Source of the DNA: Azotobacter beijerinckii | GTDB lineage: Bacteria > Pseudomonadota > Gammaproteobacteria > Pseudomonadales > Pseudomonadaceae | DNA: 64,000 nucleotides | Direction: 5' to 3' | Assembly: GCF_900110885.1 (NCBI RefSeq) | Contig: NZ_FOFJ01000011.1 | Coordinates: forward strand, 1-64,000 | In this document: positions 1 through 64,000 of the stretch, piece after piece | Layout of the letters: each line of letters opens with the position of its first letter | How positions within the stretch are numbered: the stretch's first letter is position 1 | Program-made: the position numbers and the translations under genes | The notes under the pieces: generated by a model | The model's input: only the letters and a program-made list of their open reading frames with translations | Database searches by the model: none | What the model was told of the DNA's origin: nothing

Positions 1-106
1 CTACCCGGACCATCCGCCGGTGACCTGGACCGCCGACCAGCTGGGCAAGGCGATCTTCTACCACGACCGCCAGCTCAACGAACGCTTCCTCACCGTCCTG
101 ACCTGA
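1..106 (+). CDS. xylE: Catechol 2,3-dioxygenase, C-terminal fragment (window edge)
   Basis: Only the last 34 codons lie in the window. The frame beginning at base 2 reads to the TGA at 104-106 and ends in NERFLTVLT, with [13 protein letters not shown] just before it. This matches the C-terminus of extradiol catechol 2,3-dioxygenases (XylE/DmpB/NahH), the Fe(II) enzymes that cleave catechol to 2-hydroxymuconic semialdehyde. The next gene uses that product as its substrate, and the gap is only 25 bp, so the two are probably co-transcribed. The call rests on a short but distinctive tail plus context. The active-site part of the protein is outside the window. Confidence 0.85.
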
Positions 107-131
107 TTCCAGATTTCACGAGATTGAGCCC

Positions 132-1592
132 ATGAAAGAGATCAAGCACTTCATCAACGGCCAGTACGTCGGCTCCGCCAGCGGCAAGCTGTTCGACAAC
201 GTCAACCCGGCCAACGGCCAGGTGATCGCCAAGGTCCACGAAGCCGGCGAGGCCGAGGTCGACGCCGCGGTCAAGGCCGCCCGCGCCGCCCTCAAAGGCC
301 CCTGGGGCAAGATGAGCGTGGCCGAGCGCACCGAGATCCTGCACCGCGTCGCCGCCGGCATCACCGCGCGCTTCGACGATTTTCTCGAGGCCGAGTGCCA
401 GGACACTGGCAAGCCGAAATCGCTGGCCAGCCACATCGACATCCCGCGCGGCGCGGCCAACTTCTCGGTGTTCGCCGACCTGGTGAAGAACGTGCCCACC
501 GAGGCCTTCGAGATGGCCACCCCGGACGGCAGCGGCGCGCTCAACTACGGCGTGCGCCGGCCCAAGGGCGTGATCGGCGTGATCAGCCCGTGGAACCTGC
601 CGCTGCTCTTGATGACCTGGAAGGTCGGCCCGGCGCTGGCCTGCGGCAACACCGTGGTGGTCAAGCCGTCCGAGGAAACCCCGAGCACCACCGCGCTGCT
701 CGGCGAGGTGATGAACGCCGCCGGCGTGCCGGCCGGCGTCTACAACGTGGTGCACGGCTTCGGCGGCGATTCGGCCGGCGCCTTCCTCACCGCCCACCCG
801 GACGTCGACGGCATCACCTTCACCGGCGAAACCGGTACCGGCGAAACCATCATGCGTGCCGCCGCCAAGGGCGTGCGCCAGGTGTCCCTGGAGCTGGGCG
901 GCAAGAACGCCGGCATCGTCTTCGCCGACGCCGATCTGGACAAGGCCATCGAGGGCACCCTGCGCTCGGCCTTCGCCAACTGCGGCCAGGTCTGCCTGGG
1001 CACCGAGCGGGTCTACGTCCAGCGGCCGATCTTCGACGAATTCGTCGCCCGCCTGAAGGCCGGTGCCGAGGCACTGACGATCGGCGAGCCGAACGATCCG
1101 AAGGCCAACTTCGGCCCGCTGGTCAGCCACAAGCACCGCGAGAAGGTGCTCTCCTACTACCAGAAGGCCCAGGACGAGGGCGCTACCATCGTTACCGGCG
1201 GCGGCGTGCCGGAGATGCCGGCACACCTGGCCGACGGCGCCTGGGTGCAGCCGACCATCTGGACCGGCCTGTCGGACGACTCGCCGGTGGTCACCGAGGA
1301 AATCTTCGGGCCCTGCTGCCACATCCGCCCGTTCGATACCGAAGAGGAAGCCGTCGAGCTGGCCAACAGCCTGCCCTACGGCCTGGCCTCGGCGATCTGG
1401 ACCGAGAACGCCTCGCGCGCCCACCGCGTCGCCGGGCAGATCGAGGCCGGCATCGTCTGGGTCAACAGCTGGTTCCTGCGCGACCTGCGCACCGCCTTCG
1501 GCGGCGCCAAGCAGTCGGGCATCGGCCGCGAGGGCGGGGTGCACTCGCTGGAGTTCTACACCGAGCTGAAGAACGTCTGCGTGAAGCTGTAA
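132..1592 (+). CDS. xylG: 2-hydroxymuconic semialdehyde dehydrogenase
   Basis: A 486-residue NAD-dependent aldehyde dehydrogenase that oxidises 2-hydroxymuconic semialdehyde to 2-hydroxymuconate, the dehydrogenase (4-oxalocrotonate) branch of catechol meta-cleavage (XylG/DmpC/NahI). The family catalytic residues are visible: Glu254 in LELGGKN and Cys288 in GQVCLGTER. The N-terminus MKEIKHFINGQYV is typical of this subfamily, and the length is normal. It follows the xylE tail at 25 bp. The ATG at 132 is the first in-frame Met and begins at the expected place. The products downstream in the pathway need a tautomerase, decarboxylase and hydratase that are not encoded next to it here. A MITE-like element begins directly after the stop codon. 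Confidence 0.95.
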   Translation: MKEIKHFINGQYVGSASGKLFDNVNPANGQVIAKVHEAGEAEVDAAVKAARAALKGPWGKMSVAERTEILHRVAAGITARFDDFLEAECQDTGKPKSLASHIDIPRGAANFSVFADLVKNVPTEAFEMATPDGSGALNYGVRRPKGVIGVISPWNLPLLLMTWKVGPALACGNTVVVKPSEETPSTTALLGEVMNAAGVPAGVYNVVHGFGGDSAGAFLTAHPDVDGITFTGETGTGETIMRAAAKGVRQVSLELGGKNAGIVFADADLDKAIEGTLRSAFANCGQVCLGTERVYVQRPIFDEFVARLKAGAEALTIGEPNDPKANFGPLVSHKHREKVLSYYQKAQDEGATIVTGGGVPEMPAHLADGAWVQPTIWTGLSDDSPVVTEEIFGPCCHIRPFDTEEEAVELANSLPYGLASAIWTENASRAHRVAGQIEAGIVWVNSWFLRDLRTAFGGAKQSGIGREGGVHSLEFYTELKNVCVKL

Positions 1593-1733
1593 GAACCTGT
1601 TCACGATCTCGCGAGCTAGAGATGAACGGTGGCGAAAACGGCCGAGGAAGCGGAGTTTACGAGGTGTAAATGAGCATTCCGAGGTCGTTTTCAACGCCGT
1701 TTAGCCGACGCGCAGCAGGTCGTGGACAGGTTC
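1593..1733. mobile_element. 141-bp MITE-like element with 14-bp terminal inverted repeats
   Basis: The stretch begins GAACCTGTTCACGA and ends TCGTGGACAGGTTC. These ends are inverted copies of each other with one mismatch in 14. It starts on the first base after the xylG stop codon and ends 58 bp before dmpG. It encodes no convincing protein and is too short for an insertion sequence, so it fits a non-autonomous miniature transposable element. Flanks read TAA on the left and TGA on the right, so a 3-bp TNA target duplication is possible but not proven. The parent IS family is not identified. Confidence 0.6.
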
Positions 1734-1791
1734 TGAGGCAGTTACCCGTCAAAGAAAGCGGCGCCCGTGGCGCCGCCCGAGGAGAGCCAAG

Positions 1792-2841
1792 ATGACTTTC
1801 GATCCGAACAAGAAGCTGTACATCTCCGACGTGACCCTGCGCGACGGCAGCCACGCCGTGCGTCACCAGTACTCGATCAAGAACGTCCAGGACATCGCCC
1901 GCGCGCTGGACAAGGCGAAAGTGGATTCCATCGAGGTCGCCCACGGCGACGGCCTGCAGGGCTCGAGCTTCAACTACGGCTTCGGCGCCCACAGCGATCT
2001 CGAATGGATCGAAGCGGTGGCCGAGGTGGTGACGCACGCGAAGATCGCCACCCTGCTGCTGCCCGGCATCGGCACCGTCCACCATCTCAAGGAAGCCTAC
2101 GAAGCCGGCGCCCGCGTGGTCCGGGTGGCGACCCACTGCACCGAGGCCGACGTCTCCCGGCAGCACATCGAGTACGCCCGCGAACTGGGCATGGACACCG
2201 TGGGCTTCCTGATGATGAGCCACATGACCACCCCGCAGAACCTCGCCGTCGAGGCGAAGAAGATGGAAAGCTACGGCGCCACCTGCATCTACGTGGTCGA
2301 CTCCGGCGGCGCGCTGAGCATGAGCGACGTGCGCGACCGTTTCCGCGCGGTCAAGGACGTGCTCGACCCTTCGACCCAGACCGGCATGCACGCCCACCAC
2401 AACCTGTCGCTCGGGGTGGCCAACTCCATCGTCGCGGTGGAGGAGGGCTGCGACCGCATCGACGCGAGCCTCGCCGGGATGGGCGCCGGCGCCGGCAACG
2501 CGCCGCTGGAGGTGTTCATCGCTGCGGCCGAGCGCCTGGGCTGGAACCACGGCACCGACCTCTACACCCTGATGGACGCCGCCGACGAGATCGTCCGTCC
2601 GCTGCAGGACCGCCCGGTGCGGGTCGACCGCGAGACCCTGGCCCTCGGCTATGCCGGCGTCTACTCGAGCTTCCTGCGCCATGCCGAGGTGGCGGCGAGC
2701 AAGTATGGTCTGAGCACCGTGGACATCCTCGTCGAGTTGGGCAAGCGGCGCATGGTCGGCGGCCAGGAAGACATGATCGTCGACGTGGCGCTGGATCTGC
2801 TGCGCCAGCAGGGCGAGGCTGCCCGCCAGGCTTCGGCGTAA
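1792..2841 (+). CDS. dmpG: 4-hydroxy-2-oxovalerate aldolase
   Basis: A 349-residue class II aldolase that splits 4-hydroxy-2-oxovalerate into pyruvate and acetaldehyde at the end of meta-cleavage (DmpG/NahM/XylK/MhpE). Key residues match the family: Arg17-Asp18 in TLRDGSH, and the metal-binding His200 and His202 in GMHAHHN. In characterised systems it forms a channelling complex with the acylating acetaldehyde dehydrogenase DmpF, whose gene normally lies just upstream. Here no dmpF, dmpE or dmpD lies between xylG and this gene, only a MITE-like element. A good Shine-Dalgarno (GGAGAG) precedes the ATG. A partner dehydrogenase must be encoded elsewhere or the acetaldehyde is released. Confidence 0.95.
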
Positions 2842-2882
2842 CACGCCAACCGGTCCGCCCGGCTTGGCTGTGGCGGTTTTTG

Positions 2883-2917
2883 AGCCTGGGGGCGGTTTCG
2901 CTCCCGGGCTTTTTTTG
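2883..2917 (+). terminator. Rho-independent terminator between dmpG and the nahX-like gene
   Basis: A 12-bp stem, fully paired when G-T wobbles are counted (2883-2894 with 2899-2910), a 4-nt loop and then seven T residues at 2911-2917. It lies 41 bp after the dmpG stop and 21 bp before the next start codon, so the last gene may be partly uncoupled from the operon. Confidence 0.8.
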
Positions 2918-2938
2918 CCGAGACAGGACGCGAACCCG

Positions 2939-3388
2939 ATGAAACCTTCTCTCCGCCGTACCGATAGCATCAACCTGGCCCTGGCCATGCAGGCCCTGCA
3001 GGCGGCGCTCGATCAGGCCGCGGCGCTGTCGGTGCGGGTCAGCATCGCGGTGGTCGACGCGGCAGGGCTGCCGATCCACACCGCACACATGGACGGCGCG
3101 CCGCTGCAATGCCGCGACATCGCCCTGAACAAGGCGCTGACCGCCGTCGGTTTCGCGGCGCCGACGCGGGTCTGGGAAGAGCGCCTGGCCGGAATGTCCG
3201 ACGCCGTCCGCCAGGGCCTGCCGCTGCAGCCGCGCATGGCACTGTTCGGCGGCGGCGAACCCTTCCTGTTCGAGGGGACGGCGGTGGGCGCCATCGGCAT
3301 CTCGGGCGCTTCCGAACAGCAGGACGAGCAATGCGCCCAGGCGGCGGTGCGCGCCGTGCAGCAGGTGCTGAAGGCATTTTCGGCGTAG
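2939..3388 (+). CDS. GlcG/HbpS-family (DUF336) protein, NahX-like
   Basis: A 149-residue protein of the GlcG/HbpS (DUF336) family. It shows the usual features: an N-terminal helix, SIAVVDAAG, a central segment ending NKALTAVGF, and a glycine-rich GTAVGAIGISG near the C-terminus. Related proteins (NahX, DhaG, HbpS) bind haem or cobalamin or have unclear roles, and nahX closes the lower naphthalene operon, as this gene does here. A role in protecting or reactivating the extradiol dioxygenase is a suggestion only. The start at 2939 gives the length usual for the family. An upstream in-frame ATG at 2864 lies inside the terminator region and was not chosen. Confidence 0.8.
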   Translation: MKPSLRRTDSINLALAMQALQAALDQAAALSVRVSIAVVDAAGLPIHTAHMDGAPLQCRDIALNKALTAVGFAAPTRVWEERLAGMSDAVRQGLPLQPRMALFGGGEPFLFEGTAVGAIGISGASEQQDEQCAQAAVRAVQQVLKAFSA

Positions 3389-3441
3389 CGGCGAGGGCGA
3401 TGGAGCGGGGCGAAGAGGGGGGAGCGCGGGGCGGTGGTTTT

Positions 3442-3603
3442 TTAGGCCGCCAGAAAGACAAAAGCCTCCCGGTCGTCGGACCGGAAGGCTTCGCGGCGGT
3501 AGCTGCCCTTGCCTTTCTTCGCTGCTTCCTGGCGGCAGCGGAACAGCGGTTGCGCGACCAGGGATTTGGCCTTGTTCGGCCGGGAGCGGGATTTCTTGCC
3601 CAT
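3442..3603 (-). CDS. arfA: Alternative ribosome-rescue factor A
   Basis: A 53-residue basic protein with the ArfA signature QPLFRCRQE followed by KKGKGSYRR. ArfA binds stalled ribosomes that lack an mRNA stop codon and recruits release factor 2, as a backup for tmRNA trans-translation. The start ATG (complement of 3601-3603) has a good Shine-Dalgarno upstream (AGGAGGAATCCG then ATG). The coding sequence carries an internal hairpin and T-rich tract (see the next entry), the hallmark of arfA genes whose own mRNA is made without a stop codon. The C-terminus ends FVFLAA, a hydrophobic tail that is normally not made or is degraded when tmRNA works. It is a single gene, 83 bp downstream of the holA stop. 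Confidence 0.88.
   Translation of the reverse strand: MGKKSRSRPNKAKSLVAQPLFRCRQEAAKKGKGSYRREAFRSDDREAFVFLAA
3454..3488 (-). terminator. Internal arfA hairpin (self-truncating terminator or RNase III site)
   Basis: Within arfA, 3465-3474 and 3479-3488 form a 10-bp stem (one G-T pair) with a 4-nt loop. On the minus strand it is followed by CTTTTGTCTTTC. It covers codons about 39-46 of 53, ahead of the natural stop codon. In arfA genes this type of structure yields non-stop transcripts, so that ArfA accumulates only when tmRNA fails. Confidence 0.7.
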
Positions 3604-3686
3604 CGGATTCCTCCTGCGAGGCCTGCCCCGTGCAGGCGCGGGCATCATGCGCGGCTGTTCAAAAGATGTCCAGTCGCTCCGGCACT

Positions 3687-4727
3687 TCAGGCTTCCGGCG
3701 GCAGCTGCAGGCGCTGACCGGCGATGGCCAGGGTCAGCCGGGCGAGGCCGCTCCACGGCTCGCCTTCGGCTTGGCCCTTGATCTGCGCGTCGATCAGCTG
3801 GGCGTCGCGCAGCAGCTGGTTCCAGCGCGCCGCCGGGTGGCGCTGCAGGGCCTTGGCGAGCAGCGGGCGGCGCTTTTCCCAGACCGGCGGGCGCGCCTGC
3901 GCGAAAGCCTTCTCCAGCGGCACGCCCTGGGCGTACTGCTGGGCGAGCGTGGCCAGCAGGCGCAGTTCGCGAGCCAGCGCCCAGAGGATCACCGGGGTTT
4001 CCGCGCCTTCGCCGCGCAGCCCCGCGAGCATGCGCAGGGCATGGGCGGCCTGGCCGGCGAGGGCGGCGTCGAGCAGGCCGAAGACGTCGAAGCGGGCGCT
4101 GTCGGCCACTGCGGCCTGCACGGTGTCGACCGTGACCTGCTGGTCCTCGGCGAGCAGCTTGAGTTTCTCGATCTCCTGGGCGGCGGCCAGCAGGTTGCCC
4201 TCCACGCGGGCGGCGATCAGCTCCACCGCCTCCTGGCTGGCGGCCAGCCCGGCCTGGGCCAGGCGCTGGCGGATCCACTGCGGCAGCTGGGCGGCATCGA
4301 CCGGCCAGACCTGCACGAACTGCACCTGCGGGGCGTCGAGCAGCGCTTTGGCCCACTTGCTCTTCTGGGTGGCGGCGTCGAGCTTGGGCAGGCCGATCAG
4401 CAGCAGGCTGTCCTCGGCGGGACGGGCGAGGTATTCGAGGATCGCCGCGGCGCCCTTGTCGCCGGGTTTACCATTGGGAATGCGCAGTTCCAGCAGGCGC
4501 TTCTCGGCGAACAGCGACAGGCTGGCGCCGGCCTCGTAGAGCTTGTTCCAGTCGAAGTTGGCGTCGGCGTCGAACACCTGGCGTTCGCTGAAACCCTGGG
4601 CGCGCGCGGCGCCGCGGATGGCGTCGCAGGCTTCCTGGCAGAGCAGCGGCTCGTCGCCGCTGACCACGTAGACCGGCGCCAGGACGTCCTTGAGCTGCTT
4701 GGGCAGTTGGGCGGAGGAGAGTTTCAT
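3687..4727 (-). CDS. holA: DNA polymerase III delta subunit
   Basis: A 346-residue protein with the HolA N-terminus MKLSSAQLPKQL, then VYVVSGDEPLLCQEACDAIR, which is the AAA+-like start of the clamp-loader delta subunit. Delta opens the beta sliding clamp during loading at the replication fork. The arrangement leuS-lptE-holA is conserved across gammaproteobacteria, and here the three genes run together on the minus strand with gaps of 49 and 40 bp. The length fits the family. The C-terminal domain lies around LPLDK-like helices rich in Leu and Arg, as usual for delta. Confidence 0.95.
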   Translation of the reverse strand: MKLSSAQLPKQLKDVLAPVYVVSGDEPLLCQEACDAIRGAARAQGFSERQVFDADANFDWNKLYEAGASLSLFAEKRLLELRIPNGKPGDKGAAAILEYLARPAEDSLLLIGLPKLDAATQKSKWAKALLDAPQVQFVQVWPVDAAQLPQWIRQRLAQAGLAASQEAVELIAARVEGNLLAAAQEIEKLKLLAEDQQVTVDTVQAAVADSARFDVFGLLDAALAGQAAHALRMLAGLRGEGAETPVILWALARELRLLATLAQQYAQGVPLEKAFAQARPPVWEKRRPLLAKALQRHPAARWNQLLRDAQLIDAQIKGQAEGEPWSGLARLTLAIAGQRLQLPPEA

Positions 4728-4767
4728 GCGGCGGGAAGGGGCGGGACCGTGGCCCCGCCCGGCGACC

Positions 4768-5394
4768 TCAGGGGGTTTCGGTGGGTAGATCGAGCGGCGA
4801 CTGCTGCGGCTCGTTCTGCTGCTCTTCCTGGGCGCGTTGGGCCGCCTCCGCGGCCTGCGCTTCGGCCCGGGCGCGTTCCTGGGCCTGCTGCTCCATCTGG
4901 GCGAGGCGCTCCGGGGTGAGCTGCTGCAGGCGCAGGATCAACTGCTGGACCATCTCGCGGCGCATTTCCTCGCGCAGCTGCAGGGCTTCCTGGGTCGAGC
5001 CGGTGATGTTGTTCTGGTCGTGGACGTAGACCTTCTGCACCGTCAGCTCGTTGCTGCCGAGCTGCAGCTTGCGGGTATCGAGCAGCTCGTATTCGAGGGT
5101 GGTGCTCAGCTCGTATTCCATGCTGCGCGAGGTGCTGGTGTAGCTGGCGGTGCGGCGTTTCTCGGTCTCGCGGGTCAGGACCAGCTCGTAGGGCGCGCCG
5201 GCGTATACCTTGACGCCGTTGGCCTCGAGCTGGCTGCGCAGCAGCCGCTGGGTCTCGCCGTAGGCGTTGCGGGCGGTCAGGTTGAGTTCGCTGAGGGCGA
5301 TGCGCGTGCTCTCGCCGCCGGTGCCGCGCAGATGGAAGCCGCAGGCGCCGAGCAGGCCGGTCAGGGCGACGAGCGCGAGGCTCCGTTTGATCAT
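4768..5394 (-). CDS. lptE: LPS-assembly lipoprotein LptE
   Basis: A 208-residue outer-membrane lipoprotein that plugs the LptD barrel and helps insert lipopolysaccharide. A lipoprotein signal is visible (MIKRSLALVALTGLLGAC, lipid on Cys18), followed by the family motif GFHLRGTG. The C-terminal tail from about residue 165 is rich in Gln, Glu and Ala (QAQERARAEAQAAEAAQ) and looks like a charged, disordered or coiled extension, common in Pseudomonas LptE. It sits 49 bp downstream of leuS and 40 bp upstream of holA in the usual order. Confidence 0.95.
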   Translation of the reverse strand: MIKRSLALVALTGLLGACGFHLRGTGGESTRIALSELNLTARNAYGETQRLLRSQLEANGVKVYAGAPYELVLTRETEKRRTASYTSTSRSMEYELSTTLEYELLDTRKLQLGSNELTVQKVYVHDQNNITGSTQEALQLREEMRREMVQQLILRLQQLTPERLAQMEQQAQERARAEAQAAEAAQRAQEEQQNEPQQSPLDLPTETP

Positions 5395-5443
5395 CTGGTT
5401 TCCCCTTCGGTGACCGGCGGCCTCTTGCCGCCGGGACGGCGCA

Positions 5444-8140
<2,697 letters not shown>

Positions 8141-8282
8141 TTAGCATACATGAGGGGCCGCGGCCATGGGAAACGCCGGGCCGGTGCGGAACGGCCGCCG
8201 CTGGTCGCGGCGGCAGGCTGCGGCGGGGACGGGGGCTAAGCTCAGGGGAAGGGTGTCGTTTCTCCCGGTGTCGAGGTGTGGG

Positions 8283-8717
8283 ATGGGCGAGGCGAGAGCG
8301 GGTGGCGGATTGTACCGGCGACTGATCGAGCGGATCGCCTGCGCCCTCGCCGGAGCCGAGGCCGTGCGCTGGCGCGGCGGGGCGGAGCCGGGCGTGCTGG
8401 AGTTGCACGATCTGTCGCCCGCCGAGCGGGCGCTGATCCGCGCTTGGCTGCGCCAGGACCTGCAGTGGCTGCGCGGCTGGCAGGCGGCGGCCGAGGAACT
8501 GGCGCTGATCGAGCGCCAGGAGCGTGCCGCCCGCGCCTTCGTGCCGGTCGACAGCCTGGCCGGATCGCGCAGGCTTCGCCCGTTGGGTCATCCCCGGCTG
8601 TTCTGCGCGCTGTGCGGACGGGCCGTGCGGCAGCGCCGCGCGGGCTGCATTGCGGCCTGTCCGGCGTGCGCTTCGCGGTTGTTCCTGGTCGGCCGGCGGC
8701 GCCGACCGATCTGCTAG
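8283..8717 (+). CDS. YbeL-like zinc-ribbon protein (DUF1451)
   Basis: A 144-residue protein. An N-terminal helix-rich part (LYRRLIERIACAL, then ERALIRAWLRQDLQWL) precedes a C-terminal four-cysteine zinc ribbon, LFCALCGRAV and CPACAS, about 15 residues apart. This layout matches the DUF1451/YbeL family, and E. coli ybeL is also a neighbour of leuS. The molecular function is unknown. The ATG at 8283 is preceded by GAGGTG at a suitable distance. An upstream in-frame ATG at 8166 would add 39 low-complexity residues and is not favoured. It is divergent from leuS, with 181 bp between them. Confidence 0.7.
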   Translation: MGEARAGGGLYRRLIERIACALAGAEAVRWRGGAEPGVLELHDLSPAERALIRAWLRQDLQWLRGWQAAAEELALIERQERAARAFVPVDSLAGSRRLRPLGHPRLFCALCGRAVRQRRAGCIAACPACASRLFLVGRRRRPIC

Positions 8718-8743
8718 GCTGCATGCCTCCTGCTGAGGTATTC

Positions 8744-9505
8744 ATGCCGCTTCGCTACCTGTTCAAACACCTCCTGCTGCCGCCGTCCGGGCTGTTGCTC
8801 CTGCTGGCGCTCGGCTGGTGGTTGCGCCGCCGCGCGCCGCGGGCGGCCGGGCTGTGCTTCGCCGTCGGGCTGGGCGGGCTGTGGCTGCTCAGTCTGCCGG
8901 TGACGGTGGAGTGGGCGGCGCGGGCCCTCGAGCGCGAGCCGGCCCTGGCCGAAGTGCAGTGGCCGCAGCTGGCGCAGCGCGCCGAGGCCATCGTGGTGCT
9001 GGGGGGCGGGCGCGAGCGCGGCGATCCGGCCTGGGGCGGCGACCAGCCGAGCCCGCTGGCGCTCGAGCGGCTGCGCTACGCCGCCCGTCTGGCGCGGGCC
9101 TCGGGCCTGCCGCTGCTGGCCAGCGGCGGCCTGCATTTCGGCGCGCCGCCCAGCGAGGCGGCGCTGCTCGGCGAGGTGCTGGAGCGCGACCATGGCTTGG
9201 CGCTGCGCTGGCGCGAGGAGCGCAGCCGGACGACCTGGGAAAACGCCCGCTACAGCGCCGAGCTGCTGCAGCGCGAGGGTATCCGCCGGGTGGTGCTGGT
9301 GACCCAGGCCTGGCACATGTCGCGGGCCCGCTGGTGCTTCGAGCGGGCCGGCTTCGCGGTGCTGCCCGCTCCGGCGGGCTTTCTCGGCGTGCCCAACGCT
9401 CGTCCGCTGGGCGGCTGGCTGCCCGAGGGGCGGGCGCTGTGGCAGAGCGGCCTGCTGCTCAACGAGGCGCTGGGGCAGCTGCTCTATCCGTTGCTCTACC
9501 GCTGA
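8744..9505 (+). CDS. YdcF/ElyC-family (DUF218) membrane protein
   Basis: A 253-residue protein. Two N-terminal membrane segments (around residues 8-25 and 36-55) are followed by a DUF218 domain with the typical IVVLGGG, then SGGLHFGAPPSEA, a RSRTTWENARYS segment and VVLVTQAWHMSRA. The family includes ElyC and SanA, envelope proteins linked to peptidoglycan precursor handling or envelope integrity. The exact reaction is not known. The start at 8744 is chosen because GAGG lies 7-8 nt upstream. The ATG at 8723 lacks one. Its 3' end overlaps the 3' end of lnt by 10 bp on the opposite strand. Confidence 0.82.
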   Translation: MPLRYLFKHLLLPPSGLLLLLALGWWLRRRAPRAAGLCFAVGLGGLWLLSLPVTVEWAARALEREPALAEVQWPQLAQRAEAIVVLGGGRERGDPAWGGDQPSPLALERLRYAARLARASGLPLLASGGLHFGAPPSEAALLGEVLERDHGLALRWREERSRTTWENARYSAELLQREGIRRVVLVTQAWHMSRARWCFERAGFAVLPAPAGFLGVPNARPLGGWLPEGRALWQSGLLLNEALGQLLYPLLYR

Positions 9506-11049
9506 GCCTCGACGGCCGGTCCGCTTGCCGCGGACTGCTCGGTGCGCCGGCGCAGCAGCGCCCAGCCGAGCAGCAGGACGGCGAGGGTCGCCAGCGGCCA
9601 GACGCGCCACTGCAGGTAGGGGGTGAGTCCCTGCATCGGCGTCACTTCGCCGTAGAGCACGGCGCGCTGGAACTGCGGCAGCTGCTGGGTGACCCGCCCG
9701 AAGGGGTCGATCAGCGCGGTGATACCGTTGTTGGTGGTGCGGATCATCCAGCGGCCGGCTTCCAGGGCGCGCATCCGCGCCATCTGCAGGTGCTGCAGGG
9801 GGCCGATGGAGGTGCCGAACCAGGCGTCGTTGCTGATGGTGAGCAAGAGGTCGCTCTGTGCGGCCAGGCCGGCGGCGAATTCCGGGTAGACCACCTCGTA
9901 GCAGATGTAGGGGGCGATCCGCCAGCCGCGGGCCTGCAGCGGCGGCTGGTCGGCCGGGCCGCGGGCGAAGTCGGACATCGGCAGGTCGAAGAAGGCGATC
10001 AGCCCGCGCAGCAGCTCCTGCAGCGGCACGTATTCGCCGAAGGGCACCAGTTTTTGCTTCAGGTAGGTGCCCGAGCCTTCGCCAGCCACGACGATGCCGT
10101 TGTAATAGCGCGGCTCGCCCTGGGCGTTGCGCTGGCGAATCGGTACCCCGGTGAGCAGCGCGAGGTGGCGCGGGCGGGCGTAGCGGTCGAGGCCGGCGAG
10201 GTAGTCCTCGGCGTACTCCTTGAGAATCGGCACGGCGGTTTCCGGCCAGACCACCAGGTCGACCGCGGCGGCGCGCTGCAGGGTGAGGTCGCGGTAGAGC
10301 ATCAGTTGGGCGCTGAGCTGTTCCGGGTCCCACTTGAGGCTCTGCGACACGTTGCCCTGCACCGCGGCGATCTTCAGCGGCGCGTCGGCGGGGTGGGTCC
10401 AAGCATGGCCCTGGAGCGCCAGGCCGAGTCCCCAGGGGGCGAGCAGCAGGCCGAGGGCGCCGGCCAGCGCCAGCGGCCGGCGGATCAGGCGCGGCAGGTT
10501 GATCGAAAGCGCCGCGGACAGCGCCAGGACGAAGGAGAGCAGCCAGACCCCGCCCAGCGGCGCCAGCCCGGCGAGCGGCCCCTCGGTTTGGCTGTAACCG
10601 GCGTAGAGCCAGGGAAAGCCGGTGAGGAACCAGCCGCGAAAGCCCTCCAGGGCCAGCCAGAGGGCGGCAAAACCCAGGGCGTCGGCCAGCGGCGCGGCGT
10701 CCCGGCGCAGCCAGCGGCTCCATAGCCAGGCGGGCAGGGCGAAGAAGAGCGCCAGGGCGAGCATCAGGGCGAAGGTGAGCAGGCCGGCCAGCGGCACCGA
10801 GGCGGCGCCGTAGTCGTGGATGCTGATGTAGATCCAGCCGGTGCCGGCGGCGTAGAGGCCGAAGCCGTAGCACCAGCCGCGCCACAGCGCGGCCCGCGGC
10901 GCCAGCTCGCGCAGGCCCAGGTAGAACAGGGCGATCGACAGCAGCGCCAGCGGCCAGAGGTCGAACGGTGCCTGGGCGAGAGGGGTCAGGGCGCCGGCGG
11001 CCAGGGCCAGCAGATTGCCCGGCCAGCCGGGGCGGGTGATCCAGCGCAT
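9496..11049 (-). CDS. lnt: Apolipoprotein N-acyltransferase
   Basis: A 517-residue inner-membrane enzyme that adds the third acyl chain to bacterial lipoproteins. It has a hydrophobic N-terminal half with several membrane helices and a C-terminal nitrilase domain. The catalytic features are WPETAVP (Glu), KLVPFGEYVP (Lys region) and PYICYEVVYP (Cys). The start MRWITRPGWPGNLL at 11049 is the family start. An upstream in-frame Met at 11145 would add a poor 32-residue leader. It is the last gene of miaB-ybeZ-ybeY-corC-lnt, as in E. coli, and is separated from corC by a strong stem-loop. Confidence 0.95.
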   Translation of the reverse strand: MRWITRPGWPGNLLALAAGALTPLAQAPFDLWPLALLSIALFYLGLRELAPRAALWRGWCYGFGLYAAGTGWIYISIHDYGAASVPLAGLLTFALMLALALFFALPAWLWSRWLRRDAAPLADALGFAALWLALEGFRGWFLTGFPWLYAGYSQTEGPLAGLAPLGGVWLLSFVLALSAALSINLPRLIRRPLALAGALGLLLAPWGLGLALQGHAWTHPADAPLKIAAVQGNVSQSLKWDPEQLSAQLMLYRDLTLQRAAAVDLVVWPETAVPILKEYAEDYLAGLDRYARPRHLALLTGVPIRQRNAQGEPRYYNGIVVAGEGSGTYLKQKLVPFGEYVPLQELLRGLIAFFDLPMSDFARGPADQPPLQARGWRIAPYICYEVVYPEFAAGLAAQSDLLLTISNDAWFGTSIGPLQHLQMARMRALEAGRWMIRTTNNGITALIDPFGRVTQQLPQFQRAVLYGEVTPMQGLTPYLQWRVWPLATLAVLLLGWALLRRRTEQSAASGPAVEAQR

Positions 11050-11126
11050 CGGGAATCCTTGCTTGAAAAGAGGCGGCGCAAGCTTAATGGAGCGGCTCGC
11101 GGCATGCCATGGCGGTCCGTTGAGAG

Positions 11127-11161
11127 GGCCGGGCACGGCGCGCACCGCGCCGTGCCCGGCC
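11127..11161. other. Perfect 16-bp stem-loop between corC and lnt
   Basis: Bases 11127-11142 and 11146-11161 are exact inverted complements with a 3-nt loop, almost all G and C. No T-run follows on the minus strand, so it is not a typical intrinsic terminator. It could be an mRNA-stabilising or attenuating hairpin inside the operon, or a protein-binding palindrome. Confidence 0.6.
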
Positions 11162-11167
11162 GAGGGC

Positions 11168-12010
11168 TCAGTGGCGCGGGAGGGTCAGGCGCAGCAGGTG
11201 GATGCGCCGGCTGTCGGCGTTCAGCACGCGGAAGCGGAAGTCGCCGATGTCGATGGTCTCGTTGCGCTTGGGCAGGTGGCCGAAGGCATTGGCCACCAGG
11301 CCGCCGAGGGTGTCGAACTCGCTGTCGGAGAGTTCGCTGTCGAAGTGTTCGTTGAAGTCCTCGATCGGCATCAGCGCCTTGATCACGAAGTCGCCGCTGG
11401 GCAGCTCCTTGATGTAGCTGTCCTCCTCGACGTCGTGCTCGTCCTCGATATCGCCGACGATTTGCTCGAGCACGTCCTCGATGGTCACCAGGCCGGCGAC
11501 GCCGCCGTACTCGTCGATGACGATGGCCATGTGGTTGTGGGTGCTGCGGAGTTCCCGCAGCAGCACGTTGAGGCGCTTGGATTCGGGGACGAAGGTCGCC
11601 GGGCGCAGCAACTGCTTGAGCTCGCAGGCACAGCTCTCGCCGGTGTTGCGCAGCAGCAGCGGCAGCAGGTCCTTGGCGAGCAGGACGCCGACGATGTCGT
11701 CGAGGCTTTCGCCGATCACCGGATAGCGCGAGTGGGCGGCGTCGATGATCGTCGGCAGGAATTCCTGGGGTGTCTGGCCAGCCTTGACGGTGATCATCTG
11801 CGAGCGCGGGACCATGATGTCGCGCACCTGCAGGTCGGCGACCTGGATGGCGCCCTCCACGATGGTCAGCGCCTCGCTGTCGAGCAGCTCGTTCTCGTGC
11901 GCTTCGTGGAGGATTTCCAGCAGTTCCTGGCGGTTGCGGGGTTCGTGGGCAAAGGCCTGGGTGAGCTTGCTCAGCCAGGATTGCCCATTGCTCGATCGAT
12001 CTTCGCTCAT
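11168..12010 (-). CDS. corC: CorC/HlyC-family CBS-domain protein (YbeX)
   Basis: A 280-residue cytosolic protein with two CBS domains (motifs [11 protein letters not shown] and [25 protein letters not shown]) and a C-terminal CorC_HlyC domain. It belongs to the YbeX/CorC group implicated in Mg2+/Co2+ homeostasis and ribosome-related phenotypes. The start codon overlaps the ybeY stop by 4 bp (ATGA), so translation is coupled. It lies in the conserved ybeZ-ybeY-ybeX-lnt order. Confidence 0.93.
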
Positions 12011-12498
12011 CTTCCTTCGCTCGTGGTGCCCACGGGATCGGGCAGGTCGTCGCTGTCGTAGGGGTCGGGGTAGCCCAGTTCAGCCAGCAAGTCCCGTTCC
12101 AGGTTCTCCATTTCCTCGGCCTCCTCGTCCTCGAGGTGGTCGTAGCCGAGCAGGTGCAGGCAGCCGTGGATCGTCAGGTGGGCCCAGTGGGCATCCAGCG
12201 GCTTGCCCTGTTCGGCGGCCTCGCGCTCGACCACTGGTACGCAGATCACCAGGTCGCCGAGCAGCGGGATGTCGAGCAGCCCGTCGGGAATCTCGGCGGG
12301 GAAGGACAGCACGTTGGTCGGGTAGTCCTTGTGCCGCCAGGTGCGGTTCAGCTCGCGGCCTTCCGCCTCGTCGACCAGGCGGATGGTCAGCTCGGAGTCG
12401 GCCGTGCGCTGGCGCAGGGCCAGTTCGCACCAGCGGCGAAAGTCGCTCTCGGCGGGCAGCGGCCGTTCGCTGGCCAGTTGCAGGTCCAGTTCAAGCAT
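12007..12498 (-). CDS. ybeY: Endoribonuclease YbeY
   Basis: A 163-residue single-strand-specific RNase involved in 16S rRNA 3' maturation and ribosome quality control. The zinc-binding motif [15 protein letters not shown] is intact, carrying the three His of HxxxHxxxxxH. The conserved RxxNxxxR-type segment is represented by [17 protein letters not shown]. It overlaps corC by 4 bp and ybeZ by 8 bp, so the three are translated as a block. Confidence 0.95.
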
Positions 12499-13504
12499 CG
12501 CGGCGTCCTTCCTGGCGCGACTCGCCCTGGGGGCGGGCCGGATGGCGTTCCTCGAAGCGCTCGTAGGCCTCGACGATCCGCTGCACCAGGGGGTGGCGCA
12601 CCACGTCCTTGGGCTGGAAGTGGGTGAAGCTGATCCCCGGCACGTCGCGGAGCACCTCGATCACGTGGGCCAGCCCCGATTTGGTGCCGCGCGGCAGGTC
12701 GACCTGGGTCACGTCGCCGGTGATCACCGCGGTGGAGCCGAAGCCGATCCGGGTGAGGAACATCTTCATCTGTTCCAGGGTGGTGTTCTGGCTCTCGTCG
12801 AGGATGATGAAGCTGTTGTTCAGGGTCCGCCCGCGCATGTAGGCCAGCGGGGCGATCTCGATCACCTGCTTCTCGATCAGCTTGGCCACCTGTTCGAAGC
12901 CGAGCATCTCGTAGAGCGCGTCGTACAGCGGGCGCAGGTAGGGGTCGATCTTCTGCGCCAGGTCGCCGGGCAGGAAGCCGAGTTTCTCGCCGGCCTCCAC
13001 CGCCGGACGCACCAGCAGGATGCGTCGTACCTGTTCGCGCTCCAGGGCGTCCACCGCGCAGGCCACGGCGAGGTAGGTCTTGCCGGTGCCGGCCGGGCCG
13101 ATGCCGAAGTTGATGTCGTTGTCGAGGATCGCCTTGACGTAGCGTTGCTGGTTGGCGCCGCGCGGGCGGATCAGTCCCTTGCGGGTGCGCAGGGCGACGC
13201 TGGCTTCGGCCCGGGGGTCGACCAGCGCCTCCATGCCCGACTCCTGGAGGAACAGGTGGACCAGGTCCGGCGACAGGTCGGCGCCGTGGGTTTCCCGGTA
13301 GAGGCGGCGCAGCAGCTGTTCGGCGGCCTGGGTATGGTGCGGCTCGCCGAGCAGTTCGAACTGGCTGCCGCGGTTGCGGATCTCGATGGCCAGGCGCTGT
13401 TCGATCAAGCGCAGGTGCTCGTCGAATTGTCCGCAGAGGTTGGCGAAGCGGCGGGCTTCGAAGGGTTCAAGGGTGAAGCGACGGGGTTCTGTGGGTGCGT
13501 TCAA
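12491..13504 (-). CDS. ybeZ: PhoH-like ATPase YbeZ
   Basis: A 337-residue PhoH-family P-loop NTPase. Walker A GPAGTGKT is at residues 136-143, and a Walker B-like [11 protein letters not shown] follows. YbeZ is a partner of YbeY in ribosome metabolism. It has an N-terminal extension of about 110 residues with a KH-like or oligomerisation segment, typical for the family. It is the first gene of the ybeZ-ybeY-corC-lnt block, 136 bp after miaB. Confidence 0.93.
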
Positions 13505-13640
13505 GGGCTTTCGGGTACGGCCGTCTCGCGGTGGAATGATGAGGGAAGAATAGCGCCGTCGGCGGCGGGGGGGAAGTCGACGCCGGTCGGGGGCGCGGCG
13601 GACCCGGCGGAACGCCGCCCGCCGGGCCGTTCGCGGGGGA

Positions 13641-14969
13641 TCAGTCGAGCAGGCTGCCGCGCAGCGAGTGGGGCAGGGCGTCGTCGATGCGCACCAGGGC
13701 GAACTGGCCGATCAGCCGCGGGTTGGCCGAGGGGAAGTTGACGATGCGGTTGTTCTCGGTGCGGCCCTGGAGCATGCCGGGGTCCTTCTTCGAGTAGTCG
13801 CTGACCAGGATGCGTTGGGTGCTGCCGACCATCCGTCGGCTGATCTCGAAGCCCTGCTGGGAGATGCGCTGCTGCAGGATCGAGAGGCGCTGCTTCTTCA
13901 GCTCTTCCGGGGTGTCGTCGGGCAGCTCCGCCGCCGGGGTGCCGGGGCGCGCGCTGTAGACGAAGGAGTAGGAGAAGTCGAAGCCGACTTCCTCGATCAG
14001 CTTCATGGTCTGGGCGAAATCCTCCTCGGTCTCGCCGGGGAAGCCGACGATGAAGTCCGAACTGATGCTGATCTCCGGCACAGCGGCCTTCAGCTTGCGA
14101 ATCCGCGACTTGTACTCCAGGGCGGTGTGGTTGCGCTTCATCGCCGCGAGGATTCGGTCGGAGCCGGACTGCACCGGCAGGTGGACGAACTTCACCAGTT
14201 CGGGAATCTCCGCGTGGGCCTGGATGAGGGCGTCGGAGAACTCCAGCGGATGGCTGGTGGTGTAGCGCAGGCGGTCGATGCCGTCGACGGCGGCCACCAG
14301 GTAGAGCAGCTCGGCGAAGTCGACCAGGCGCCCGTCGGTGGCGGTGCCACGGTAGCCGTTGACGTTCTGGCCGAGCAGGGTGACTTCGCGCACGCCGTTC
14401 TCGGCCAGGTGGATGACCTCGGCGAGCACGTCCTCCGGCGGCCGGCTGACTTCCTCGCCGCGGGTGTAGGGCACCACGCAGAAGCTGCAGTACTTGCTGC
14501 AGCCTTCCATCACCGAGACGAAGGCGCTGGGGCCGTCGACCCGCGGCTCGGGTAGGCGGTCGAACTTCTCGATCTCCGGGAAGGAGACGTCCACCTGGGG
14601 CTTTTGCGTGGTCCGCGCGGCGTCGATCATCTCCGGCAGGCGGTGCAGGGTCTGCGGGCCGAACACCACGTCGACGTAGGGCGCGCGCTCGCGGATCGCC
14701 GCGCCTTCCTGGCTGGCCACGCAGCCGCCGACGCCGATCACCAGCGCGGGGTTGTGCTTCTTCAGTTCGCGCCAGCGGCCCAGCTGGGAAAACACCTTCT
14801 CCTGGGCCTTTTCGCGGATCGAGCAGGTATTGAGGAGGATGACGTCGGCTTCCGCCGGGTTTTCGGTGAGTTCCAGAGCCTGGTGTTCGCCCAGCAGGTC
14901 GGCCATGCGCGAGCTGTCGTACTCGTTCATCTGGCAGCCGTGGGTTTCGATGAAAAGCTTCTTGGCCAT
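13641..14969 (-). CDS. miaB: tRNA-2-methylthio-N6-isopentenyladenosine synthase MiaB
   Basis: A 442-residue radical-SAM methylthiotransferase that adds the methylthio group to isopentenyl-A37 of tRNAs. The radical-SAM cysteines are Cys157, Cys161 and Cys164 ([10 protein letters not shown]), and the N-terminal UPF0004 cluster begins with Cys12 in [16 protein letters not shown] domain forms the C-terminus. The start [12 protein letters not shown] at 14969 is the family start. Longer in-frame upstream sequence to 15281 has no family similarity. It heads the block leading to lnt. Confidence 0.96.
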
Positions 14970-15418
14970 GGGGGTTCGGTCTGGGTGATTCGAAGGACCG
15001 CGCATTATAGGTAGGCGCGAAAGGCTCGGCCAGAGATGCCGGGCGAGCGGCCAGGGCAATCGCGCGACCAGCCTCTGGCGTTGGACGAGGATTGAGCGGT
15101 GGCGAGTGGGGTTTTCCACACTTCCCGCCCTGCCTCGTCGACCCGCGCCGCGAAGCCCTCCGCCCTGCAGGACAGCGCGATGATCGCCCGCTGCTCCCTT
15201 CTGCGCGGCTATGACCCCGCCGGGTCGAAAAACCAATGTGCAACTCCGAACCACGGTCGAATACCCGTTTCGGGCGATCATGCACCCGTTCGCGGGCGTG
15301 AGGATGCACTTCCTCGATATAGCGAAAAGTGCCGCGCAAGTACCGATCTGAAAAAATAGATATAACCCGGCAAATCCAGGGTTGAATTGAAATGGCTCGA
15401 CTGTTTTTTCATGTTTTA

Positions 15419-15448
15419 TTGACGGTTATTTGATGGGCGATTTGTTAT
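15419..15448 (+). promoter_or_regulatory. Candidate sigma70-type promoter in the FAAL leader
   Basis: TTGACG at 15419-15424 (five of six matches to the -35 consensus) is followed after 18 bp by TGTTAT at 15443-15448 (four of six matches to the -10). It lies in the AT-rich patch and would give a leader of roughly 375 nt before the FAAL start. This is a pattern match only. Confidence 0.3.
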
Positions 15449-15719
15449 TGAAATATATATGGAGTATTGGTGGCGTGCTTGATTGGTTCGATGAGTCGAT
15501 TTCGGCACGCGGGGCCCGATAGGGCGTTGCCGCTTCTCGCCACGGCTTTGCCCAGGCGATCCGTCTATCCGATTAAATTAACAAACCAACCGCTCAGGCC
15601 GCTAGTCATGGCGGATTTGCGGCTCGCAGTGCAGTATTCCCGATTGCCCACATGCATCTCTTTCGCGGTGTCTCGTTTTGAGGGAATTTGACCGGTAAGA
15701 ATGGACTACGCTGACCGAG

Positions 15720-15738
15720 AGTCGAATGATCGTCGACT
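15720..15738. promoter_or_regulatory. Candidate operator palindrome upstream of the FAAL gene
   Basis: AGTCGA at 15720-15725 and TCGACT at 15733-15738 form a perfect inverted repeat spaced by 7 nt, about 95 bp before the FAAL start. The size and spacing resemble a dimeric regulator site. No regulator gene is adjacent, so the ligand and protein are unknown. Confidence 0.3.
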
Positions 15739-15832
15739 TCGTTGGTTTTAATGATTCAGTACGCTTCCAGCCTCGTCGATCGGTTCGCTGCAGTGAGTAG
15801 CTGTTGCGCTGAAAGATTTAAGGATCGAACTA

Positions 15833-17578
15833 ATGGCCAAGCTTTATATGTCTGCAACGCTTTCCCGGCACGTTTTTCCCCAGCGGTTGGCCGACTTTTC
15901 GACACTGGCGGAAGCCCTCGATTACGCAGCGCGTGGGCATACCGGTTTGAATTTCTACGATGGCCGCTGCCGTCTGACGGCCGTCGTCCAATATGCCGCC
16001 CTGAGGCGGGAGGCGCTGGCCGTGGCCAGGCGCCTTCACGGGCTTGGCCTGCGCAGGGGCGATCGGGTCGCCTTGATCGCCGATACCGAGCCGGGGTTCA
16101 TGGAAGCCTTCTATGGCTGTCAGTACGCCGGCTTCATACCGGTGCCGCTGCCCATTCCGTCAGGCTTGGGCTGCCATGTCTCGTACGTCGAAAAGCTCGG
16201 CGCTCTGCTGAAAAGCTGCGAGCCGACCGCCATCCTGGCCCCCTCGGAGTGGCTGCCGCTCGCGCAGGAGGCTGCCGGCTCGTGCGGCGCGCTGTTCGTC
16301 GGCTCGGTCAAGGAGATCAAGACCCGGGCGGTTCCGCCCGTGGAACTGGAGCCTTCCCGGCCGGATGAGGTGGCCTACCTTCAGTACACGTCCGGGAGTA
16401 CCCGCTTTCCCCGTGGCGTGGTCGTTACCCAGCGCGCGGTAATGGCCAACCTGCAAGGGATGATTCGGGACGGGCTGGGCGTGCGCCCGGGGGACCGCTG
16501 CGTCTCCTGGTTGCCGTTCTATCACGACATGGGGCTGGTCGGGTCCGTACTGGGCCCGATGGCGGCGCAGTTGTCGGTGGACTATCTGCGCACCCCGGAC
16601 TTCGCGATGCGGCCGAGGCAGTGGCTGAACCTGATCGGCCAGAATCGGGGCACCATTGCCTTGGCCCCGCCCTTTGGTTACGACCTGTGCTCCCGGCGTG
16701 CCCGCGAGGGCGAGGTAACGCGTTTCGATCTTTCCAGCTGGCGTATCGCCGCGATCGGCGCGGAGCCGATTCGCGCCGAGGTGCTGGAGCGGTTCGCGGA
16801 GCAGTTCGCGCCGGCGGGCTTCGATCGCACGGCCTTCGTGCCTGCTTATGGCCTGGCGGAAAGTACCCTGGGCGTCAGCTTCGCTCGCCGCGGTGTCGGA
16901 GTTCAGGTGGATCGGGTCGATCGCTGGGCGTTGGAGCATCGGTCGACGGCCGTGCCGTCCCGCGGCGAGGGAAGCAAGGCCAGTACCTTCGTCAACTGTG
17001 GTGCGGCCCTTCCCGGACACCGGCTCGAAATACGCGACGAGGCCGGACGTCCCTTGCCGGAGTGCCGGGTCGGGCGGATAACCCTGCAGGGACCCAGCCT
17101 GATGTCGGGCTATTTCCGCGATGAGGAATCCACGCAAGCCCATATGGACGGCGACTGGCTCGATACCGGCGACCTCGGCTATCTGCATAACGGGGAGCTG
17201 TTCATTACCGGAAGGCAAAAGGATCTGCTGATTGTCCGGGGCCGAAACATCTGGCCGCAGGACGTCGAATACCTGCTCGAGTCCCAGCCCGAGGTTCGCT
17301 CCGGCGACGTGATCGCTTTCCTGGTCCCGGCGGAAGCGGACCCGCGAGTGGTGGTGCTGGTCCAGTGCCGTGCAACCGATCCGGAAAAACGGGAGAGCTT
17401 GGTGCGCACCCTGGCCGGATTGATCAACGGCGAGTTCGGTTTTACGGCAACGGTTGAACTCGTTCCGCCGCATTCCCTTCCGCGGACCTCGTCGGGGAAG
17501 CCCTCGCGGGCCGAAGCGCGCAAGCGTTTCCTGGCGCAAAGACAGTCCGAATCAGGGCTGTCGGTGGCTTTCGGGTAG
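15833..17578 (+). CDS. Fatty acyl-AMP ligase (FAAL-type adenylate-forming enzyme)
   Basis: A 581-residue member of the acyl-activating superfamily. Core motifs: YLQYTSGSTRFPRGV at residues 183-197, SWLPFYHDMGLVG, PAYGLAEST, DTGDLGYLHNGELFITGR and KDLLIVRGRNIWPQDVE, then a C-terminal PRTSSGKPSR with the adenylation-type Lys. HDMGL and the GRNIWPQD-type C-domain are usual in fatty acyl-AMP ligases (FadD32/FadD28-like), which form acyl-AMP and load an acyl carrier protein instead of CoA. A stand-alone ACP gene lies 565 bp downstream, the obvious acceptor. The start at 15833 has AAGGA 9 nt upstream. No polyketide or peptide synthetase is nearby, so the final product is unknown. Confidence 0.85.
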   Translation: MAKLYMSATLSRHVFPQRLADFSTLAEALDYAARGHTGLNFYDGRCRLTAVVQYAALRREALAVARRLHGLGLRRGDRVALIADTEPGFMEAFYGCQYAGFIPVPLPIPSGLGCHVSYVEKLGALLKSCEPTAILAPSEWLPLAQEAAGSCGALFVGSVKEIKTRAVPPVELEPSRPDEVAYLQYTSGSTRFPRGVVVTQRAVMANLQGMIRDGLGVRPGDRCVSWLPFYHDMGLVGSVLGPMAAQLSVDYLRTPDFAMRPRQWLNLIGQNRGTIALAPPFGYDLCSRRAREGEVTRFDLSSWRIAAIGAEPIRAEVLERFAEQFAPAGFDRTAFVPAYGLAESTLGVSFARRGVGVQVDRVDRWALEHRSTAVPSRGEGSKASTFVNCGAALPGHRLEIRDEAGRPLPECRVGRITLQGPSLMSGYFRDEESTQAHMDGDWLDTGDLGYLHNGELFITGRQKDLLIVRGRNIWPQDVEYLLESQPEVRSGDVIAFLVPAEADPRVVVLVQCRATDPEKRESLVRTLAGLINGEFGFTATVELVPPHSLPRTSSGKPSRAEARKRFLAQRQSESGLSVAFG

Positions 17579-17694
17579 ATCCGCCTTGAACCGTTGTCGG
17601 GGATGTTTCGTGGCGGGTACCGAACGGGTGCGGGGCGCCGAACGATGGCGAGGCGCCGGCACGGAGACGATCATCCGTTGCGCCGGAGGGGTGC

Positions 17695-18084
17695 ATGGCA
17701 GCTTCGCCTTTCAAGCGGATCAATATCGACGGCAGTGGGCGCCTGACCGAGGCCATACTGAAGAGTGGCTGTTGCAAGCGTTTACCATTGATGTCCTCGC
17801 GGGCTGCGCGACATCCGGAATTGTTGTGGTATACCTCTTCGAAGTTCAGGGACGAGCATCAGGTGAGGCGAGTGGCCAAGGATATCGCCGTGGCTGTTTT
17901 CAGGAGTAGGACGGTGCGGCGGTGTACGGGCCTGGTGATCTTGATGAATGCGGCCCTTGTTCGAATGGTTGCTTCGCGGATGGCTGCGAAGCCCTGGAAC
18001 AGAACGATGCGCGGCTCACCTTCCTTCGCGGGGAGGATCTGGCCAGCAGCCGTGCTGCAGTGGCTGCCCCATAAATCTTGCTGA
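17695..18084 (+). CDS. Small unknown ORF between FAAL and ACP, possibly frameshifted
   Basis: A 129-codon frame opening with a strong Shine-Dalgarno (GGAGGGG, 3 nt before the ATG). The first 70 residues have GC3 use and composition like a real gene (MAASPFKRINIDGSGRLTEA, later HPELLWYTSSKFRDEHQV). After about 17900 the codon quality drops, and a different frame looks more coding (for example DARLTFLRGEDLASS at about 18005-18050), so a frameshift or decay is suspected. No family was recognised. Its position between an acyl-AMP ligase and an ACP suggests a once-functional acyl-transfer partner, which is inference. Confidence 0.4.
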   Translation: MAASPFKRINIDGSGRLTEAILKSGCCKRLPLMSSRAARHPELLWYTSSKFRDEHQVRRVAKDIAVAVFRSRTVRRCTGLVILMNAALVRMVASRMAAKPWNRTMRGSPSFAGRIWPAAVLQWLPHKSC

Positions 18085-18143
18085 GAAGAGCCTTGCAGGA
18101 GCGCTGGCGCAAGGCAAATCCAGGAGTCAAGAGAGAGTTGCCC

Positions 18144-18404
18144 ATGATTTCCCAAGAGAAAATACTGGAACGGCTATTTTTCCACTTGGATCGCCTGGCT
18201 TTTCCCGGAGAGTCGATCCACCCGAGCGTCGATTTGATCGAGGAGCTTGGCCTCGACTCTATCAATGCCATGGATCTTGTGATGGAACTCGAAGACGAAT
18301 TCGACATTTCCATCCCCTTGAACGTGTTGACCGACGTGCATACGCCGACCCAGCTGGCGCAGGCGGTCTTGTCGATGATGGAGCATGCCGACGATGTCGC
18401 TTGA
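18144..18404 (+). CDS. Stand-alone acyl carrier protein
   Basis: An 86-residue acidic protein with the phosphopantetheine site ELGLDSINAMDL, the modified Ser being residue 39. It has the usual four-helix ACP pattern, including DEFDISIP before helix III. It is not the fatty-acid synthase AcpP, because its sequence diverges and it lies apart from fab genes. The ATG at 18144 follows AGAGAG. An upstream in-frame ATG at 18078 would add 22 atypical residues. With the upstream FAAL it forms a likely load-and-carry pair for an activated fatty acid. Confidence 0.85.
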   Translation: MISQEKILERLFFHLDRLAFPGESIHPSVDLIEELGLDSINAMDLVMELEDEFDISIPLNVLTDVHTPTQLAQAVLSMMEHADDVA

Positions 18405-18686
18405 TGGATTCTGAAATCGCGACGATCCCGGACGAGCCAGACCCGGTGCTGTGTCAACCGTCAATAGACGGATAAAGCCTGCGCCGTTTGACCCGGGCAT
18501 CCGGTGGTAAGCGGACGGTCGACCGTGGCGCCCCGGGTTGTCGCAGTGCCGCTGCCAGGGTGCCGCTCCGGCGCGTCAGGTCTCGATGCGGTCGGTCGCC
18601 GCGTGGCCCGGCCATGTCGGCCCGTTGCCGTGCGGGGACGTGTGTAGACGAACTCGAGTCAGGCTCCGGCTCTTCGCCGCGCCGCG

Positions 18687-19232
18687 CTAAGGCAGCGGCG
18701 AAAACGGCGAGCGGCCTTCGAGGGCCTGGAGTTCCATGAGGTAGTTGCGGAAGATCTGGCCGAGCACCTGGGTGGCGATTTCCAGCTCGTCGCGGCTCAT
18801 CTGTTCGGCGACCAGGTCGGCGCTGTCCAGCGCTTCTTCCGAGCCGTTCACCGCGGCCATCTTCAGCACGATGTAGGCCTGCACGTTGTTGGCCGGCACC
18901 CCTTCGCCGCGAAAGAACATCAGCCCCAGGCGGTGCTGGGCTTCGGCGTGGCCGTGCAGCGAGGCCTGCTCGAACCAGTTCAGCGCACGGGACAGGTCGC
19001 GCGGGGTGCGCTTGCCTTCGTAGTAGAACTTGCCCAGCTCGTACTCCGCCTGCAGGTCGCCGCCCTGCGCGGCCTGTTCGCAGCGCGACAGCGCCGCGGG
19101 AAGCTCCTCGGCAGGGCTGTCCAGGGCGCAACTGCCCGGTGCCGGGATCAGCAGGGTGTTCTCCCCGGCCCAGGCCGGCAGGGAGGCGGAGAGTAGCAAC
19201 AGGCAACCCAGGGTCAGGTTACGGCGGATCAT
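18687..19232 (-). CDS. Exported Sel1-like (TPR) repeat protein
   Basis: A 181-residue protein with a Sec signal (MIRRNLTLGCLLLLSASLPAWA, cut near residue 22). Sel1-type repeats follow, visible as AEYELGKFYYEGKRTPRDLSRALNWF and AEAQHRLGLMFFRGEGVPANN. Such repeats mediate protein binding in the periplasm. The specific role is unknown. The start at 19232 is placed at the signal peptide, since the longer frame to 19298 adds a charged, non-signal leader. About 280 bp with no visible gene separate its 3' end from the ACP gene. Confidence 0.8.
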   Translation of the reverse strand: MIRRNLTLGCLLLLSASLPAWAGENTLLIPAPGSCALDSPAEELPAALSRCEQAAQGGDLQAEYELGKFYYEGKRTPRDLSRALNWFEQASLHGHAEAQHRLGLMFFRGEGVPANNVQAYIVLKMAAVNGSEEALDSADLVAEQMSRDELEIATQVLGQIFRNYLMELQALEGRSPFSPLP

Positions 19233-19386
19233 GGAATCGCTGCGCCTCGAGTCGGAGCGGGCGGTCGCCCGGCCGGCGAAGTGTGCCGGCCGGCACATTA
19301 TGAATAAGCGGCGCCGGCCTTACAAAGCCTTTGCCGCCCCTGTCTCCCCCGAAGCCGGCAAACCGCCGCGGGCCGTGGCCTGCCGT

Positions 19387-20676
19387 TCAGTCCTTGGCGA
19401 GCGTGGCGAAGGCGCGCTCGGCGGCGTCGAGGGTGATCGAAAGCTCCGCCTCGCCGTGGGCGATCGAGGTGAAGCCGGCCTCGAAGGCGGAGGGCGCCAG
19501 GTACACGCCGCCCTCCAGCATCCGGTGGAAGAAGCGCTTGAAGCGCTCGGCGTCGCTGGCCATCACGTCGTCGAAGGTGACGATTTCTTCGGCTTCGCTG
19601 AAGTACAGGCCGAACATGCCGCCCGCCTGGGTGGTGACGAAGGGGATGCCGGCGGCATCGGCGCGCTGCCGCAGGCCGTCGAGCATGCGTGCAGTGTAGT
19701 CGCTCAGCTCGGCGTGGAAGCCCGGCCGGCCGATCAGCCGGAGGGTGGCGAGGCCGGCGGCCATCGCCAGCGGGTTGCCGGAGAGGGTGCCGGCCTGGTA
19801 GACCGGGCCCAGCGGGGCGATGCATTCCATGATCGCTCGCTTGCCGCCGAAGCAGCCGACCGGCATGCCGCCGCCGACGATCTTGCCGAAGGTCGAGAGG
19901 TCCGGAGTGACGCCGTAGTGGGCCTGGGCGCCGCCCAGGGCGACGCGGAAGCCGGTCATCACCTCGTCGAAGATCAGCACCACGCCGTGCGCATCGCACT
20001 GTTCGCGCAGGCCTTCGAGGAAGCCCGGCGCCGGCGGCACGCAGTTCATGTTGCCGGCCACCGGCTCGACGATGATGCAGGCGATGTCCCGACCGACTTC
20101 GGCGAGGGTCTTTTCCACCGCGCCCAGGTCGTTGTAGGGCAGGGTCAGGGTGTGCTTGGCGAAGGCCGCCGGCACGCCGGGCGAACTCGGCACGCCGAGG
20201 GTCAGGGCGCCGGAGCCGGCCTTGACCAGCAGGCTGTCGGAGTGGCCGTGGTAGCAGCCCTCGAACTTGATGATGCTGTCGCGGCCGGTATAGCCGCGGG
20301 CCAGGCGGATCGCGCTCATGGTCGCCTCGGTGCCGGAACTGACCATGCGCACCATGTCCATCGACGGCACCAGACTGCAGACCAGCTCGGCCATCTCGGT
20401 TTCCAGGGCGGTCGGCGCGCCGTAGGAGAGGCCGTGCTCCAGCTGCTTGCGCACCGCGTCGAGCACTTCCGGGTGGCTGTGGCCGAGGATCATCGGGCCC
20501 CAGGAGCCGACGTAGTCCACATAGCGCTTGTCGTCCTCGTCGATCACGTAGGCGCCTTGCGCGTGCTTGAAGAACAGCGGGGTGCCGCCGACGCCGCGGA
20601 AGGCGCGCACCGGCGAGTTGACGCCGCCGGGGATGTGCTTCTGGGCGTGGGCGAAGAGGGTTTCGGAACGGGACAT
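19387..20676 (-). CDS. hemL: Glutamate-1-semialdehyde 2,1-aminomutase
   Basis: A 429-residue PLP enzyme that converts glutamate-1-semialdehyde to 5-aminolevulinate, the first tetrapyrrole precursor in the C5 pathway. The PLP lysine is Lys265 in [14 protein letters not shown], and [25 protein letters not shown] and the N-terminal [11 protein letters not shown] are all family landmarks. It is followed, upstream on the minus strand, by thiE and thiD. The 59-bp gap between hemL and thiE holds a small 7-bp GC stem-loop at 20703-20719. Confidence 0.96.
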
Positions 20677-20735
20677 GCGAGGGCCTCTGCAAGCTGGGGG
20701 GAAGCCCGCCGCGCGGGCTCCACCGTGAGGGGGAA

Positions 20736-21365
20736 TCAGGAGTCGGCGAACAGTTGGCTGAAGGCCTGGGCGCGGCGCTCGACCTCGGCGGGGTTCTCGG
20801 CGGCGAACAGCGCATGGATCACCGCGACCATGGCGGCGCCGCGGGCGATCAGCCCGGGGGCGTTGTCCAGGGTCACGCCGCCGATCGCCACCAGCGGCTG
20901 GGAAAAGCGCGCACGGGCCTCTTCCAGCAGTTCGGGCGAGGCCGGCGGCGCGCCGGGTTTGGTCGAGGAGTCGAAGAAGCGGCCGAAGGCCAGGTAGCTG
21001 GCGCCGTCGGCGGCGGCCTGCTCGGCCAGTTCCAGTTGCCCGTGGCAGGTGGCGCCGATGACCGCTTTGGGGCCGAGCAGGGCGCGGGCGGCGGACAGCG
21101 AGCCGTCCTGCTGGCCGAGGTGCAGGCCGACGCCCAGGCGCATGGCCAGCTCGAGGTCGTCGTTGACGATCAACTGCGCACCGTGGCGCAGGCAGAGGTC
21201 GCGCAGCGCCTCGGCCTCGCGCAGCCGGCGGGCATCCTCGTTGGACTTGTCGCGGTACTGCAGCAGCCGGGCGCCCCCCTTCAGCGCGGCTTCGACGTAG
21301 GGCAGGAGCTTGCCGCCCTGCAGCAGCTGGCTGTCGGTGATGGCGTAGAGACCGCGTAGCTTCAT
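20736..21365 (-). CDS. thiE: Thiamine-phosphate synthase
   Basis: A 209-residue TIM-barrel enzyme that joins HMP-PP and the thiazole phosphate to give thiamine phosphate. Family motifs are present: [34 protein letters not shown], and DYLAFG-like [18 protein letters not shown] in [12 protein letters not shown] forms the phosphate-binding loop. It follows thiD on the same strand with a 103-bp gap. No TPP riboswitch could be recognised upstream of either gene. Confidence 0.95.
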
Positions 21366-21468
21366 GATGGATTCGCCTCGTCTGCGAAGGGCCGGCGGAA
21401 GTCGCCGGGGGCCGGCTGTCCCCGGCCAGTCAAGCCGCTGCGCCCGGCCTGTGCCGGGCGACGCCGGA

Positions 21469-22266
21469 TCAGTTGCCGAAATCCAGCGGCAGGCGGCGCG
21501 GCACGTACTGGCCGCGGCCCGGTGCCTCGGCGTCGCGCAGGGTGCGCCAAGTGTAGTCGAGCGCCGAGCGCACCGCGCTGGCCAGTTCCTCGCCGAGGGC
21601 CAGGCGGCCGGCCAGGGCGCTGGCCAGGGTGCAGCCGGAGCCGTGGTAGCTGCCCGGCAGGCGCACGCAGGTGAAGGTCCGGGCGCCGTCGCCTCGCGAA
21701 TACAGGCGGTTGTGCACCTCGGCCTCGTCGCCGTGGCCGCCGGTGATCAGCAGATGCTCGCAGTGCTCGAGCAGCCGCTCGGCGCAGGCATCGGCGCTGC
21801 CCTCGGGCAGTTCGGCGAGAATCCGCGCCTCCGGCAGGTTCGGCGTGGCGATGCGGCAGAGCGGCATCAGGCGCTCGCGGATCGCCTGGCCGACCTCGTC
21901 CTGGCCCAGCGCGCCGCCGCCGCCGGCGCGCAGCACCGGGTCGCAGATCAGCGGCACGCCGGGCAGGCGCCGGGCGATCTCGGCCGCGGTGTCGACCATC
22001 TCCCGCGAGCCGAGCATGCCCAGCTTGATCGCGGCGACCGGCAGGTCGGCGAGCACCGCCTCGGCCTGGGCGAGTACCCAGGCGCGGTCGAGGACGCGGA
22101 AGTCGGCGACGTTGCAGGTGTCCTGCACGGTCAGCGCGGTGACCGCCGGCGCGGCGTGGCAGCCCTGGGCGAGCAGGGCCTCGATGTCCGCCTGCAGGCC
22201 GGCGCCGCCACTGGGATCGTGGCCGGACAGGCAGAGGACGACGGGACGAAAGTTCGGCATGTTCAT
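21469..22266 (-). CDS. thiD: Hydroxymethylpyrimidine/phosphomethylpyrimidine kinase
   Basis: A 265-residue ribokinase-fold enzyme that phosphorylates HMP and HMP-P for thiamine synthesis. Motifs: [18 protein letters not shown] at the N-terminus, [14 protein letters not shown]-like [22 protein letters not shown], and [12 protein letters not shown] near the C-terminus with the catalytic Cys/Asp-type region. Three candidate start Mets lie close together (22284, 22266, 22260). 22266 is chosen by similarity of [13 protein letters not shown] to other ThiD starts, but no clear Shine-Dalgarno decides it. Confidence 0.93.
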
Positions 22267-22378
22267 GGCGTGCGAGCTTACCACTAATCGCCCGGGCCGA
22301 ACCCCCGTCGGATGCGTCCGCCGCGCGGCATCCGGCGTGCTTCACTCAACGGGGCACCCGCCGCCGAGGAGCGCCGCC

Positions 22379-24022
22379 ATGCAGCTGCACCAGTACGCCG
22401 AAACCCACGAGGTGACCAACCAGGTGCCGCCCCTGGACGGCGCCAACCTCTACCGCATCGACCGGCCGTTGCAGGAGTGGGTCCGCCGCTACGACGGCGG
22501 CTGGGCGGAGGCGCGACTGGAGGCCTATGGCGCGCTGGCCGGCGGACCGCTGCTGGCGGCGGGCTTTGCCGCCAACGAGCACCGCCCGGTGCTGCGCAGC
22601 CACGACCGCTACGGCCATCGCATCGACCAGGTGGACTTCCACCCCGCCTATCACGAACTGATGCAAACGGCCATTGCCCATGGCCTGCCGGCGTTGCCCT
22701 GGCGCGAGCCGCGCCCCGGCGCCCAGGTCGCCCGCGCCGGGCTGATGTACCTGCACAACCAGGTCGAGGCCGGCAGCGCCTGCCCGCTGACCATGACCTT
22801 CGCCGGCGTGGCGGCGCTGCGCCAGCAGCCGGAAATCGCCGAACGCTGGCTGCCCGGAGTGCTGGCCGGCGAGTACGACCCGCGCAACCTGCCGATGGAG
22901 CGCAAGAGCGGGCTCACCCTGGGCATGGCGATGACCGAGAAGCAGGGCGGCACCGACGTGCGCGCCAACACCACCCGCGCCTGGCCGGTCGGCGCGGCGG
23001 GGCCGGGGCAGGCCTACGAGCTGCTCGGCCACAAGTGGTTCTGCTCGGCGCCGATGAGCGACGCCTTCCTGACCCTGGCCTGGAGCGACGGCGGGCTGTC
23101 CTGCTTCCTGCTGCCGCGCCACCGCCCGGACGGCGGGCGCAACCAGCTTTACGTCCAGCGCCTGAAGAACAAGCTGGGCAACTGGTCGAACGCTTCCGCC
23201 GAGGTGGAGTACCGCGGCGCCCTGGCCTGGATGGTCGGCGAGGAGGGCTGCGGGGTGAAGACCATCCTGGAGATGGTCGGCCTGACCCGCTTCGACTGCA
23301 TGATCGGCTCCAGTGCGCTGATGCGCCAGGCGCTGACCCAGGCGCTGCACCACTGCGCGCACCGCCTGGTCGGCGGCCAGGTGCTGGTCGAGCACGCGCT
23401 GATGCAGAACGTGCTGGCCGACCTGGCCCTGGAGAGCGAGGCGGCGCTGGCCCTGACCCTGCGCCTGGCGCGGGCGCTCGACCATGGCGAGGACGAACGC
23501 GAGCGGCTGCTCGCCCGGCTGCTCACCGCGATCGGCAAGTACTGGATCTGCAAGCGCGCCCCGGAAATGATCGGCGAGGCCGCCGAGTGCCTGGGCGGCG
23601 CCGGCTACGTCGAGGAGAGCATCCTGCCGCGGCTGTACCGCGAGGCGCCGGTCAACTCGATCTGGGAGGGTTCGGGCAACGTGCAGTGCCTGGACGTGCT
23701 GCGCGTGCTCGGCAAGGAGCCGCAAGCGCTCGAGGCGCTGTTCGACGAGCTGGACGGCGGCCATGGCGACGCGCGGCTCAAGGCGCGCATCGAATGGCTC
23801 AGGAAGGCGCTGGCCGACCGCACCGAGATCCACTACTGCGCCCGGCGGCTGGTCGAGGAGCTGGCGGTGACCCTGCAGGCCGGGCTGCTCCTTGAGGCCG
23901 GCAACGCGGCGGTGTCGGACGCCTTCATCCACAGCCGCCTCGGCGAGGGCGGCCGGGTCTACGGCACCCTGCCGCGCGGTCTGGACGTGGCGGCGCTGCT
24001 GGCGCGCAGCGCGCCGCTTTAG
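22379..24022 (+). CDS. aidB: AidB-like acyl-CoA dehydrogenase family protein
   Basis: A 547-residue flavoprotein closely following the layout of E. coli AidB (about 541 residues). It has an N-terminal THEVTNQVPPLDGANLY, then AGLMYLHNQVEAGSACPLTMTFA, GMAMTEKQGGTDVRANTTR, KNKLGNWSNASAEVEY, TRFDCMIGSSALMRQAL and NSIWEGSGNVQCLDVLRVL. AidB binds DNA and FAD, is part of the adaptive response to alkylation, and has only weak dehydrogenase activity. Whether this copy is Ada-regulated cannot be seen. The ATG at 22379 has GAGGAGCG upstream. Its stop codon overlaps the convergent bcsZ stop codon by 4 bp. Confidence 0.85.
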   Translation: MQLHQYAETHEVTNQVPPLDGANLYRIDRPLQEWVRRYDGGWAEARLEAYGALAGGPLLAAGFAANEHRPVLRSHDRYGHRIDQVDFHPAYHELMQTAIAHGLPALPWREPRPGAQVARAGLMYLHNQVEAGSACPLTMTFAGVAALRQQPEIAERWLPGVLAGEYDPRNLPMERKSGLTLGMAMTEKQGGTDVRANTTRAWPVGAAGPGQAYELLGHKWFCSAPMSDAFLTLAWSDGGLSCFLLPRHRPDGGRNQLYVQRLKNKLGNWSNASAEVEYRGALAWMVGEEGCGVKTILEMVGLTRFDCMIGSSALMRQALTQALHHCAHRLVGGQVLVEHALMQNVLADLALESEAALALTLRLARALDHGEDERERLLARLLTAIGKYWICKRAPEMIGEAAECLGGAGYVEESILPRLYREAPVNSIWEGSGNVQCLDVLRVLGKEPQALEALFDELDGGHGDARLKARIEWLRKALADRTEIHYCARRLVEELAVTLQAGLLLEAGNAAVSDAFIHSRLGEGGRVYGTLPRGLDVAALLARSAPL

Positions 24023-25011
24023 GGCGTCCGTTCCCGCTGGGCCAGGCGGGCCAGCAGCAGCAGGGACATCGAATAGTAGTCCTCGTTTTCGGCTTTTTCG
24101 GGGAAGGCGATGAGCGCGCTTCCCTCCCCGATCAGCACGGCGATGGCTCTGACGCCCGTGGAGGCGGGATAGGGCGACAGCTCGCCCGAACGCAGGTCCA
24201 CCCAGGCATGGGGCTGCTCGCAACAGGCCCAGAAGTCGGCGAAGGGGCGCAGCGACGCCGAGCCGGGGGGGCTGCCGTCCCAGGCCAGATAGAGCGGCAC
24301 GCGTACCGCATCGAAGCCGAAGCGCGCAGGCCAGGCCGCGGCGGGCTGCAGGGTGCCGTCCGCCCGCAGGGCCAGCCAGTCGGGGGGCAGGCGGTAGTGT
24401 CCGAAGCGGGCCCTTTCCAGCAGGGTTTGGCCGTCGTCCAGCAAGCGCCGCCAAGCGGCTTGCGGCTCGACCTCGGCGAAGGCCCGGATGGCCGGCATCA
24501 CCAGGTAGGAGGGGTTCAGGATCAACTGGTCGTTCTGCTCGAAGCCGTCCAGGCCGGGCAGAAGAACGGCAAGGCCGGCATATTCCCTGACCAGTCGGGC
24601 GGCGATCGCCTGGCGGATCTTCGCCGAGGCTGCCCGGTAGTCGTCGGAGTCCCAGCGCTGGGCGGCGCGCAGCAGGGCCCAGGCGATCAGCAGGTCGCCG
24701 TCGGTGGCGTTGTTGGTGTCCTGTACCGGCGGTGACGACGAGGGATCGTAACGCCATGAGAACAGGGCGATATCGGGGCGCAGCAGATGCTGGCGGGTCC
24801 AGTTCCACAGTCGGTCGAAAGTCTGGCGGTCGCCGTTGGCCTCGGCCAGCAGCATGCCCCAGCCTTGCCCCTCCGAATGGCTGACGTCGCGGTTGCCGGT
24901 ATCCAGCACGCGGCCGCCGTCGATGTAACGGGTCCGATAGCGCGACCAGTCGTCGTCCTGAGCGGCGCAGGCCGGCAGGCCGAGCAGCAGCAGGGCGATC
25001 AGGGCCGCCAT
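24019..25011 (-). CDS. bcsZ: Periplasmic endo-1,4-beta-glucanase BcsZ (GH8)
   Basis: A glycoside hydrolase family 8 cellulase (330 residues from the chosen start) that trims cellulose in the periplasm during synthesis. A hydrophobic export segment MAALIALLLLGLPACA is followed by the mature start. The GH8 motifs SEGQGWGML (acid Glu) and DGDLLIAWALL (Asp) are present. The start is uncertain: 25011 leaves a 13-bp gap after bcsD, whereas an ATG at 25065 would overlap bcsD by 41 bp and give a longer, Arg-containing leader that looks more like a normal signal n-region. It is the last gene of the bcs operon. Confidence 0.9.
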   Translation of the reverse strand: MAALIALLLLGLPACAAQDDDWSRYRTRYIDGGRVLDTGNRDVSHSEGQGWGMLLAEANGDRQTFDRLWNWTRQHLLRPDIALFSWRYDPSSSPPVQDTNNATDGDLLIAWALLRAAQRWDSDDYRAASAKIRQAIAARLVREYAGLAVLLPGLDGFEQNDQLILNPSYLVMPAIRAFAEVEPQAAWRRLLDDGQTLLERARFGHYRLPPDWLALRADGTLQPAAAWPARFGFDAVRVPLYLAWDGSPPGSASLRPFADFWACCEQPHAWVDLRSGELSPYPASTGVRAIAVLIGEGSALIAFPEKAENEDYYSMSLLLLARLAQRERTP

Positions 25012-25024
25012 GGGGCCGAGGCGT

Positions 25025-25495
25025 TCAACCGCCACAGCTGAATACCAGCGCGCCGTGCTGGGCAATGTCGATGCATTTCACCGACAGCCGCACTTCCTCG
25101 TTCTGTGCCTGGATCCAGTGCTCATGCATGCCTTCGAGTACGGCGGCGATCGCCTGGTGCCAGGAGTCGGAGGTTTCCAGAATGCCCGGATAGGCACCGT
25201 GCACGATGCGAATCGAGCGGTTGTCGGTGCTCAGGCGCACCCAGCCCCAGTCCAGTTCGCCGAGTATCCCGTTCAGCGCCGCCTCCAGGGCCTGGAGGCT
25301 GGGCTGCTCCTTGAGCGGATTGGCGGCGGCGATGCGCGAGCCGACATGGCGCAGGAAGCTGCAGGCATCGACGGAGCCGGCAGTGCTGTACATCTCGGTG
25401 ATCAGCGTCAGAACGAACTGCCGCCACTGCTTGTTGTTGTGGCGGTCGCCGTAGTAGGCCAGGTTGCTGGCCTGGATGTCGCTTTCCGCTATCAA
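25025..25495 (-). CDS. bcsD: Cellulose synthase subunit D
   Basis: A 156-residue protein similar in length and pattern to AcsD/BcsD of Komagataeibacter: LAYYGDRHNNKQWRQFVLTL near the start, a central FLRHVGSRIAAANPL, and LGELDWGWVRL. AcsD forms an octameric periplasmic ring that guides glucan chains and helps crystalline fibril formation. The presence of bcsD is diagnostic of type I bcs operons. It overlaps bcsC by 4 bp (ATGA) and lies just upstream of bcsZ. Confidence 0.9.
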   Translation of the reverse strand: MIAESDIQASNLAYYGDRHNNKQWRQFVLTLITEMYSTAGSVDACSFLRHVGSRIAAANPLKEQPSLQALEAALNGILGELDWGWVRLSTDNRSIRIVHGAYPGILETSDSWHQAIAAVLEGMHEHWIQAQNEEVRLSVKCIDIAQHGALVFSCGG

Positions 25496-28400
25496 GGGAG
25501 GTTCTCCAGGGCATGTTTGAAATAGATCGAGCCGGTCGTCTCCGTGTAATTGCCGAAGCTGTCGTAGCCGATCGTGCCGCCGACCTTCGTCTGCTCGCCC
25601 AGGCTGTATTCGAGCGTGGCACCGCCGTTGATAGCCAGGCCGCTTTGGCTGTCGGATTTATAGTAGGACTCGATGGTCGGGGTGGATGCGGACAGGCCGG
25701 CGGCGGTGAGCTCGCCGGACATGTTCGTCACGTCCTTCTGCAACTGCTCCAGCTGGTTCTGCAGGGCCTTGTCCTCGGGGAAATAGGGGGCGCGCTCCTG
25801 GGTGAAGGACTGGAAGCCCGCCGCCGCCCGCAGTTTCATGTTCCAGCGGTTGGCGTTGTAGGCGTACTGCACGGGGAAGGCGATGCCGACGAAGCTCTCC
25901 GGGCTGAAGTAGCCGCCATGGCCCAGCGTGTAGCCGCTCAGGTTCTTGTCGAAGCCCATCCAGTTCAGATGAACCCCGGTCTGCAGCTCCTGGGTCCGGT
26001 TGCTGATCGGCCGCATGTAGGCGCCCGTGTGGAGGCCGGCGGAGCTGTTGTTCGCGACGTTGTCGCCGCGGTAGACATGGTAATCGCCGCCGGCATAGAA
26101 GCCGGCGTCGCCATTGTCGTAGGCGTATTGGACATTGACGCCGGTCTTGGTCACGCCCCCCCAGGCCTTGCCGGTGATCGGGTCCCTGGTGCCGGCATAG
26201 GACAGCAGGCTGTCGGTGACGGCACGCCGCTCGACGCCGAGCGTGGCGGTTCCGTTCTGCCCGACCCGCGGCGTCCATTTCGCGCCGCCGACGATATTGG
26301 TCTTTTCGAAGCCCTGCGGCGTCGTGCCGATGTCCGCCTGGAAGCTATCCGTCTTGATGCCCAGGTTCAGGGCCGCACCGCTGTCGCGCTGGGACTCGGA
26401 CTTGAGCGCCGCGACCGCCGCTTGCTGGGTAGCGTTCAGCCGGGTGGCGGCAGCGATCCGTTTCTGGTCGTTGTCCAGGGTCGGGTCCGACAACGCCGCC
26501 AGCGCCTCTTTATAGCCCGAGTCGAGTGTCTGGGCGACCGACAGGGAGGTGGTGCCGAAGCGGCGTGAGCTATCCGTTCCGGGGGTACCCGCGTCGAGGT
26601 GGGTGGGCGTGAGCGTCACCTCCACGCGTGCGTTGTTCAGCGGCACCATGGAAAGCTGCAGCGGTGCCTTGACCTCGGTCAGTTGGGAGAGTCCGTCCTC
26701 GCCGTCGCGCACGCGTAGGCTGGTGCTGGCGGCCAGGAGGGTGGCGGTTTTTTCGCGCAGGGCGTTCAGCCGGGTTTCGATCTCGCTGGCCAAGGGATCG
26801 GCGGGTGTGTAAGAGGGGCGACTGGCAAAGGTCCTGGAGAGCGGTATCCCGGTCAGGGGCGAGGCCGTGCGCGGCTCCGCCGGTTCCGTCGCGCCGGAAT
26901 GGCGGGCGTCGGCGAGAACCAGGGGCGGAACGGCGTCGCCGGGGGCGCGGAAGGGATTGCCCCGGGCGACGAAGGCCGGTACGCCGTTCGGCACCGACTC
27001 TGCGCGCGCTCCGGCGGCGGCCAGCCGCTTGCGCCTGGCGCTTTCGAGCAGGGCGATCGCCCGGCGGTTATCGCCCTTCGCCTCGGCCACGCGCGCGGAC
27101 AGGAGCAGGGCCGTGGGTTCGTCGAGCGACGGGCCGGCCCGGTCGAGCAGTTGCGCGGCGCGCTTCGGATCGTGGCTGCCCAGGGCCGCGTTCACCGCCC
27201 CGCGCACGCCTTCGGGGTGGTTGGGCGAGTCCTGGAGAACCTTGGCGTAGATGGCTTCCGCCTCCTTGTACATTTTGCCGGAATCGTACAGCCGCCCCAT
27301 GGCCAGCAGCAGATCCTTGTCGCGGGGCGATTCGTCGACGCTGGCGATCAACGTGTCGTAGGCGCCGGCCAGATCGCCGCTCTGCCGCTGCCGGTCGGCC
27401 TGGGCGACCGCGAAACCGTTGCGCAACCGTTGCAGGCCCTCCAGGTCGTCCGCGTTCAGGCCGCCGCGCTGTTCGAGCCGGTGCATCAGGAGGTCGGCTT
27501 CGGACATCTGTCCGGTCTTGACCAGGACGGCGACATGCCCGAGGTAGTCGGAGGCGTTGGGGCCGGAAAGGTCGCGCAGGTCCTCGCGGACCAGAGTCAG
27601 CGCCGCCGCGGGATCGCCCAGCTCCGCCAGAGCCAGTGCCGTCTCGCCACGCGCTGTAGGGGTGGCGGGCGTTTCGTCGTACAGCTTGCGCAGGGCCTGG
27701 CGGGCGACCACCCGGTTGCCGCCGGCCACGGCACGGCGCGCCTCGGCGATCCGCGCCCCGGTCTGCACGCGCTGCCCGAGTGCCTGGAGTTCCGGGCCGC
27801 TCTGCCGCTCCGGCGGAATCCGCTTCAGGTAGCCGGCGGCGTCGTCCCAGCGGCCCTGGTCCAGGGCGAGCAGCGTGGCGGCGTGCAGGACCTCGGCATC
27901 GGCGGGGCCGGTTGTCAGCGGCTCCATCATCTGCCTGGCCTGTTGCGGATCGTTGCTGGCGTCGAGCAGCCGTGCATAGGACAGGCGTATCCAGGGGTTC
28001 TGCGGCGCCAATCTCAGGGCCTCGCCGAACAGCCTGGCCGCTCCCTCGTTGTCGCCTTGCCGGCGTAAGGCTTCGGCGCGGTCGCGCAGGGCCAGGGCTT
28101 CGACCTGTTGCAGGCCGCCGTGCAGGGCGTCGGACAGGCCGGGATGGCTGCGCAGCAGGTCGCTGGCGGCCTGGCGTTTGTCCTGCTGCAGCAGGCTGCC
28201 GTAGAGGCCCGCCAGGGCCGGGCGATTGTTGGGGTCCTCGGCAAGCAGGCTGCGGTAGAGCGGCTCGGCGGCGGCGGCTTTTTGCTGGCGTATCAGGATG
28301 TCGGCCAGCAGCAGCTTGGCCGCCCGCGGCCGTTCGCCGCTGCCTTCGGCGAGCTGCCGGGCGAGCGTTTCGGCGCTCTCCAGATGACCGTCGTCGCGTT

Positions 28401-29478
28401 GCAGCCGGGCGGCCTGCAGTTTTTCGTAGAACGCGGCATCGGCCAGCGCCTTTGCCCATTTGTCGCGTGTGGCGGGGGCCAGCTCGCCGGCCTTGAGCAG
28501 GCTATTGCGGGCGTCCCGGTAGTTTTGCGCGCGCAATTGCGCGACGCCCAGTCCCCCCCAGGCTTCCGCGTCGCGCGGATTGTGGTTCAGCGCCTGCCTG
28601 AAGCTCTGCAGGGCGGCAGCGTTGTGCAGGCTTCTGAGTGCATTGAAGCCTTCGTTCCGGGCGTTGTCGCCAGGATTGCCGCGGCCGGCCGAGAGGGCGG
28701 TCTGGAAACGCGCCGGTACCTCTGCGTCGGTCGGGTTGGCCTCGCTGTAGCGGACATACAGCGCTTCGTCGCGGGCTCCCGCATCCAGCCAGAGCAGTGC
28801 CTGGCGCCAGGCCGGTCGGGCTTCCGGCAGCCGTGGCGCGAGTTCCGCCAGCATGTCGATGGCCTGGCGCCGCGTGGCTTCCCGATAACTCAACACCGAG
28901 GCCAAGGCGAGTTGCACGCGTGGATCGTCCGGTTGCCTGGCCCGGAGCCTTTCCAGCCCTTGCCGGGCTTCCTGCCAGTGTTCGTCCTGGCCGGCCAGCG
29001 TCTGGTAGTACTCCAAGGCCAGCTCCGGAGGGGGCTGTTTGCCGTTGAACAGCTCGCGGTAGCCTTGCGCGGCCTGCGCCGAATCGCCCTGTTCGGCCGT
29101 GAGGCGAATCCGTGCAAGCCTGGATTTATCGAGGCTCCGGCCCTGCAGGGCGAGCTTGAGATCGTCGATGCGCGGACTGCCGGGATGGCTGTCGGCCAGT
29201 CGCTGCAACCAGGCGCGGCTGGCCTTTTCGTCGTCGGGCAGGGCGATCAGGCCCAGCCGGTAGAGGACTTCCTCGGCGTCCGGTTGGACCTGCAGGGCGC
29301 GTGCCAGGGTTTCCCGGGCCAGGTCTGGGCGGTTGTGCGATTGCCAGAATTCGGCCTGCTTGAGCAGGGTGGTCATGGCCGCGTCCGTCGCCTCGGCGAA
29401 GGCAGCGGCCGGGAGAGCGACTCCGCCGATGGCGCACAGCATGGCCAGGGAGAGTTTTTTCAGGGCTGCGGAGGTCAT
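25492..29478 (-). CDS. bcsC: Cellulose export outer-membrane protein BcsC
   Basis: A 1328-residue protein: a Sec signal of about 28 residues (ending PAAAFAEA), a long periplasmic TPR solenoid covering roughly residues 35-780, a Pro/Ser-rich linker, and a C-terminal BcsC barrel domain from about residue 1000 (for example GKAWGGVTKTGVNVQYAYD, TLGHGGYFSPESFVGIAFPVQY). BcsC carries the nascent glucan from the inner-membrane synthase through the periplasm and across the outer membrane. The length is normal for the family. It starts 13 bp after bcsAB and overlaps bcsD by 4 bp. Confidence 0.95.
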   Translation of the reverse strand: MTSAALKKLSLAMLCAIGGVALPAAAFAEATDAAMTTLLKQAEFWQSHNRPDLARETLARALQVQPDAEEVLYRLGLIALPDDEKASRAWLQRLADSHPGSPRIDDLKLALQGRSLDKSRLARIRLTAEQGDSAQAAQGYRELFNGKQPPPELALEYYQTLAGQDEHWQEARQGLERLRARQPDDPRVQLALASVLSYREATRRQAIDMLAELAPRLPEARPAWRQALLWLDAGARDEALYVRYSEANPTDAEVPARFQTALSAGRGNPGDNARNEGFNALRSLHNAAALQSFRQALNHNPRDAEAWGGLGVAQLRAQNYRDARNSLLKAGELAPATRDKWAKALADAAFYEKLQAARLQRDDGHLESAETLARQLAEGSGERPRAAKLLLADILIRQQKAAAAEPLYRSLLAEDPNNRPALAGLYGSLLQQDKRQAASDLLRSHPGLSDALHGGLQQVEALALRDRAEALRRQGDNEGAARLFGEALRLAPQNPWIRLSYARLLDASNDPQQARQMMEPLTTGPADAEVLHAATLLALDQGRWDDAAGYLKRIPPERQSGPELQALGQRVQTGARIAEARRAVAGGNRVVARQALRKLYDETPATPTARGETALALAELGDPAAALTLVREDLRDLSGPNASDYLGHVAVLVKTGQMSEADLLMHRLEQRGGLNADDLEGLQRLRNGFAVAQADRQRQSGDLAGAYDTLIASVDESPRDKDLLLAMGRLYDSGKMYKEAEAIYAKVLQDSPNHPEGVRGAVNAALGSHDPKRAAQLLDRAGPSLDEPTALLLSARVAEAKGDNRRAIALLESARRKRLAAAGARAESVPNGVPAFVARGNPFRAPGDAVPPLVLADARHSGATEPAEPRTASPLTGIPLSRTFASRPSYTPADPLASEIETRLNALREKTATLLAASTSLRVRDGEDGLSQLTEVKAPLQLSMVPLNNARVEVTLTPTHLDAGTPGTDSSRRFGTTSLSVAQTLDSGYKEALAALSDPTLDNDQKRIAAATRLNATQQAAVAALKSESQRDSGAALNLGIKTDSFQADIGTTPQGFEKTNIVGGAKWTPRVGQNGTATLGVERRAVTDSLLSYAGTRDPITGKAWGGVTKTGVNVQYAYDNGDAGFYAGGDYHVYRGDNVANNSSAGLHTGAYMRPISNRTQELQTGVHLNWMGFDKNLSGYTLGHGGYFSPESFVGIAFPVQYAYNANRWNMKLRAAAGFQSFTQERAPYFPEDKALQNQLEQLQKDVTNMSGELTAAGLSASTPTIESYYKSDSQSGLAINGGATLEYSLGEQTKVGGTIGYDSFGNYTETTGSIYFKHALENLP

Positions 29479-29491
29479 GGGGCGCTCCCTT

Positions 29492-32400
29492 TTAGCTCAG
29501 CCGTCGTGCCGCACGCGCACGAAGCAGGGGGTGAAGTGCGGCCGCGATCAGTGCCGCCGAAACCAGCAGCAGCGACATCAGGACCAAGGGCCGCTCGCCG
29601 AGCAGCCAGCGGATGTGGATGTACCAGGGGAGAGCGCCGTAGGCGAACAGTGGCCCGACGCGAAAGCTGCGGACTCGCTCGGCGCTCTCGAAGTGGGTCA
29701 GGTCGCCGCGGATCTCCGCATTCACCGCGGGCCGGCGCAGGCTTTCGACGAGCGGCGGCAGCCGGTGCGGTTCGCTGGCCAGGGCCAGCACCAGCACCCG
29801 CGAAGGGTCGAAGGGCGAGCGCCGGCTGACCAGCCCCTGGAACCGCGAGTCGCCGGAAAGGTAGCGCTCGGCTTCGGCCGATTGGCTGCTCCAGTCGCCC
29901 TGGGCGATGCTGCGTAGCTGCCCCTCCGGCGAGCGCGGAGCGATGCGCAAGCGCCCTTCGGCCACGCGGAAGTCGGAGCCGGCGAGCAGGGACGGCAGGT
30001 TCAGGCGCCCGTCGAGCGACCCGACGACCAGCAGGTCGCGCCGCTCGACCGAGGGCAGACGCGCCGTGCCGGCGAGCACGTCGACGCCCAGGGCCGGGTA
30101 GCCGGTGGCTTCGCCGAAGCGCCCGAGCAGGCCGAGCATCGCCTCGATTTCCGCCGGTTGGGGGGCGTCCGGCAGCACGACCGCCGTTTCGGAGAGGTCG
30201 GCCATCCGGGTGAACGGGAAGCCCGCACCAACGAAGAACGACAGGTTGGGCAACTGGGTGAAATGCCGGGCATGGCTGAAGTCGATGAAGGAGTCGCCGT
30301 CGATCAGGCTCACCGCCTGCTCGGGCAGCTCCAGCGAGCAGTCCGGGTCGTCCCGGGATTGCAGGTTGAAGTAGAAGTCCAGCCGGTTGTCGCCGTAGAT
30401 CAGGTAGGCGGGGATAGCTATCGAGGCCTCCTCCTGGCGGGTCTGCAGGCCGAAGTAGTTCCTGATCTTTTCCAGCGCACCGCCCTTCAGTACTGGCAGG
30501 GAGGCCAGGTAGCGGCCATTGAGGATGACGTCCAGATGGCTGCGGGAGGCATCGAGCCAGTCGCCGTCCGGAAAGCGGTAGCGGACATGCAGCGGGATGC
30601 TCGCGGCGTTCCACAGGAAGGTGTCCGGAGCTGCCCGGAAGCCGAGGCTCAGGCCCGCCGGCGAAGCGCCCTGGGTCGCCAGGGGCCTGTCGGTCAGCTC
30701 GGCGAGGCGTGTCGGTCCGCTGGCGGGAATCCAGCGGGGGGCGTCGTAGGGGATGCGCCGCGGCATGGCGAGCGGTCCGGGCTGGATGCTGGGACCCTTC
30801 AACTGGGCAGAGCGCAGCGCCAGATTGAGTACCGCCGTATGCTGCTCGTCCGGGGTTCGCCCGGCGATCAGCAGCAGCTTGGCGGTCGGGTCGCGGGGGT
30901 TGTCCAGGACGGCCAGGGTCGGCCCCTCGATCGCGGGCAGCGCGATGCCTTCGATGCGCTGGTCGGCGAGGGCGAACAGGAGGGCATTGCCCAGCGGCAA
31001 CTGGCCGATCAGCACCGGAAAGCTGGCGCCGCGGTAGCCGGCGAGGGCGCCGAAGTGGGAGGCCGCTATCGCGGCATGGCGCAGGGTGTCTTCGCTCGGC
31101 TGGCTGGCCATGACTACCGGCAGGCGGATTGCGCCGATCCGCGCCTCGTCGAAGAACGGCGCGGGCAGGAGTGCCAGCTCGTTCGCCAGGGGGATCTGCT
31201 GGAGCTGCAGGGAGAGGGTGGAGTCGCTGCCGATGTCGACCTGCAACGGCGACTGGCTGGGGTTCTCGCAACGCCGGGCATCGTTTTGCAGTTTCAGGTT
31301 CAGGCTGTTGTAGGGCACCAGCAGCAGAGGGTTGATGGGGATCTCGACGAAGGTGTCGGCGGCCGAGCCGGCGTCGAGCCGGATATCGCCGATCTCTTCG
31401 CCGTTGATCTGGACATTCAGGCGGGTACCGGCCGGCAGCTTGTCGCCGTGCCGGACGTGCAGGTCGAGGCGTGCCTCGGAGACGATCTGCTGGCGACCGA
31501 CGGAGAAGGGGATACCCGCTTCGGCACGTCTCCCCCGCAACGTCATTCCGTCCTTGACGCCCAACTGCTCGAAGCGCAGGACCTCGATCTGCCCAGGGTC
31601 CGGCAGTGCCGCGCTCGCCTGCGCCGGGAGGGGCGGGAATGCGAGTTCCCGGCCTTGCAGGGGCGGGGCCGCGACGAGGCAGAGCGCCGATAGCGAGAGC
31701 AGAACCAGCAGGGTGCCCGGCGAGGTCGTGCCCGCCGGCAGGCGCGGACCCGTTTCGCCGGCCCTGGGGGGTGCGGGCGAAGGGGGGCTCCTCTTCCCGG
31801 CAGGCCCGCGCAGCAACGACAGGGCGTTTCTCAGCACGCTCCAGAAGGCGCGCAGGGGGTGGTCCGTTCGCCTCGTGCCGTTGGCAAGCCAGGCATCTGC
31901 CCGCCCCATGACGATGCGTACCAGTTCGCGCCGTTGCCCGATGTCGAGCGGGCCGAAGTACAGTCGCAGTTCTCGTCCGTCGCCCTCGATCGCTTGCGCG
32001 GGAAACACGACCGTATGTCCGTGGCAGGCGATCTCGATGGCCTCGAGGCGGCCCGGCAACTCCCGGCCGGCCTGCAACGGCCGGACCTTGAGGCCGCTCA
32101 TGGAGATGTCGAGCGTTTCCGCCTGCCGGCTGCGCCCGCTGTCGAAGTGCAGGATGGCCGGTAGCTTCAGCTCCTGCCGGGTGGCGCCGCGCAGCTGCCG
32201 GCTCTCCATGGCCACCGCGGCGGCGGCCAGCAGGATGATCAGGTTGAACAGCGACCAGGCGACGTTCAGGGCGAGCACCTGGGGGTCGGAGGGGAACCAG
32301 TCGATCCAGTAGTGCTGGATGAGGCCGACGGCGATCGCGAGCAGCAGAAGGACGGCGGCGCCCAACTGCGGCTTGACCAGCTCGAAATCGAAGAAGCTCC

Positions 32401-33871
32401 GGTCGAGCAGATGGCCCTTGTCGGTCACGTTGAACTTGCCGCGCGTGGGGTCGAGCAGGGTGACCAGGGTCGGCTTGAGGATGTGGAACGCCAGCACCGT
32501 TTCGTAGATCTCTCCCCAGAAGGAGTGGCGATGCTGCCCCTGGATCCTGGCGTTGGTCACGATCGCGTGCGCGAGGTGCGGGAACGCATAGGCGAAGACC
32601 GCACTGGCGGAGGCGGCGATGATGTTCTGCCCGAGCATCAGGTAGGCGATCGGTGCGCTCAGGAACACGATGCGGGGCAGGGCGAACTGGAAATGCATCA
32701 TGGCATTGAGATAGCAAAGCCGCTGCGGCAGGCGCAGGCCGCCTCCCAGCAGGGGATTGTCGCGGCGGAAGATTTGCGTCATGCCGCGTGCCCAGCGCAT
32801 GCGCTGGCCGATATGCTGGGCCAGCCGCTCGGTGGCCAGGCCCGCCGCCAGCGGCACGGCCAGGAATGCGGTGTTCCAGCCCCGGCGCTGCAGCTTGAGC
32901 GCCGTGTGGGCGTCCTCGGTGACGGTTTCCACGGCGAAGCCGTCGATCTCTTCCAGGGCGCTCCGGCGAATCACCGCGCAGGAGCCGCAGAAGAACGCCG
33001 CGTTCCAGAAGTCGTTGCCCTGCTGCACGGGGCCGTAGAACAGCTCGCCCTCGTTGGGGACTTCCTGCCCGGTGGAGAGATTGCGCTCGAAGGGGTCCTC
33101 GGAATAGAAGTGGTGAGGCGTCTGGACCAGGGCCAGCCGGGGGTCGTGCAGGAACAGCCCCACCGTGGCCTGCAGGAAGGCGCGGGTACTGACATGGTCG
33201 CAGTCGAAGATGCAGATCAGTTCGCCGTCGGTCCGGCCCAGGGCGTTGTTCAGGTTGCCGGCCTTGGCGTGCCGGTTGTCGGACCGTGCGATATAGCCGG
33301 CTCCCGCCGCGGCGGCGAAGGCGCCGAATTCGGGGCGCCGGCCGTCATCGAGCAGATAGACGCGCAGCTTGTCCGCCGGATAGTCGATGTTCTGGGCGGC
33401 GAGGACGGTGTCCTGCACGACGTCGAGGCTTTCGTTGTAGGTCGGTATGTAGACGTCGACCGTCGGCCATCGCGAGATGTCCTCGGGCAGGGGATGGACG
33501 GGCCTTTTCAGCGGCATGATGCTCTGGAAATAGCCCAGCATCAGGATCAGCCAGGCATAGATCTCTGCCAGGTAGAGGCCGATGCCCAGGAAGGCTTCCA
33601 GCCCGTTGGAGAACACCAGCGTCTCGGTGGTCCGCCAGTACAGGTAGCGGGTCGAGGCGGCTGCCGAGACGATGACCAGCATCAGCGTGATGCCGTAGGA
33701 CTTGATCCGGTTCAGCGCCAGCATGACCAGGATCAGGCCCGATCCCATCAGCATCTGCGTGGGTACGTCGAGCGGTACCACAACGAACAGCAGCAAGGCC
33801 GGGCAGGCGACGAGCATCAGGAGCAAGGCCGACAGCCGTTCCAGTCTCGTTCCCTGAGGGGGGTGGCGCAT
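29492..33871 (-). CDS. bcsAB: Fused cellulose synthase BcsA-BcsB
   Basis: A 1459-residue fusion. Residues about 1-690 are BcsA: membrane helices, GT2 motifs DDG (175-177), DCD (223-225), TED (318-320), QRMRW (356-360), the gating-loop FNVTDKG (480-486), and a PilZ domain with RGATR (561-565) and DISMSG (588-593), so c-di-GMP control looks intact. After a Pro-rich linker near 695-720, residues about 725-1459 are the periplasmic BcsB part with its carbohydrate-binding repeats and a C-terminal membrane anchor. Most bacteria encode A and B separately. The fused form is known from Komagataeibacter AcsAB. No frameshift or stop is visible at the junction. Confidence 0.95.
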   Translation of the reverse strand: MRHPPQGTRLERLSALLLMLVACPALLLFVVVPLDVPTQMLMGSGLILVMLALNRIKSYGITLMLVIVSAAASTRYLYWRTTETLVFSNGLEAFLGIGLYLAEIYAWLILMLGYFQSIMPLKRPVHPLPEDISRWPTVDVYIPTYNESLDVVQDTVLAAQNIDYPADKLRVYLLDDGRRPEFGAFAAAAGAGYIARSDNRHAKAGNLNNALGRTDGELICIFDCDHVSTRAFLQATVGLFLHDPRLALVQTPHHFYSEDPFERNLSTGQEVPNEGELFYGPVQQGNDFWNAAFFCGSCAVIRRSALEEIDGFAVETVTEDAHTALKLQRRGWNTAFLAVPLAAGLATERLAQHIGQRMRWARGMTQIFRRDNPLLGGGLRLPQRLCYLNAMMHFQFALPRIVFLSAPIAYLMLGQNIIAASASAVFAYAFPHLAHAIVTNARIQGQHRHSFWGEIYETVLAFHILKPTLVTLLDPTRGKFNVTDKGHLLDRSFFDFELVKPQLGAAVLLLLAIAVGLIQHYWIDWFPSDPQVLALNVAWSLFNLIILLAAAAVAMESRQLRGATRQELKLPAILHFDSGRSRQAETLDISMSGLKVRPLQAGRELPGRLEAIEIACHGHTVVFPAQAIEGDGRELRLYFGPLDIGQRRELVRIVMGRADAWLANGTRRTDHPLRAFWSVLRNALSLLRGPAGKRSPPSPAPPRAGETGPRLPAGTTSPGTLLVLLSLSALCLVAAPPLQGRELAFPPLPAQASAALPDPGQIEVLRFEQLGVKDGMTLRGRRAEAGIPFSVGRQQIVSEARLDLHVRHGDKLPAGTRLNVQINGEEIGDIRLDAGSAADTFVEIPINPLLLVPYNSLNLKLQNDARRCENPSQSPLQVDIGSDSTLSLQLQQIPLANELALLPAPFFDEARIGAIRLPVVMASQPSEDTLRHAAIAASHFGALAGYRGASFPVLIGQLPLGNALLFALADQRIEGIALPAIEGPTLAVLDNPRDPTAKLLLIAGRTPDEQHTAVLNLALRSAQLKGPSIQPGPLAMPRRIPYDAPRWIPASGPTRLAELTDRPLATQGASPAGLSLGFRAAPDTFLWNAASIPLHVRYRFPDGDWLDASRSHLDVILNGRYLASLPVLKGGALEKIRNYFGLQTRQEEASIAIPAYLIYGDNRLDFYFNLQSRDDPDCSLELPEQAVSLIDGDSFIDFSHARHFTQLPNLSFFVGAGFPFTRMADLSETAVVLPDAPQPAEIEAMLGLLGRFGEATGYPALGVDVLAGTARLPSVERRDLLVVGSLDGRLNLPSLLAGSDFRVAEGRLRIAPRSPEGQLRSIAQGDWSSQSAEAERYLSGDSRFQGLVSRRSPFDPSRVLVLALASEPHRLPPLVESLRRPAVNAEIRGDLTHFESAERVRSFRVGPLFAYGALPWYIHIRWLLGERPLVLMSLLLVSAALIAAALHPLLRARAARRLS

Positions 33872-33899
33872 GATGAGTCCCCTGCGAGGTGTCGACCGT

Positions 33900-34694
33900 C
33901 TATCCCTGGAGGCGGATACCGGAGGAGGTGCGCGGTTTCAGGCTACCGATCGTCTGCCCGAGCTGGCGGGCGATCCGGTCGAGTTCGTGGGCGGACGCGG
34001 AGCCGGGATCGAAGGCGAAAATCGACAGCTGCGAGGCGAGGGCCTCGGCCAGGGCCTCGTCCCGGTGCACCAGCCCGAGAAGCGATGTCTTGAGCCGCGA
34101 GCACATGAACTCCGTGGTGTCGGCGCTCAGGCGGCGACGCCGGTCGACCTGGTTGAGAATGTAGAGGACCGGCACGCTACTTCCGGCACCCTGCGCGGGG
34201 TAGAAGAAGCCCTGCTCGATCTGCGGAAGCAGCGAGGCGGAAGCGGCATCGGCCAGCAGGACGGCGATGCGGATGTCGGCGATGGCGTTCAGGGCGTCGA
34301 GCGCCGGCGAGGGGCCCGGTGGCGTATCGGCCAGCACCACCATGTTGGGGATCGCCAGAAGCCCCCCCAGGGCCTCCTCCAGCATGCGGGGCGCTTCGGC
34401 GAGGCGGGCCTCGAAGCGCAGTCGCTGCGCCGTGCTGGCCGCCCCGTAGGGCAGCACCCGGATTCCGTTGGGCGTCTGGAGCGCCAGACGCTGCCAGTCG
34501 TGCTGCTCGGCGTGGGCCACGTACCCTCGCGGATCGCCGAGGGGGATGGCGAAATGCAGGCGCAAGGCGTTCTGCACATCGAAGTCGATGACCGAAACCG
34601 GGTAGCCGAGCCTCTGCAGGGCGAAGGCGAGGCCCGCGGTGAGCGTGGTCTTGCCCACCCCGCCCTTGGGAGAGGCGATGCAGATCAGCGGCAT
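33900..34694 (-). CDS. bcsQ: Cellulose biosynthesis ParA-like ATPase BcsQ
   Basis: A 264-residue MinD/ParA-type ATPase with the deviant Walker A SPKGGVGKTT at residues 8-17 and the IDFDVQNALRLHF segment typical of YhjQ/BcsQ. It includes LADTPPGPSPALDALN as the switch II region. BcsQ helps localise and assemble the cellulose secretion complex. It overlaps bcsP by 10 bp and precedes bcsAB by 28 bp. Confidence 0.93.
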   Translation of the reverse strand: MPLICIASPKGGVGKTTLTAGLAFALQRLGYPVSVIDFDVQNALRLHFAIPLGDPRGYVAHAEQHDWQRLALQTPNGIRVLPYGAASTAQRLRFEARLAEAPRMLEEALGGLLAIPNMVVLADTPPGPSPALDALNAIADIRIAVLLADAASASLLPQIEQGFFYPAQGAGSSVPVLYILNQVDRRRRLSADTTEFMCSRLKTSLLGLVHRDEALAEALASQLSIFAFDPGSASAHELDRIARQLGQTIGSLKPRTSSGIRLQG

Positions 34695-35155
34695 GAGCCG
34701 ATTTCTCTCAGCAGGCTCTTCAGGGAGCCCTCCGCTTTCTCGCGGTGCGCGTCTCCGCCGTTTGCCGAGGCGTTTCGGAAGAGCTTCCCGAAGGGGTTGC
34801 CCGCCGATTCCTGGGGGCGCTCCGGAATGCCCTGGGCCGGCGAAACCGCGGTCGGCGGCAGGGGGGCCGCGGTGCGCGGGGAAAAGGAGGATTCGGCCGG
34901 TGCCGTGGCGGGAGCGTTGCCGACCGCCAGGTGTGCCGGGGTCGGCCAGGATGCGGTCTCCGGGAGGGCGGGCGTCGGGGCCGGCGCCTCGGCGCTGCCG
35001 TCGGTGTGCAGCACGGCCTGCAGCAACGTCCAGGGTGAGGCCTGGCCGGCCGTGGCACTACCCGCGAACTCTCGATAGGCGCTCGGCGAGTTGTCTATTT
35101 GCTGCATCAGTCGTCTTACATCGTCCTTCATGGTCACTGTCAACTCCACGTTCAT
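34685..35155 (-). CDS. bcsP: Proline-rich cellulose biosynthesis accessory protein (BcsP/BcsO-like)
   Basis: A 156-residue protein with a short helical head, DDVRRLMQQIDNSPSAYREF, then a long Pro/Ala-rich, probably disordered middle, and a C-terminal helix EKAEGSLKSLLREIG. The DD..L...SAY.EF head is typical of the small accessory proteins (BcsP and relatives) encoded directly upstream of bcsQ in type I operons. The annotated start at 35155 may be too long: the Met at 35131 (MKDDVRRL) better matches related starts, and no Shine-Dalgarno clearly decides. It overlaps bcsQ by 10 bp and is the first gene of the operon. Confidence 0.7.
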   Translation of the reverse strand: MNVELTVTMKDDVRRLMQQIDNSPSAYREFAGSATAGQASPWTLLQAVLHTDGSAEAPAPTPALPETASWPTPAHLAVGNAPATAPAESSFSPRTAAPLPPTAVSPAQGIPERPQESAGNPFGKLFRNASANGGDAHREKAEGSLKSLLREIGSCR

Positions 35156-35239
35156 GCCTGGGCATCGAGGCTTGAAGAGATTCGTGAATACACGAGTTGG
35201 TCGTAGGAAGCCGTCGTCGGGGCGTAATTGGCGACGAGG

Positions 35240-35279
35240 TTTTGACGGTTGTTTTGGATGGTGCTGTATGGTGTCAAAA
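35240..35279. promoter_or_regulatory. Inverted repeat upstream of the bcs operon
   Basis: TTTTGAC at 35240-35246 and GTCAAAA at 35273-35279 are exact inverted repeats 26 bp apart in the AT-rich 290-bp gap between the pvs and bcs operons. On the minus strand the second arm supplies a perfect TTGACA. It could be a promoter/operator of the cellulose operon. The regulator is unknown, and c-di-GMP-responsive FleQ or AmrZ would be natural candidates. Confidence 0.3.
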
Positions 35280-35446
35280 TTACATTATTTTGCCTATGCG
35301 AACAATGGTTCCAGAAAGCGTCCGCAGGTTGCGTGCGTTTTTGCCGCATCGGCCGCGTGCAGGCCGAGGATGGGACGCTGGCCCCGTTTCTCGGCTTGGT
35401 CGCGGCGGCTCAAGGCTGGGGCGTGTGGCTGCGCAGAGCGGTGTCT

Positions 35447-36631
35447 CTACGGCTCCAGAAAGAGCATCTGCGGCGGCTCGTGCATCAGAAAATGCTGGTG
35501 CGAGATGTTCCAGGCGTAGGCGCCGGCCAGGGTGAACACCAGCAGGTCGCCGACCGCCAGGGCGGCCACCGGCTGCTGGCGGGCCAGCACGTCCTTGGGG
35601 GTGCACAGTTGGCCGACCAGGGTCACCGGCTGGTTTTCCAGCTCCGCCGGGCGTTCGCCGCGGACCACCACGAAGGGATGGTCGTGGCCCTGGGCCGCCG
35701 GGGTGCGGAAGTGGTGGGTGCCGCCGCGGGCCACGGCGAAGTACTGGCCGTGGTTGCGCTTGATGTCCAGCACCTCCATCAGGTAGTAGCCGCAGGCGGC
35801 GCTGAGGAAGCGGCCGATCTCGAAGCGGATGCGCGTCCCGGCCATGCCTTCCTCGGCGATCAGCGCGGCAAGCCCCGCGCAGAAGCCCGGCCAGTCGAAG
35901 GAGCGGGCGTGGTCCCGGTAGTCGATGCCCATCCCGCCGCCGACGTTGAGCAGTTCCAGCGCCAGGCCGTGGCGCGCGTTCAGCTGGCGGAAGCAGCGGA
36001 AGTAGCTGCGCATCAGCTGCAGGTGGGCGGCGCTGTCCAGCTGGTGGGAGAGCAGGTGGAAGTGCAGGCCCCGAAGCTTCAGCCAGGGCTCGCCGGCGAG
36101 CAGTGCCAGGGCCTCGTCGAGGGCCTCCTCGTCGAGGCCGAAGGGGGTCGGCTTGCCGCCCATCACCAGGCGGCTGTCCGGCGCCTCGTCGAGCTTGAGG
36201 TTGAGCCGCAACAGCACCGGGGCCGGGCGGCCGTGGGCCCTGGCGACGACCGCCAGGCGGCGCAGCTCGCCGATGCTCTCCACATGGAAGGCGGAGATCC
36301 CGCAGTCCATGGCGGCGGCCAGCTCGCTGTCGAGCTTGCCGGGGCCGCCGAAGATCAGCGGCTTGTCCGGATGGCGCTCGTGGAGCCAGCGCAGCTCGCC
36401 GCCGGAGGCCGCCTCGAAGCCGTCGACCCAGGGCGCCAGGGTGCGCAGGATCGGCGCCTCGGGATTGGCCTTGGCGGCGTAGAACAGCTCGCAGTTGGCC
36501 GGCAGCGCCGCGCGCAGGGCGCGGGCGTGGCGCGCCAGCGCCGGCAGGTCGTAGATATAGGCGCACAGCGGCTCGGAGCGGGAGCGGCGCAGCCCGGCGA
36601 TGGCCTGCTGGACGGAGGCGGGCAGGCTCAT
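35447..36631 (-). CDS. pvsE: PvsE-type PLP-dependent decarboxylase
   Basis: A 394-residue fold-type III (alanine-racemase fold) decarboxylase. The PLP lysine is Lys54 in FYAAKANPE. HFHLLSHQL, NVGGGMGID, FEIGRFLSAACGYY and the second-site Cys343 in QLCTPKDVL are present. In vibrioferrin synthesis PvsE is the decarboxylase believed to supply the ethanolamine-type unit from a serine-containing intermediate. Its start overlaps the pvsD stop by 4 bp (ATGA). It is the last gene of the siderophore operon. No clear terminator is visible between it and the bcs leader. Confidence 0.88.
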   Translation of the reverse strand: MSLPASVQQAIAGLRRSRSEPLCAYIYDLPALARHARALRAALPANCELFYAAKANPEAPILRTLAPWVDGFEAASGGELRWLHERHPDKPLIFGGPGKLDSELAAAMDCGISAFHVESIGELRRLAVVARAHGRPAPVLLRLNLKLDEAPDSRLVMGGKPTPFGLDEEALDEALALLAGEPWLKLRGLHFHLLSHQLDSAAHLQLMRSYFRCFRQLNARHGLALELLNVGGGMGIDYRDHARSFDWPGFCAGLAALIAEEGMAGTRIRFEIGRFLSAACGYYLMEVLDIKRNHGQYFAVARGGTHHFRTPAAQGHDHPFVVVRGERPAELENQPVTLVGQLCTPKDVLARQQPVAALAVGDLLVFTLAGAYAWNISHQHFLMHEPPQMLFLEP

Positions 36632-38388
36632 CGGCACTCTCCACGGCAGGCGGCGGTCAGCGGGTTGGGCAGGGCGGTGTAGCCGGCCTCGCGGTCGGCC
36701 TTCATCAGCAGGCGGGTCATGAAGTTCTCCTTGCTCGGCAGGGGCGCGCCGGCGCACAGCTCGCGCAGTGCCTGCGGGTCGCCGAGCGGCGCGCGCTGCG
36801 CTTCGAGCACGCTGGCGATCTCGCGCCACAGGCGCTTTTCCAGCGCCGCGTCGCCGTTGGCGACATGGAACACCGCCTCGCCGAGGTTGTTGACCAGCGC
36901 GCAGTAGGCGACCCGCTTCCAGGCCTTGTCGGCGTCGTAGTGGAGCGAGGCGCGGGTGCGTTCGTCGAGGTGGGCCAGGCGCTCGGCCGGCCACTGCTCG
37001 GGAACCAGCTTGGTGCCTTCCAGGTCGCGGATCCACACCCGACAGGGCAGGCCCTGCGCGTCGAAGCCGAGCAGGGTGTTCTGCAGGTGCGGTTCGAGCA
37101 CCACGCCGTGGCGGAACAGGCAATCCAGGGTGCCGCCCAGCAGCCGCTCGGCGTAGGCACGCAGCCACTGCACGGCGGCCTCCGCCGGCGCCACGCCGAG
37201 GCTGTTCGCGCAGCGGGCGAGCAGGCCCTGGCAGGCACTGACCCCGTCCAGCGTCCAGGTGAACAGCGCCATGGCGACCTGCGGCCGGTAGCGTGCGCGG
37301 CTGGCCGCATCGAGGTTCTGCCGGTAGAGGATGCCGAAGCACTCGGTGACTTCGCGGGCCTCTTCCGCGCTGCCGTGGGCGGAGAGGTCGAGGGTGCTGG
37401 CGGCCGGTTCGGGCATCAGCGCGAAGTCCGGCCGGCGCTCGGCCTGCTCGGCCATCAGCGGGGCCAGCAGGCGGGTCAGGGCGACCGCACTGTCCAGCTC
37501 GTACCAGGCATTCTTGCGCACGCAGTTGGTCAGCCGCACGTGGATCGAGAACTTCAGGAAGTGGCTCAGCTCGGGGTGATAGAGGGTGCGCACCGAAGAG
37601 GTCGGGTAGAGCGCCAGGCCCTGCGGACCGAGGTATTCGAGCAGGCCCAAGCCACGCACCCGCTCGACCAGCGGATCGGCCAGCACCCGCGCAACTTCCC
37701 AGGGATGGCAGGGGTAGAGATGGTCGGCGCCGGCGATCTGCACGAGCAGGTCGCGCGGGTCGTCGCCCAAGTGGCGGATCAGCGACGGGTCGACGCGGAA
37801 CCAGTGCAGCGGGAACTGCGCGCCGACTTCCGGCGAGCAGGCCAGCAGGTCCGCCTCGGAGACGCCGTCGCGGCTCTTCGGCGTGGGGTGCAGGGCGTGG
37901 CCCCAGACCTGGCCCTGCTCGGAGCGCAGGAGCGTGTCGGCGGGGTCGTGGTTGGCGGCGCGGGCGTGGGTGAGGAAGGTGCGGGTGATCCGCAGGCTGT
38001 TGTCGATCTGCTCGAGCAGCTCGCCGTGGCGCTCCGGGCCGTTCATCGGGGCGAGCAGCAGGCGCGCCAGCTCGGCGGCGTCCAGCGGCCGCCAGCCCTG
38101 GCCGTGGCCCTTGAAGTAGGGCGCGCTGACGAAGCGGCAGCGGCCGAGCACGCTGGTGCGGTCGGCGAGCAGCGCCAGGCGGCTGCCGTCGGCCAGGTGG
38201 ATGCCGATGCGCCGGCCCTCCACCTGGCGCAGGCCCATCGGCAGGTCCTGCGCCTGGCAGTCGAGGGTCGCCTCGCCGCGGGGCAGGGCGTACTCGCGCA
38301 GGTAGCAGTTGAGCAGGCAGTCGATGGCGTGGCGCTGGGCCTCGCCGTCCAGGGTGCGTTCGTGGGGGGAGCGGGCGACACGGGTCAT
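36628..38388 (-). CDS. pvsD: NIS siderophore synthetase PvsD-like (IucA/IucC family)
   Basis: A 586-residue NRPS-independent siderophore synthetase. Family landmarks: HPWEVARV around the middle, a Ser/Thr-rich nucleotide-binding stretch (LYPTSSVRTLYHPE, LKFSIHVRLTNCVRKN), HGVVLEPHLQNTLLGFD, and the C-terminal IucC-like domain with RDLEGTKLVPE. These enzymes adenylate a carboxylate (citrate or a derivative) and join it to an amine or alcohol. It overlaps pvsC and pvsE by 4 bp each. Assignment to PvsD comes from its position after the MFS gene. Confidence 0.88.
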   Translation of the reverse strand: MTRVARSPHERTLDGEAQRHAIDCLLNCYLREYALPRGEATLDCQAQDLPMGLRQVEGRRIGIHLADGSRLALLADRTSVLGRCRFVSAPYFKGHGQGWRPLDAAELARLLLAPMNGPERHGELLEQIDNSLRITRTFLTHARAANHDPADTLLRSEQGQVWGHALHPTPKSRDGVSEADLLACSPEVGAQFPLHWFRVDPSLIRHLGDDPRDLLVQIAGADHLYPCHPWEVARVLADPLVERVRGLGLLEYLGPQGLALYPTSSVRTLYHPELSHFLKFSIHVRLTNCVRKNAWYELDSAVALTRLLAPLMAEQAERRPDFALMPEPAASTLDLSAHGSAEEAREVTECFGILYRQNLDAASRARYRPQVAMALFTWTLDGVSACQGLLARCANSLGVAPAEAAVQWLRAYAERLLGGTLDCLFRHGVVLEPHLQNTLLGFDAQGLPCRVWIRDLEGTKLVPEQWPAERLAHLDERTRASLHYDADKAWKRVAYCALVNNLGEAVFHVANGDAALEKRLWREIASVLEAQRAPLGDPQALRELCAGAPLPSKENFMTRLLMKADREAGYTALPNPLTAACRGECR

Positions 38389-39527
38389 GGGGCAATCTCC
38401 GGCGAACCGATGAGGAGGGGGTGGGCCACGGCCAGCGCGGCGAGCGCGGCCAGGCAGGCGATCAGGAAGGGCATGGCGACGCCGTAGTGCTGGCAGGCCA
38501 GGCCGGCGACCAGGCCGGCGGCGGTGCCAGCCCACTTGCCGCTGGCGTCGAACCAGCCGAACAGCCGTCCGGCGCCGCCGGCGCGGCGCCGTGCGGCGAG
38601 GCAGCGGTGCAGGCCGACGAAGGCGAGCAGCATGCCCAGCCCGGCGAGCAGGCGCAGGGCGACCAGCAGCTCGGCCGGCAGGCGCAGGAACTGCAGCAGG
38701 TTGCCGAGTGCCAGCAGGGCGAGCCCGGCCGGCAGCAGCGGGCCGGCGCGGCGCTGGACCCAGGGCAGGGCGAGCAGGTAGACCAGGTGCGGCAGGCTGT
38801 AGAGCAGGCCGATCAGCGCGTCGTTGGCGATTCCCAGGGCCTCGCCGTAGGGCACGAAGTAGGGGAAGGTCACCACCATCGCGAAACTGAACAGGAACTG
38901 CACGGCGAGCAGGCGCAGCAGGTCCGCCGGCAGTTCGGCGGACGCGGTCGCGTCGCGTGCGGCGGCGGGCGGCTTCGGGGCATCGGCCGGCAGCGGCAGC
39001 ACCAGCACGAAGGCCAGCACGGGCAGCCAGGCCAGGTAGCGGTACATCTCCAGCCCCAGGCCGGCGCTCGCCAGCAGGCCGACCAGCACCGGGCCGCTGA
39101 GCATCGCCAGGCGCGCCGAGTACTGGGTCAGGTTGAGGGCGCGCGACAGGCCTTCGCCGTCGAGCTGGGTCGCCAGGTAGGCGTTCGACGCCGCCATGGC
39201 GCCGCCGAAGGTGCCCTGGACGATCAGCGCGAGGGTGAAGACCGCCAGGTTCGGGCTGAACCCGGCGAGCAGGAAGCCGGCGGCGAGGCCGGCATGGGCG
39301 CGCAGCAGCGACAGCCGGCAGCCGTGGCGGTCGGCCAGGCGCCCCCAGAGCGGCGCCGCCAGCGCGGTGCACAGCGTCGGCAGCACGTAGAGCGCGCCGA
39401 TGCTCCAGGTCGGCGCCGGCGCGCCCAGGTCGGCGAGGATGCGCGGCAGGAACAGCGGCGCACCCAGGGCGGTGAAGGCCGACAGGTAATGGCCGAGCAG
39501 CACGCTGGCGGTCAGTCGCCGGGACAT
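38385..39527 (-). CDS. pvsC: MFS transporter, siderophore exporter PvsC-like
   Basis: A 380-residue polytopic protein with about 12 predicted hydrophobic segments. The MFS loop motif between TM2 and TM3 is GRLADRHGCRLSLLRA. The N-terminus MSRRLTASVLLGHYLSAFTAL begins the first helix. In pvsABCDE operons PvsC is the inner-membrane exporter of vibrioferrin. It overlaps pvsB by 16 bp and pvsD by 4 bp, showing strong translational coupling. Confidence 0.88.
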   Translation of the reverse strand: MSRRLTASVLLGHYLSAFTALGAPLFLPRILADLGAPAPTWSIGALYVLPTLCTALAAPLWGRLADRHGCRLSLLRAHAGLAAGFLLAGFSPNLAVFTLALIVQGTFGGAMAASNAYLATQLDGEGLSRALNLTQYSARLAMLSGPVLVGLLASAGLGLEMYRYLAWLPVLAFVLVLPLPADAPKPPAAARDATASAELPADLLRLLAVQFLFSFAMVVTFPYFVPYGEALGIANDALIGLLYSLPHLVYLLALPWVQRRAGPLLPAGLALLALGNLLQFLRLPAELLVALRLLAGLGMLLAFVGLHRCLAARRRAGGAGRLFGWFDASGKWAGTAAGLVAGLACQHYGVAMPFLIACLAALAALAVAHPLLIGSPEIAP

Positions 39528-41290
39528 GGGGCCGTATCCAGCAGGAAGTTCGCCGCGCTGTAGCCGTAGAACTTGTTGATGTCCGCCGCGCCGGAGTACT
39601 CCTTGCTGAACAGGCTGCCGGCGCTGAGCAGGTACTTCACCGGCAGTTTCGGGCTGTCGAGCAGGAAGCGCCGGGCTTCGTCGACCGCCACGCCCTCGTC
39701 CGCCAGCGCATCGAGAGCGGCGCGCTGGCGCTCGCGCAGGCAGGCGTAGAGCGCCTCGCGCCCGGCCAGCCCGGCCGCGGCGATGGCTTCCAGGGGCGCG
39801 ACGATGTTCAGCTGCAGGGTGATGGTGCAGAACATCTCGGCCAGCGGCTGCACCGCGTCGACGCGAATCCGCTCGTCGAGCAGCGCCGCGAGGCGTTGCG
39901 CCAGGTCCGGGCAGGCCGCGGCGAAGCGCGGCGGCCAGAGCCGCGCGGCGTCGTTGTCCTTCATCAACAGGCGCAGCGGGCGGCCGGCCTCGAAGAGCAG
40001 CACGGCGTTCTGCTGGTTGGCTTCCAGAGCGATGCCGTAGACCAGCCAGAGGCGCAGGTGCACGGCGAGCAGCAGGTCGAGGTAGGCCTGCCACCAGGCC
40101 AGCAGATCGCCGCCGTGGAAGCGCTCGACCAGCGCTGCGACCAGCAGCCGGCCGTCGGGCAGGCGGCTGGCCAGGGCGGCGACCGGCACCAGGCTCGCCT
40201 GCTCCAGGCCCGCCGGGTAGCGGCGCACGATGTAGGCCAGATGGCGCTCGCCGGCGGCATGGCCGCCGTGCTGCTCGTCGACGTGCACATAGCGCGCGCC
40301 GAGCTGGCCGTCGCGGGCGGCGAGGTCTTCGAGGACGGTCTGGAACCAGTGGCCGTCGTACAGGGTGCTCGGCTTGATCAGCCGCAGGTTGCGCGCGCCC
40401 AAGGTGCGTACCAGCAGCGGCAGCTTGATGTGGCAGCGCGGGTCCTCGACGCACATCACGGTGCGCACCGAGAGGGTCGGCTCCACTTCCAGCGCGCGGT
40501 GCGGCGCGCGCCGGCAGCCTTCCGGCAGGCCGTGGGCGTCCAGCTCGGGCCAGGTCAGCGGGTGCACCGGCAGCAGCGCATGGCTGGCCTCCAGCGCGGG
40601 GTCCAGGCCGATTTCGGCGAAGCTCGGCCAGAGCGCCGGCGGCGCGCTGGTCCGTTCGAGGAGCGCCCTGGGCACCGCCAGCCAGTGGAGGCGAAAGCGC
40701 GGCGCGAATTCCGGGGCATGGCCCTGCAGGGCTGCGGCGTCGAAGCCGCTCTTGGCCCGCGCGGTGGGGTAGAAGGGATGGTCCAGGTAGCTGGCCAGGC
40801 GGTCGATGCCGAGCAGGCGCCGGCCCCAGTCGGGCTCGGCGAGGATCTCGCCCAGGTCGTTGGCGTGCGCGGCGTAGGCCTCGCGGCACAGGCGGCGGTG
40901 CTCGACCGCGCAGTCGGCTTCCGCGGCGTAGTCGGCGAACAGCGCCAGGCTCTCGGCATCCAGGCCGGTGGCCAGGTGTTCGAGCCAGCGGCGGTAGCCC
41001 TGCTCCAGACGCACTTCGGCGCCTCGGCGGTGCAGCCAGCGGTCGCCGACCGCGCTCCAGTCCTGCAGCGGCGCGCCGTGGCGCACCGGCAGCCAGAGTT
41101 CGCCCTCCGTCAGGTGGTCGATGCACAGCCAGTCCGGCTCCGCCGGCTGCGGCCAGTGGGCGGCCAGTTCCGTCGGCAGGGCGGCCGGCCGGGCTCGGCC
41201 GACCAGCGCGCGGATGTCCTCGCGCAGGCAGCAGTCGAGGATGCGCTGGCCGATGGCCGCGTGGTCGTGGTCGGCAGCGTGCGGATTCAT
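39512..41290 (-). CDS. pvsB: NIS siderophore synthetase PvsB-like (IucA/IucC family)
   Basis: A 592-residue NIS synthetase, paralogous to the pvsD product. Landmarks: LPVHPLTWPELDAHGLPEG, TLSVRTVMCVEDPRCHIKLPL, YGIALEANQQNAVLLFEAGR and LLMKDNDAARLWPP. The C-terminus ends with an SAGSLFSKEYSG and KFYGYSAANF segment usual for the family. It should catalyse one of the citrate-based condensations of the siderophore. It overlaps pvsA by 4 bp and pvsC by 16 bp. Confidence 0.88.
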   Translation of the reverse strand: MNPHAADHDHAAIGQRILDCCLREDIRALVGRARPAALPTELAAHWPQPAEPDWLCIDHLTEGELWLPVRHGAPLQDWSAVGDRWLHRRGAEVRLEQGYRRWLEHLATGLDAESLALFADYAAEADCAVEHRRLCREAYAAHANDLGEILAEPDWGRRLLGIDRLASYLDHPFYPTARAKSGFDAAALQGHAPEFAPRFRLHWLAVPRALLERTSAPPALWPSFAEIGLDPALEASHALLPVHPLTWPELDAHGLPEGCRRAPHRALEVEPTLSVRTVMCVEDPRCHIKLPLLVRTLGARNLRLIKPSTLYDGHWFQTVLEDLAARDGQLGARYVHVDEQHGGHAAGERHLAYIVRRYPAGLEQASLVPVAALASRLPDGRLLVAALVERFHGGDLLAWWQAYLDLLLAVHLRLWLVYGIALEANQQNAVLLFEAGRPLRLLMKDNDAARLWPPRFAAACPDLAQRLAALLDERIRVDAVQPLAEMFCTITLQLNIVAPLEAIAAAGLAGREALYACLRERQRAALDALADEGVAVDEARRFLLDSPKLPVKYLLSAGSLFSKEYSGAADINKFYGYSAANFLLDTAPCPGD

Positions 41291-42486
41291 GCCAGCTCCC
41301 AGCGCAGGTTGCTGCGCGCGGCATCGAAGCGCACCTGCAGCGCGGCGGCGTCGGGGGCGATCAGGCGCAGCACGCCCAGATAGTCCTTGTTCGAGTGGCT
41401 CAGGCGGATCTCCTCGCCGACCTCGCGTAGCGCGCAGTAGTCGGTCCAGTGGCCGTCGTCCTCGTCGCGAAAGCTCGGGCTGGCCGCCAGCAGACGGCCG
41501 GCGTGCGGGGCGACCAGGTAGTGCACCAGGGCCTCGGCGCTGCTGCTCTCGGTGTCGTCCAGCGGCTCGCCGAGGTGCAGGGCGAGGATGCGCTCGAACC
41601 AGCCCTGCGGCAGCAGGCGGTCGAGGAGGAACTCGCGGCCGTCGCCGATGCTGCGGTAGTTGATCTCCACCAGCACCGGACCGTCGGCGGTGAGGATGAA
41701 TTCGCTGTGGCAGACCCCGAAGTTGACGCCGAAGGCCGCCACCTGGGCCAGCGCCGCGTTGCGCGCGGCCCGGCTCAGCGGGCCGTTCCAGCGCGCTTCG
41801 AGTTCGACGAAGTGCGGCGGCGGCGAGAGGGTCACGTCGAAGCCGCCGATGGGCTGCAGGCTCTGGCCGTCGCCGAGGGTTTCCAGGGTGAACAGCGGGC
41901 CCTGCAGGTAGGCCTCGAGGAGCAGCGCGCGGTTCGGCTGACGCTGCCAGAAGGCCGCGCAGTAGTCGGTCAGCTCGGCGGCGTCGCGGCACAGCTGCAC
42001 GTCCAGGCTGGCGACGCCTTCGCGCGGCTTGGCGACCACCGGGAAGGGCACGTCCGCCGGCAGCGCCGCGCCGGGGGTCAGCACCCGGAACCAGGGGCCG
42101 GGCAGGCCGAGGCGCTGCAGGCGCTCGCGCATCTCCGCCTTGTTCTTCGCCGCGTGGCAGATCCGCCAGTCCTTGCCGGGGCAGTCGAAGGCCTCCGCCA
42201 CCAGGGCGCAACTGGTCTGCAGGTGGTCGCTGTTGGAGAACACCGCCCGCGGGCGCTGGCCGTGGGCGTGCAGCAGTTCGATCACCGCCAGCGGGTTGAA
42301 CACGTCGCACTCGAGGATTTCCAGGCCGTCGACCGCGATGCCGGCGTCGGCGAGGTGGCGCCAGTGGCCCTGGGCGTGGTCGGTGATCAGCAGCAGGGGA
42401 TGCCCGCGCCGCTGTGCGGCAGGCAGGAAGCCTTCGCAGACGGCATGGGTGGCGACGTGACTGAGAATGACGATGGGCCTTTGCAC
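41287..42486 (-). CDS. pvsA: ATP-grasp ligase PvsA-like (GTG start)
   Basis: A 399-residue ATP-grasp enzyme. Features: FPVVAKPREGVASLDVQLC (nucleotide-binding lysine region), LLLEAYLQGPLFTLETLGDG, and VLVEINYRSIGDGREF with the metal-binding Glu/Asn. PvsA-type ligases couple an amino acid in vibrioferrin synthesis. No ATG precedes the conserved RPIVILSH. The start is taken as GTG at 42486 because GGAG lies 7 nt upstream. The 80-bp gap to the TonB receptor gene holds no obvious terminator. The stop overlaps the pvsB start by 4 bp. Confidence 0.87.
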   Translation of the reverse strand: MQRPIVILSHVATHAVCEGFLPAAQRRGHPLLLITDHAQGHWRHLADAGIAVDGLEILECDVFNPLAVIELLHAHGQRPRAVFSNSDHLQTSCALVAEAFDCPGKDWRICHAAKNKAEMRERLQRLGLPGPWFRVLTPGAALPADVPFPVVAKPREGVASLDVQLCRDAAELTDYCAAFWQRQPNRALLLEAYLQGPLFTLETLGDGQSLQPIGGFDVTLSPPPHFVELEARWNGPLSRAARNAALAQVAAFGVNFGVCHSEFILTADGPVLVEINYRSIGDGREFLLDRLLPQGWFERILALHLGEPLDDTESSSAEALVHYLVAPHAGRLLAASPSFRDEDDGHWTDYCALREVGEEIRLSHSNKDYLGVLRLIAPDAAALQVRFDAARSNLRWELA

Positions 42487-42566
42487 GGGCGTTCTCCGGG
42501 CAGGAGCCGTCCGGCCGTGAGGCTGGACGGCGATGCCTGCAATGCAGTGGGTGGAAGGGGGTAGGC

Positions 42567-44693
42567 TTAGAAGCGGTAGTTGGCGGCGACCGTGACGGTG
42601 CGGCCGGGCGCCGGCTGTCGACCCCAGGGGCTGGTGTCGATGCCGCGGAAGTAGTACTCGTGGTCGAACAGGTTGTTGACGCCGATCGAGGTGCTCAGCT
42701 CGTCCTCGCCGCCGTTGAGCTTGAACTTGCGCTCCAGGGAGGTGTTCCAGACCCAGTAGGAAGGCAGCCGGCCGACCTTGCCGGCGGCATCCTCGTCGTG
42801 GGTGTTGGCTTCGTCCGAGTAGGCCGCGCTGACGAACAGGCCGTCCAGGGTGTAGGTCCAGCCCTGGGCGAAGCGCCAGCGGCCGTCGACGGTGAGCTGG
42901 CTTTGCGAGGCCATCTTCAGGTCGTTGCCCTTGTTCACGCCGGAGCGGTACTCGGCGTCGAGGTAGGCGTAGCCGGCGTGCAGGTCGAGCGTGGGGACGA
43001 CCGCCGGGGTCCAGAATATCTCGGTCTCGAAGCCCTGGTGGCGGGTCTTGCCGACGTTCTCGTACTTGGTGGTTCTGGAGTTGTATTCGATCTGGTCGTC
43101 GAAGTCGATGCGGTACAGGTTGAAGTCGAAGCGCAGGTTGGATTGCGGGGTGTAGCGGAAGCCGGCCTCGTAGTTCCAGGCGACTTCGGCGCCGACTTCG
43201 CCATCGTAGACGATGGAGGTGATCTGCGGCACGCGCAGCGAGCGCTGGGCGTCGCCGAAGAGGAACCACTGGTCGGTGAGCTGGTAGCCCGCGCTGATGC
43301 CGGGCAGCCATTCGTCGTTGAGGTTTTCGGTCTTCTGGCCGGTGACCGCGTTCGAATAGTCCATGTGCACGCGCTCGTGGCGGATGCCGGGGGTGACGGT
43401 CAGGCGGCCGTCGAGCATGCTGATGGCGTCGCTGATGTAGGTGGCCTTGCCCTCGGTGTCGAAGTCCCAGTCGCGGACGGTGCTCTCCAGGTTGGTCTTC
43501 AGGTTTTTCTTGAGCACCTTGAACTGGGTGTCCTCGCGGACGTAGCGGCCGCCGATCAGCCAGGTCTGGTTCACCTTGTCGCCGTAGAGGGTGAAGCTGA
43601 CGCGCGGTTCGATCCCCCACACCTGGTAGGAGCGCGGCGCGTCCTGCAGGTAGGCCGGGTCGGCATCCGGGGTGAACTGCGACTTGGAATCCAGGCCGAC
43701 GTAGAAGTTGCGGTGGCTGTGGTGGCCGAAGCTGGTGAGGCTGAACTCCACGTCGTCGGCGAAGCCGAGGCTGCCCAGGTACTGCTTGTAGGTGCCCCAC
43801 AGGCGGTTGGTGTCGCCCTCGAACTTGTCGAGCTGGCGGGTGGAGTCGCGGCGGTCGTGTTTGTAGTCGGCCTTGCTGAGGGCGCCGGAGAGGTCCATGT
43901 CGGCCTCGTAGCGCTGGACGCCGAAGCTCAGGCTGCGGTTGTCGTCGATGTCCCACTGGCCGCGCAGGCGGATGTTCTCGACGTCGGTGTCGGAGTGCTC
44001 GCGGTCGTAGTGGCCGTTCTTGGTGTTGTACTCGAAGAACAGGCCCAGGCTGTCGGTCACCTGGCCGCCGGTGCTCAGGTAGCTGTCGTAGAGCTGGCGT
44101 CCGGCGGGAGAGAAGGTGATGCGCTCGCCGAGGTTGTTCTCCCATTTCTTCGGAATCGGCTTGCTGATGAAGTTGATCACCCCGCCGACGTTGTTCGGGC
44201 CGTACTGGACGGCGGCGCCGCCGCGCACGATGTCGATCCGCTCGACGGTCGCGAGGGTCTGCGGGAACAACGAGAGGCTGGTCTGGCCATAGGGCGACAG
44301 GGACAACGGAATGCCGTCGGAAAGCACCTGGACGCGGCCGCTGCGGCTCTCGTAGAGGCCGCGCACGGAGATCTGCGGCAGCACGCCGGTGCCGGTCTCG
44401 TCGAAGACCTTGACGCCGGGGACGCGCTGCAGGGCGTCGTCCAGGCCGCGCACGCTGGCCTTCTCCAGGTCTTCCCGCTTGACCACGCTGCGGCTGCCCG
44501 CGTAGGTGCGGACTTCCTCGTCGGTGGCCTGGCCCAGCACGTCGCCCTTGATCATCGTGGCGGAGAGCGAGACCTTCTCCTTCTTGGCGGTCTCGTCTTC
44601 CGTGCGCTCCTCGGCACGCGTGGGCTGGGCCAGTGCCACGGCCACGGCAAGCAGGCTGAGAGGCCAACTGAACTGGCGAGTGATGCTCTTCAT
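42567..44693 (-). CDS. TonB-dependent ferric-siderophore receptor (PsuA/FecA-like)
   Basis: A 708-residue outer-membrane receptor: a signal peptide of about 28 residues (ending PTRAEE), a plug domain (LQRVPGVKVFDETGTG, QISVRGLYESRSGRVQVLSDGIP, VERIDIVRGGAAVQYGPNNVGGVINF), and a 22-strand barrel ending in the aromatic ANYRF. The plug resembles ferric-citrate-type and vibrioferrin receptors. It lies between the SbnG-like gene (6 bp) and pvsA (80 bp) in one iron-regulated operon, so ferric vibrioferrin is the likely ligand. It lacks the N-terminal signalling domain used with FecIR-type sigma regulation. Confidence 0.93.
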   Translation of the reverse strand: MKSITRQFSWPLSLLAVAVALAQPTRAEERTEDETAKKEKVSLSATMIKGDVLGQATDEEVRTYAGSRSVVKREDLEKASVRGLDDALQRVPGVKVFDETGTGVLPQISVRGLYESRSGRVQVLSDGIPLSLSPYGQTSLSLFPQTLATVERIDIVRGGAAVQYGPNNVGGVINFISKPIPKKWENNLGERITFSPAGRQLYDSYLSTGGQVTDSLGLFFEYNTKNGHYDREHSDTDVENIRLRGQWDIDDNRSLSFGVQRYEADMDLSGALSKADYKHDRRDSTRQLDKFEGDTNRLWGTYKQYLGSLGFADDVEFSLTSFGHHSHRNFYVGLDSKSQFTPDADPAYLQDAPRSYQVWGIEPRVSFTLYGDKVNQTWLIGGRYVREDTQFKVLKKNLKTNLESTVRDWDFDTEGKATYISDAISMLDGRLTVTPGIRHERVHMDYSNAVTGQKTENLNDEWLPGISAGYQLTDQWFLFGDAQRSLRVPQITSIVYDGEVGAEVAWNYEAGFRYTPQSNLRFDFNLYRIDFDDQIEYNSRTTKYENVGKTRHQGFETEIFWTPAVVPTLDLHAGYAYLDAEYRSGVNKGNDLKMASQSQLTVDGRWRFAQGWTYTLDGLFVSAAYSDEANTHDEDAAGKVGRLPSYWVWNTSLERKFKLNGGEDELSTSIGVNNLFDHEYYFRGIDTSPWGRQPAPGRTVTVAANYRF

Positions 44694-44699
44694 GGATGG

Positions 44700-45476
44700 T
44701 CAGACTTCTGTGAGTGATTGAAAACTGTTCAGGCGGCTCTTCAGGGCGTTGAGCAGCAGGCCGCGGTCTTCCCCGGCGAGGAAGCTCTTGATGCCCTGGT
44801 CGCGCCAGTGGCGGATCTGCTCGGGGGTGCGCGGGTTGGCGCAGAAAGGCACGCCGGCCGCCGCGCAGGCGGCGGCCATCGACTGCAGCGCCTGCCAGAC
44901 CTGCGGATGGGTCGGCTCGGGGCCGAGCTGCAGGTCGAGGGCCAGGTCGAGGGCGCCTTCCAGGACCATGGCGACGCCCGGCAGGGCGAGGATCTCCGGC
45001 AGGGCGGCGAGGCCGGCGGCGCTTTCGATCATCGGCACGATGCGCGGCTCGCCGTTGGCCAGCGCGATGTAGTCCGGCAAGGCCAGGGCGCCGAAGCCGG
45101 TGACCCGCCCGCCGCTGATGCCGCGCCGGCCGCGGGGCGGGAAGCAGGCGGCGGCGATGGCCCGCTCGACCTCGGCAGCGCTTTCCACCCGCGGCAGCAC
45201 GATGGCCTCGACGCCGGCGTCCAGGGCCCGGCCGATCAGTTTCTCGTCCGCTTCGGGCACCCGCAGCCAAGGCGCGAGACCGGCGCTTTCGCAGGCGCGC
45301 AGGCAGTGCATCAGCTCGTCGCCGGAGCGCAGCAGGTGCTCCATGTCGAGGATCGCGAAGTGATAGCCGGCGGCGGCGATCATTTCGCAGAGCAGGGGGG
45401 AGGGCACCGAATTGAGCAAGCCAAAGACTTCGTCGCCCTGCCGGAGCCGGGCGAACACAACGGATTGTCGGAGCAT
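44700..45476 (-). CDS. SbnG-like citrate synthase (HpcH/HpaI aldolase family)
   Basis: A 258-residue TIM-barrel protein of the HpcH/HpaI aldolase family with FAILDMEHLLR, VLPRVESAAEVERA, VPMIESAAGLAAL and VLEGALDLALDL. The C-terminal VPFCANPRTPEQIRHW and GEDRG resemble SbnG of Staphylococcus, a siderophore-dedicated citrate synthase that condenses oxaloacetate and acetyl-CoA. As first gene of an operon for a citrate-containing siderophore, that role fits much better than aromatic catabolism. A promoter with an overlapping Fur box is directly upstream. The leader is short and A-rich, without a strong Shine-Dalgarno. The function is inferred from family resemblance and context. Confidence 0.78.
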   Translation of the reverse strand: MLRQSVVFARLRQGDEVFGLLNSVPSPLLCEMIAAAGYHFAILDMEHLLRSGDELMHCLRACESAGLAPWLRVPEADEKLIGRALDAGVEAIVLPRVESAAEVERAIAAACFPPRGRRGISGGRVTGFGALALPDYIALANGEPRIVPMIESAAGLAALPEILALPGVAMVLEGALDLALDLQLGPEPTHPQVWQALQSMAAACAAAGVPFCANPRTPEQIRHWRDQGIKSFLAGEDRGLLLNALKSRLNSFQSLTEV

Positions 45477-45508
45477 GATTGGGTGTATGTATGTTTGGTT
45501 GTTCTTTA

Positions 45509-45537
45509 ATGAGAATTGTTATTGTTTTGAGTGTCAA
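45509..45537 (-). promoter_or_regulatory. Promoter with overlapping Fur box for the siderophore operon
   Basis: On the minus strand a perfect -35 TTGACA (complement of 45532-45537), a 17-bp spacer and a -10-like TCTCAT (complement of 45509-45514) lie just upstream of the SbnG-like gene. Overlapping the -10 and spacer, 45510-45524 reads TGAGAATTGTTATTG, 11 of 14 informative matches to the 7-1-7 Fur consensus TGATAATNATTATCA. Fur bound with Fe(II) would block this promoter. Confidence 0.75.
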
Positions 45538-45666
45538 ACGTCAAGCGTTACTTTTCGTATTGGTCGAGGGCGCGCGAGCCGGCGTCCGGGCACATGGCCG
45601 CCCGGCTATCGCCCGAAGCGCAAATGCGGGCAAGATAGGCGGCGACAAAAGACAGAGAGTCCGATC

Positions 45667-47139
45667 GTGAATACCGACGCCGAAGCCTTCATCGTCGCGG
45701 CCACCGCCGAGGAGGCGGTGGACCGTCTCGCCGCCCTGCACCAGCGCGCCACCTCCGCCCTGCGCCAGGCGCTCATGCGCTATCTGACCGAGCGGGTCGA
45801 GCCGGATGCCGAGCAGCGCAGGTTGTTCCGCTATCCCGAGCTGCGCCTGACCCACCAGCCCCAGGGGCGGGCGCCGTCCATCGTCCGCGCCTACGCCCGG
45901 GTCCAGGCGGCGGGCGCCTACAGTGCCACCGTGACCCAGCCGCAGGCCTTCCGCCGCTACCTGCTCGACCAGCTGCGGCCGCTGATGAACGACTTCAACG
46001 TGCGGGTCGAGGTCGGCGTCGGGGAGCAGGACATCCCCTATCCCTATGTGGTGGAGCAGGGCGACGAGCTGGCCGGTTCGGGGATCACCGCCGCCGAGCT
46101 GGCACAGGTCTTCCCCAGCACCGACCTGGCCGCGGTCTCCGACGACGTCGCCGACGGGCTGCTCGCCTGGGCCGGCGCCGAGTCCTTCCCGCTGGCGCTG
46201 TTCGACGCAGCAAGGGTGGACTTCTCCCTGCGCCGCCTGGTGCACTACACCGGCAGTGACTGGCGCCACGTGCAGCCGTGGATCCTCTTGACCAATTACC
46301 ACCGCTACGTCGACCAGTTCGTCCGCCACGGCCTCGAGCGCTTGCGCGAGGACGGCCGCTTCGTGCGCCTGGTGCTGCCGGGCAACGTGGTGATCGAGCG
46401 CGGCATGGCGGAAGACGAAGCCCGGGCGCTGGTCGAGGGGGTGGTCTGGCACCGCTACCAGATGCCGGCTTACCACCTGATCGCCGAGGACGGCCACGGC
46501 GTCACCCTGGTGAACATCGGCGTCGGCCCGTCCAACGCGAAGAACATCACCGACCACCTGGCGGTGCTGCGCCCGCACTGCTGGCTGATGATCGGCCACT
46601 GCGGCGGCCTGCGGCAGTCGCAGACCATCGGCGACTACGTGCTGGCGCACGCCTACATGCGCCGCGACGGCATCCTCGACCGCGTGCTGCCGCCGCATAT
46701 CCCGCTGCCGGCGCTGGCCGAGGTGCAGCAGGCGTTGCAGGAGGCCGCCGCGCAGGTCACCGGCGAGCAGGGCGAGGCGCTCAAGCGCCGCCTGCGCACC
46801 GGTACCGTGCTGACCTACGACGACCGCAACTGGGAGCTGCGCTGGGCCCAGGAGCGGCCGCTGATCAACCTCTCGCGGGCGGTGGCGGTGGACATGGAGA
46901 GCGGCACCATCGCCGCCCAGGGCTATCGCCTGCGGGTGCCCTACGGGACCCTGCTGTGCGTTTCGGACAAGCCGCTGCACAGCGAGATCAAGCTGCCCGG
47001 CGCGGCGAATGCCTTCTACGAGCGGGCGGTGAGCCAGCATCTGCGCATCGGCATCGCCGCCCTCGACCTGTTGCGCGGCCAGCTCGACACCCTGCACTCG
47101 CGCAAGCTGCGCAGCTTCGACGAGCCGCCGTTCCGCTGA
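45667..47139 (+). CDS. amn: AMP nucleosidase (GTG start)
   Basis: A 490-residue enzyme hydrolysing AMP to adenine and ribose 5-phosphate. An N-terminal AMP-nucleosidase regulatory domain is followed by a purine-nucleoside-phosphorylase-like catalytic domain (TLVNIGVGPSNAKNITDHLAVLRPHCWLMIGHCGGLR is its core, here spanning about residues 278-318). VDMESGTIAAQGYRLRVPYGTLLCVSDKPLHSEIK near the C-terminus carries the catalytic acid. The start is GTG at 45667, preceded by AGAGAG, because the family N-terminus aligns there and no ATG is available until much later. It is divergent from the siderophore operon. The 190-bp gap holds the Fur box region. Confidence 0.93.
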   Translation: MNTDAEAFIVAATAEEAVDRLAALHQRATSALRQALMRYLTERVEPDAEQRRLFRYPELRLTHQPQGRAPSIVRAYARVQAAGAYSATVTQPQAFRRYLLDQLRPLMNDFNVRVEVGVGEQDIPYPYVVEQGDELAGSGITAAELAQVFPSTDLAAVSDDVADGLLAWAGAESFPLALFDAARVDFSLRRLVHYTGSDWRHVQPWILLTNYHRYVDQFVRHGLERLREDGRFVRLVLPGNVVIERGMAEDEARALVEGVVWHRYQMPAYHLIAEDGHGVTLVNIGVGPSNAKNITDHLAVLRPHCWLMIGHCGGLRQSQTIGDYVLAHAYMRRDGILDRVLPPHIPLPALAEVQQALQEAAAQVTGEQGEALKRRLRTGTVLTYDDRNWELRWAQERPLINLSRAVAVDMESGTIAAQGYRLRVPYGTLLCVSDKPLHSEIKLPGAANAFYERAVSQHLRIGIAALDLLRGQLDTLHSRKLRSFDEPPFR

Positions 47140-47157
47140 GTGCCGCGGCCTGCAGCC

Positions 47158-47245
47158 GTAGGGTGGAAAACGACCGCAGGTCTTTTCCACCTGTCGGCCA
47201 TGGAGGCGCTTGTGGTGGAAAACGCTGCGCGGTTTTCCACCCTAC
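47158..47245. repeat. REP-like hairpin repeat (GTAGGGTGGAAAA type), copy 1
   Basis: An 88-bp element starting GTAGGGTGGAAAACG and ending CGGTTTTCCACCCTAC, so its two ends are inverted copies. It contains two internal GGAAAA/TTTTCC hairpins. It lies between the convergent amn and ureG genes. A related copy lies at 54700-54775 between ureB and ureC. Confidence 0.75.
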
Positions 47246-47269
47246 CCGAGCGTGACGGGCACGCCGGGT

Positions 47270-47884
47270 TCAGACCGCGCCGAGCATGCCCTGCTTTTCG
47301 ATGAAGGCGATGATCGCGTCGAGGCCCTGGCCGGTCTTCTGGTTGCTGAACACGAACGGTCGCTCGCCGCGCATCTTGCGGGCGTCGCGCTCCATCACCT
47401 CCAGCGAGGCGCCGACCAGCGGCGCCAGGTCGATCTTGTTGATCACCAAGAGGTCCGACTTGCAGATCCCCGGGCCGCCCTTGCGCGGCAGCTTGTCGCC
47501 GGCGGAAACGTCGATCACGTAGATCGTCAGGTCGGAGAGTTCCGGGCTGAAGGTGGCGGAGAGGTTGTCGCCGCCGGACTCGACGAGGATCAGCTCGAGG
47601 CCGGGGAAGCGCCGGTTGAGCCGGTCGACCGCCTCCAGGTTGATCGAGGCGTCCTCGCGGATCGCCGTGTGCGGGCAGCCGCCGGTTTCCACGCCGATGA
47701 TCCGCTCCGGCGCCAGCGCCTCGTTGCGCACCAGGAACTCGGCGTCCTCCTGGGTGTAGATGTCGTTGGTCACCACGGCGAGGTTGTAGCGCTCGCGCAG
47801 GGCCCGGCACAGCGCCAGGGTCAGGGCGGTCTTGCCGGAACCGACCGGGCCGCCGATGCCGACGCGCAGGGGGTGGCTGTTCAT
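47270..47884 (-). CDS. ureG: Urease accessory GTPase UreG
   Basis: A 204-residue SIMIBI-class GTPase that powers nickel delivery to urease. The P-loop GPVGSGKT is at residues 12-19. [34 protein letters not shown] (with the Cys-Pro-His nickel-binding motif), [17 protein letters not shown] and [18 protein letters not shown] follow in the family order. The start at 47884 lies 15 bp after the ureF stop. UreG works with UreE, UreF and UreD, all encoded in this window. Confidence 0.97.
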
Positions 47885-47899
47885 GTGTGATTTCTCCAG

Positions 47900-48574
47900 T
47901 CAGGAACGGAAGAGACGGCTGTACTGGCGCTCGTGGGCCATGCTCGCCAGGGCCAGGCCGAAGGCGGCGCTGCCCCAGCCGTCGGGTTCGATTTCTTCGG
48001 CCGTGCGCCGAGCCTGCGCGAGCGCCGGCAGCAGCGCCGAGGTCAGGCGCTGGGCGGCCTGCTGGCCGAGCGGCAGGGTCTTCATCAGCACCGCCAGCTG
48101 GTTCTCCAGCCAGCCCCACAGCCAGGCCGCCAGGGCGTCCGCAGGCTCGATCCGCCAGGCGCGCGCGGCCAGCGCCCAGGACAGCGCCAGGCCGGGCTCG
48201 GCGATCCGTGCGAAGCAGGCCCGCGAGGCTTCGTCCAGCTCCGGCAGGTCTTCGAGCAGCTGGCGCAGGGAATAGCCCATCTGCCGGCTCTCCTGGCACA
48301 GCTCGCGGGTTTCCCGGCTGGCGGCGTGGCGCTCGGCGAGTTCGTGCAGGGCATCCCAGTCGCCGGCCGCGGCGGCCGTGCAGTGGGCGAGCAGCAGCGG
48401 CGCCTCGAAGCGGGCGAGGTTGAGCAGCAGCTGATCCTCCAGCCAGCGCCGGGCGCTCTGCGCGTCCGCCACCAAGCCCCGTTCGATGGCCAGCTCCAGA
48501 GCCTGGGAATAGCTGTAGCCGCCGATCGGCAATTGCGGACTGGCGAGGCGCAGCAGCGCCCAGGTCGCGTTCAC
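47900..48574 (-). CDS. ureF: Urease accessory protein UreF (GTG start)
   Basis: A 224-residue all-helical accessory protein. The N-terminal [21 protein letters not shown] is the UreF hallmark, and later [16 protein letters not shown] follows the family pattern. UreF acts with UreD and UreG in the apo-urease activation complex and gates nickel insertion. The start is GTG at 48574, overlapping the ureE stop by 4 bp (GTGA), which indicates coupled translation. Confidence 0.95.
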
Positions 48575-49071
48575 TTGCGCACGCCGAACTGGTGGAGCTT
48601 CGGCGCGTAGCTGAACTCGGCCTCGCCGGCGTGGGAATGGTGGTGGCCGCCGCCGTAGGCGCCGTGCTCGGGCTGGAAGGGTGCCTCGATGGCTTCGACG
48701 CCGGCGCCGAGCTGGTGCAGCATGTCCTTCAGCACGTAGTCGTCGAGCAGGCGCAGCCAGCCGTCGCCGAGCTGCAGGGCGACATGGCGGTTGCCCAGGT
48801 GGTAGGCGGCGCGGGTCAGCTCGAAGGCGCTGGCGCAGGTGACGTGCAGCAGCCTTTCGGGGCGGGCGCGGACGCGGACGATGCGACCGTCGCCGGCCAG
48901 CAGGCAGTCGCCGTCGGCCAGGGGCGGCTGGCCGCGTTCGAGGAACAGGCCGACCTCCTCGCCGCTCGTGGTGACGCAGCGCAGGCGGCTCTTGCTGCGC
49001 GCCTCGAAGGTCAGTTCCAGTTCGGCGTCCCATTCGGGGCGCGGCGCGGTGCGTTGGCGAATCGTCAGCAT
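48571..49071 (-). CDS. ureE: Urease accessory nickel metallochaperone UreE
   Basis: A 166-residue nickel chaperone. It has an N-terminal peptide-binding domain beginning [10 protein letters not shown] and a metal-binding domain with [14 protein letters not shown] His-containing segment [11 protein letters not shown] lies near the C-terminus. The start at 49071 is favoured by family alignment. The frame extends to 49140 with a non-conserved leader. This gene begins the ureEFG half of the urease locus, and ureC, which usually precedes ureE, lies 3.9 kb away behind unrelated genes. Confidence 0.94.
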
Positions 49072-49296
49072 GGGCGGAATCCGTCGAGGGGCGGTCTCGG
49101 GCCGACTGTAGGGCCTGGCGGCGCGTTTTTCCAGAACCATGGCCGCTTCGGCCAGACCGCCCGCGACGCCGGCGCGTTGGGCATGGTTCCGAGGCAGCGC
49201 TGTCTGTTCCGGCGTTTTTGCGCTTGATGCTTATCGAGAATAACGCTTAGGCTGCTTTCATTCCCCGCCGACCCTTTCCCTGCCGAGGGCTCCTCC

Positions 49297-50160
49297 TTGA
49301 ACACCGCTTCCCATCCGTTTCACGGGATACTGCTGATTCTCGCCGCCGGACTGATCCTGGCCAGTCACGACGGCATCGCCAAGTACCTAGCCCTGGGCCA
49401 TCCGCTGATCCTGGTGATCTGGGGCCGCTATCTGTCGCAGAGCGTCGTGATGCTGCTGCTGTTCGGACCGCGCCGGGGGCTGGACATCGTCCGCACCGAG
49501 CGCCCTGTGCTGCAACTGGTGCGCGGGCTGTGCCTGGTCGCGGTCAGCCTGCTGTTCGTCTCCGGGTTGCGCCATATCCCGATCGGCGAGGCGACCGCAG
49601 TGCTGTTCCTGGCGCCGCTGTTCATCACCGGGCTGTCGGCGACGCTGCTGCGCGAGCGGGTCAGCGCCGGGCAGTGGGGAGCGGTGGTCCTCGGCATGCT
49701 GGGAGTGCTGGCCATCGTGCGGCCGGGCGGCGCGCTGTTCACTCCGGCGGCGCTGCTGCCGCTGGGCGCGGCCCTCTGCCTGGCGGTCTTCATGCTGCTC
49801 ACCCGGCGTCTCAGCGAAACCGACGATCCGGTGACCTGCAACTTCCTCTCCAGCCTGGTCGGTTCCCTGCTGATGAGCCTGCTGGTGCCGTTCTACTGGG
49901 AGACGCCCGACCTGCACGACGGCCTGTTGCTCTCCGGGGTGGGCGGCGTGGCGATGTGCGGGCACCTGTTGCTGAGCCATGCGTACCGCTACGCCAGCGC
50001 CGCGACCCTGGCGCCCTTCACCTACTCGCAGCTGGTCTTCGCCGTGCTGGTCGGCGGCATCGCCTTCGGCCACATGCCGGACGGCGTTGCCCTGCTGGGC
50101 ATCGCCGTGCTCATCGCCAGCGGGGTGCTGTCGGTGTGGGTACAGCGGCGGGCGGCCTGA
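49297..50160 (+). CDS. DMT-superfamily (EamA) transporter with TTG start
   Basis: A 287-residue polytopic inner-membrane protein with about ten hydrophobic segments and two EamA repeats. SHDGIAKYLALGHPLILVIWGRY near the start and RHIPIGEATAVLFLAPLFITGLSA are typical of RhaT/S-adenosylmethionine-type drug/metabolite exporters. The substrate is unknown. The start is TTG at 49297, supported by GAGGG 8-10 nt upstream. There is no ATG that keeps the first helix. It interrupts the urease cluster and is divergent from ureE, with 225 bp between them. Confidence 0.8.
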   Translation: MNTASHPFHGILLILAAGLILASHDGIAKYLALGHPLILVIWGRYLSQSVVMLLLFGPRRGLDIVRTERPVLQLVRGLCLVAVSLLFVSGLRHIPIGEATAVLFLAPLFITGLSATLLRERVSAGQWGAVVLGMLGVLAIVRPGGALFTPAALLPLGAALCLAVFMLLTRRLSETDDPVTCNFLSSLVGSLLMSLLVPFYWETPDLHDGLLLSGVGGVAMCGHLLLSHAYRYASAATLAPFTYSQLVFAVLVGGIAFGHMPDGVALLGIAVLIASGVLSVWVQRRAA

Positions 50161-50191
50161 CCGCTCGCCACTGCCTTCCGGCGCGGGAGGG

Positions 50192-50641
50192 TCAGAGTCC
50201 GAAGTCGTCCGGGCTCAGACCCAGTTCGGCGCAGATGGTCCGGCAGACGGCACGTTCGCTTTCGTCGAACTCGCCGTCGGAGTTGCCGATCGCGCAGCAG
50301 ACGCGCACCAGCAGGCGGGCGGCGTCGTCCTTGCCGCGCAGCTTGCAGACCGTGCGCAGCGCCTCGGCGCGGCCGATCTCGGCGTCGAATTCGAACTTGA
50401 GGCAGATGTCGGTGAAGGCCTTGATGACGTCCTGGAGATCGAACACCTTCAGTTCGTTCGAGTTCTGGATGAAGCCGATCATCTTCTGCTTTTCGCGGCT
50501 GTTGATGTCGCCATCGGCTGCTGCCACCAGGGCACAGCCGGCGACCACCGCCTCCATGAACTCGCGGTTGCGGAACTTGCTCACCTCGAGGGCGAGTTTT
50601 TCCCGTGCCGCGGTCGCGTTGTTTTTCAGCCAGTCGAGCAT
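50192..50641 (-). CDS. TerB-family (tellurite resistance-like) protein
   Basis: A 149-residue protein matching the TerB domain: a helical bundle with an acidic metal-binding loop, VAAADGDINSREKQKMIGF, and a second acidic loop GNSDGEFDESE. TerB proteins bind divalent ions and are linked to tellurite and stress resistance. No terACDE neighbours are present here. The start at 50641 has a strong Shine-Dalgarno (AGGAGA, 5 nt before the ATG), which rules out the longer frame to 50659. It is convergent with the DMT transporter. Confidence 0.85.
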   Translation of the reverse strand: MLDWLKNNATAAREKLALEVSKFRNREFMEAVVAGCALVAAADGDINSREKQKMIGFIQNSNELKVFDLQDVIKAFTDICLKFEFDAEIGRAEALRTVCKLRGKDDAARLLVRVCCAIGNSDGEFDESERAVCRTICAELGLSPDDFGL

Positions 50642-50845
50642 TGGATTCTCCTGATTCAAGTGTTCCCGGGGTCGGCGGGCGACTATCGTCGATCCGCATC
50701 CGTTTGACCAGTGCCGTGCCCGGGCGGCGTCCGCGCCGCGGCACTGCAGCCCGCGCCGGGCGGGGCGCCCGGCGCATGCAATGGATATGTATCCGGATTT
50801 TGGCGTTTCAAGGGCTGCGCCCGCTTCGGCGGCGGCCGTGCCGAA

Positions 50846-51334
50846 TCAGGGGGCGATCGAGTAGCCGCGGGCGCTCATGCAGTTGGCATAGGCCTGCTGC
50901 GCGTTGGCGTTGTTCTGCTCGTTGCTCTGCTCCTCCTTGCGGTCCGCACGGCGCTCCTGGCGCTGCTGGGAAGCCCCGACCGCCGCGCCGGCGGCGGCCG
51001 TCTGGCGGGCCTGTTCCTGCCGGTATTCCTGCTTGGCTTCGTCGCTGGCCTGGTCGTAGAGTTCCTCGTGCTGCTTGCCGCGCACCTGGGCGGCGGCCGC
51101 ACCGGCCACGGCGCCCTTCGCCGCACCGCGCGCCCGCCCGCCGGTGTGGGACTCCTCGCTCGTGGCGGGCGTGCTCGCCTGGGTACCGGCCTGGGACTGG
51201 CAGGCGGCGGTGTCCGCCTGGATCTGCTCGGGGGTCTGGCCCTTCAGGGGAATCACGGTCGCGGCCTGGGCGTCGAGCAGCGCGCTGGCCAGCAGCAGTC
51301 CCGCGAAGACGTGTGCGGCAGTGAGTCGGGGCAT
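50846..51334 (-). CDS. Exported glycine-zipper protein of unknown function
   Basis: A 162-residue protein with a signal peptide (MPRLTAAHVFAGLLLASALLDAQA) and a central Gly/Ala-rich zipper (GGRARGAAKGAVAGAAAAQV, then GAAVGASQQRQ). A Gln/Asn-rich C-terminal part contains a likely disulphide pair with the N-terminal Cys (TAACQSQ and ANCMSARGYS). Glycine-zipper proteins of this type are usually envelope-associated. The function is unknown. The start at 51334 follows GGAGGAC 8 nt upstream. Confidence 0.7.
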   Translation of the reverse strand: MPRLTAAHVFAGLLLASALLDAQAATVIPLKGQTPEQIQADTAACQSQAGTQASTPATSEESHTGGRARGAAKGAVAGAAAAQVRGKQHEELYDQASDEAKQEYRQEQARQTAAAGAAVGASQQRQERRADRKEEQSNEQNNANAQQAYANCMSARGYSIAP

Positions 51335-51427
51335 GGGGCAGTCCTCCAGAGGTTCGCCGGGGCGTGGCGCTCCCTCCAGTCTGGACCAGCCCCGGCGCTC
51401 CTGCACGGCGCCGGCGCGTCGCCCTTC

Positions 51428-51595
51428 GGAAGAGAAAATAGCGCGGCGAGTGGCAGCACTCGGCGGGTTCGCCCCCGCGCAGCTGGCCGGCGGCCTTAGC
51501 CTGCCTGGTAGTGCCGCGGGGCGACTTCGATCCGCGGGGGCCGTTGTGGATCAGGTGCTTGTTCTGCAGCCCGAGCCGCTCCGGTATCCCGGTGA
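51428..51595 (-). pseudogene. Decayed copy of the ureC 3' end
   Basis: This stretch aligns with the last roughly 210 bp of the intact ureC (52984 to about 53200) in the same orientation. Shared blocks include GCAGCTGGCC, CGTTGTGGATCAG and CCCGAGC with CTCCGG, with several small indels. A deletion of about 40 bp lies between two CTGCAG/TTTCAG-like sequences. It is out of frame and cannot encode protein. It lies between the glycine-zipper gene and the UPF0104 gene, on the far side of the insert that separates it from ureC. Overall similarity is roughly three-quarters by eye. Confidence 0.7.
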
Positions 51596-51614
51596 CGGCA
51601 CCCGTCAGGTCGAC

Positions 51615-52562
51615 TCAACTGTCGCCGACGGTGTTGCGGCGGGCCTGCCACTGGCTCCATTCGAAGCCCAGCACCACCAGCAGCGACAGGACGAAGGGTA
51701 TCAGCAGGTAGAAGCCGCGGAAGACGAGCAGTGCGGCCAGCACGTCCGCCGGATCGAGTTCCGGCAGGGCGGCGAGGAAGGTCACCTCGAGCACGCCGAG
51801 GCCGCCGGGGGCGTGCGACAGCAGGGCCAGGGAGAAGGAGGCGAGGAACACGCCGAGCACTGTCAGGTAGCCGGGGCTGCTTTCCGCCGGCAGGGCGAAA
51901 TAGATGATCGCGGCGGCGCAGAGCAGCTCCAGCGGTCCGGCGAGCAACTGGCGGCCGACGATCGGCAGGCTCGGGTACTCGATGTGCAGCTTGCCCAGGG
52001 TCCAGGGCTTGAACTGGCGCCAGGAACCGAGCACGTAGAGGGCCACCAGCGACAGCAGGGCGCTGCCGATGGTCACCGAGAGCGGCGGCGGGATCTCGAC
52101 CAGGCGCTGGATCAGCGAGGGCTGCAGCACCAGCACGCAGCCGCCGGTCAGCAGGGTGCCGAGGGCGAAGGTCAAGGAGCAGAAGACGATGAGGATGCCG
52201 ATCTCGTGGGGCGACAGGCCCTTGGTGCGGTAGGCGCGGTAGCGCACCATGGCGCCGGAGAACACCGAGGCGCCGATGTTGTGGGCCAGGGCGTAGGTGG
52301 TGAAGGAGCAGAGGGTGATGAAGCGCCAGGGGATGCGCTTGCCCAGGTGGGCGATGGCGATACGGTCATACCAGGCCAGCGCCCAGTAGGCGCCGCAGGT
52401 GGCCGTCGAAGCCATCAGCCAGCCACTGGCGGGGATCGCCCGCAGGCTGTCGGCGATATCCGCCAGGGAAATGTTGCGCAGCTCGCGGTAGAGCAGGAAG
52501 CAGGACAGCACCACTGCTCCGAGACCGATCAGCGTCCAGATGAGATCGCTTCGTTTTTTCAA
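51615..52562 (-). CDS. UPF0104/LPG-synthase-TM-like membrane protein (YbhN-like)
   Basis: A 315-residue integral membrane protein with about eight hydrophobic segments. Motifs of the lysylphosphatidylglycerol synthase TM-domain family (YbhN/UPF0104) are present: HNIGASVFSGAMVRYRAY and a C-terminal SHAPGGLGVLEVTFLAALP. It has no soluble aminoacyl-transferase domain, so it is not a full MprF. Relatives are often paired with cardiolipin synthase or an EEP-family phosphatase (ybhN-ybhO-ybhP), and a possible EEP relic lies just upstream. Its location between a ureC relic and ureC marks it as insert cargo. Confidence 0.85.
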   Translation of the reverse strand: MKKRSDLIWTLIGLGAVVLSCFLLYRELRNISLADIADSLRAIPASGWLMASTATCGAYWALAWYDRIAIAHLGKRIPWRFITLCSFTTYALAHNIGASVFSGAMVRYRAYRTKGLSPHEIGILIVFCSLTFALGTLLTGGCVLVLQPSLIQRLVEIPPPLSVTIGSALLSLVALYVLGSWRQFKPWTLGKLHIEYPSLPIVGRQLLAGPLELLCAAAIIYFALPAESSPGYLTVLGVFLASFSLALLSHAPGGLGVLEVTFLAALPELDPADVLAALLVFRGFYLLIPFVLSLLVVLGFEWSQWQARRNTVGDS

Positions 52563-52983
52563 GGGGATGGCTCCTTAATGCTTTCGGCAGCCGTCCCATA
52601 CGACGCCTTTTTTTATGGTTATTGTGCGGCCAGCTTAACGCATGGCGCCGCGCAGTATCCCGAAGCCGACGACGGGGCTCAACCCATCTGCTCGTCATGG
52701 GCGTTACCGGACGTGTCATGTCCAGGCCGGGGGCCGTGGAGCGCCGACATCCCGCTCGACAGGCGACCACGGGCATGGCGCGCGTACCGGCCCGGGAGCC
52801 CTGCCGAGCCTCTGGGCCGGTCTGCTCCAAGTGCCCTTCAGCCATGTCCGGATCGTCAGCGCCACCCCGCGTGGAGTGGCGCTGTGCTTTCGGCCGTCGG
52901 CCCGCTCGGACCCTGCTCGGCAGGGCGATTGTCGCGGCCAGCGATGATAGCAATAAGCCTTTACCGGAGGGCTGGCCGAGAGG
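52563..52983. other. Non-coding stretch with a possible EEP-phosphatase relic
   Basis: About 420 bp between the UPF0104 gene and ureC with no intact gene. On the plus strand the frame 52642-52947 includes LWAGLLQVPFSHVRIVS, faintly like the C-terminal part of endonuclease/exonuclease/phosphatase family proteins (YbhP/YafD group). The frame has no proper start and seems broken, so a relic is possible but weakly supported. A short AT-rich patch near 52600-52625 may be the UPF0104 promoter. Confidence 0.35.
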
Positions 52984-54684
<1,701 letters not shown>

Positions 54685-54699
54685 CCGATTTCCTTTTCC

Positions 54700-54775
54700 G
54701 TAGGGTGGGCAACGCTTCGTTTGCCCGCCGATGAACATGAAAGGTGGAAAAGCCTGCGGCGTTTTCCACCCGACC
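54700..54775. repeat. REP-like hairpin repeat (GTAGGGTGG type), copy 2
   Basis: A 76-bp element starting GTAGGGTGGGCAACG and ending GCGTTTTCCACCCGAC, with an internal GGTGGAAAA and a GGGCAACGC/GTTTGCCC hairpin. It resembles the copy at 47158-47245. It lies within the urease structural operon between ureB and ureC, so it is transcribed and could affect mRNA stability or subunit ratio. Confidence 0.7.
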
Positions 54776-54781
54776 CATGCC

Positions 54782-55087
54782 TCAGAGCTCGCCCATCACC
54801 CGTCCGGCGAAGCCGTAGACGCGGCGCAGGCCGGCCAACTCGACCAGCTCGACCTCGCGACTCTGCCCCGGCTCGAAGCGCACCGCGGTGCCGGCCGGGA
54901 TGTTCAGGCGCATGCCGCGGGCCTGGGCGCGGTCGAAGAGCAGGGCGTCGTTGGTCTCGAAGAAGTGGTAGTGGGAGCCGACCTGGATCGGCCGGTCGCC
55001 GCTGTTGGCCACGGACAGGGCGAGGGTGCGGCGGCCGGCATTGAGTTCGATCTCGCCGTCCTGGATCTGGTATTCGCCGGGGATCAT
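54782..55087 (-). CDS. ureB: Urease beta subunit
   Basis: A 101-residue structural subunit. The start [19 protein letters not shown] and the segments [19 protein letters not shown] and [18 protein letters not shown] are signature parts of bacterial UreB. It packs with UreA and UreC in the (ABC)3 enzyme. It lies 10 bp after ureA. The downstream ureC is 97 bp away, with a repeat in between. Confidence 0.97.
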
Positions 55088-55097
55088 CGCGGGTTCC

Positions 55098-55400
55098 TCA
55101 TGCGATCGGTTGGTGCACGGTCACCAGCTTGGTGCCGTCGGGGAAGGTGGCTTCGATCTGGATCTCCGGGATCATCTCCGGCACGCCCTCCATCACCTGC
55201 TCGCGGGTCAGCAGGGTGGTGCCGGCGTGCATCAGCTCGGCCACCGTGCGGCCGTCGCGGGCGCCTTCGAGCAGGGCGGCGGAGAGGTAGGCCACGGCTT
55301 CCGGATAGTTGAGCTTGAGGCCGCGGGCCAGGCGCCGCTCGGCCACCAGGCCGGCGGTGAAGATCAGCAGCTTGTCTTTCTCGCGGGGCGTCAGATCCAT
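55098..55400 (-). CDS. ureA: Urease gamma subunit
   Basis: A 100-residue structural subunit. The start [18 protein letters not shown], then [20 protein letters not shown] and [20 protein letters not shown]-like [17 protein letters not shown], are diagnostic of UreA. Its start codon abuts the ureD stop codon with no gap. It forms the first structural gene after ureD. Confidence 0.97.
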
Positions 55401-56240
55401 TCAGGTGCTCCAGATGCGGGGGGGAAGGGCGTCGCGGCCGAGCAGGGCGGGGCGCAGCAGACGCCAGAGGTCGATCAGCCAGGCCCGGGCGTGCAGCGCC
55501 TGGTCGGCCAGGCAGCGGCCGACCAAGAGATTCGGCAGTTGGGTGAGGTCGCCGCGCACCCGGGCGGGCAGTTCGCGGCAGCGCGCCAGCAGCGCGGCGT
55601 CGATCTCGCCGGTGACCAGGAGGGTGGCGAACACCGGCGCGCCGTCCAGGCCGATCGGCGAGTCGAGCAGGCCGTCGCCGCCGTCCAGGCGCTGGCGCTC
55701 GTGCCAGAGCAGGCGGCCGTCGCGGTGGATGTCCAGGGCGGCGCGGTAGCGGCCGGCGGCGAAGCGCTCGCCGCTGGCCGGGCGGCCGAGGGCGACGATG
55801 TCCCAGTAGCACAGCCGGGCGTCGCCCTCCAGTTCGATCCGTGTGTCCAGCTCGGCCTGGGCAGCGGAGTAGACGATGCTTTCCTGGGGCAGCCATTCCA
55901 GGGTGGCGCCGGCCGCCACGCGCAGCCGCAGCCGCTGCGTGGCCGGCGCGGCGGCGCGGTACCACTTGGCCGCGCCGGGGCTGGTCAGCTGCGCCCAGGC
56001 ACCGGCGCCGACCTCGGCGGCGATCTCCAGGCGGTCGCCGCCGGCGATGCCGCCCGGCGGATGGACGAGGATGTGCTGGCAGACCTGCGGCCCTTCCGGG
56101 TAGAGGTGCTTCTGCACCCGCAGCGGCCCCGCGTGGCGGCGCCGCACCGGGCGCGTGGCATCGCCGGCGCGGGCATAGGCGAGGTCCAGCTCGGCGTGCC
56201 AGGCGGGGCTGAACGGGGCGGGGGCCGTGGGCGCGTTCAT
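55401..56240 (-). CDS. ureD: Urease accessory protein UreD
   Basis: A 279-residue scaffold protein (UreD/UreH) that binds apo-urease and recruits UreF-UreG for nickel insertion. Family segments: [61 protein letters not shown] and [17 protein letters not shown]. It is the first gene of ureDABC and is divergent from eutB, with 174 bp between them. That gap shows no recognisable riboswitch. Confidence 0.95.
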
Positions 56241-56414
56241 CGGGGGTCTGCCGTGGTCGTTGAGCGGCCAGTGTAGCGTGGCGCCGAGAGCCGCTCTAGG
56301 CTGCCGGGGTAGGCCGGCGGCCGCGGCTCTGCTTCAATGGCGCCGGGGCGTCCCGTCGGGGCGAGGGGCGCGCGAAGGTTTCCGCACACGACCTTTTTCC
56401 GGGAGGGGATTCCC

Positions 56415-57809
56415 ATGAGCGGTTTTGCCCATGCCGTCGGCGGCCAGACCTGGCGCTTCGGCAGTCTTCGCGAACTGCTGGCCAAGGCCAGCCCGGCGCG
56501 CTCCGGCGACTACCTGGCCGGGGTGGCGGCAGAGAGCGACGCCGAACGGGTGGCGGCGCAGATGGCGCTGGCCGAGGTGCCGCTCGGGCACTTCCTGAAC
56601 GAGGCGGTGATCCCCTACGAGGCGGACGAGGTCACCCGGCTGATCCTCGACGGCCACGACGCCGCGGCCTTCGCCCCGGTGGCCCATCTCACCGTCGGCG
56701 GCCTGCGCGACTGGCTGCTCGGCCCTGAGGCTGACGAGGCCGGTCTGCGCGCCCTGGCGCCGGGGCTGACCCCGGAGATGGCCGCCGCGGTGTCCAAGCT
56801 GATGCGCGTCCAGGATCTGGTGCTGGTGGCGCAGAAGATCCGCGTGGAGACGCGCTTTCGCAACAGCCTCGGGCAGCGCGGACGGCTCTCCACCCGCCTG
56901 CAGCCCAACCATCCCACCGACGACCCGGCGGGCATCGCCGCCAGCGTGCTCGACGGGCTGCTCTACGGCAACGGCGACGCGGTGATTGGCGTCAACCCGG
57001 CCAGCGACAGCCTGGAAGCGATCGGCGAACTCTTGAAGATGCTCGACGCGGTGATCCAGCGCTACCAGATTCCCACCCAGGCCTGCGTGCTCACCCACGT
57101 CACCTCGTCGATCGCCGCCATCGAACGCGGCCTGCCGGTCGACCTGGTGTTCCAGTCGATCGCCGGCACCCAGGCGGCCAACGCCAGCTTCGGCATCGAC
57201 CTCGCAGTGCTGCGCGAGGGGTACGAAGCCGGCCTCAGCCTCAAGCGCGGCAGCCTCGGCGACAACCTCATGTACTTCGAGACCGGCCAGGGCAGCGCGC
57301 TGTCGGCCAACGCCCACCACGGCGTCGACCAGCAGACCTGCGAGGCGCGCGCCTACGGCGTGGCGCGGCGCTTCCGGCCGCTGCTGGTGAACACCGTGGT
57401 CGGCTTCATCGGCCCGGAATACCTCTACAACGGCAAGCAGATCATCCGCGCCGGGCTCGAGGACCACTTCTGCGGCAAGCTGCTCGGCCTGCCGATGGGC
57501 TGCGACATCTGCTACACCAACCACGCCGAGGCCGACCAGGACGACATGGACATGCTGCTGACCCTGCTCGGCGTGGCCGGGGTCAACTTCATCATGGGCG
57601 TGCCCGGCTCCGACGACGTGATGCTCAACTACCAGAGCACCTCCTTCCACGACGCCCTCTACGCCCGGCAGAGCCTCGGCCTGCGCGCCGCGCCGGAGTT
57701 CGAGGCGTGGCTCGCGCGGATGGGCATCCTGCGCCAGGACGGCGGCCGGCTGATCCTCGGCGACGAGCTGCCGGCCGCCTTCCGCCCGGCGCTGGCGCGG
57801 CTGTCCTGA
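56415..57809 (+). CDS. eutB: Ethanolamine ammonia-lyase large subunit
   Basis: A 464-residue catalytic subunit of the adenosylcobalamin-dependent lyase that converts ethanolamine to acetaldehyde and ammonia. Recognisable segments: RLQPNHPTDDPAGIAASVLDGLLYGNGDAVIGVNPAS, LTHVTSSIAAIERGLPVDLVFQSIAGTQAAN, ENTVVGFIGPEYLYNGKQ-like NTVVGFIGPEYLYNGKQIIRA, and LPMGCDICYTNHAEADQDDMD. The start at 56415 has GGGAGGGG upstream. The longer frame to 56337 is poor. No eutA reactivase or microcompartment genes are nearby, as in the short Pseudomonas eut clusters. A REP element separates it from eutC. Confidence 0.97.
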   Translation: MSGFAHAVGGQTWRFGSLRELLAKASPARSGDYLAGVAAESDAERVAAQMALAEVPLGHFLNEAVIPYEADEVTRLILDGHDAAAFAPVAHLTVGGLRDWLLGPEADEAGLRALAPGLTPEMAAAVSKLMRVQDLVLVAQKIRVETRFRNSLGQRGRLSTRLQPNHPTDDPAGIAASVLDGLLYGNGDAVIGVNPASDSLEAIGELLKMLDAVIQRYQIPTQACVLTHVTSSIAAIERGLPVDLVFQSIAGTQAANASFGIDLAVLREGYEAGLSLKRGSLGDNLMYFETGQGSALSANAHHGVDQQTCEARAYGVARRFRPLLVNTVVGFIGPEYLYNGKQIIRAGLEDHFCGKLLGLPMGCDICYTNHAEADQDDMDMLLTLLGVAGVNFIMGVPGSDDVMLNYQSTSFHDALYARQSLGLRAAPEFEAWLARMGILRQDGGRLILGDELPAAFRPALARLS

Positions 57810-57824
57810 GCCGCTTGCCCTGTA

Positions 57825-57874
57825 GGAGCGGATTTATCCGCGATATTCCGCTGGATCGCGGATAAATCCGTTCC
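57825..57874. repeat. REP-type palindrome between eutB and eutC
   Basis: GGAGCGGATTTATCCGCGAT and its inverted partner form 20-bp arms (19 of 20 matches) around a 10-nt loop. This is the common Pseudomonas REP core with GCGGATTTATCCGCG. It lies inside the eutBC operon, 15 bp after the eutB stop and 30 bp before the eutC start. Confidence 0.85.
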
Positions 57875-57904
57875 AACAAGAGCCACCTAGTTCCGAGGTT
57901 TCCG

Positions 57905-58717
57905 ATGTCCGACAGATCCCCCACCACCGAAAACCCCTGGCAGCAACTGCGCCGCCTGACCCCGGCGCGCATCGCCCTCGGCCGCGCCGGCGCCAGCCTG
58001 CCGACCGCGGCGCACCTGGCCTTCCAATTCGCCCATGCCCAGGCGCGCGACGCCGTGCACCTGCCGTTCGAGCCCGCCGCCCTGCAGGACGGGCTGCACC
58101 GGCGCGGCCTCGACAGCCTGCTGCTGCACAGCGCCGCCCGCGACCGCGACACCTACCTGCAGCGCCCCGACCTGGGCCGTCGGTTGCAGGCCGATTCCGC
58201 CAACCGGCTGCGCGAGCAGCGGGCCGCGCACGGCGGCGGCCGGGACCTGGCCGTCGTTGTCGCCGACGGCCTGTCGGCGCTGGCCGTGCAGCGCCACGCC
58301 CTGCCGCTGCTCGACTGCCTGCTGGAGCGGCTGCCGGCCGAGGGCTGGTCGCTGGCGCCGGTCAGCCTGGTCGAGCAGGGCCGGGTGGCGGTGGCCGACG
58401 AGATCGGCGAACTGCTCGGCGCGCGGATGACGGTCATCCTCATCGGCGAGCGCCCCGGTCTCAGCTCGCCGGACAGCCTGGGCCTGTACTTCACCTTCGC
58501 GCCGCGCATCGGTCTCACCGACGCCGCGCGCAACTGCATCTCCAACGTGCGCCCGGAGGGTCTGAACTACGCGATGGCCGCCCACAAGCTGCTCTACCTG
58601 ATGGGCGAGGCCAGCCGCCGCCGGCTCTCGGGGGTGGCGCTCAAGGACGAGGCCGAAGTGCCGCGGCTGGACGGCGCCGCCTCGGGGCCGGGCAACTTCC
58701 TGCTCGGCGAGGGCTGA
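57905..58717 (+). CDS. eutC: Ethanolamine ammonia-lyase small subunit
   Basis: A 270-residue subunit that completes the B12-binding site of ethanolamine ammonia-lyase. Family segments: [78 protein letters not shown] and [17 protein letters not shown]. It follows eutB after a REP palindrome and ends 17 bp before a strong terminator, so the transcript is simply eutB-eutC. Confidence 0.96.
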
Positions 58718-58733
58718 GGCTTGCCGCAAGGAG

Positions 58734-58763
58734 GGGGCGCCCCTAGCATGGGCGCCCCTTTTT
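58734..58763 (+). terminator. Rho-independent terminator after eutC
   Basis: A 9-bp GC stem (58734-58742 with 58750-58758), a 7-nt loop and five T residues. It ends the eutBC transcript 17 bp after the eutC stop and 16 bp before the rluE-type start. Confidence 0.9.
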
Positions 58764-58778
58764 GCCGGTGAACCCTCC

Positions 58779-59411
58779 ATGGCCCGCCCAGTCCGTCCCG
58801 CACCCCGCCGGCCCGCCGGCCAGGCGCCCGCCCGCCGTCCGGGGCCGCCCACGGCGCCGCCGGTCGCGCCGCGGCTGATCCTGTTCAACAAGCCGTTCGA
58901 CGTGCTCACCCAGTTCAGCGGCGGCGACGGGCGGGCGACCCTCAAGGACTTCATCCCGGTCCCCGGCGTCTATCCGGCCGGGCGCCTGGACCGCGACAGC
59001 GAGGGCCTGCTGCTGTTGACCAGCGACGGCCGCCTGCAGGCGCGCATCGCCGATCCCAGGCACAAGCTGGCCAAGACCTACTGGGTGCAGGTCGAGGGCG
59101 AGCCGGACGAGGAGCAGCTCCAGCGCCTGCGCGAAGGGGTGACGCTCAACGACGGCCCGACCCTGCCGGCCGAGGCGCGCCGGCTCCCCGAGCCCGAACT
59201 CTGGCCGCGCGATCCGCCGGTGCGTTTTCGCAAGAGCGTGCCGACCGCCTGGCTGGAGCTGACCATCCGCGAGGGGCGCAACCGCCAGGTGCGGCGCATG
59301 ACCGCCGCGGTCGGCCTGCCGACCCTGCGCCTGGTGCGGGTGCGCATTGGCCCCTGGAGCCTGGAAGGGCTGGCGCCGGGGGAGTGGAAGGAAGTGCCAG
59401 CGCGGTTGTGA
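58779..59411 (+). CDS. rluE: RluE-type 23S rRNA pseudouridine synthase
   Basis: A 210-residue RsuA/RluE-family pseudouridine synthase. The catalytic Asp71 is in [14 protein letters not shown], and the RNA-binding [11 protein letters not shown] segment is intact. An Arg/Pro-rich N-terminal extension of about 30 residues precedes the [14 protein letters not shown] start of the domain. RluE modifies U2457 of 23S rRNA. The gene ends [13 protein letters not shown] and then stops. A decayed second version of this ending occurs at 60540-60597, beyond the foreign methyltransferase. Confidence 0.9.
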
Positions 59412-59444
59412 GGGGAAGGGACCCTGTTGCCAGTGGGCAGATAA

Positions 59445-60263
59445 TCATTCCCGCATGGCGTGCGTGTCGTACCAACTGTCATAGTTGAAAGCACGGCGAA
59501 GCAGGCGAAGCACGGGTGTGCGCTTGATAACTTTCGATGGGAGGCTATGGACGCCGATCGTCTTGTATTGAATGAATATCGGCACATAGGCGCGTATTGC
59601 TTGCCTTTTGGTCAGCCACACACCATCGAGGCTATCGCCAAAAGGTCCTGAGGCGCCTTCTTCAAAGGTGTGGCTGATCAACTCCCCGTTGCGGTTTCTG
59701 AAATTTCCGTCCGGGTGTTTTTTTTGGTTTACGAGCTTGAACTTTGTATAGCCGAGACTTTCAAGCGTATTGAATTCATTCAATAAATCAGACCAGGAAG
59801 TCATCGTCGACTCCAGGGATATGTATTTGGGGCGGTACGCCATGTTTTTGAGGGCATTGACGCAGCGCATATCGGCACCTTCTATGTCGATTTTCAGGTA
59901 ATGAGGGCAGCCGTACGTGGCGACAATGTCGGAAAAGCGGATGCTTTCAACTTTTATCTCTTCCGATTCTGCGTTGAGCGCCTTGTTTCTCCTGGCCCAC
60001 TCGGGGTCTGCTGTTCCCCAGACGGATTTTTTCTTGTTGACGAAGAAGCTTATCGTGCCCTCCGTATCGGCAATGGCTTTATTGATCAATACAAAGCTGC
60101 CGTCGCCAATCTCTTTGCTGAATCTTTCTTTCAGGTGATCGGCAAGTGCCGGGTTGGCTTCAATGGCTACTACTCGATAGCCGAGCTTGAAGTAAAAATC
60201 GCTGTCCTCTCCCTTGTGTGCGCCTACATCGAAAATCAAGTCGGTTGGTTCGGCTTCAGTCAT
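59445..60263 (-). CDS. FkbM-family methyltransferase (low-GC, probably acquired)
   Basis: A 272-residue SAM-dependent methyltransferase. The SAM loop FDVGAHKGEDSDFYFKLG is near the start, with VVAIEANP. The middle carries YLKIDIEGADMRCV, typical of FkbM domains, which often O-methylate sugars or other surface-polymer units. The GC content and codon use (many AAA, AAT, TTT) are far below the flanking genes, pointing to lateral transfer. It runs opposite to rluE with a 33-bp gap. The acceptor substrate is unknown, and no glycan cluster is adjacent. Confidence 0.85.
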   Translation of the reverse strand: MTEAEPTDLIFDVGAHKGEDSDFYFKLGYRVVAIEANPALADHLKERFSKEIGDGSFVLINKAIADTEGTISFFVNKKKSVWGTADPEWARRNKALNAESEEIKVESIRFSDIVATYGCPHYLKIDIEGADMRCVNALKNMAYRPKYISLESTMTSWSDLLNEFNTLESLGYTKFKLVNQKKHPDGNFRNRNGELISHTFEEGASGPFGDSLDGVWLTKRQAIRAYVPIFIQYKTIGVHSLPSKVIKRTPVLRLLRRAFNYDSWYDTHAMRE

Positions 60264-60539
60264 GGCATCGCTCTCTTGTTGGCAATGACTTGTTCAAACG
60301 CGTGCTTGTAGCGTTGGTGTGTTATCCGCTATCGCGGCAATGGCAGTACATGACAAGGCAACTGCAAGGCGTGTCGTAGTGAGAACCGTTGCGCCGGCCT
60401 GTTTCACACACCGACATTTTGGCGTTTACAGCAGGGCTTCCCAAAAGGTCGTTATTGACCCTAGCACTGGCTGACCATTTTGGGAGGCCATACTGACGTC
60501 CGGGAAAGTCGGGGGCCTACGCCCCATTGACCACGCCGA
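60264..60539. other. Low-GC flank upstream of the FkbM gene, with an imperfect palindrome
   Basis: This 276-bp stretch holds the presumed FkbM promoter and no ORF of note. At 60438-60450 and 60473-60487 the sequences TTCCCAAAAGGTC and GACCATTTTGGGAGG form an imperfect inverted repeat (one indel), possibly an operator, a terminator-like hairpin or the end of an old element. The right border at 60540 is where rluE-like sequence resumes. Confidence 0.4.
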
Positions 60540-60597
60540 AGCCTGGACGGCCTGGCGCCGGGGGAGTGGCGGGAGGTGTCGGCGCGGCTGCGCAAGG
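60540..60597 (+). pseudogene. Decayed copy of the rluE 3' end
   Basis: These 58 bp align with the last codons of rluE (59358-59411) in the same orientation, at about 80 percent identity by eye, including an identical 18-bp block CTGGCGCCGGGGGAGTGG. Read in the matching frame it gives SLDGLAPGEWREVSARL, against [17 protein letters not shown] in rluE, but without the stop. The similarity begins abruptly at 60540. It marks the far side of the FkbM insert. Confidence 0.75.
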
Positions 60598-60647
60598 AGC
60601 GGGCCGCGAAGCCGCTTCGGGCGGCGTCCGCGAAACCCCGGGGACCG

Positions 60648-60851
60648 TCAGAACCCTTCCAGGCTGCCGATCACCAGGGTCTTGATGACGAAGCCGAGCA
60701 CGCCCAGGCCGAGGGCGAGGAACAGGATCATGGTGCCGAAACGGCCGGCGTTGGACTTGCGCGCCAGGTCCCAGACGATGAACGCCATGAACAGGATGAG
60801 GCCGCCGACCAGGCCGATCATCATCCACTCTTCGAACACTGCGGGATCCAC
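60648..60851 (-). CDS. DUF2788 small membrane protein (GTG start)
   Basis: A 67-residue protein with two hydrophobic segments (about residues 10-28 and 39-60) around a polar loop DLARKSNAGRFGT. The FIVWDLA..S.AGRFGT pattern is that of DUF2788, conserved in Pseudomonas and relatives, of unknown function. The start is GTG (complement of 60849-60851), with AGGAGG 6 nt upstream. The next Met is inside the first helix. It ends close to the rluE relic. Confidence 0.8.
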   Translation of the reverse strand: MDPAVFEEWMMIGLVGGLILFMAFIVWDLARKSNAGRFGTMILFLALGLGVLGFVIKTLVIGSLEGF

Positions 60852-60911
60852 TGCGATCCTCCTGCGGGGCTTACGGAGAAGGCCGACGAGTATAACGGAG
60901 TCGGCTTCGCC

Positions 60912-61391
60912 TCAGGGGCGCAGGTGCTCCAGCGGCAGTTCGGTGCTCGACTGCACCTGGCGCAGGACGAAGCTCGAGCGCACGCTGGAAACCCCGTCGA
61001 TGCGGGTCAGGGTGCCGAGCAGGAACTGCTGGTAGCTGTCCATGTCCGGCACCACTACCTTCAACTGGTAGTCGGCGTCCATCCCGGTGACCAGGCTGCA
61101 CTCCAGCACCTCCGGGCACTTGCCGATCACCGCCTCGAAATGCTCGAAGCGCTCGGGGGTGTGCCGGTCCATGCCGATCAGCACGTAGGCGGTGAGGGTC
61201 AGGCCGAGCCGCTTGCGGTCGAGCAGGGCCACCAGGCGCAGGATGTAGCCGTCGTCCTCGAGCTGCTTGACCCGCCGCGAGCAGGGCGAAGGCGACAGAC
61301 CGATGCGTTCGGCCAGCTCCTGGTTGGACAGGCGGGCGTCGTGCTGCAGTTCGGCGAGGATGCGCAGGTCGTAGCGGTCGAGTTTGCCCAT
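60912..61391 (-). CDS. Lrp/AsnC-family transcriptional regulator
   Basis: A 159-residue regulator with an N-terminal helix-turn-helix (LDRYDLRILAELQHDARLSNQELAERIGLSPSPCSRRVKQL) and a C-terminal RAM ligand-binding domain (ECSLVTGMDADYQLKVVVPD). The size and layout match Lrp and BkdR of Pseudomonas, which respond to amino acids such as leucine or branched-chain keto-acid precursors. The specific targets cannot be read from this window. About 275 bp upstream, to the next terminator, hold its promoter and a 14-bp direct repeat (GCGCCCAACCAGGC at 61550 and 61614). Confidence 0.9.
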   Translation of the reverse strand: MGKLDRYDLRILAELQHDARLSNQELAERIGLSPSPCSRRVKQLEDDGYILRLVALLDRKRLGLTLTAYVLIGMDRHTPERFEHFEAVIGKCPEVLECSLVTGMDADYQLKVVVPDMDSYQQFLLGTLTRIDGVSSVRSSFVLRQVQSSTELPLEHLRP

Positions 61392-61665
61392 GGCGGATGG
61401 CTCTGTGTGGATGGATTGCTGGTTATCTTGCTTTCCTGACGAATGATTGCGCAAGTCATGCTTTGCTGGGCAATGTTCGCAATCCTCTGCCGGATTCGCA
61501 GGTTTATTCTTTTTCCAACTTCGAGGCCCGGACATCTGGTCCATCCGGAGCGCCCAACCAGGCACTCCGGCGCCGCGCGATCCCACCGGATCGCGTCGGC
61601 ACCCGGGCTCGCGGCGCCCAACCAGGCGCGCGGGAAGACGGCGACAGGCTCGCCGGCAGCGGACG

Positions 61666-61712
61666 AAACGAAAAAGGAGGGAAGGCCGCGGGCCTTCCCT
61701 CCTTTTTCGTTT
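61666..61712. terminator. Perfect 22-bp hairpin terminator downstream of the CDF gene
   Basis: Bases 61666-61687 and 61691-61712 are exact inverted complements around a 3-nt loop. The arms carry an A5/T5 tract, so they can act as intrinsic terminator in either direction. It lies 10 bp after the CDF stop on the minus strand and shields the Lrp promoter region. Confidence 0.85.
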
Positions 61713-61722
61713 GCGCGTCGTT

Positions 61723-62613
61723 TCAGTGGAGTTCGCCTACCGCCTGCGGCGGATCGGTATGCACCAGTACCTCGGCGCGGGGGAATTCCGCATGGATCGC
61801 CCGCTCCACCGCCTCGGTGCGCTGGTGGGCCTCGCTCAGCGTCATCTCGCCGGGCAGCCGCACGTGCAGTTGGACGAACCAGCGGGTGCCCGAGATGCGG
61901 GTGCGCAGGTCGTGCACGTCGATCACTTCCGGCACCGCGCCGGCCAGTGCGGCGATCCGCTCGCGCACCTCCGGCGACAGTTCGGTGTCCATCAGCACCG
62001 TCACCGCTTCGCGGGCGATCTGCAGGGCGCTCCACAGGATGTAGCCGGCGATGCCGAGGCCGAACAGCGCGTCCAGCTCGCCGAAGCCGAACTGGGCGAG
62101 CAGCAGGGCGAGCAGGATGCTGGCGTTGAGCAGCAGGTCGGAGCGGTAGTGCAGCGAGTCGGCGCGGATCGCCGTGGAGCCGGTCACTCGCACCACGTGG
62201 CGCTGGAACAGCAGCAGGGCGGCGGTGGCCGCGAGCGACAGCAGGATTACGGCGATCCCCAGGAGCTGCGCGTGGATCGGCTGCGGATGGAGCAGGCGGT
62301 CGACGGCCTGCACGCTGACCAGGAGGGCGCTGACGCCGATGAACACCGCCTGGCCGAGACCGGCCAGCGCCTCGGCCTTGCCGTGGCCGTAGCGATGGTC
62401 GTCGTCCGCCGGGCGCAGCGAGTAGTGCACCGCCAGCAGGTTGATCAGCGAGGCGGCGCCGTCGAGCAGCGAGTCGGTCAGGCCGGCGAGCAGGCTGACC
62501 GAACCGCTCAGCCACCAGACGATCGCCTTGGCCAGCGCCAGGCCGACGGCGACTGCCAGGGCGGCAGCGCTGGCCTGGCGCATCAGGCGGGCATGTTCCT
62601 GTGGGGTACTCAT
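61723..62613 (-). CDS. Cation diffusion facilitator (FieF-like)
   Basis: A 296-residue inner-membrane metal exporter with six membrane helices. The metal-site motifs fit the FieF/ZntB-type CDF family: LTDSLLDGAASL in TM2, HRYGHGKAEAL in the loop, and SLHYRSDLLLN in TM5 (HxxxD). A C-terminal cytosolic ferredoxin-like domain (EVIDVHDLRTRISGTRWFVQLHV) binds metals for regulation. Likely substrates are Zn2+ or Fe2+. Confidence 0.93.
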   Translation of the reverse strand: MSTPQEHARLMRQASAAALAVAVGLALAKAIVWWLSGSVSLLAGLTDSLLDGAASLINLLAVHYSLRPADDDHRYGHGKAEALAGLGQAVFIGVSALLVSVQAVDRLLHPQPIHAQLLGIAVILLSLAATAALLLFQRHVVRVTGSTAIRADSLHYRSDLLLNASILLALLLAQFGFGELDALFGLGIAGYILWSALQIAREAVTVLMDTELSPEVRERIAALAGAVPEVIDVHDLRTRISGTRWFVQLHVRLPGEMTLSEAHQRTEAVERAIHAEFPRAEVLVHTDPPQAVGELH

Positions 62614-62680
62614 CGGTAGCGGGTCTTTGCTGGAGAGGGAAAACGGGGCGGCATGATAGCAAGGCGCAGCCGCCGTGGAA

Positions 62681-63100
62681 TCAGGCGGCCGGGCCCAGGC
62701 CGAGGGCGGCGAGCTGGTCGGGGCCAGCCTCGCGCGGCAGCGCGCGCAATTCGCCGGCCGGCAGGGGCCGGCCGGTTTCCCGCTCGATCAGCGTCCTGAG
62801 CCGCGCCGGGTCGACGCGTCCGTCGGCACCGAGGGTTTCGCGCAGGGTTTGCGGGGCCACCGAGTGGCGCTCGCCCGGCGGCAGGTAGATGGCGCCGGTG
62901 GTGAAGTCGACGGCGAAGGCGACCACCCCGGGGATGATGAAAAAGAGCAGGCCGATGGCGTCCAGGCCGGCGACCAGGTAGTCGATCTGGCCGTCGATCT
63001 GGCCGCGCCGGTCGGGGAAGAAGAGGCTGCCGCAGGCGCCCAGCTGGGTAGTCAGGGCGACGGCCAGCAGGCCGCCCAGAATGCGGGTCCGGGTGTGCAT
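62681..63100 (-). CDS. Small lipoprotein of unknown function
   Basis: A 139-residue protein with a lipoprotein signal (MHTRTRILGGLLAVALTTQLGAC, lipid Cys at residue 23), a short polar segment RGQIDGQIDY, a hydrophobic segment (LDAIGLLFFIIPGVVAFAVDF) and a soluble C-terminus. The start at 63100 has AGGA upstream and puts the signal peptide first. The frame to 63160 is longer but weaker. Homologues are sometimes mislabelled as polynucleotide phosphorylase, for which there is no support here. Confidence 0.75.
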   Translation of the reverse strand: MHTRTRILGGLLAVALTTQLGACGSLFFPDRRGQIDGQIDYLVAGLDAIGLLFFIIPGVVAFAVDFTTGAIYLPPGERHSVAPQTLRETLGADGRVDPARLRTLIERETGRPLPAGELRALPREAGPDQLAALGLGPAA

Positions 63101-63206
63101 GAAAAGGTCCTGGTGGGAGTCCTTGGCAACTATAGCAAGGCCTTCGTGACAGGCGTCCACGGGCGGCGGCCGGCCCTATAATCGGCGCCCTGCCGTGGAG
63201 TGTCCG

Positions 63207-64000
63207 ATGAATCCGCTACCCATAGACGCCGTCCTGCCCGCCCTGCGCGAGGCCCTCTCCCTGCGCCACGAAGCCGTGCTGGAGGCGCCGCCCGGCGCCG
63301 GCAAGACCACCCGCGTGCCGCTCGCCCTGCTCGACGAGCCCTGGCTCGCCGGGCAGCGCATCCTGATGCTCGAGCCGCGCCGGCTGGCCGCGCGGGCGGC
63401 GGCCGAGCGCCTGGCCAGCGAACTGGGCGAGCCGGTCGGCGAGACGGTCGGCTACCGCATCCGCCTGGACAGCAAGGTCGGCCCGCGCACCCGCATCGAG
63501 GTGGTCACCGAAGGCATCCTCACCCGCCGCCTGCAGGACGACCCGGCGCTGGAGGGCGTCGGCCTGGTGATCTTCGACGAGTTCCACGAGCGCAGCCTGG
63601 ACGCCGACCTGGCCCTGGCGCTGACCCTCAACGGCCGCGCCCTGCTGCGCGACACGCCGCTGCGGGTGCTGCCGATGTCCGCCACCCTGGAGGGCGAGCG
63701 GCTCGCCGCGCTGCTGGACGATGCGCCGGTGGTGCGCAGCGAGGGGCGCATGTTCCCGGTGGCGGTCCGCTGGGGGCGGCCGTTCCAGTCCGGCGAGCGG
63801 CTCGAGCCGCGGGTCCTGCAGACCGTGCTGCAGGCGCTCGACGAGGAGGGCGGCAGCCTGCTGGTGTTCCTCCCCGGCCAGGCGGAGATCCGCCGCCTCC
63901 ACGAGCAGCTGTCCGAGGCGCTGGCGGGGCGCAGCGAGATTCTGCTCTGCCCGCTGCACGGCGAGCTGGACCTGAGCGCCCAGCGTGCCGCCATCGAGCC
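63207..64000 (+). CDS. hrpB: ATP-dependent helicase HrpB, N-terminal part (runs off the window)
   Basis: The first 264 codons of a DEAH-box helicase. Walker A PPGAGKTTR is at residues 28-36, then LEPRRLAARAAAERLA (motif Ia), DEFHERSLDADLAL (motif II), LPMSATLEG (motif III) and LVFLPGQAEIRRL (motif IV region). The start MNPLPIDAVLPALREAL matches HrpB. HrpB is a large (about 840-residue) RNA helicase-like protein of uncertain cellular role. The 3' part, including the HrpB C-terminal domain, lies beyond the window. Confidence 0.92.
   Translation, partial: MNPLPIDAVLPALREALSLRHEAVLEAPPGAGKTTRVPLALLDEPWLAGQRILMLEPRRLAARAAAERLASELGEPVGETVGYRIRLDSKVGPRTRIEVVTEGILTRRLQDDPALEGVGLVIFDEFHERSLDADLALALTLNGRALLRDTPLRVLPMSATLEGERLAALLDDAPVVRSEGRMFPVAVRWGRPFQSGERLEPRVLQTVLQALDEEGGSLLVFLPGQAEIRRLHEQLSEALAGRSEILLCPLHGELDLSAQRAAIE

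Follow-up and report, generated by a model that had tools for sequence, protein, structure and literature searches.

The closest described counterparts of the locus discussed here are the sphingolipid genes of Proteobacteria, in which, as described for Caulobacter, the ligase AasR charges a dedicated acyl carrier protein (ACP), AcpR, rather than CoA or the housekeeping ACP (PMC9386255). Acyl-AcpR is preferred by serine palmitoyltransferases (SPTs), including that of E. coli BL21(DE3), and SPTs are reported to accept the AcpR of a different species (PMC9386255). The gene names aasR, cerR, acpR, spt and cerS are those of PMC11324152, where the set is described as a contiguous cluster in Azotobacter vinelandii, an organism expected to make phosphosphingolipids. 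For fatty acyl-AMP ligases (FAALs), the elements that reject CoA have been described in EcFAAL, namely W224, M231, F279 and the helix T252-R258 (PMC8460268). Here, we describe an island in a 64,000-nucleotide stretch of an Azotobacter draft genome (G000:C180:1-64000; 4.94 Mb in 182 contigs), referred to below as the window, which is very probably a degenerate partial copy of a ceramide/phosphosphingolipid biosynthesis locus, composed of aasR, a broken cerR and acpR, with spt lost. The observations are homology to the known genes, the broken cerR, a complete second cluster in the same genome, insertion-sequence relics and a position specific to this lineage.

The complete cluster lies on contig C126, where a genome search found a second ligase gene (9327-11069) whose product, C126 AasR, is 92% identical in amino acids to the window ligase. 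Downstream of it on the same strand are genes for an NAD-dependent epimerase (303 aa), an ACP, a serine palmitoyltransferase (402 aa) and an ABC transporter, in agreement with the gene order of E. coli BL21(DE3), which runs from the fatty acyl-AMP ligase through the NAD-dependent epimerase and the ACP to spt. The transferase scores 643.5 against the NCBIfam serine palmitoyltransferase equivalog (cut-off 500), and its best PDB matches are bacterial serine palmitoyltransferases. The divergent genes encode nucleotidyltransferase-like proteins, a CDP-alcohol phosphotransferase, a DAG-kinase-like protein, permeases that we call LptF/LptG-like on our own reading rather than from a family hit, and a protein with no Pfam match which we take to be the N-acyltransferase, likewise a name that does not come from a family hit. 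Judging from characterised relatives, AasR of this locus would convert a fatty acid to acyl-AMP and transfer the acyl group to the phosphopantetheine arm of AcpR, the serine palmitoyltransferase would combine acyl-AcpR with serine to give 3-oxo-sphinganine, and CerR and the N-acyltransferase would complete the ceramide. The island had been described in the earlier note as isolated and with no assembly line, a view that does not survive the presence of this cluster.

Wider comparison gives the same arrangement, the order AasR-CerR-AcpR-Spt recurring in most of 80 related loci gathered by AasR similarity. The exceptions are mainly short contigs, loci with acpR or spt elsewhere or not seen, and two Gemmatimonadetes loci that gave no cerR match above the threshold used.

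The window ligase, rightly recognised from the start as a fatty acyl-AMP ligase, is intact and matches the NCBIfam model PRK09192 'fatty acyl-AMP ligase' at 820 bits (cut-off 600), a model that it has in common with E. coli BL21 AasR (870 bits). In the tree it is placed among the cluster AasRs as the sister of C126 AasR (support 100/99), and by this placement and the PRK09192 match it belongs by sequence with characterised AasR. Its best solved structure is 3PBK, a fatty acyl-adenylate ligase (E 1.9e-208), and in an alignment to 3PBK, read by eye, the tryptophan, methionine and phenylalanine that reject CoA are conserved, while the FAAL-specific helix reads TPDFAMR as against TQDFAMR in EcFAAL, a change of Q255P within the helix. 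Because these CoA-rejection elements are kept, the window ligase is by sequence a true FAAL and not the plain acyl-CoA synthetase that would, by the earlier note, have overturned its proposal.

Between ligase and carrier, the earlier note saw an unknown, small open reading frame (ORF) preceded by a strong ribosome-binding site, which by alignment to C126 is a pseudogene fragment of cerR and not a gene. The DNA alignment falls into three blocks, comprising the ligase with its 165-base leader (88%), a cerR-like stretch (74%) and acpR (79%). The cerR-like stretch has lost the start and N-terminal part of the gene and some 280 nt near its 3' end, and it carries 8-nt and 2-nt insertions together with further 1-nt changes or shifts; with these deletions and frameshifts, no intact NAD-dependent epimerase/dehydratase frame remains. 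Used as a protein query of the genome, C126 CerR matched the window copy at residues 47-149 only. The middle ORF starts within the stretch homologous to cerR codons 48-149, runs initially in the cerR frame and is out of frame past the 8-nt insertion near 17909, and the sequence resembling a ribosome-binding site ahead of it is itself cerR-derived. Codon-position GC is 0.51/0.55/0.69 in the middle ORF against 0.68/0.50/0.78 in aasR. Divergence from C126 by codon position is nearly flat in the cerR remnant (0.19/0.22/0.30) and weighted to the third position in aasR (0.06/0.04/0.21), with acpR at 0.18/0.07/0.30. With no match in Pfam or NCBIfam and an alignment that gives a broken cerR, the middle ORF was rejected as a gene. 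With the middle ORF broken, one of the results that the earlier note had named as refuting is obtained in part; ligase and ACP are intact.

The stand-alone ACP is confirmed, with a match to PF00550, the phosphopantetheine serine in LGLDS and 82% amino acid identity to C126 AcpR, which together identify it as an AcpR. Its best start is the ATG at 18144, not the TTG at 18078, from which the frame overlaps pseudogene sequence. The acidic part of recognition helix II is kept (MELEDEFD), whereas beside the phosphopantetheine serine K41N and V42A have changed positions that are invariant in the seven other AcpRs aligned. In the window acpR adjoins aasR, with the cerR relic present and spt absent; tblastn found no spt beside the pair, and the genome search found it at C126, the other match, on contig C89, being a more distant relative (38%). 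The earlier statement that no synthase is present accordingly holds beside the pair but fails for the genome, which has the serine palmitoyltransferase on C126. The lower GC noted earlier is also seen, as a drop to 50-57% on both sides. Coordinates of all features are collected in Table 1.

Table 1. Features of the island and its junctions, in window coordinates.
Feature	Position	Strand	Remarks
Decayed 5' end of ISAs1-family insertion sequence, left junction	15052-15215	+	Terminal sequence CAGGGCAATCGC at 15052; tblastn transposase matches
Leader/promoter region common to C126 aasR	15668-15832	+	blastn alignment to parental locus begins at 15668
aasR second copy, fatty acyl-AMP ligase / acyl-AcpR synthetase	15833-17578	+	Intact, 581 aa; PRK09192, 3PBK, identity to C126, tree
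cerR pseudogene (NAD-dependent epimerase/dehydratase; proposed 3-oxo-sphinganine reductase gene)	17582-18115	+	Homology to C126 cerR
Middle ORF of the earlier note, chance ORF inside cerR pseudogene	17695-18084	+	Frame lost; no family match
acpR second copy, acyl carrier protein, 86 aa	18144-18404	+	Intact, stand-alone; PF00550 match; phosphopantetheine serine present (LGLDS)
Possible last trace of spt start	18405-18417	+	Weak alignment only, tentative; homology to parental cluster ends afterwards
Relic of IS630-like element, right edge	18453-18657	.	Pieces of 74-87% identity to G001 C6 and C71 copies

The island has miaB on one side and a Sel1-repeat gene on the other. The miaB-Sel1 site is free of it in two sister genomes, G001 and G002, with little more than a DUF1820 gene in between, and the DUF1820 gene is also found near miaB in A. 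vinelandii, although rearrangement has affected the Sel1/hemL side there. Sequence conserved with G001 and G002 ends on the left at about 15063 and 15045, respectively, and resumes at 18679. A DUF1820 gene adjoins miaB in three other Azotobacter genomes and is missing from window positions 15063-18678; a search of the window's own genome gave no DUF1820 match, an empty result that is weak alone, though in the loci of relatives this protein is easily detected.

Both junctions bear insertion-sequence relics. The left one is 86% identical over about 51 nt, and about 71% over 93 nt, to repeats near contig ends of the same genome, and the transposase of this ISAs1-type element (a name that is our own reading of the transposase), which matches PF13808/PF01609, gave tblastn matches at 15074-15215. 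The ISAs1-type repeat is found at many contig ends of the draft genome. The IS630-like label on the right is likewise our reading of an ORF (in locus L121), not a family-search result. At the island-free site of G001 (L105:2051-2116) there are inverted copies of CAGGGCAATCGC, the same terminus as that of the ISAs1-type element, and the site may have been a repeated target. Because relics are present at both ends, rearrangement mediated by insertion sequences is the likely, though not proven, means by which the island was placed. On the present reading, the partial copy arrived at the miaB-Sel1 site together with insertion sequences, taking the position of the DUF1820 gene, and it has neither a working cerR nor an spt. 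The AT-rich stretch at 15216-15667 is of no clear origin, its matches, to contigs C99 and C109 of this genome and C11 of G001, being short and of unclear meaning. Among plasmids, a search gave related FAAL-epimerase-ACP sets (e.g. in Pseudomonas sp. JS425) of about 65% identity but no close source.

The two copies have diverged unevenly. With changes polarised against other Azotobacter, AasR has 15 N : 30 S on the window branch and 23 N : 53 S on the C126 branch, and AcpR has 16 N : 16 S and 5 N : 5 S, respectively. As its N:S ratio is like that of the C126 branch, window AasR looks constrained, under purifying selection as in the parental copy, and this argues against the whole island being dead. 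Between window and C126, dS is 0.36 for AasR and 0.72 for AcpR, and the cerR remnant differs from C126 cerR by about 24%; AcpR and cerR being more diverged than AasR, a single recent duplication is, on these sequences, insufficient. Within aasR, 103 consecutive nt are identical between the copies (permutation P 0.001), which suggests gene conversion of this gene; if it occurred, conversion would make AasR look younger than AcpR and cerR. Three histories are compatible with these data and are inseparable here, namely gene conversion of aasR, an older duplication, and acquisition from a related strain; given conversion, the AasR sister pair provides no date for the duplication. In a Pseudomonadaceae sample, aasR was found in 11 of 198 genomes at the threshold used, with two copies in two of them, both Azotobacter. 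One further observation is a second, orphan and intact aasR in G001, at another site near a glmS-like gene (L097:8689-10401; G001:C16:58689-60425), around which no cerR, acpR or spt was seen in the 20-kb stretch read.

How much function the remnant retains is a separate matter. It is conceivable, if rather less than an even prospect, that the leftover aasR-acpR still works as an accessory module for loading, providing the C126 serine palmitoyltransferase with extra acyl-AcpR in trans, perhaps from its own promoter or with another chain-length preference. AasR is intact and selected much as its paralog is, the serine and start region of AcpR are preserved, as are 165 bases of leader, the use of AcpR by SPTs across species has precedent (PMC9386255), and an orphan aasR also persists in G001; against this, the window branch of AcpR has 32 changes, about three times the 10 of the parental branch, and these include K41N and V42A at invariant positions, and AasR has Q255P in its FAAL-specific helix. 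We consider it very unlikely that the orphan AasR-AcpR is instead a second loading module with a separate role, specialised by the changes around the carrier serine and diverting fatty acids to a different acceptor, e.g. cyst lipids; if that were so, the orphan AasR of the sister species G001 would be a parallel case of independent retention. On balance, the island is better read as a redundant relic than as a separate system; less certainly, the remaining AasR may still work and contribute acyl-AcpR in trans, with the AcpR copy drifting.

That the pair feeds a distant synthase, as proposed earlier, is close to the best reading when the partner is the C126 serine palmitoyltransferase, but not when it is a polyketide synthase or non-ribosomal peptide synthetase (PKS/NRPS). 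Contig C97 does encode large adenylation-domain proteins (open frames of 3703 and 3023 residues), yet it is most improbable that the pair starts a polyketide or lipopeptide on such a system, since gene for gene it has its orthologues in the aasR/acpR of sphingolipid loci, and what separates its two genes is a broken cerR rather than any gene of a PKS/NRPS. No PKS/NRPS partner was found beside the pair, and its orthologues sit in sphingolipid clusters; a FAAL serving a PKS/NRPS was rejected on this orthology and context. Just as improbable is an artefact of assembly or contamination, which the draft state of the genome (182 contigs) might suggest; completeness is 100 and contamination 0.23, a single contig of 116 kb carries the island joined to the conserved miaB and Sel1/hemL genes, with insertion-sequence relics where they meet, and the copies differ at 181 sites within aasR. 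An undescribed three-component acyl-transfer system, with the middle ORF as acceptor or transferase, has practically nothing in its favour beyond the presence of that ORF and the sequence resembling a ribosome-binding site ahead of it, the ORF being a frameshifted piece of cerR.

Read as a degenerate partial copy, the isolated FAAL-ACP find is essentially ordinary, because it is a damaged second copy of known sphingolipid genes whose complete set lies elsewhere in the genome. What looked like an orphan acyl-transfer system is thereby linked to an established pathway, and the island offers a small natural example of a copied sphingolipid locus that lacks cerR and spt but has a loading enzyme that still looks constrained. 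Before a new assembly line is postulated for a stand-alone FAAL-ACP pair in Pseudomonadota, the pair should be compared with AasR/AcpR.

Compared with known systems, the island is nearest to the Proteobacterial aasR-cerR-acpR-spt locus (ECD_02851-02854 in E. coli BL21(DE3); CC_1165-1162 in Caulobacter), with which it shares an orthologous ligase and carrier, their order and strand and the identity of the gene between, and from which it differs in its destroyed cerR, absent spt and complete second copy in the same genome. The A. vinelandii phosphosphingolipid cluster (PMC11324152), from the same genus, has the same contiguous gene set as the C126 cluster; A. vinelandii CA, however, has one aasR only, and this sole copy found (L015:10001-11743; G003:C1:4480034-4481776) has an in-frame TAG as its codon 382, which is Lys in the window copy. 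EcFAAL (PDB 3PBK), the nearest solved structure, has the CoA-rejection residues and FAAL-specific helix in common with window AasR but Gln in that helix where the window copy has Pro. The FAALs of PKS/NRPS or mycolate pathways (e.g. FadD32 and FadD28) share the enzyme superfamily and first half-reaction, whereas the window ligase scores far under their family cut-offs (276 against 975 for the FadD32 model) and has as its partner a free AcpR rather than a PKS.
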